Below are positions 1 through 25,690 of a stretch of 25,690 nucleotides of DNA, one piece after another; position 1 is the first letter of the stretch; every line of letters starts with the position of its first letter. This stretch comes from a virus, in the IMG/VR virus record IMGVR_UViG_3300022846_000081, positions 1-25,690 of that record; one strand, 5' to 3'. The notes under the pieces were generated by a model. The model was not told the origin of the DNA, did not search any database, and saw nothing but the letters and a program-made list of their open reading frames with translations. The translations under genes were made by a program, and so were the position numbers.

Positions 1-1
1 A

Positions 2-241
2 GATGCCCCGGCTTCTTCAAAGGTGATGACCAATAGCGCCAGCAAGGGTGAGTTCACCATGAACGCCACCAAGACCATTTATGGCGCGGCCCTGGTGGGC
101 GGTGGAACAGACCCAACGGTCAACACGGACACCGCTGGAGGCGGGACCTTATATTGCTCCGCGCAGTTCGGAGTGGGAAAAGCCGTTGTCAGCACGGATG
201 TTTTAAAAGTGACGGTTACAATTACTGCGGCTGATGTTTAA
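2..241 (+). CDS. Small virion-associated protein, 3' part (5' end outside window)
   Basis: The frame is open from the first complete codon at position 2 to TAA at 239-241 (79 codons), so the gene almost certainly begins upstream. An internal ATG at 23 and another at 59 have no convincing ribosome binding site. The visible protein is Gly/Thr/Val-rich: IYGAALVGGG, then TLYCSAQFGVGKAVV, then a DVLKVTVTITA end. A 'gain of a value, then DVLxVTxTxxA' ending looks like small beta-rich proteins in phage tail/head modules, but I do not recognise a named family. It lies just upstream of the fibre-like gene and in the same direction, which suits a structural role. Confidence 0.6.
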   Translation, partial: DAPASSKVMTNSASKGEFTMNATKTIYGAALVGGGTDPTVNTDTAGGGTLYCSAQFGVGKAVVSTDVLKVTVTITAADV

Positions 242-266
242 AGAAATTGATGAAAAGGAAATCTTA

Positions 267-296
267 ATGACATCCTTACTATTTCGTAAAGGTTAA
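267..296 (+). other. Possible 9-codon leader peptide before the fibre gene
   Basis: ATG at 267 is preceded by AAAAGGAAATCTTA, a reasonable Shine-Dalgarno sequence, and reads MTSLLFRKG before TAA at 294-296. The stop is 2 bases before the ATG of the next gene at 299, an arrangement that allows translational coupling. It could equally be the remnant of a gene that has lost its body. There is no evidence of expression. Confidence 0.2.
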
Positions 297-298
297 TC

Positions 299-2356
299 AT
301 GCCGATTGGAACATATTCACCTGGAGCCAGTGGAGACGATTCTGCATTCGGTGGGGGGGATTTCTGGCCCAGCAGCGGAGAAATGTCCTGTTGTGGCGGA
401 TTTGATGTTTTCTTTCGTTTCAGGAACGTAGCCATCGCTAATGGTTCTACAATCAATAGCGCTAAAGTCAGCTGGAGAGCGACAAATAACCAAAATGCCA
501 TCGATTCCGATGTCGACATTTACGGGAACGATGTTGACGATGCAGTTGCACCCACTTCGTATGCTCAAGCAGCCGCATTGGTTTTAACAACAGCAAAGGT
601 GGATTACGATAATTTACCCCAGCTTGTAACGTACGATTGGTATGATTCGCCCGATATCACATCTATTATTGAGGAAATAATAGGCAGACCTGGGTGGGTT
701 TCAGGCAATGATATAATTATAGTTTTCCAAGGCATATCAGGAACTCAATTTACCATTGCTGGAATCGACCTCGGGTTTGATAGTGAGGCCGATCTTGTAA
801 TTGACTATTCGGCACCAGCGCCTACAGAAATAGAAGCAGAAATCACAGAGGGGTTTACCACCTCTGATGTTCCAGACGCTTTTAACCTGACTGATGGAAT
901 ATCGGAAGGGTTTTCTTCTTCAGATGCTACCGTGGGCATGAACACCACCTGTAAGATATCCGAAGGCTTTAAGGTTAATGCCCTATTAGGCGGTGAAGGT
1001 GAAGGTGAAGGTGAAGGTGAAGCGGATTTCACAACGGATGATGCTGCATCCGCCGTTAAAGAACAGTATCCGGTGGAGGAAGGCGAGAGTCTCACCTCAG
1101 ACGATGCCCTGGCCGTAGAAACAGAAACAACGCTGGCCGAAGGTGTCACTTCTTCCGATGAGATCGATGTGGGCACGGAAGTAATTGTTCCGGAAGGCGC
1201 ATCGTCTTCTGATGAAATTGATGTGATACACGCAAAATATGTAACCATAAATGAAACCCTCAATCTCTATGGCACATTGGGCTGGGCCTGGGGTAAGACC
1301 AACGAAGAAACCTTGGCCTTTACCGAGGCGGTAGACAAGATCCTTTCTATCCCTGTCAATGACCCCTTGACCTTAGAAGATGTGGCAGTCAGCAACTGGA
1401 CCGGGACGGAATCGGTCGAGTCCACGTTACAGTTTATAGGGAGTCTTATTGTCGGGGAGATATTCAACGAGACTAATTCCGAGACCCTTACAATCACAGA
1501 CGTACCAACCTACCTGCATAAGATGATATCGGCCATAGCGGACAGCCTTGGTATTACCGAGGCTGTGACCGCGCAGGCTGAGTTTAACCCCGAGATTATT
1601 GAGGCCATTGCCATAACCGGGCTTGTGGAAGTCCTGAGCAATCTCTTTAATGCCAATGAAGAAACCCTTACCTTGACGGATACGCTCGGGGTGGGATGGG
1701 GCAAGACCCTTGCCGAGACCCTGACCCTGACCGATACGGCCACACCGCTATTTTACGCCATGGCGGCCCTGACTGATTCTATTGCCTTTACGGAAGCGGT
1801 CTTACACCAGTTTCAGGTTGATGAGAGCATATCGGACGTTATCGAGTTTGCCACGACCCTGGCTTTACAGCAGATCTTGACGAATACGGTTGAGGATACG
1901 CTTGATTTTGAGATTACGGTCGAGTTAGACGGGGAATTGTGGGAGTGCTGGGTTTTGAATACAAACGCCTTCCACGCGTCTGTTTACAGCGGGTATGACT
2001 TTAACTCATTCGCGGTCGATAACGATATTGCCTATGGGTGCAAGCCGGACGGGATATACAGGCTGGATGGCGATACGGATGACGGGGACGCCTTCAAGTC
2101 CGGGCTCGTACTCCCCGAGAGCCGGTTCGGGACCCCTCATTTTAAAAGGTTCAGAAAGGCCTATTTCGGTCTGGCAGGCGGGACCACCCCGGCCATCAAG
2201 ATGGAGAATGAAGACGGGACGAGCAACACATACACGATCGCCAATTCCAAGGCAACACCGACCAGGGGAGTGAAGGGCAGGAGGTGGACGGTGAGTGTGG
2301 GGGATTTTGATAGTCTGGATTTTGTGGAACTGGTGCCCTTATGGCTGGTTCGATAA
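299..2356 (+). CDS. Fibre-like phage structural protein with repeated beta motifs (685 aa)
   Basis: I recognise no named family, but the architecture is that of a phage fibre or appendage protein. Residues 1-175 form a beta-rich, Asp/Ala-rich N-terminal domain. From about 180 to 335 a short motif of the form (I/V)xEGxxSSD(D/E) recurs at least five times. It is interrupted by five GE dipeptides (residues 232-241) encoded by a perfect hexamer repeat. From about 335 to 540 a related motif, ETLTLTDTL or SIAFTEAV, recurs. The last 120 residues are Trp/Tyr/Gly-rich and look like a globular tip. No signal peptide or membrane segment is seen. The start at 299 is preceded by GTAAAGG and is coupled to the short leader frame. 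A repeat element directly follows the stop codon. Confidence 0.75.
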   Translation: MPIGTYSPGASGDDSAFGGGDFWPSSGEMSCCGGFDVFFRFRNVAIANGSTINSAKVSWRATNNQNAIDSDVDIYGNDVDDAVAPTSYAQAAALVLTTAKVDYDNLPQLVTYDWYDSPDITSIIEEIIGRPGWVSGNDIIIVFQGISGTQFTIAGIDLGFDSEADLVIDYSAPAPTEIEAEITEGFTTSDVPDAFNLTDGISEGFSSSDATVGMNTTCKISEGFKVNALLGGEGEGEGEGEADFTTDDAASAVKEQYPVEEGESLTSDDALAVETETTLAEGVTSSDEIDVGTEVIVPEGASSSDEIDVIHAKYVTINETLNLYGTLGWAWGKTNEETLAFTEAVDKILSIPVNDPLTLEDVAVSNWTGTESVESTLQFIGSLIVGEIFNETNSETLTITDVPTYLHKMISAIADSLGITEAVTAQAEFNPEIIEAIAITGLVEVLSNLFNANEETLTLTDTLGVGWGKTLAETLTLTDTATPLFYAMAALTDSIAFTEAVLHQFQVDESISDVIEFATTLALQQILTNTVEDTLDFEITVELDGELWECWVLNTNAFHASVYSGYDFNSFAVDNDIAYGCKPDGIYRLDGDTDDGDAFKSGLVLPESRFGTPHFKRFRKAYFGLAGGTTPAIKMENEDGTSNTYTIANSKATPTRGVKGRRWTVSVGDFDSLDFVELVPLWLVR
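992..1021 (+). repeat. GGTGAA hexamer x5, coding
   Basis: Five perfect tandem copies of GGTGAA encode (GE)5 at residues 232-241 of the fibre-like protein. The tract lies between two groups of the EGxxSSD motif, so it probably forms a flexible acidic linker. The unit length is a multiple of three, so copy-number slippage would change linker length without a frameshift. Confidence 0.9.
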
Positions 2357-2363
2357 AAAAAGT

Positions 2364-2533
2364 CTCTCACAGAGGCACAGAGGACACAGAGAAAAGATTT
2401 ATAAATTAGAAACCCTGTGGTCTCTGTGGGCTCTGTGAGAGAAAATCTTTTAAAATTAAAAACTCTGTGTTCTCTGTGTCCTCTGTGAGAGACAATCTTT
2501 TAAACTCTGTGCCCTCTGTGGGCTCTGTGAGAG
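2364..2533 (+). repeat. CACAGAGG inverted-repeat element, copy 1 (extended)
   Basis: The left arm CTCTCACAGAGGCACAGAGG is followed by an A/T-rich loop (AAAAGATTTATAAATTA). Three successive right-arm blocks of CTCTGTG units follow, each ending CTCTGTGAGAG except that the last two are separated by AAAATCTTTT-like spacers. The arms can pair into a long imperfect hairpin. The element fills the whole gap between two structural genes. Its terminal GAGAG (2529-2533) lies 6 bases before the ATG at 2540 and is the only Shine-Dalgarno-like sequence there. Confidence 0.85.
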
Positions 2534-2539
2534 ATAATT

Positions 2540-3952
2540 ATGACGAAAGCGATGGAAGACAACTTATGGTACCGGGGTAAGCGGCCCATTATCGACAAGT
2601 ACCTGTCCGAGCAGAAACAGGCTGAGGATGTTGTGGCCGGCCGGGGGATACTGTACCGCCCGGGGTTTCTCGGGGAGGCGATCACGTCCATTGAACTCAA
2701 TGCCAAGACCGGGCTATCGGATCTTAATTATCAGATTGTCACGGCGGCGATCGAGCGCGAATTGGCCCAGACCGGTCACGATTACGACATAGCAGTCAAA
2801 GAGGCCATGATAGCCTGGGAACTCGAAAAGGCTACTGCTCTCACTACCTTACAACAGGATTTTGCTGATAATAAGAAAGTGCGGGACATGGACGACCAGG
2901 AGCTTGACCGTCTTGAGATTACCACGAATCTAAGAAAGCTCGTTCTTATGGCCGCAAAGACCGCCATTGATATTGATATGGAAGAACTCAGACAGGAAAT
3001 GACCACGGTGGATCAGTCAACCTTCCCGGCTGAAGATGCGTTACTTGCGGCCAGGCTTGCAGCCGGACGGAAGAAACTCGAAGTCATACCCTACATCGAG
3101 ACGGTGCTTGAGAAACAGCAGCTTATTATAGACGCGGAAGAGGATAACGCAGACCGGAAGACCGCCCTTATCACTGAAAAGGAAATCCTGAACGACAAAC
3201 GGGAAGACCTGATAGATGCCAGGGAGCTGATAGCCGATGCCATAGTTACCCTGATAGCGGCAAAACAGGCCCTTGTGGTAAAGCGGGAAGGTTTAATAGA
3301 CGCGAAAGAGCTTGTGTCTGGTCAGGAAACACTTAATGTGGGATATCTTAACTTATACATACAATCACTAACTGGTCTGGATGCTGAAAAGCAATCTCTT
3401 ATCACGGCCAAGAAAGCCCTAATCCCTTATATCCATAACAAGTCTTCAGCCTTGATTGCCTATACCGCTGAACTTGACGCTTGGGTAATAGTCAAAGACG
3501 CCATTGCCACCATTAAAGAACAGATTTCGTCCGAAATGGAGCTTAGAGTAGACAAGAAGGGTGACATCATAGATGCCAAGGTAGACCTGAATGATCTAAA
3601 GTTGGATTTACAGGAGGCCAAGATTAACCTTGAAATTGCCAGAATGACCGGAAAAAGCGATTTAATGACTCAGAATATAAAAAATGCGGCTTTGATGCTT
3701 GCGGAGCGTGAAACTTCTTTCAATGCCAAGATAACAAGGGAGAGTGCGTTGACAAGTGGCCAGATAGACCTTGATCTTTATGACGCTCAAGTTGGTTTTG
3801 AAACTACATCAGAGGTAAACGATATTGAGTTTGATGCAGAAAGAATCGCCGTTATTAAAATTGCGCGAGCCCGAATAAGAGAAAAAACAGATACCGCAGA
3901 CATAGCGGCCAATGCAGAATTGACGAGTGAGTTAGTTCATTTATTGGCATAA
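2540..3952 (+). CDS. Long coiled-coil phage structural protein A (470 aa)
   Basis: Function unknown. Residues 1-65 are mixed in character and contain a Pro/Gly-rich patch (RPGFLGEAI). From about residue 70 to the end the protein is almost entirely charged and helical: heptad-like runs of Leu/Ile/Ala with Lys, Glu and Asp, for instance 'LIDARELIADAIVTLIAAKQAL', which partly repeats as 'REGLIDAKELV' and later 'GDIIDAKVDLNDLKLDL'. It has no Cys, no signal peptide and no membrane segment. The next gene encodes a second protein of the same size, helical content and closing pattern (ANAEL..ELVHLLA versus ADANIVNTLTHSIG), so the two probably form related filaments or a hetero-coiled coil in the virion. 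Translation probably relies on the GAGAG end of the upstream repeat element. Confidence 0.8.
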   Translation: MTKAMEDNLWYRGKRPIIDKYLSEQKQAEDVVAGRGILYRPGFLGEAITSIELNAKTGLSDLNYQIVTAAIERELAQTGHDYDIAVKEAMIAWELEKATALTTLQQDFADNKKVRDMDDQELDRLEITTNLRKLVLMAAKTAIDIDMEELRQEMTTVDQSTFPAEDALLAARLAAGRKKLEVIPYIETVLEKQQLIIDAEEDNADRKTALITEKEILNDKREDLIDARELIADAIVTLIAAKQALVVKREGLIDAKELVSGQETLNVGYLNLYIQSLTGLDAEKQSLITAKKALIPYIHNKSSALIAYTAELDAWVIVKDAIATIKEQISSEMELRVDKKGDIIDAKVDLNDLKLDLQEAKINLEIARMTGKSDLMTQNIKNAALMLAERETSFNAKITRESALTSGQIDLDLYDAQVGFETTSEVNDIEFDAERIAVIKIARARIREKTDTADIAANAELTSELVHLLA

Positions 3953-3977
3953 ATAAGGCGCAAGGGAAAAAGTCTCT

Positions 3978-4017
3978 CGCAGCAGGAACGGCGAAGGCGC
4001 AGCAGGAACGGCGAAGG
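3978..4017 (+). repeat. 20-bp tandem duplication in intergenic repeat
   Basis: Two perfect adjacent copies of a 20-bp unit beginning CGCAGCAGGAACGG follow a CTCTCGCAG stretch that resembles the start of the CACAGAGG element. It looks like a variant or degraded left arm in which a different unit was inserted and duplicated. Confidence 0.85.
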
Positions 4018-4028
4018 TCAAAAGATTG

Positions 4029-4058
4029 TCTCTCACAGAGGACACAGAGGACACAGAG
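4029..4058 (+). repeat. CACAGAGG element, left arm only
   Basis: CTCTCACAGAGGACACAGAG with one further unit is present, but the A/T-rich loop and the right arm are missing. After a short A/T stretch the sequence runs straight into a heptad array. This is a truncated copy of the intergenic element found in complete form elsewhere in the window. Confidence 0.8.
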
Positions 4059-4063
4059 TTTTT

Positions 4064-4175
4064 ACAAATAACTAATAACGAATAACGAATAACCAGTATC
4101 CAGTATCCAGTAACCAGCATCCAGTAACCAGCATCCAGTAACCAGTATCCAGTATCCAGTATCTAGTATCCGGCC
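4064..4175 (+). repeat. Heptad array, about 16 units (ACGAATA/TCCAGTA type)
   Basis: An uninterrupted 7-bp period runs for 16 units. The unit drifts from ACAAATA and ACGAATA through ACCAGTA to TCCAGTA and ACCAGCA. The phase is unbroken where the AATAACG type changes to the CCAGTAT type, so these are variants of one array rather than two. It ends 10 bases before the ATG at 4186, where CCGGAGGCCGAC supplies a good ribosome binding site. Confidence 0.9.
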
Positions 4176-4185
4176 GGAGGCCGAC

Positions 4186-5541
4186 ATGACATCCACAATC
4201 TATGAAAGAGGACAGGCACGGGAATCAATCATCTGGAACCCGTTTGAGTATAACGGGCCTTTCAACACCGTCCATGACGCTGAGAGAACTATCATATTTG
4301 GGCTCTATGCGAACACCTACCTTTATGGACATAATTACCTGAACGAGATCGAAACAGAAGATCTTGCGCGGTTGGTTGATAATTACACCGTTGCCATTGC
4401 TCAGATTACCAATGATGAGGCGCAGCTTGCCCTTGATGTTGCGGCCAGGCGGTATGTGGAACGGATAGAGGGCCAGATCCACGATGAGAACCTGATAACG
4501 AGAGACAAGAAGATAGATGCCTTAGATGATGAGTATGACGCGAAGACGGCAGCCCTTGATGCCGATTATGAAGCCATTACGACCATGCAGGCCAAGGTCC
4601 AGTTAGCCTGGGACAAGGCAACACAGAAGATAAAAGACCTTGAAATGAGGACCGAGCTTGAGGATGTGGCGCAGTCTCTTGTTGATGTGGACATTACAGA
4701 GCAGGAATTGAGAGCCGCTAAGGCTGATCTTGCTGTGATAGAGGCAGGGCTTAAAGGTCTTGACATTCAACTCGCCATCACACAGGCGGGAATTGACCAA
4801 ACCGATACCGACCGTCAGATTACAGAGGCCGGGATTAAGGTTGATGAGGTAGGCATAGAAGTATCTGAAACAGAGGTTAAGGAATTCGGTGTGGATCTTG
4901 ATATTACCAATGCTGGTATAGGACTAAGCAAGTCGCGGGCCGCTGGGGAACGTATCAAAAGTGATACGAAAGGGGTTGCTGTCCGAGTTGCAGAGACAGG
5001 TCTACAGATTGTAGAAACAGATGCTAAAAAGTCTCAAATTGATGCAGAAATATCTAAGATTGAAGCTGATACTGCGAGGTTGGCATTGGTGGATAGTGAA
5101 AAAACCATTGCCAGGGCTGACAAAAGGATAGTCCAGGCAGAGAATAACTTATTGGTAAAAGAAAAGGATCTTATAAAATCACAAGAGGACAACGTAACGG
5201 ATGAAACAATTTTCATAGATGACCAGAAGATCGAGCAAGAGACATTGGATGGTAAGATTATAGAGCATGATCAAGCTAAACATGATTTTGACATAGGAGT
5301 AAGCGAAAAAGAAACCGATTTTGAAGACAACTTAAAGGATATAAAAGTAAATGCTTTTGATACGAAAAGAGATTTGGTTGATGAAGTCAAAGTTAGTAAG
5401 GTTGGAGATGCTAACGATAGAATTAGAATCCACGCTATAAGGACTGAAGAGGTTCAACTCCTTGCAGATGCAGCCATTACCGCAGCGCAAAACATAGCTG
5501 ATGCAAATATAGTAAATACACTAACTCATTCTATAGGATAA
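4186..5541 (+). CDS. Long coiled-coil phage structural protein B (451 aa)
   Basis: Function unknown. Residues 1-75 form a small aromatic-rich N-terminal domain (WNPFEYNGPFNTV, then YLYGHNYLNEI). The remainder is a long charged helix. Its middle (about 185-265) contains degenerate repeats of the type 'QxxITxAGIxxxxxD(R)xI', a quasi-repeat of 11-15 residues that suggests a trimeric or otherwise specialised coil. No Cys, Trp-rich end or membrane segment is seen past the N-terminal domain. The start is well supported by CCGGAGGCCGAC ahead of the ATG. The stop is separated from the next ATG by only two bases, so the following gene is probably translationally coupled and its product a partner. Confidence 0.8.
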   Translation: MTSTIYERGQARESIIWNPFEYNGPFNTVHDAERTIIFGLYANTYLYGHNYLNEIETEDLARLVDNYTVAIAQITNDEAQLALDVAARRYVERIEGQIHDENLITRDKKIDALDDEYDAKTAALDADYEAITTMQAKVQLAWDKATQKIKDLEMRTELEDVAQSLVDVDITEQELRAAKADLAVIEAGLKGLDIQLAITQAGIDQTDTDRQITEAGIKVDEVGIEVSETEVKEFGVDLDITNAGIGLSKSRAAGERIKSDTKGVAVRVAETGLQIVETDAKKSQIDAEISKIEADTARLALVDSEKTIARADKRIVQAENNLLVKEKDLIKSQEDNVTDETIFIDDQKIEQETLDGKIIEHDQAKHDFDIGVSEKETDFEDNLKDIKVNAFDTKRDLVDEVKVSKVGDANDRIRIHAIRTEEVQLLADAAITAAQNIADANIVNTLTHSIG

Positions 5542-5543
5542 TT

Positions 5544-6929
5544 ATGCTGAATTATTTTGGCAATTATTTGTCTGAAACTGAAGCTCAATTAGAAGAGTAC
5601 TTAGGCGTTCGTAATCCGTTTTACGACTATCTTCTTGCCATGAAGACACAAATGCCTGGGGGGGCCAATATTGTTGGTATGATTGCAGCCCGGGTTAAGG
5701 CTCTATGGGAAAGCATTGACTTAGGGTTTATGGGTGACAGGCTTACTTATGCTCCAGGAGATCGGACGTTAAACTTTGGGGATAAGAATAACCCAGTCAG
5801 AGTTGGTTTAGGCGCACCTATTGACTATGATATTTGGTACGTGTTCGGGGCTGGAAATGTTTTAAAGTTTGGTGGAAAAAGTGTTGAAGAATCAATGGAA
5901 AAGATGGCCGGGTTCTTTGAAGAAGTTGACCAAGCTAAACCTTTAATTCCTCCGGTAGAGAATGTTGATCCTAATGTTTTTATCTATCCGCGTTCAGGCG
6001 GGACAGTGGGTACTACTTTATTTGCAAGCATGACGTCCGGCCGCATTAATTTAGGGACGAGAAGTCACCAGTATGCAATAAAAGAGGCACGGTTTGAAAC
6101 ATGGCTTACCGGGAACAGTGCCGAATATTATTCAAACGGCCCTAAAGCTCCCGATGGTGACGGTTATGCCGGCTATATTGCTTTTCCCGTAGGGCCTCTT
6201 GGGGTAATGTGGCGTATCAGCTTGGCGACCGAATCCTCACTTGCAAGTGGATTAAGCACCAGGGTTGTCCCTATTGGTGCTCAAAATGAGACTATCGAGG
6301 GGGGCGAGATACTTCCACCCTTTGACCTCAATAAGAAAGAGACTTGCGGCGAAATGATGATGAACAAGGGCTATATTATAGATGATGATTCTGTGGTTGA
6401 AAAATTTGCAGAGGGAGCCGGTACTGACCAACCGCCTTATCACTACTGGCTAAGGTATTGGATCAAAAAAGACAATACCGAGATAGTCCCTGGTGAGTTT
6501 TGCGGATTGCTATGCAGACCATGGCCTTTACATTGCTGGTGGAACCAAGAAACAGCTCCTATTGTATATTCAGGGCATTGGGTAGAGACGGAGTTTTATA
6601 CATCCGGGATCGTTAAAGAGGTTATTGAACCAGAAGACGGAGAGGTCGGCAACAGATATAAGATTTGGGCCAAGAACGAGGAAATTATTGTCAAGAGTTC
6701 TGATTTTCTGGAATACGAGGTTGATGAACGTGTGGGCCTGCTCAAGACGTGGAGAGAAGGCAGCGGGGATAGTGGCGGATATATCGGTCCGGTGTCGGAT
6801 ATTGGGGAGCCTGCCAATTTCAACTGGAAGAATTTGAGTTTATTGGATACCGGGGAGGCGCTGACGGAAGATTGGGTTATTGTGCCTGCAGGGTTCTACG
6901 AAAGTTCAGGTAGCAGTGTGGGAGGTTAA
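5544..6929 (+). CDS. Phage virion protein of unknown function (461 aa)
   Basis: No family recognised. The protein is globular and aromatic-rich with mixed alpha/beta character: a helical N-terminus (residues 1-60), then a long beta-type region with many Gly, Pro, Tyr and Trp residues (for example PLHCWWNQETAPIVYSGHW around residue 330). It has scattered Cys residues in the second half. Regular VxxAGFY/GSGDSGGY segments near the C-terminus suggest a surface or binding domain. The gene begins two bases after the stop of the coiled-coil gene, with GGATAATT as a weak ribosome site, consistent with coupling. The context (coiled-coil rod gene, then globular gene) would fit a rod plus head or adaptor, but this is inference. 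Confidence 0.75.
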   Translation: MLNYFGNYLSETEAQLEEYLGVRNPFYDYLLAMKTQMPGGANIVGMIAARVKALWESIDLGFMGDRLTYAPGDRTLNFGDKNNPVRVGLGAPIDYDIWYVFGAGNVLKFGGKSVEESMEKMAGFFEEVDQAKPLIPPVENVDPNVFIYPRSGGTVGTTLFASMTSGRINLGTRSHQYAIKEARFETWLTGNSAEYYSNGPKAPDGDGYAGYIAFPVGPLGVMWRISLATESSLASGLSTRVVPIGAQNETIEGGEILPPFDLNKKETCGEMMMNKGYIIDDDSVVEKFAEGAGTDQPPYHYWLRYWIKKDNTEIVPGEFCGLLCRPWPLHCWWNQETAPIVYSGHWVETEFYTSGIVKEVIEPEDGEVGNRYKIWAKNEEIIVKSSDFLEYEVDERVGLLKTWREGSGDSGGYIGPVSDIGEPANFNWKNLSLLDTGEALTEDWVIVPAGFYESSGSSVGG

Positions 6930-6938
6930 AAAAGGGTA

Positions 6939-7006
6939 TCTCACAGAGGCACAGAGGGCACAGAGAAAAGATTTATAAATTAAAAACTCTGTGATCTCTG
7001 TGAGAG
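6939..7006 (+). repeat. CACAGAGG inverted-repeat element, copy 2 (short)
   Basis: The compact form has three CACAGAG units on the left, the loop AAAAGATTTATAAATTAAAAA, and two CTCTGTG units ending in GTGAGAG on the right. Copy number of the 9-bp unit differs between the two arms and between elements. Here the next gene has its own ribosome site, so the element end is not needed for initiation. Confidence 0.85.
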
Positions 7007-7036
7007 AAAATCTTTTAACATCTGGGGGATAGGAAA

Positions 7037-8008
7037 ATGGCAACATCAGCAATAGACAATTTAGAACGTAAGCAGTTTGCAGGAGCTATTCGAAAGGCGA
7101 TATTGGAACGTATTCGTCAGCCCCAGGGCCAGGGCTACACGGGAGGGCCTACGGCGGGGGCAAGACCCATGATGAGTTTTAGTGGGGGATCAGCAGCGGA
7201 TGCCCAGGCTTTTAACGATAAGAGAACCCGTCAAGCCTTGTATGGAAAGTACGGCAAAGGCGGGATACTGCGTGAGCGGATACGGGCAAAGAGCTTGAGC
7301 GATATTGCCGGACGGGGGATGACGGCAAAGGACCGGGCGGATATAGAACTGAAGAAGAGGGAGTTGGATATAAAAGAGAGAGATCCATTCCTAAACCCCC
7401 CGCTCATAACGGGAAATGAAGGGCAGGGAGAGATTGCAACCCTGCCGCATACCGGGGAGCCGCTGGCTGCGCCGGCATTATTGGGCGGGGAGCAGTTTCA
7501 GCCGCCTGCAGCGCCGGCGTTGAGAGATGCGGCGCCGGCTGCGCGTAGGTCCGGTGGCGGTGGGATTACGGTTCCGCCGTTACGAGAGGGGGAGCGCCGG
7601 GATCCCCGGATGGCTCCGCCGGGAACGTATAGTGCGCCGGGTGAATATGATCCGGGGTTAGGCGCAAGGATAAGGGAGCAAATTGAAGGCGCCCGAGCGA
7701 ATGAACGTTTTACGCCGCCGGCTGAGCAAACCCCATATGGTGGAGATTATGATACACCTGGGGGTGGCGGGCCGGATTATGAGGCTGAAAGCTATAAGCC
7801 GCCATTGCGCGAGGTTGCGCAGACTGCCCGGAAACCCGAGGTAAGCGTAGCCGAAATAGCAAAGGCACTGAAAGCGGCAAGCGCAAGACCCGGCAAGACC
7901 CGGGCGTCTTCTGCGGAGAGCACGAAAGAGAAAGGACTCGCCTGGTTGAGTAAATTGATTGAGGGGTTGTGGCCCAAAGGCCAACCTCATGATCTATTAT
8001 ATAGATAG
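7037..8008 (+). CDS. Disordered Gly/Pro-rich phage protein (323 aa)
   Basis: Function unknown. Residues 1-40 could form a basic helix (DNLERKQFAGAIRKAILERI). The centre (about 115-265) is low-complexity, rich in Pro, Gly, Ala and Arg, and almost certainly unstructured. A short helical, basic C-terminal segment follows (VAEIAKALKAASARPGK, then a Trp-containing end). It immediately precedes the polyvalent protein gene, 24 bases away, and the two are likely co-transcribed. Small disordered, basic proteins next to large ejected proteins may be virion-internal partners or chaperones, but that is inference. The start is supported by GGGGGATAGGAAA before ATG. Confidence 0.75.
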   Translation: MATSAIDNLERKQFAGAIRKAILERIRQPQGQGYTGGPTAGARPMMSFSGGSAADAQAFNDKRTRQALYGKYGKGGILRERIRAKSLSDIAGRGMTAKDRADIELKKRELDIKERDPFLNPPLITGNEGQGEIATLPHTGEPLAAPALLGGEQFQPPAAPALRDAAPAARRSGGGGITVPPLREGERRDPRMAPPGTYSAPGEYDPGLGARIREQIEGARANERFTPPAEQTPYGGDYDTPGGGGPDYEAESYKPPLREVAQTARKPEVSVAEIAKALKAASARPGKTRASSAESTKEKGLAWLSKLIEGLWPKGQPHDLLYR

Positions 8009-8032
8009 GGTAGACTTCCTTAGAGAGAGACC

Positions 8033-11000
8033 ATGCCATCTTCAAATTTAGCTGATATTGCGGGGTTTATACGTCAGGAGCAGGAGAAGGACGAGCGGCT
8101 GTTAGCCTCATTGGCGCGCCCGCAAAGGCCCAAGGCCCATACTTATACGCCCGAGGAGCGGTTTGGGTTTATCTCGCAGCGGGGCAAGGAGCTGATCCGG
8201 GATAATCCCGACCGGGATTCGAAGCTCCTGCAGGCCGGGATCGATGAGATAGGGGAATGGAAGGAGGCCCCGAATAACTATCCGGTCCTCGAGGACTTGG
8301 AACGGTACGGGGCCGAACGGATGAAGAGGGTAGAAGAGGCAAGCCCTGGCGCACTGACCGAAGCCGCGAAAGGTGTTGGAAGGGCGGCGCTGCGATGGAA
8401 TGAGGCCGCAAATACGGGATTGCAATGGCTCGGAAAACAGGCCGAAAGCGGCTGGTTGGAGCGAAAGTTAGGTGTTGCCGATGCAGGTGGAAAAATCGCT
8501 GAGTGGGCTGAAGGCAATGTAGAATTCCTTCAGCGGAAACAGAAGGAATGGGGTCTTGAACAAGCTGAAAAGTTTAAGGGAAAGAATGCAATAGATAATC
8601 CTGAAATACTTAAAGACGCTTCCTGGTGGGCCGGAACGCTTGCGGAGTTTGGTACAGACCTTGGGGCTATGATTTTACCTTCCATGCAAGCCCATAAAAT
8701 AATCACTACAGCAGGAAAGGCCACCAAGATGGCCCCTGCCCTTATAAAAAGTCTCGCAGACATAGGGGCTAAAATGACGGGAGGCGCCATTGGAGTAGGG
8801 CTTGAAGCAACCGCAACTTACCAGAATGTTTTAAAGCAAACCGGTAGCCACGAGGAAGCGACCCTTGCGGCCGGTTTGTTTGCTCCCGCGGTGTTTGCCT
8901 TGAACGCTTTTTCTGTGGGTAAGTTGATGCAACATGCCGGTCAGGGGTTAATGGCTAAAGGCGGCAAGGCTTTAGTGAATTTCTTGACTGAAGGCACTAC
9001 CGAAGCACTGGAAGAGCCCGCGGAAGTGGCGTCACAACTTGCAGCGAAAATAATACAAGGCAAACCCGTTCCTGAAGAGTGGAAAGAAATGTTTTCGGAC
9101 TCCATGAAGCAGGCGGCAACGGTATTTCTTCCCGCCGGAATAGCCGGGGGCGGGATGTCTATGGCGACAGGCGTAGGGCGCGAGGCGGAAAAGCCGGTCG
9201 ATGACGGCCAGGGGATGGGGGCGGATACCGGGCAGGTGGATGAGGTAGGCGAGGCAGAATCCAGTATCCAGCATCCAGAATCCAGTATCCAGCATCCAGT
9301 ATCCAGCATCCAGCATCCAGAATCCAGTATCCAGCATCCAGAATCCAGTATCCAGCATCCAGAATCCAGTATCCAGAATCCAGTAGGTGATGCGCAGACG
9401 GAGATAAAAGAGATTGGGGCGGAAGGGATAGCGCTTGAGACGCTTTTGGAGACGCCGATCGAGGAAAGATTGGACCTGCCCGCCAGTGCCAGGCGTTCGC
9501 AGGCGGGTGTTCCACGTGGAACGGAAGAACAGCGGGAGGGCGAAGCGGTTTTACCTGATATCGTCCCGCCGGAGACCTCACCCCCTCCGGCAGCGGTCAT
9601 CCCTCCAACGCCTCCGGATCAGGGCGCCACCCCCGGTCCGGAGGTCCCTCCTCTTACCGAAGAGGAGCGGGCGGAGTTGTGGGAGATGGCGCTGTCTGAT
9701 GAGTTTGTGCCCGAGGATCTGCGGACGGTGGATTTAGAGCAGATGGCAGGGGCACTGGAGGTGGAGTTACCGGAGGGGTATGGGAGATTTGAGCTGCTTA
9801 AAGGGGTGAACGATAAGATAGGGGCAGAAAAAAAAGAAAGTGGTCAGGAGGCAGTGGTCAGTGGTCAGGAGGCAGTGGTCAGTGGTCAGGAGTCAGTGGT
9901 CAGTGGTCAGAAGGAAGCGGCAGAGCCTGCCGTAATCCGGACTAAAACAGATAAGCCTTTTAAGACGGAGAAGTCTGCGGCGGCGGGTTTGAAAAAGGCC
10001 AAGAAGTCAGAGTTTGACTACGATTTAATCAAAGAGGGTGACGGGTATATATGGCAGGAGAAGGCTGAAAAGCCGACCGGGGATGCAAGGCTGATTCTTG
10101 AAGAGGAAAAGGCTACGGCGCATCGCAGGGAGTTGTTGCGGGATGCCCCGGATTTCCAGACCGCCGTTAAACACGCAGGGGGGCTGAGAACAACCCGTAT
10201 GAGTTATAAGGGCGAGATCAGGGATATCACCAAAGGCCCCGGCGGGGTCTCTATATCCATACTGAATAATAAGACCGGTCTCGGGACCGATGAGATGACC
10301 CTGGCTATGATCGAGGCGGGATGGCTGCCGCAAGATGCCACGGAAGATGATCTGATAGAATATATCGAAAACAATCCCACGGAGAAGCTCTCTGACTATG
10401 AAAGTGAAGAACACCTTGACAAATTGCAGGAGGATGAGTATATAAGGCAAAAGGACCGTGAACGCGAAGCGGGGGAATCAGAAGATGACATTGATGCAGC
10501 TGAAAGAGATGGCGAAAGAGAGGCGGATCAGGAGCTGGAAGAGGCTTATGCGGAAGCTGAACGCAAAGCCAAAAACGGAGAATACGACCAAGACGCCATA
10601 GATGAGCTTGATATATGGTTCAAAGAACAGCAATCTCTCTTTGGTAAACCTGAAGAACCTCTTTTAAAGCCGGAAGAACTAACCAAGAAGGAAAGATTAG
10701 CCCGGGCACAGGATGAGGCCAAAAAGAAAGGTCTCACCAAGAAGGGTAAAAAGCCGGTATTTCCCGCTGACAAAGGTATAAAACCCGCTAATGTTGGACG
10801 ACAACGAGGGTTATTTGAAAATGAACAAGGACAGATCGACCTCTTTGACGAGGGGGTTGAGGTACCGCAAAATGAACAACCGATTTATGAAAACACCGAG
10901 CCCGAAGAAATTGCACTTGTGCCTGGTAAAGAAGAAGGCCGTGCCTTACCCGGTGCTGGACGTGTGCAATATCGGACCTCCGGAAATATTAAAGCGGCAG

Positions 11001-14000
11001 GCAACGTGGTTACAAACACCGCAGACCTCGCCACCCTCCTCGCCCGGATCCGAACCGAGCCAGACGAATATTTCCTCTCAGTAGCCGTTGACGAGAACGG
11101 CACTATTCTTGAAATTCATGAGCATAGCAAGGGCGGCAGGTCCGCCGGCACTGTCTTTTCTGATATTGTAGTGGGTCGCGCTCTCCAGGTCCCCGGGGTT
11201 GCCAAGGTTTATTTTGCCCATAACCATCCATCGTATAACCCGGCCACTTCTTCCCCGGATGTTGCCATAACCAAGGATATAAACAGGCTCCTTAAAATTG
11301 CCAAGATCCCCACTGAATCAATAATCATCACTGGTAAAAAATACCTCGATTTCACACCTACCGATACCGGCACCCCTAAGCGGATCAAACCTGCTTTACG
11401 AAAGACCCTGCTTAAAAAGGTAAGGCGCAGGACTGGCAGGGCCTATGCGCCACAGGTCCCGGGGCTAACAAGCTCTGCACAGGTAATACCCTTTTTTAAT
11501 CAAAGCCTGAATAACGAGGACGGGATCTTGCTGTTAACCGGGCAGAATGTACCGGTTGCATTTCTACCCTTTGTCAAGGGCCGGAGTATGCAGCAGACCA
11601 CCCTTGACATACTTAAGCTCGCAGAAAAGATTAACGCCTCGACACTGATTATAAAGAACGATTCGGACAGCACTGCCCGAAAACAGTATGTCCAGGGACT
11701 GGTAGAGGAAAACCTCGGGAGCTTAAACCTTTTAGATGTATTGGAAAAGGGGAAGTCGTATGCCGACGGTGAGCTTGCTCAATACCGCGCCGGGCGGCTT
11801 GGAGAGGATGCACGGGATGCCCGGTTGGGGAGTGATGTGCGGCTGTCCATAGCCTCCACAAAGACCCCCAAAGGTCTATCCGGGCCTGTTGTTAAGGATC
11901 TTTCCGAATCACTTTCCAAGGTGTTTAAGGGGCTTCGCGCTCATGAGATTGTGACGCTGGGTTCTGAGGCTGAGTTGTCGGCTGATGTGGCGGAGCGGGC
12001 CAAGGCAGGGCGGGAGGAGCCGTCGGGTTTTTTGACGCGGGGGTTGTATGATACTGATCCTGCGACCGGGAAGCGGACTATTTATCTGTTTACCGATGCT
12101 ATGGACAGCAAGCAGGATGTGGTCGATGTCTTTGTCCATGAGGCGTTCCATGACGGCGTGGCTTCGGGTCTGGGTGACCGGGCCAAGGCTGTTCTGACTA
12201 AGATTTATGAGGAGAATAAAGGGGCAGTAGGTGTTGTGGCCGAGGCCAGGGGCCTGGATCTTGAGACGGAGAAGGGCCGGGCCGAGGCGGCGGAAGAGTG
12301 GGTTGTGGAGGGAATGGTCAATGACACCCTGCCAAAGACCGTGTGGGATCGTATTATCCGGGCGGTCAAGGCGATGCTGCGTAAGGCCGGGATTAATGTG
12401 AGATATGGATATCGGGAAATTGGCTTAGGAACAAAGTATCGGGAGGGAGATATTAGAGGGGTGATTCGGGAGGCGGTGGTTGGAAGGGAAGAGCAACGAG
12501 GTAAGCGACAGACTCCGATAACGATTGACGAACGACGAGGTAAGCGACAGACTCCGATAACGAATGAAAAGAAAAAGGGCATCCGAAAGGAAGGGAAACC
12601 CAAGCCGGCGAGTGTGGCTGGGTTGACTGGGGATCGGGATGCGAAGCGGTCGGCTTTGCGGCGGTTTTGGGGGCATTTTAAGGAGTTCTGGAAGCCGTTT
12701 TCTACTGTGCCGGAGGGGGATGAGGCGCTGTTTGCCAGATATGAGGGGATGGGCGCCGCGGCGCGGGCATTGCGATATATCGACAAGATCCACGAGAAGT
12801 TGGACGCCTTTCCGGATGAGGTGAAAAAGGATCTTTTCCGCTTTATGGACGGGCAGATCGACGAGAATCTTCTGCCTGAAGAGGCCCGGTCTTTGGCAGT
12901 GGCGCTGAAGGAAAAGACCACGGTCATCGGGCAGATGCTGGTGGACCGGGGGATTATCAGCCAGGAGAGCTTTGATAAGATGAAGGGGCATTATGTCCAT
13001 TATATGTATGCGTATCATATATTAGGGGATAAAGTCGGTGCAGTGACCACCTCCACGGGTAAGCTGAATCTCTCCTATGCCAAACAGCGAAAAGACCTCA
13101 CCGCGGATCAAAAAAAGGCCCTCGGTCTGATCGAAGACGCATCGATCGCCATACCCGTGGGTATGGGTAAGGCGCTCACCGATATTGCCAAGTTCGATTA
13201 TCTCGAAAAGATCGCGGCAAACGATAAATGGGTATGGACGCCGTCTATGGTGGAGGTACCGAGATGGCCCGGACGTAAAGGGCAAAAGACTACCGTCAAG
13301 ATGGGGATCGGCAAGCTGATCGAAGAGGTGGATAAATATAAAGAGATGATGGAAAAGTCTCCGTCCGAGGAGATCAAGAAAAAACGGGATTACCTGCAGG
13401 CCGCTCTCGACAAGGCCATTGAAGACACAAAGAACGTACCCGGGGACTACACCCAGCTCCCCACTACCAAGAGCTATGGCCCGTTGGCAGGGGCGTTTGT
13501 GCAGACGCCGATCGCAAAGGATGTGATGCCGGTTGTGGCGTTTTACTCTGACAAGGGCAAGGTGTGGGAGACATTGGGCCGTATCGAGACCGAGGGTATG
13601 GCCTTGTTTAAGATGGGCAAGGTGGCGCTTAATTTCCCTACGGCCTTCAGGAACGTGATCTCAAATATCATGCAGAATAATATGAGGGGAAGACCCTTAT
13701 TGTCTGTGATGTTTAAGGACATCCCTGCTGCATTAAAATCAGCAACGGCAAAAGATGAGTATTACGAGGAGGCGTTTAGTCACGGGATTTTCAATACAAG
13801 CTGGGCACAGACCGAGATAAACGATGTTTTGGACGAGGTCCGTAAGGCTCAAGCGGCCGGCGGCGGTTACCATAATGCCCTGATGTTGATCAAGCGGCTG
13901 GCACGCTGGTACGGGAAGATCGACGATTTCAGTAAGCACGCCATATTTTTGCAGATGCGTAAGGCAGGACATACGGTAGATGAGTCGGTATTGGAGGCCA

Positions 14001-15223
14001 TGAAGTGGGGAATGGATTATTCTCTCGCCTCCCGGTCTGTTAAAAGTGCGAGAAAACACTACATTCCATTTGCCTCTTATCAATATAAGATAGCCCCGCT
14101 CATTGCCGAATCGCTCAAAAAGCGACCCTGGGTGATCCTGAAGTTTATGGCCGTGCCCTTTGCCATGGAGGCACTGACCCGGTCCATGTTCGATCTCGAT
14201 GACGATGACTGGGATGATCTGGAAAAGCAGCTCCCGGCCTATATCAAAAAGTCGGCATCCATGATGATCCTGCCGCGAAAGACGCCTGAAGGCCAGTGGC
14301 AGTGGGTGAACGCGGAATATTTCTTTCCCTGGGGCAACTGGCTGAACCTGGGCCGGGACGTGTCCGATAGGGACGCGGGCGAGATCTTCAAGGGACTCGG
14401 CATTTCAAACCCGTATCTCGATGTTGCATGGATGATAAAATCGGCCGTGCGCGATCAGCCCCCGCAGCATCCTTTCTATGGCACCCCCTTATACAACAAG
14501 CTGGATCCGGCGCCTATGAAGGCGGCCAAAGTGGTCCAGTTTCTGGCCTTTACCTGGATGCCGTCTATGCTGTCTCCGGATAAGGGGGCCCTGGGTTACA
14601 GCATCAAGGCCGTAGAAGGCAAGAAAGACAAATGGGACAAAAAGGTCACACCGGGACAGGCCTTTGCCCGCTGGTTCGGGTTTAATATTGTGGCCGTGAG
14701 TCCGAGCCAGACCCGGGCTATTGCCGCGGTGAATGTCCAGGATCTAAGAAAGGAGCTGTACCGGATAAAGAATGATCCGCAGAAATCGGATGAGCAAAAA
14801 GCCGCGGCTGAGCAGCGATATCGCGAAAGACTGGCCGAGATAGCCGAGACCGGGGCCTCCGGCGCCATACTACCCATTGTCAAGAAAAAGGGAAAAGATC
14901 CTGTTTATGAGACCCTGATCCGAATGTTGAAGCAAGGGGCGAGTTTGCCGGGTCCCGCCGGACGGACTTTTTCGTGGGGCGGTGTGAAGCATAAGATGGG
15001 AAATGACCAGTACGAGAACTACCTCGAGCGGACGAGTAACATGGCGAGACCGAGATTAGAACGGCTGATGAGTGCGAGCGGATGGGCCAACAGACGGGAA
15101 GAGTGGAAGGAGCGTATGATAAAGCGGATTGTCGCAGGAGCGAGGAAGAGGGCGAGGAGTGAGATGAAACGCAGAATGGGGCGAACGGCCAGGAGTCAGA
15201 AGTCGGAAGTCGGAAGTCAGTAA
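8033..15223 (+). CDS. Giant phage polyvalent protein: JAB/JAMM, degenerate JAB, HEXXH peptidase, LPD38-like region (2396 aa)
   Basis: This is the largest gene. Polyvalent proteins (a class defined by Iyer and colleagues) are multi-domain proteins thought to enter the cell with phage or plasmid DNA. Order of parts: helical N-terminus; hydrophobic Gly/Ala-rich helices at about 200-380; heptad-coded SSIQHPE repeats (409-451); acidic, Pro-rich linker; small polyvalent-type domains at about 543-598 and 650-790 (AGGLR then [17 protein letters not shown]); charged linker; RadC-like JAB domain about 995-1105 with [14 protein letters not shown] at 1063-1076, which keeps the two His, Ser and Asp of the JAMM zinc site; a related segment at about 1150-1245 lacking these residues; a metallopeptidase with HEAFHDG (HEXXH at 1369-1373); and a long helical C-terminus containing a segment at about 1950-2045 like LPD38. 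The start has TAGAGAGAGACC ahead of ATG. Several repeat families run through it in frame. Confidence 0.85.
9258..9383 (+). repeat. In-frame heptad array, 18 units (AATCCAG/TATCCAG/CATCCAG)
   Basis: Eighteen uninterrupted 7-bp units lie inside the polyvalent gene. They cycle mostly as AATCCAG, TATCCAG, CATCCAG, so three units make 21 bp and encode the 7-residue repeat SSIQHPE. The total of 126 bp is exactly 42 codons, so the reading frame is kept. The same heptads occur between genes at 4064, 20912 and 23297. Confidence 0.95.
9475..9508 (+). repeat. CCCGCCTGCC-type palindrome inside the polyvalent gene
   Basis: This is a 34-bp relative, in reverse orientation and one internal variant, of the palindrome at 15291-15325, 16273-16307 and 18217-18251. 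It begins CCTGCCCGCCAGTGCC and ends GCAGGCGGGT. It is read in frame as part of the linker after the heptad repeats ([11 protein letters not shown]). Confidence 0.8.
9839..9910 (+). repeat. In-frame AGTGGTCAG repeat, 72 bp
   Basis: Four copies of AGTGGTCAG are separated by three 12-bp spacers (GAGGCAGTGGTC, the last with one change), giving a 21-bp period. It encodes SGQEAVV-type 7-residue repeats in a linker of the polyvalent protein. This differs in sequence from the heptad array 500 bp upstream but has the same 21-bp coding period. Confidence 0.9.
12497..12573 (+). repeat. In-frame GAGGTAAGCGA repeat, 39-bp period
   Basis: Two copies of a 39-bp unit beginning CGAGGTAAGCGACAGACTCC are read in frame as GKRQTPIT followed by a basic spacer, between the peptidase and the C-terminal part of the polyvalent protein. 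A third, diverged copy of the core lies at 18115-18136 at the end of another gene. Confidence 0.85.
15194..15221 (+). repeat. AGTCGGA-type heptads forming the end of the polyvalent gene
   Basis: Four heptads (AGTCAGA, AGTCGGA, AGTCGGA, AGTCAGT) encode the last residues, SQKSEVGSQ, and directly abut the TAA stop. The C-terminal tail of the protein is therefore repeat-derived. Confidence 0.8.
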
Positions 15224-15239
15224 AAAAAGATGAAAAAGG

Positions 15240-15385
15240 CTCTCACCCCAGTACCATCTCCCGGAGCTACGGGGCAGGCAGAGGGCACAGACCCGCCTGC
15301 CATCGCCTGGCACTGGCGGGCAGGGGGCACAGAGAAAAGATTTATAAATAAAAAAACTCTGTGATCTCTGTGGGCTCTGTGAGAG
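15240..15385 (+). repeat. CACAGAGG inverted-repeat element, copy 3, with two nested palindromes
   Basis: The left arm is broken twice. A 33-bp palindrome (15246-15278, CCCCAGTACC...GGGGCAGG) sits between CTCTCA and CAGAG. A 35-bp palindrome (15291-15325, ACCCGCCTGCC...GGGCAGGG) sits after CACAG. Removing both restores a normal left arm. The loop (AAAAGATTTATAAATAAAAAA) and right arm are intact and end in GTGAGAG. No gene start follows, only the terminator region. Confidence 0.85.
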
Positions 15386-15438
15386 ATGTTTTTTACTTGA
15401 CAAACAGGAAATCATTATGAGACCATAAAGAGCAAGAT

Positions 15439-15476
15439 ACCCGCCTGCCTCGCGTTGCGAAGCATTGCGGGCAGGG
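15439..15476 (+). repeat. CCCGCCTGCC-type palindrome, second variant (38 bp)
   Basis: This shares both ends (ACCCGCCTGCC and GGGCAGGG) with the 35-bp palindromes but has a different centre (TCGCGTTGCGAAGCATTG). An exact reverse-complement copy lies at 18300-18337. Here it stands alone rather than inside a CACAGAGG element. Confidence 0.85.
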
Positions 15477-15523
15477 ACAAAAGACGCGCCAGGGCCTGAT
15501 CCGCCCGGGCGTATAGAGGTTAT

Positions 15524-15563
15524 AAGGCCGGTATGGAGGTTTCTCCGTACCGGCCTTTTTTTT
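15524..15563 (+). terminator. Strong rho-independent terminator
   Basis: The left arm AAGGCCGGTATGGAG pairs with CTCCGTACCGGCCTT through 15 base pairs (one G-T wobble) closed by a GTTT loop. It is followed at once by six further T residues after the two that end the stem. This is the only strong intrinsic terminator I found in the window. It lies about 300 bp after the polyvalent gene and about 80 bp before the next gene, so it probably ends the left-hand transcription unit. The remaining non-coding sequence around it (15386-15645) holds only the palindromes listed and a mini-frame of three codons. Confidence 0.9.
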
Positions 15564-15604
15564 GTCTATCGCCTCTTTAACCAACAAACCCAACAAACAC
15601 TGGA

Positions 15605-15622
15605 TTCCCGCCTTCGCGGGAA
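15605..15622 (+). repeat. TTCCCGC-CTTC-GCGGGAA palindrome
   Basis: A perfect 7-bp inverted repeat with a CTTC loop sits inside TGGATTCCCGCC...GGAAGAC, a widespread REP-like intergenic type. It lies between the terminator and the ribosome binding site of the next gene. It can be read as an extension of that gene's frame but is not likely to be translated. Confidence 0.8.
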
Positions 15623-15645
15623 GACTTCAGGAAGGAGGCCCTACC

Positions 15646-16227
15646 ATGATCAATTCTAAGACCATTCAATATCCCTTTGCCCATAAGGACCTGGTTACCA
15701 AGGTCGAATACAGCAACGGATATCCGCTCTATATCGGACGCGCCGCACCCGGAACCCTGGCGGCAGCCGCGGCCTGGCAGATCTCCAAGCTGACCTATAC
15801 GGCGGTCTCGCTGGATCCGGGAATATACAAGTGTTATTCGGAGACCATCACAGCGGGCACCACCTATGCGGCCAATGAACTCGATATCGGCGCGGATCTA
15901 CAGACGCTTCACGGCGCCGCGGTCCGGATCCCGGCAGATAACGGTTTTATCATCGCAAGCGACGATCTCAATATGAGATTCAATGCCGTGGGCCGTGATG
16001 TGATCGAGTTTGACGTGTCTGTTATGGGGAAAATCTGGACCTTTAACCAGTTGGATCTCCCCATGGACAAGATCTTTTTTGACAACAGCCAGTCCGGGGC
16101 CTCGGACGTGACGATCCAGGTCCTGGCCGCGGCCTCCAAACTGATGGAAAGCGATATCCAGTTTGCGAGCGGGGTCAATGACTATAACAAGGTGTGGGAT
16201 GATCGAGCCGGTTACACTTATAGTTAG
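15646..16227 (+). CDS. Small phage structural protein (193 aa)
   Basis: Function unknown. The frame is open further upstream to 15562, but that part reads through the terminator tail and the palindrome. ATG at 15646 has GGAAGGAGGCCCTACC in front and is the obvious start. The protein has a pattern seen in phage tail or fibre proteins, with 'YSNGYPLYIGRAAPGT' near the N-terminus followed by an Ala-rich, beta-type body (YTAVSLDPGIYKCYSETIT). It has no membrane segment, signal peptide or catalytic motif. It is the first gene after the strong terminator, so a promoter must lie in the non-coding stretch before it, though I could not identify a convincing one. Confidence 0.75.
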   Translation: MINSKTIQYPFAHKDLVTKVEYSNGYPLYIGRAAPGTLAAAAAWQISKLTYTAVSLDPGIYKCYSETITAGTTYAANELDIGADLQTLHGAAVRIPADNGFIIASDDLNMRFNAVGRDVIEFDVSVMGKIWTFNQLDLPMDKIFFDNSQSGASDVTIQVLAAASKLMESDIQFASGVNDYNKVWDDRAGYTYS

Positions 16228-16255
16228 AGGCGTGAGGAATAAAAGATAAAAAAGG

Positions 16256-16416
16256 CTCTCACAGAGGCACAGACCCGCCTGCCATCGCCTGGCACTGGCG
16301 GGCAGGGGGCACAGAGAAAAGATTTATAAATAAAAAAACTCTGTGATCTCTGCGGGCTCTGTGAGAGAAAATCTTTTAAAATTAGAAACTCTGTGATCTC
16401 TGTGCCTCTGTGAGAG
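16256..16416 (+). repeat. CACAGAGG inverted-repeat element, copy 4, with nested palindrome
   Basis: The left arm carries a 35-bp palindrome at 16273-16307 after CACAG, identical in position and orientation to the one at 15291. The loop and two right-arm blocks follow, separated by AAAATCTTTTAAAATTAGAAA. The final GAGAG (16412-16416) lies 9 bases before the ATG at 16426 and is the only ribosome-site-like sequence there. Confidence 0.85.
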
Positions 16417-16425
16417 ATAATTCTT

Positions 16426-18141
16426 ATGCCTGATTTTCGACAAAAGACTCATGTGGTAAAGCCCCTGCAGGACATCCGCAAGCGTTTCGAGCTGTTGTCT
16501 ACCCGCCGGGTGCTTTTGATTAACCGTCTGGGCGGGATCGGCGATATCCTCTGTGCCCGTCTGCTCTTCGAGGACCTGAAGCAAGTGCCCGGTGTCGGCG
16601 AGGTCACCTTTGCGGTCCCCCGGAAGTATTTACCCCTGATCCAGGACCATCCCTTTATCGATCATAAGATCGCGGTCGAGTCCCTGAATATGGACACGGT
16701 AGAGGATCACTATGTCCTGATCAAGGATATCACCATGGTGCCCGGTAAGGTCGAGCGCCGGGCCATGCCTGAGGTAACCCGGAACCGGGCCGATGTTTTG
16801 GCCGGGTCCATTGGCCTGTCCCTGACCTCACATCGGGGTCATCTGACCTTTACGGATGAAGAAATGACCTTTGCCCGTGAATATCTCGACCGGTTGGGTC
16901 CGGGAAAGAAGATCGGAATCGCGCCGGTTACCTCCCACCCTTCGAAGGACATCCCCATACCACTTGTGCAGGATCTGATCGGTTGGTGCCGGCAGGAAGG
17001 GGCGCTTCCCCTGATATTTCATGATAGGGATCTCCCGATCAAGGGCGGAATAACCTGCCGCGGTCTCGGTCTCAGAGAGTGGATGGCCGTGACATCCTTA
17101 TTAGACGCGGTGGTTGCCCCGGCATCGGCCATGTTCTGGATTTCTCAGCTCACTGCGAGGCCCACGGTGGCCGTATTCGGGTGCGAAGACCTGCGGGTTT
17201 TCGGGAAATACCACCTGAACCTGCGAATAATAGAGCGACGGGCCAAAGGGACCCGGCTGCCATATTCCACAGTGGTGGGAAAACAGGACCGGGTAGAGCC
17301 GTTTAAGGGCGACTGGGTATACTGTCCCTGCTGGGATGCGCTCAAGTGCGCGTACAAGGAGTGGGGAGATTATCCGCCCCTCTGTCTCGAATCGATCCAG
17401 CCGGAGGAGATCACCCGTGAGTTAAAGGAGATATTGAACGCCCCTGATCCGGCAGAGGCCTTTGACCGGGATTATTTTATGAAGCGGGGGCATTTAGGCT
17501 GGTACAACGCGGAGGCCTGGGGCACTGACAACACGTTCCACCAGAGTTATGCCGGGTTTATCATCGACGTGTTAGGGCTTTCGCCCGGGGACCGGCTGTT
17601 GGATGTGGGGGCCGCGTTCGGGGATCTCGTGTATCACCTGCGCCAACAGGGTATCGACGCCCACGGGGTGGATATCTCCAAATATACGGTTAAAACCCGG
17701 CACGTTTCGACCCTGAAGCAGGCGGATGTATCCATGGGTCTGCCTTACAGAGACGGGTTCTTTGATGTGGTAATTTCGAGGGACTGTCTCGAACATATAC
17801 CGGAGACGCGGGTACTTGATGCGCTAAACCATATCGAACGGGTCCTAAAGCCCGCAGGGCTGGCCTTTCTTGCCATTGCCACGGATTATTTTGATAAGGA
17901 GACCCAAAAACGGGTGCACAAAATCAAGCAGGACCCGACCCATGTCTGTATCCGGGATACGACCTGGTGGCACTGGAAGCTGAAAAAAGCCGGGCTCATA
18001 CCCGATGACGCGGTCGGCGGCCGGGTATCGGCGCATCCGTTGGTGTCGGGGAATCGATGGGAGATATTTACGGCAAGAAGTGGGAATGGGACGGGGGTGG
18101 GAAAAGATGAACATCGAGGTAAGCGAAGACTCCGATTTTGA
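16426..18141 (+). CDS. GT9-like glycosyltransferase fused to a SAM-dependent methyltransferase (571 aa)
   Basis: The N-terminal half (about 28-345) has the layout of GT9 (ADP-heptose/LPS heptosyltransferase-like) GT-B enzymes: VLLINRLGGIGDIL at 29-42 as the first nucleotide-sugar-fold strand, then KKIGIAPVTSHPSKDIP in the C-terminal subdomain and a later VAPASAMFWISQLTARPTVA segment. A class I methyltransferase follows, with motif I LLDVGAAFGDL at 391-401, an acidic residue in GVDIS, FDVVISRDCLEHI and VLKPAG. Sugar donor, acceptor and methyl acceptor are unknown. Fusion of sugar transfer and methylation in one chain suggests O-methylation of the sugar just added, which is inference. The last residues (DEHRGKRRLRF) come from a GAGGTAAGCGA repeat. 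ATG 16426 follows the GAGAG end of a repeat element. Confidence 0.8.
   Translation: MPDFRQKTHVVKPLQDIRKRFELLSTRRVLLINRLGGIGDILCARLLFEDLKQVPGVGEVTFAVPRKYLPLIQDHPFIDHKIAVESLNMDTVEDHYVLIKDITMVPGKVERRAMPEVTRNRADVLAGSIGLSLTSHRGHLTFTDEEMTFAREYLDRLGPGKKIGIAPVTSHPSKDIPIPLVQDLIGWCRQEGALPLIFHDRDLPIKGGITCRGLGLREWMAVTSLLDAVVAPASAMFWISQLTARPTVAVFGCEDLRVFGKYHLNLRIIERRAKGTRLPYSTVVGKQDRVEPFKGDWVYCPCWDALKCAYKEWGDYPPLCLESIQPEEITRELKEILNAPDPAEAFDRDYFMKRGHLGWYNAEAWGTDNTFHQSYAGFIIDVLGLSPGDRLLDVGAAFGDLVYHLRQQGIDAHGVDISKYTVKTRHVSTLKQADVSMGLPYRDGFFDVVISRDCLEHIPETRVLDALNHIERVLKPAGLAFLAIATDYFDKETQKRVHKIKQDPTHVCIRDTTWWHWKLKKAGLIPDDAVGGRVSAHPLVSGNRWEIFTARSGNGTGVGKDEHRGKRRLRF
18115..18136 (+). repeat. GAGGTAAGCGA repeat copy at the end of a coding region
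   Basis: A single copy of the core CGAGGTAAGCGAAGACTCC is found, one of the same family as the two coding copies at 12497-12573. It forms the C-terminal tail of the glycosyltransferase-methyltransferase. Confidence 0.7.
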
Positions 18142-18158
18142 ATAAAGGGCAAAAAAGT

Positions 18159-18355
18159 CTCTCGCAGAGGCACAGAGGGCACAGAGAAAAGATTTATAAA
18201 TTAGAAACTCTGTGATCCCTGCCCGCCAGTGCCAGGCGATGGCAGGCGGGTCTGTGGGCCCTGTGAGAGAAAATCTTTTAAAATTAAAAACTCTGTGTCC
18301 CCTGCCCGCAATGCTTCGCAACGCGAGGCAGGCGGGTCTGTGGGCTCTGTGAGAG
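18159..18355 (+). repeat. CACAGAGG inverted-repeat element, copy 5, with two nested palindromes
   Basis: Here the palindromes are in the right arms: the 35-bp type (18217-18251) in the first right-arm block and the 38-bp type (18300-18337) in the second. Both are reverse complements of copies seen elsewhere and both split a CTCTGTG unit at the same relative point. The final GAGAGG (18351-18356) is the ribosome binding site of the next gene. Confidence 0.85.
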
Positions 18356-18361
18356 GAAATG

Positions 18362-19441
18362 ATGAAAAAATTTCTGTTTGTGCATGATATTGAGAAGGGC
18401 TGGTTGGAGAAACACCGCACGGCCCGGGAGGCGACGCAGAATGTGGCCGTGTGCTGGATGAAATGCTGGGACTGGAAGAACAGGGAGGCCGAGTGTCAGT
18501 CCTGGCAGGAGGTGACGGTAGAGGAGTGCAACCGGTTTGAGTATGTCATGTTCTGGCTGCTGACCGAACCGGGCAACCCGGAGAAGTACGAGAAGATCCT
18601 CCGGGTGATCCGCGAGATGAAAACCGCGAGCATCGCGTACTGTGACGGACCGGTAGGCTGGGGGTATCAGATGAATTCACTCCCCCTGCCCTTTAAAAAA
18701 ACCTGGCTCAGTATCTGCCGCGAGGCAGAACATATGTTTTGTTATTCGAGGGACGAGAGTATTCCCTACTGGCGGGCGATCCGCGGGGGTGGGCATTTTC
18801 ACTCGGTCGAGTATCCGTATCCGATCGAGGTATCGAACGGCAGGCATTTTCACGCGATCGACCGGCCGCATCCCGTAGAGGCGGCAGAGACAGTGGGGGA
18901 TATCCCGAAAGGGTCTTATGTGGCATTGGGCAAGGGTATCCAGAATGTCAATGAAGAACGAAATATCTTCTCTTCCCTGGCCGTGGCCCGGTTTCTCCGC
19001 GACAGATACGGACTATCCGTGTTTTTGCATACGGCCACTCCGATCGAAGACGCGGCCGTCATGCGGGACAGTTACGCATTGGTCGGGCTGACCGACGTGG
19101 AGGAGATAGAGTTGAAGCCCTGGGGCCGGTATCTCAAGGACCTGGCCCGTGCCCGGATCGCCGTGCATCTCGATATCTTAGAGACCCGGGGGCAGTTCCC
19201 CTTAGACTGCGCCACGGTGGAGGTACCGCTTGTGTGCAGCGGGTCTGTGGCCGGGGAGCGGTTGTTTCCGTACACCTATATCCAACACCCGCGCGATATC
19301 GACCGGGCCTGTCATCTGGCGGATCGGCTCCTGAAAGAACCGGAATTTTACAAAAAAGTGGTGGATCATGCCCGCAAGGCCATAAGGGCCTACTCCTACG
19401 AGTCGGTCCGGGAGCAGTTTGAAATGGCGGTGGCATCATGA
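18362..19441 (+). CDS. Glycosyltransferase of the GT-B type (about 359 aa)
   Basis: The C-terminal third has the usual GT-B retaining-transferase layout: LKPWGRYLKDLARARIAVHLDI, then PLDCATVEVPLVCSG, then YIQHPRDIDRACHLADRLL and a YSYESVREQF end. The N-terminal part is less typical (MKKFLFVHDIEKGW) but starts with a beta strand and a charged loop, as GT4-like enzymes do. Substrates are unknown. At about 142-176 a 17-residue unit is tandemly repeated (HFHSVEYPYPIE then HFHAIDRPHPVE). The start at 18362 sits 5 bases after GAGAGG, a better spacing than the in-frame ATG at 18359. The end overlaps the next gene by ATGA, so the two are coupled. Confidence 0.75.
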   Translation: MKKFLFVHDIEKGWLEKHRTAREATQNVAVCWMKCWDWKNREAECQSWQEVTVEECNRFEYVMFWLLTEPGNPEKYEKILRVIREMKTASIAYCDGPVGWGYQMNSLPLPFKKTWLSICREAEHMFCYSRDESIPYWRAIRGGGHFHSVEYPYPIEVSNGRHFHAIDRPHPVEAAETVGDIPKGSYVALGKGIQNVNEERNIFSSLAVARFLRDRYGLSVFLHTATPIEDAAVMRDSYALVGLTDVEEIELKPWGRYLKDLARARIAVHLDILETRGQFPLDCATVEVPLVCSGSVAGERLFPYTYIQHPRDIDRACHLADRLLKEPEFYKKVVDHARKAIRAYSYESVREQFEMAVAS

Positions 19442-20502
19442 AAGAGCGATGGGAACCGATACGGAAGCAGATTAATTTCAAGACCTTTATCTATATAGGC
19501 GGCGGGCTCGGTGATGTGGTGCATCATTATAAGAACAACGCCTATTTCAGGATATTGGCGAGCCTCAGGGACTATTTTCCCCTGCTGCGGGTATATCTTT
19601 ATTTAGACGGGAAGAATCCCGGTCTGACCCGGCAGATCTTTGAAAAGGATCCGGGGATAGATGAGATCGTCACGGCCCACCAGAGGGGCGGTGACTTCAA
19701 CTGGACCCATATCGACCGGTTTATGCGCGATACCTGCCGGATCGATCCGGGGGCTATGGCGGCCTATACGTCCGGGATGGATCCGGAATGGGTCGTCCGG
19801 CGTGTGGTCAACCGTATCTATCCCCTGATCCGGTTTCCGAGGATCCGGGCTATCTGTATGGATGATTTTTTTCAGCAGATGGATCTGACGGTAGACGAGT
19901 TTGACTTTGAATTGGCCGAGGTCGCCTGCGGGCCGGATGACCTGAAGGCGGCAAAGGCTCTGATCCATAAGGCCCGGTCCGACGGGTTGTGTATTATCGG
20001 TATCCATCCCTTTACCCATGATCCGGGCAGGGCGTGCTATCCGGTGAACCGATGGAAGCTGATCATCCGGGATCTGCTGAACCGGAACTATGCAGTGGCC
20101 GTATTCGGCGCCCCGGACGAGCGCGAACCGTTTAAGGAGATCCTGACCGGGGACCGGGTGATCGATCTGACCCATGAGATCGGAATCAGGACCAAGACGG
20201 CTATCCTCAAGCAATGCGCGGGGTGTATCACCATTGACGGTGCCATTATGCACCTGTCCTGGCTCCATGCCATACCCACGGTGAGTATTGTAGAGCGGAC
20301 CCCTGACTGGAGCCCGAGTTTTACCACGAATGTCCACGGGTATCACTGGGCCTCGATCGCCGAGGAACCCTTTGCCCGCCGGGTCATTGTCGAGCAGGGC
20401 AAGGCCGGGGATATCGATCCGGGAGAGGTTGTGAAAACCGTTATGATGCTGGCGCCGTTTAAGGGGATGCGGACGAGTAAGGTGTGGAGAGATCAGTTGT
20501 GA
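19438..20502 (+). CDS. GT9-like glycosyltransferase (354 aa)
   Basis: The product has the GT9/heptosyltransferase layout: FIYIGGGLGDVVHHYKN near residue 15-30 (N-terminal nucleotide-fold loop), then LCIIGIHPFTHDPGRACYPVNRWK at the start of the C-terminal subdomain, AVAVFGAPDERE, and 'CAGCITIDGAIMHLSWLHAIPTV', equivalent to the 'D(S/G)..MHLA' region that binds the donor in this family. Donor and acceptor are not known. It shares only distant similarity with the fused enzyme upstream, mainly in the GLGD/GIGD loop and the DGxxMHL-type end. It starts inside the preceding gene (ATGA overlap), so the two are translated together. Confidence 0.75.
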   Translation: MKERWEPIRKQINFKTFIYIGGGLGDVVHHYKNNAYFRILASLRDYFPLLRVYLYLDGKNPGLTRQIFEKDPGIDEIVTAHQRGGDFNWTHIDRFMRDTCRIDPGAMAAYTSGMDPEWVVRRVVNRIYPLIRFPRIRAICMDDFFQQMDLTVDEFDFELAEVACGPDDLKAAKALIHKARSDGLCIIGIHPFTHDPGRACYPVNRWKLIIRDLLNRNYAVAVFGAPDEREPFKEILTGDRVIDLTHEIGIRTKTAILKQCAGCITIDGAIMHLSWLHAIPTVSIVERTPDWSPSFTTNVHGYHWASIAEEPFARRVIVEQGKAGDIDPGEVVKTVMMLAPFKGMRTSKVWRDQL

Positions 20503-20519
20503 AAAAAAGATGAAAAAGG

Positions 20520-20632
20520 CTCTCACAGAGGACACAGAGGACACAGAGAAAAGATTTATAAATAAAAAAACTCTGTGATCTCTGTGGGCTCTGCCTGCCC
20601 CGTAGCTCCGGGAGATGGTACCGGGGTGAGAG
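20520..20632 (+). repeat. CACAGAGG inverted-repeat element, copy 6, with nested palindrome
   Basis: The left arm and loop are intact. A 33-bp palindrome (20594-20626), the reverse complement (one base different) of that at 15246-15278, splits the right arm between CTCTG and TGAGAG. The 25 bases before this element (poly-A, GATGAAAAAGGCTCTCAC) match those before copy 3, so these two copies are close relatives. Confidence 0.85.
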
Positions 20633-20673
20633 AAAATCTTTTAAACTTTGCGCCAGCCTGGAGAGCTGAAATT

Positions 20674-20913
20674 ATGGAGAAGAGTATCGGGCAGTTGGTG
20701 GATGATCTAAGTATCGCTAATATCAAGATCTGGCATTTGCAGGACAGGGTGTCGGCAGGGGATGATGATAAAAAGGTCGCGGAAGCGGCCAGGCAGATTA
20801 TCGTGGAGAACACGTACCGGTGCAACCTGGTCCGGGCTATTGATCAGGCCCTGGGGCAGGAGGCGTCATACAGTGAGGTGAAACTGTTTCACTGTATGAC
20901 CAATAACAAATAA
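20674..20913 (+). CDS. Small helical protein, possibly DUF4254-like (79 aa)
   Basis: The protein is a short charged helical protein: SIGQLVDDLSIANIKIWHLQDRV, then DKKVAEAARQIIVENTYRCNLVRAIDQAL. The 'SIGxLxDxLSIxNIKIWHLxD' beginning resembles small DUF4254-type proteins I associate with sugar-related clusters, but I cannot confirm it. It sits between a glycosyltransferase and a methyltransferase, which fits that association. The frame is open from 20575, but that part reads through the repeat; GGAGAGCTGAAATT before ATG 20674 sets the start. The stop runs straight into the heptad array. Confidence 0.6.
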   Translation: MEKSIGQLVDDLSIANIKIWHLQDRVSAGDDDKKVAEAARQIIVENTYRCNLVRAIDQALGQEASYSEVKLFHCMTNNK

Positions 20914-21016
20914 CTAATATCCACTATCCAGTAACCAGTATCCAGCATCCAGCATCCAGTAACCAGTAACCAGTATCCAGTAACCAGCATCCAGTATCCA
21001 GTAACCAGTAACCAGT
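20912..21016 (+). repeat. Heptad array, 15 units (ATCCAGT/AACCAGT type)
   Basis: The 7-bp period is unbroken from AACTAAT through ATCCAGT, AACCAGT and ATCCAGC variants. It ends 14 bases before the ATG of the next gene, and the intervening CCGGAGGCTGAC keeps the same phase and supplies the ribosome site. That cassette differs by one base from that after the array at 4064-4175. Confidence 0.9.
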
Positions 21017-21030
21017 ACCCGGAGGCTGAC

Positions 21031-21801
21031 ATGGTCTGTAATAAGGTGTTTGAGGATAAGGATTATGAGGGCTACGTGGATATTGTGGCCAGGTTGAAGG
21101 CTACGGCCCGGGGTCTTGATGCGGACGGGATAAAAGGTGTCCCGACCGGCGGGGTCCGGTTGTGGGAGTGCGCCCACGTGGCGGGCTGTATCCGGCCCAA
21201 GCGGGGGGATGTGGTGCTGGATATCGGGAGTCACAGAGGCCTGCTCCCCTTCTATCTGAGGGAGTTGGGATGTATCGCTCACGCTATTGATCCCGATCCG
21301 CCCGATCAGGAGTTTCTGGACTATGCGTCGAATCAGCGGTGGATTGTCTATAGGGAGGCCGACATATACGCGATCCCGTATCCGGACAGGTGTTTTGATG
21401 CGGTCACATCCATCTGCGTGTTGGAGCATCTGGTGGAGGACTGCGCCGAGGACGAGTTTGTAGACCGGATTGCCGAGGCCGTCCGGGAGGTTATGCGGGT
21501 CCTGAAACCGGGGAGGGTGTTTGCCAGTACCGTTGATTTTTACGTAAAGGGGTTTAACACATTCCGCACCTTTCACCGGGACCTGCTGTACGAGATAGTG
21601 GAGGCCGTGGCCGATGTGGCCGTACCGGTCGGGGATCTGGATTACGACATCCCGGACCCCTGGGCCTATTACATCGAAAACAGCACAGTGTACGCCGCAG
21701 ACGACCCGCGCCGGCACGAACATATCGAGAAATTGAAACAAAAGATACTACCCGACAACCTGTTTACCTGCGCGGCCCTGGTGTTGAGGAAGATGGTATG
21801 A
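21031..21801 (+). CDS. SAM-dependent methyltransferase (256 aa)
   Basis: This is a class I methyltransferase. Motif I is VVLDIGSHRG (61-70), followed by an acidic strand end (HAIDPD), then FDAVTSICVLEHL and EVMRVLKPGRVFAST, the motif IV to VI order of small-molecule and glycan methyltransferases. The N-terminal 55 residues may bind the acceptor. The C-terminal 60 residues (PWAYYIENSTVYAAD...) look like a family-specific extension. Acceptor unknown; position next to glycosyltransferases suggests a sugar. It resembles the methyltransferase half of the fused protein at 16426-18141 only in the general fold. The start has CCGGAGGCTGAC in front. Its stop overlaps the next ATG (ATGA). Confidence 0.8.
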   Translation: MVCNKVFEDKDYEGYVDIVARLKATARGLDADGIKGVPTGGVRLWECAHVAGCIRPKRGDVVLDIGSHRGLLPFYLRELGCIAHAIDPDPPDQEFLDYASNQRWIVYREADIYAIPYPDRCFDAVTSICVLEHLVEDCAEDEFVDRIAEAVREVMRVLKPGRVFASTVDFYVKGFNTFRTFHRDLLYEIVEAVADVAVPVGDLDYDIPDPWAYYIENSTVYAADDPRRHEHIEKLKQKILPDNLFTCAALVLRKMV

Positions 21802-22142
21802 CCTTACGATGGGATCTATTATTACCGACAAAGACAACCCTGATCAGGGAACGTGATCCAACTATCGCGGACGCTGACTATGATTACGCTGTTATTTGGG
21901 TGAACAAGCTGACTAACAGCGCATGGCTGTTGAAGGACAGTACCATGCAAGTCCTTCCGCCTACGACCGGGACTGTGGTTGATGTTGCCACGGCTCCAAC
22001 CATAAGCATGACGGAGTTAGAGACAACGGTGGATAACCTTCAGAAGGAAATAGACGATGAAATGATGCGTAAGTCGGTTTATGACGCAGATGAAAGTGAC
22101 ATCGTAGATGAGGCGGAAGCTGTTGATGGCGGGAGTTTCTGA
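21798..22142 (+). CDS. Small phage tail-associated protein (114 aa)
   Basis: Function unknown. The N-terminal half (DADYDYAVIWVNKLTNSAWLLKDSTMQV) matches the pattern 'iWVN..tN.aWll' found in short phage fibre proteins, and the second half is helical and acidic. It overlaps the methyltransferase by ATGA and is therefore translated together with it, which ties the glycan cassette to the tail-fibre genes. No membrane or catalytic motif is seen. Confidence 0.7.
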   Translation: MTLRWDLLLPTKTTLIRERDPTIADADYDYAVIWVNKLTNSAWLLKDSTMQVLPPTTGTVVDVATAPTISMTELETTVDNLQKEIDDEMMRKSVYDADESDIVDEAEAVDGGSF

Positions 22143-22145
22143 GAT

Positions 22146-22168
22146 AGTTATTGGTTATTAGTTATTAG
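22146..22168 (+). repeat. Short heptads of the TTATTAG type
   Basis: Three 7-bp units (TTATTGG, TTATTAG, TTATTAG) are the reverse complement of the CTAATAA/AATAACC type that begins the array at 4064. The rest of this gap (to 22214) is A/T-rich, ending in AAAGGAGAATAAATC before the next ATG. Confidence 0.55.
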
Positions 22169-22214
22169 GGAAAGGCCCAAATAACGAATAAATAAAGCAA
22201 AAGGAGAATAAATC

Positions 22215-23291
22215 ATGGCAAATACAATTCAAGTAAAACGTGGAGCGTTCGCCTCTCTGCCGACACTGGCAGCGGGAGAGTTCGGTTTCAGTACTGACAC
22301 CAAACAGATCCATATTGGTGATGGAGCGGCAAATCACGAAGTTTTGATGCATGCCCTGTTTGACGCGCAGTCTCTGTTGGCAGCGGTTACGGATGACACC
22401 CCTGTCGCGGTTACGGTGGCGGAACAGAGAATCGTCGGTCGTAAGACGGCCGGAGACATCGCCGCCCTTACAGGCGCGGAGATTATGGCAATTTTATCCG
22501 GTCAGGCCGGCGCTGATTTTGCGATAAATACTCATAAGATTACGGGGGTTGTGGACCCTACGGCCGATCAAGACGTGGCAACCAAGAATTATGTTGATGC
22601 TACATTGAGCGGCCTCGATCTTCATGCTTCGTGTAAATTGGCCACGGCCGCGGCATTGCCTGCATGTACTGCGGCGGGGTCGGGAGTGGGGAAAACGCTG
22701 ACGGCAGATGCGGTGGGTATTTTGACGGTTGATGGAGTAGCCACTGTTCTCAACGATCGAATTCTGGTTAAAGACCAGGTCACGGGCGCTGATAACGGTA
22801 TTTACAAGGTCACGACCGAGGGAACGGCGGGCGTTGCTTTTATCCTAACCAGGGCAACGGACTTTGATGCAGATGCAGAGGTGACCGCCGGGGCTTTTAC
22901 TTTCATCGAGCAGGGTACGGCTAACGGTGATGAGGGCTGGATTCTTACCACGAATGATACCATTACGGTTGATACAACCGCTCTTACCTTTACGCAGTTC
23001 TCAAGCGCGGCGGCTCCCGTGGCAGATTTTGTCGGGTTGAGCGATACACCAGCGAGTTATAGCGGTGAAAGCTTGAAGATAACCCGCGTTAATGCTGGTG
23101 AAACAGCGCTTGAGTTTGTGGCTTTTGCAGCCACTTATTTAGAAGCATCTCCGAGCAATGGAGAAACAGGAAAGGCGCCTAACAGTGACTGGGCTTTTGA
23201 CCACGATGCGGCAACCACCGGAGTCCATGGCGCAGGAGCAAATACGCTGCTGCACAGTGGGAGTACGATTGACGGCGGGGCCTTTGCATAA
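22215..23291 (+). CDS. Tail fibre protein with Mtd-like N-terminal domain (358 aa)
   Basis: Residues 1-42 (ANTIQVKRG, LPTLAAGEFGFSTDTK, IHIGDGAANH) are the N-terminal domain of phage major tropism determinant (Mtd)-type proteins, which joins the receptor-binding protein to the tail. Residues 80-125 include NTHKITGVVDPTADQDVATKNYVD, a usual phage fibre motif preceding a trimeric rod. Residues 170-270 contain 'DRILVKDQVTGADNGIYKV' and the 'EQGTANGDEGWILTTNDTI' segment, a beta domain found in many tail fibres. The C-terminus (GVHGAGANTLLHSG) is short and carries no lectin fold. It probably forms a fibre arm or adaptor. The start has AAAGGAGAATAAATC ahead of ATG. A second, truncated relative lies at 23797. 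Confidence 0.85.
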   Translation: MANTIQVKRGAFASLPTLAAGEFGFSTDTKQIHIGDGAANHEVLMHALFDAQSLLAAVTDDTPVAVTVAEQRIVGRKTAGDIAALTGAEIMAILSGQAGADFAINTHKITGVVDPTADQDVATKNYVDATLSGLDLHASCKLATAAALPACTAAGSGVGKTLTADAVGILTVDGVATVLNDRILVKDQVTGADNGIYKVTTEGTAGVAFILTRATDFDADAEVTAGAFTFIEQGTANGDEGWILTTNDTITVDTTALTFTQFSSAAAPVADFVGLSDTPASYSGESLKITRVNAGETALEFVAFAATYLEASPSNGETGKAPNSDWAFDHDAATTGVHGAGANTLLHSGSTIDGGAFA

Positions 23292-23296
23292 GTGTG

Positions 23297-23371
23297 CTGG
23301 ATGCAGGATGGACGATGCAGGATGGACGATGCAGGACTCCAGTATCCAGCATCCAGTATCCAGGAATCAGT
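23297..23371 (+). repeat. Mixed heptads: GATGCAG/GATGGAC and TATCCAG/CATCCAG
   Basis: The first part has CAGGATGGACGATG (14 bp, two heptads) repeated. The second part has TATCCAG, CATCCAG, TATCCAG as in the other arrays. The two halves look like opposite-strand versions of the same repeat (CTGGATG is the complement of CATCCAG), so the array may contain a strand switch. It lies just before the ribosome site (AAGGAGCGATACAATT) of the next gene. Confidence 0.7.
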
Positions 23372-23387
23372 AAGGAGCGATACAATT

Positions 23388-23852
23388 ATGGACGACGCAA
23401 CGATTACACAGGAAGAACCCTTGATCAAGGAGCGGTTTCCCTCGGTTGTAGACACTGACGACCTGATATTTGAATTAGGGAAACAGGCAGTCAAGGCGAT
23501 CAATTATGAAAAGCTGTTAGATAGTATGCTAAAAAAAACACAGGCCTTGAGTGCAGCGACATCTGACGTCACTCAGGCGAGGTCGGAGATGGAGGCCGAG
23601 AAACAGGAGCTCCAGAAATCTAATGCCCTTTACCAGGAGAATAATCGCCGGTTGGATGCTGCGCTGGTTAAGGTCAGAAATGATAAAGCCGTGCTCGAAG
23701 ACTTAATCCCTGCAAAGGATAAAGAAATAGAGACATTGAATAATGTGATCCGCGAAAAAGATACTTTAATCGGCGAATTAACAGAGAAGGTCAAACTTGG
23801 CAAACACAATACAGGTAAAAAGAGGCGCAAACGCGTCACTCCCGACGCTTAA
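23388..23852 (+). CDS. Coiled-coil protein between fibre genes (154 aa)
   Basis: Function unknown. Residues 40-135 form a strongly charged coiled coil (QARSEMEAEKQELQKSNALY, then LEDLIPAKDKEIETLNNVI). The last 19 residues (GKHNTGKKRRKRV) are basic. The frame is open from 23292, but the upstream part reads the heptads, so ATG 23388 with AAGGAG in front is taken as the start. The final 56 bases are shared, in another frame, with the next gene. The protein could be a fibre chaperone or assembly factor, by position only. Confidence 0.7.
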   Translation: MDDATITQEEPLIKERFPSVVDTDDLIFELGKQAVKAINYEKLLDSMLKKTQALSAATSDVTQARSEMEAEKQELQKSNALYQENNRRLDAALVKVRNDKAVLEDLIPAKDKEIETLNNVIREKDTLIGELTEKVKLGKHNTGKKRRKRVTPDA

Positions 23853-24075
23853 CGCCGGCGAATTCGGGTTCAGCACGGACACTAAGCAGATCTATATTGG
23901 TGATGGGGCCGCGAATCACGAACTGGGCACAGTATCCCATCATGTCCCTATTGCTTCGTCAGGGGACTTCACGATCCCCACGGGCCGCAGCTTCATCGGC
24001 GGGGATGAATATAGCGTGGAAGGAACTGATATTTTAGAGATTCAGGGAACGGGCATGATGATACTCGTAGGATAA
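23797..24075 (+). CDS. Short Mtd-like N-terminal domain protein, TTG start (92 aa)
   Basis: Residues 2-42 differ from those of the 358-aa fibre at only three positions, so this is the same Mtd-type tail-attachment domain. After it come 50 residues (GTVSHHVPIASSGDFTIPTGRSFIGGDEY) and the protein ends, with no receptor domain. The start is TTG at 23797 with AGAAGG six bases upstream; no ATG fits, and the match to the paralogue begins at exactly this codon. The gene overlaps the coiled-coil gene by 56 bp in the +1 frame. It may be a separate small adaptor or a fibre that has lost its distal part. Confidence 0.75.
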   Translation: MANTIQVKRGANASLPTLNAGEFGFSTDTKQIYIGDGAANHELGTVSHHVPIASSGDFTIPTGRSFIGGDEYSVEGTDILEIQGTGMMILVG

Positions 24076-24084
24076 GGAGCAACT

Positions 24085-24492
24085 ATGTCAAGGATAATAT
24101 TAGAAGAACAAGCCGCGCCGGGTACACCATCAACCGACAAAATAGCTATTTACCCGAAAGCAGGTGGGGGGATATATAAAAAGGATGATGCAGGGGTAGA
24201 GGTGCGGCTGGATAGCGGTAATATGGTTTCCGAATCGGTGGCTGATGATGCAGAGATCGTGCTGACTACAGCCGTTTCCGGCTGGGGACAAGCGATGGCC
24301 GGGGATAACGAGGAATATATTGAATTTCGGTTTACCGCAGCGGGAGTCGTAACGGTGATATCTAACTCGGCCAACGCGGTCGGGGCGGATACGGATGGCA
24401 ACCTTTGCGTGTATGATGCGGGTACAGGGATAGCAATCAAAAACAGATTGGGAGCCACAAAAGATATTAGATACGTTGTTAATTACTCATAA
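24085..24492 (+). CDS. Phage fibre-associated beta protein (135 aa)
   Basis: The N-terminal part (ILEEQAAPGTPSTDKIAIYPKAGGGIYKKDDAGVEVRL) is the pattern 'P.stdkvalY.kagg.lY.kddaGvE..L' common in phage tail fibre or spike proteins. The remaining 90 residues (YIEFRFTAAGVVTVISNS) are beta-type, as in small capsid or tail decoration folds. It follows the short Mtd-like gene by 9 bases, with its ribosome site (ATAAGGAGCAACT) overlapping that gene's stop. The genes from here to the right edge are packed without gaps longer than 13 bases. Confidence 0.75.
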   Translation: MSRIILEEQAAPGTPSTDKIAIYPKAGGGIYKKDDAGVEVRLDSGNMVSESVADDAEIVLTTAVSGWGQAMAGDNEEYIEFRFTAAGVVTVISNSANAVGADTDGNLCVYDAGTGIAIKNRLGATKDIRYVVNYS

Positions 24493-24505
24493 GGAGGCGA
24501 TATAA

Positions 24506-24784
24506 ATGCGTGGATATCCTAAACATATAGCGAACAAACGAGATTTTAACAACCTGATGGACATGCCGGAATATAAAACGCAGGCATTGGCGGACCTGAA
24601 ACGATTACAGGTGATTGATGACGCTAAAGTAATCAGAGTTGTCTCAGGTTCGGAAGAAGACAAAAATCTCGTCACGGAAGAAATAGACAATCCGAATCCG
24701 GTGTGGAAACAGAAAGGATTTGCAACTAAAAAAGCTGTGGATGATCTGGTGACGGAGAAGGAGGTGGTGACAGATGGCAAATAG
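24506..24784 (+). CDS. Small protein upstream of the lectin-fold tip protein (92 aa)
   Basis: The sequence begins MRGYPKHIANKRDFNNLMDMPEYKTQALADLKRL and ends with NPNPVWKQKGFATKKAVDDL. I recall similar 'RG(Y/F)PK...TK.D..NL' proteins next to phage tail-tip genes, but no function is known to me. It is helical and charged with no membrane segment. A perfect AAGGAGG precedes the start. Its last 11 bases overlap the next gene, whose ribosome site GAAGGAGGTGG lies inside it, so the two are coupled. Confidence 0.7.
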   Translation: MRGYPKHIANKRDFNNLMDMPEYKTQALADLKRLQVIDDAKVIRVVSGSEEDKNLVTEEIDNPNPVWKQKGFATKKAVDDLVTEKEVVTDGK

Positions 24785-25690
24785 ACTGATAACACAGATT
24801 GAATCGCAGAACGCCCTACTCGGGGCTGTTGTAGCGAACTTCATGCTGAACAAGCTGGATCGGATCATCGAATATAAAGATGCTGACGAGGTCACGGTCA
24901 AGGGGGCGAATCGAATCCCCTTACTGATTAATGACAAGTGGTTTTACATCGATACAGACACGGATCTGGACACCGGGGCGGATCTGGACACCGGGGCTGT
25001 TGCGGCGGGGACGGATTATTATGTGTATGCGTGTGACAATTCAGGGTCTCTGGTCTTTCTCATTTCAGCGGCCAGCACCTATCCAAGCGGTTATAATGCC
25101 AACACGAGCCGTAAGATCGGTGGGTTTCATACGATCTGTGCTGCGGCTGGGACGATTGGCGGGCATACACTGACCGACCATCCTGCAAACGGGATATTGC
25201 CACAATCGGTCTGGGACCTGAAACACCGGGCCAGGTGCGGAAGCAATGCGGGTATGGTCTGGAGTGAGGAAGCTCAGGTCTGGGTGGACATCTATCTGGC
25301 AAGCGGAACAGGGGCTTCTACTGTGAGTGTCAATGGCGGAACGATTTCAGACACCCGTAACTGGATGGATTTCGTGGATGATTACGGGGCCGTTGGAAAG
25401 CGAATGCTGAGAGATCCAGAGTTTCAGTTGATCGCTGGCGGAAGCAATGAGGAAACCAATATTAATGGTGACTCTGATCCCGTAACCACGGGTGGGCATT
25501 CTGATAGCGCATCTCGCCGGATGATCAGCAATATCGGCTGTGAGGACTGTTGTGGGGCTCTGTATCAGTGGTTGGTCACTCCAGCTGCAAGGCTTGATGA
25601 TGGAACTCATGCTGGAGACTGGGTCGACCTTGATGGAGCTAAGGGGTCTTTTTACACTTATGGGATTGCCCCTAATTATTATGGCAATAC
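24774..25690 (+). CDS. Tail tip protein with C-type-lectin/FGE-like fold, probable DGR target (5' 305 codons; 3' end outside window)
   Basis: ATG 24774 has AAGGAGGTGGTGACAG in front and the frame stays open to the window edge. Residues 1-130 form an N-terminal domain (LLGAVVANFMLNKLDRIIEY, then FYIDTDTDLDTGADLDTGA) with an 18-bp tandem duplication. Residues 140-305 follow the C-type-lectin fold used by formylglycine-generating-enzyme-like variable proteins of diversity-generating retroelements: LPQSVWDLKHRARC, NWMDFVDDYGAVGKRMLRDPEF (GKRM at 208-211, position of the FGE 'GxRLPtEaEWE' motif), a G/S/D-rich loop, then SRRMISNIGCEDCCGALYQW (CEDCCG at 256-261, position of 'GLYDMxGNVWEW'). The window ends before the expected Arg/Gly/Trp-rich C-terminal part that would hold the variable residues. 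Confidence 0.7.
   Translation, partial: MANRLITQIESQNALLGAVVANFMLNKLDRIIEYKDADEVTVKGANRIPLLINDKWFYIDTDTDLDTGADLDTGAVAAGTDYYVYACDNSGSLVFLISAASTYPSGYNANTSRKIGGFHTICAAAGTIGGHTLTDHPANGILPQSVWDLKHRARCGSNAGMVWSEEAQVWVDIYLASGTGASTVSVNGGTISDTRNWMDFVDDYGAVGKRMLRDPEFQLIAGGSNEETNINGDSDPVTTGGHSDSASRRMISNIGCEDCCGALYQWLVTPAARLDDGTHAGDWVDLDGAKGSFYTYGIAPNYYGN

Follow-up and report, generated by a model that had tools for sequence, protein, structure and literature searches.

In the BPP-1 diversity-generating retroelement (DGR), arranged in the order mtd-avd-TR-brt, the accessory protein Avd is a partner that the element needs, and an Avd accessory gene is encoded by most, though not all, known DGRs. A 2018 paper by Wu et al. 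in NAR reportedly lists further DGR accessory proteins. The reverse transcriptases (RTs) of DGRs carry the motif [IVL]GxxxSQ, and in the DiGReF survey the substitutions were judged to be essentially random (PMC3521204); a map of the BPP-1 element reported other context effects (PMC12875486). For the DGR of the virus ANMV-1, the legend of Figure 1 in its description labels an Avd ORF (Paul et al., 2015; PMC4372165). Here we describe a viral gene, at positions 24774-25690 of the window, for which the best explanation of the evidence as a whole, and a very probable one, is that it is targeted by an active DGR which the phage encodes and which belongs to a lineage lacking Avd.

A truncated Mtd-like target gene

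The window is the whole of the virus record IMGVR_UViG_3300022846_000081 of IMG/VR (G000), 25,690 bases long, so that the target gene is truncated where the contig stops. The features at this end are as follows.

22215..23291, + strand: tail/fibre gene with an Mtd N-terminal domain (Pfam PF18454, E 2.9e-11) and phage-fibre modules
23797..24075, + strand: small gene with an Mtd N-terminal domain (Pfam Mtd_N PF18454, E 6.9e-13) and a TTG start
24085..24492, + strand: small tail-block gene without Pfam or PHROG family match
24506..24784, + strand: small gene immediately 5′ of the target and overlapping its start, without Pfam or PHROG family match
24774..25690, + strand: 5′ 305 codons of the DGR target gene, the frame 24774-25688 being stop-free up to the contig end
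24942..25217, + strand: Mtd second domain, target residues 57-148 (Pfam mtd_2nd PF21916, E 1.1e-23)

Residues 52-299 of the target match PHROG 11262 'tail protein' (E 1.5e-53), and in the related contig L002 the gene is full length, encoding 347 aa (L002:3344-4387). The AlphaFold model of this complete product has a mean pLDDT of 73 and is weak at residues 226-248 and 297-302. When the model was compared with PDB folds, the top matches, with E between 2.9e-18 and 2.1e-16, were the five Mtd variants, followed by formylglycine-generating enzymes (FGE; best E 8.2e-4). Both marks of the Mtd family, the second domain and the predicted fold, are present in the target. The search also returned the lectin/FGE fold that the original prediction had assigned to the C-terminal part of the protein, and the two upstream genes that it had called Mtd-type are those matching Mtd_N. 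No Pfam match to Mtd_N was obtained in the target polypeptide, this domain being located on the two separate upstream genes; the first of them, 22215-23291, also matches PHROG fibre and decoration families, and the second, 23797-24075, overlaps the 3′ end of 23292-23852.

Other features of the window were recorded in passing. A block of long genes (571, 360, 354 and 256 aa) is flanked by structural genes at 16426-21801; visual inspection suggests methyltransferase-like motifs in the 571-aa and 256-aa products and a glycosyltransferase-like appearance of the 360-aa and 354-aa products. A degenerate 7-nt unit (CCAGTAT/CCAGCAT/CCAGTAA) forms same-strand arrays at 4093-4171, 9255-9385, 20918-21017 and 23300-23370. 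The arrays near 4100 and 20950 are intergenic, that at 9255-9385 runs in frame within a 2,396-aa ORF and that at 23300-23370 lies at the start of ORF 23292-23852. Segments of the form 'CACAGAGG ... CTCTGTG', with 50-nt and 9-nt periods, recur between genes (2388-2504, 20524-20600 and similar) and are common to several intergenic regions.

Continuation beyond the contig end

A search of viral contigs yielded 66 relatives. Over overlaps of 4,127 and 2,213 bp, contigs L002 and L003 match the window with 100% identity, and L004 shows 97.7% identity to it in an overlap of 1,299 bp. The variable repeat (VR), the template repeat (TR) and the RT were all read from these near-identical contigs of other samples, none of them lying inside the window. 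In L002 the continuation contains:

L002:4264-4377: VR, 114 nt, beginning after a 3-nt gap from the window end
L002:4454-4567: TR, 114 nt, with a VR-TR gap of 76 nt
L002 about 4568-4700: structured spacer between TR and RT
L002:4701-5711: RT
L002:5704-6000: ORF98 (98 aa), overlapping the RT end

The original prediction, that the gene is cut just before its variable region, turned out to be exact, as the window ends at L002:4260 and the VR starts at L002:4264. Following the sequence to the right in L002, L003 and L004 revealed a VR, a TR and an RT of the DGR clade, and the VR and TR of these contigs are the near-repeat pair, differing at template adenines, that had been anticipated. A TR, an Avd-like gene and an RT had been placed within about 2 kb; TR and RT lie within about 1.5 kb, and the expected Avd-like gene is absent by the bAvd model, the small conserved ORF98 following the RT instead. 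The VR occupies the 3′ end of a target with a predicted C-type-lectin/FGE fold. The L002 RT was assigned to phrog_1423 'Reverse transcriptase' (E 1e-117) and also matched Pfam RVT_1. Its motifs are IGNFTSQ, which conforms to the DGR consensus, and YCDD; the IG...SQ and Y-C-D-D residues are invariant across 18 relatives.

Nine further contigs end between -60 and +140 nt from the VR start, a count that leaves out L019, whose end is the split of one two-target contig into two loci. Such clustering of contig ends is expected if hypervariability breaks assembly. The contig in question (IMGVR_UViG_3300009494_000223, comprising L019 and L025) belongs to one phage with two DGR-type target genes in tandem. 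Relatives in which most of the RT is gone were also observed: L009, L016, L032 and L046 have kept the target, and L009, L016 and L046 the TR, and at L009:11292-11471 the reading frame passes, across an in-frame deletion, from about codon 38 of the RT to about codon 72 of ORF98. Among MAGs with relatives of the cassette, the labels include Desulfobacterales, Deltaproteobacteria, Nitrospirae, Omnitrophota and Bacillota.

Adenine-restricted variation and recent activity

Every difference between TR and VR falls at a TR adenine (14/14 in L002, 16/16 in L003 and 17/17 in L004). With 30 adenines in the 114-nt TR, the chance probability of adenine-only differences is about 5e-10, 1e-11 and 2e-12, respectively. 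The TRs of the three contigs are identical, 25 of the 30 TR adenines are changed in at least one of them, and the TR read in the VR frame contains 10 AAY codons. Comparison of L002 with L003 revealed 18 differences over 5,764 bp, all of them in the VR at TR-adenine sites, which is direct evidence of recent activity in nature. In all 117 RT loci with a VR/TR pair, the TR was downstream and the changes were on the TR-adenine side, although the finder permitted both directions. Drift of the TR after the last homing was rejected as the source of A/G differences, given zero non-adenine mismatches in runs of median 114 nt.

Of the IMH/IMH* and the inverted repeat that would be expected behind the VR of a DGR, the locus shows a GC-rich shared 3′ end and, at L002:4415-4430, a 6-bp stem with a 3-nt loop. 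Stems of at least 7 bp were found behind the VR in 4 of 24 loci, compared with 1.9% of random stretches; a perfect inverted repeat as a conserved element at this place was rejected as inconsistent among loci.

In the mechanism that we propose, a transcript of the TR and the folded spacer would be copied by the adjacent RT with errors at adenines, and the resulting cDNA would home to the 3′ end of the Mtd-like gene and replace the 114-nt VR there. Replacement of the VR would change the exposed face of the C-type-lectin/FGE fold and, with it, probably the receptor bound by the tail.

A structured RNA between TR and RT

The TR-RT spacer encodes a covarying RNA that is absent from Rfam, which gave no match over the VR-TR-RT region or over the window. 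Alignment of 20 relatives showed four helices, with pairing in 94.5% of cells. Changes on both sides were seen in 89 cells, as against 29 in shuffles and no more than 27 in slid controls, and the covariation was 0.53, compared with at most 0.15 when slid. A covariance model of the spacer finds the element in the TR-RT spacers of dozens of loci outside its building set, with weak matches in one crAss-like and two Avd-type DGRs.

A small ORF behind the RT and the absence of Avd

The bAvd model (PF22296) detected nothing in L002, L004 or ANMV-1 and found the BPP-1 Avd used as positive control. It had no match in 59 of 60 related records, the match in the remaining one (G028) being below the curated cut-off. 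A second Avd-like model, PF05635, gave nothing over its cut-off but also missed the BPP-1 Avd, so it adds little. The gene that follows the RT, ORF98, has known relatives among hypothetical proteins of ANMV-1 and vir525. Scans with nothing but the ORF98 profile retrieved 13 genome loci and 114 viral loci (80 kept), and the adjacency of ORF98 to the RT is also seen in these loci, in genomes and in viruses. Of the 125 loci, among which several contigs are represented twice, 101 have the RT stop no more than 60 nt before ORF98, usually overlapping it; for most of the others there is an RT close by or immediately downstream of ORF98 (L079, L144), or the RT has been deleted or is truncated by the contig. 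An extra small gene of about 105-140 aa was noticed between RT and ORF98 in L082, L092, L098, L129, L136, L139, L140, L142, L147 and L159.

Profile comparison rejected ORF98 as a homologue of Avd or of BPP-1 bbp4, and its profile had no match in a PDB sequence search. The AlphaFold model, built on 20 sequences, is a small β-barrel with the OB-fold order b1-b2-b3-a-b4-b5 (pLDDT 87); among its top Foldseek matches in the PDB were RPA, RuvBL and HIN domains, all non-significant (best E 0.048, all above 0.04). From this model, ORF98 is probably an OB-like protein, and it probably stands in for Avd as a partner of the RT or of nucleic acid. In the RT tree, a single clade (99/94) unites the Avd-type RTs, and the ORF98 label can be explained by 3 changes, where shuffles require 11.4; the branch of the ANMV-1 RT is long.

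Sequence context of the adenine substitutions

At sites between two A-to-C/T changes, which are surely inside the converted tract, interior TR adenines in NAG context were read in the VR of ORF98-type DGRs as 124 G, 15 A, 2 T and 1 C (n=142), whereas at other adenines G accounted for 366 of 1,563 read bases and 678 stayed A (Fisher 5e-53). Because relatedness among loci inflates such P values, the count was also made by TR cluster: G is the majority at NAG in 17/21 clusters and at other adenines in 0/24. By trinucleotide, the VR reads G at 93% of CAG, 83% of CAC, 35% of TAC and 13% of AAT sites. At every one of the three CAG sites of this phage, the TR has A and each of the three VRs reads G. 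Among Avd-type phage DGRs NAG was read as 14 A and 1 G (Fisher 1.8e-10 against the ORF98 type), a small control with 15 NAG sites in 17 loci, where the unchanged A could reflect selection. The non-Avd crAss/Perkons DGRs gave 19 G and 4 A at NAG. Template slippage as in BPP-1, which predicts A-to-C at NAC, was rejected, since CAC sites are 83% G and 2% C.

These counts suggest that NAG adenines of Avd-less DGRs may be converted either by the RT or during an editing step. Adenines in AA/AT context would be randomised and those before G would nearly always become G. If so, G-to-A drift in the TR at such sites could be silent, and structural Gly or Arg residues could survive although the TR spells Ser, Arg or Gln there.

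Alternative explanations

A different account of the context bias is that A-to-G changes at NAG reflect selection for Gly/Arg anchors, with no copying rule, and many NAG sites do correspond to codon positions of conserved Gly or Arg of the VR (IGGR, GSR). Four-fold synonymous third positions within the converted tract are informative here: at NAG they read 32 G, 5 A, 0 C and 0 T, a count drawn from many TR clusters and one for which selection on amino acids does not account. The 5′ neighbour also matters, as the difference between CAC and TAC shows, and we regard selection as an improbable cause of the pattern.

Two other explanations concern the element itself. It could be an ordinary Mtd/Avd-type DGR whose Avd is too diverged or encoded elsewhere, ORF98 being an unrelated phage gene that came to lie after the RT by chance. 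Avd proteins are indeed short and divergent, and small genes directly behind the RT exist in other DGR phages too. However, neither Avd model gave anything over its cut-off in the ORF98 records, although bAvd finds the BPP-1 gene; the VR-TR gap of L002 is too small for Avd; the genes behind the RTs of Avd-type phages are unrelated to ORF98; and scanning with ORF98 alone leads to RT neighbourhoods, including the swapped order of L079 and L144. An ordinary Avd-type element is therefore unlikely. That the DGR has decayed, with target and TR kept but diversification ended, would agree with the RT having been mostly lost in the relatives L009, L016, L032 and L046, but this phage has an intact RT, an intact ORF98 and a TR that is the same in three contigs, and its VRs show up to 18 differences within DNA that is otherwise identical, which makes decay very hard to sustain. 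An active DGR of an Avd-less lineage accounts best for the locus.

Significance

The truncated prediction has been completed and the element shown to be active in situ. It is read as a new DGR variant, the novelty of ORF98 and of the context rule having been compared with part of the prior surveys. That the Avd-less lineage, spread over bacterial and archaeal viruses, combines an accessory protein of its own, ORF98, with a two-mode template code is a joint proposal towards which we lean slightly. If the code is true, NAG would be read near-deterministically as G and other adenines randomised, and a template might then hold silent A-for-G positions yet give a foldable protein. Such a rule runs against the view of essentially random substitution taken in the DiGReF survey (PMC3521204) and, if real, could guide the design of templates for targeted protein diversification. 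With more than 100 examples of the Avd-less type, what replaces Avd becomes directly testable.

Comparison with known systems

The BPP-1 DGR resembles this element in its Mtd-fold target, its 3′ VR and the TR downstream, followed by the RT; the RT is about 37% identical to brt and the TR-RT spacer is about 130-160 nt. Unlike it, BPP-1 encodes Avd in the interval from VR to TR and is without ORF98, and its Mtd has the N-terminal domain in the same chain, whereas here the domains are on separate genes. In Avd-type DGRs as a group NAG adenines are unchanged at 14/15 sites, the BPP-1 TR being without an interior NAG site. The crAss-like phage DGRs (for example cr55_1, cr52_1 and LMMB) have an RT in a neighbouring tree group, are without annotated Avd and show NAG-to-G, at 17/20 sites in the three named, but have no ORF98 homologue behind the RT. 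The ANMV-1 DGR (AdtA) has an Mtd-like target, a TR and an RT, followed by a homologue of ORF98 (AJP62065.1, annotated 'hypothetical', with 41% identity); its NAG adenines are read as G at 5/6 sites, and the bAvd model found no Avd there. It differs in belonging to an archaeal virus and in its RT, which is only 36% identical and branches beside Avd-type RTs. Caudoviricetes sp. vir525 (BK063673.1), a Methanosarcinales virus, has a different phage genome and an accessory gene annotated only as 'hypothetical protein', but the gene order is the same and target, RT and ORF98 are 56%, 63% and 38% identical, respectively.
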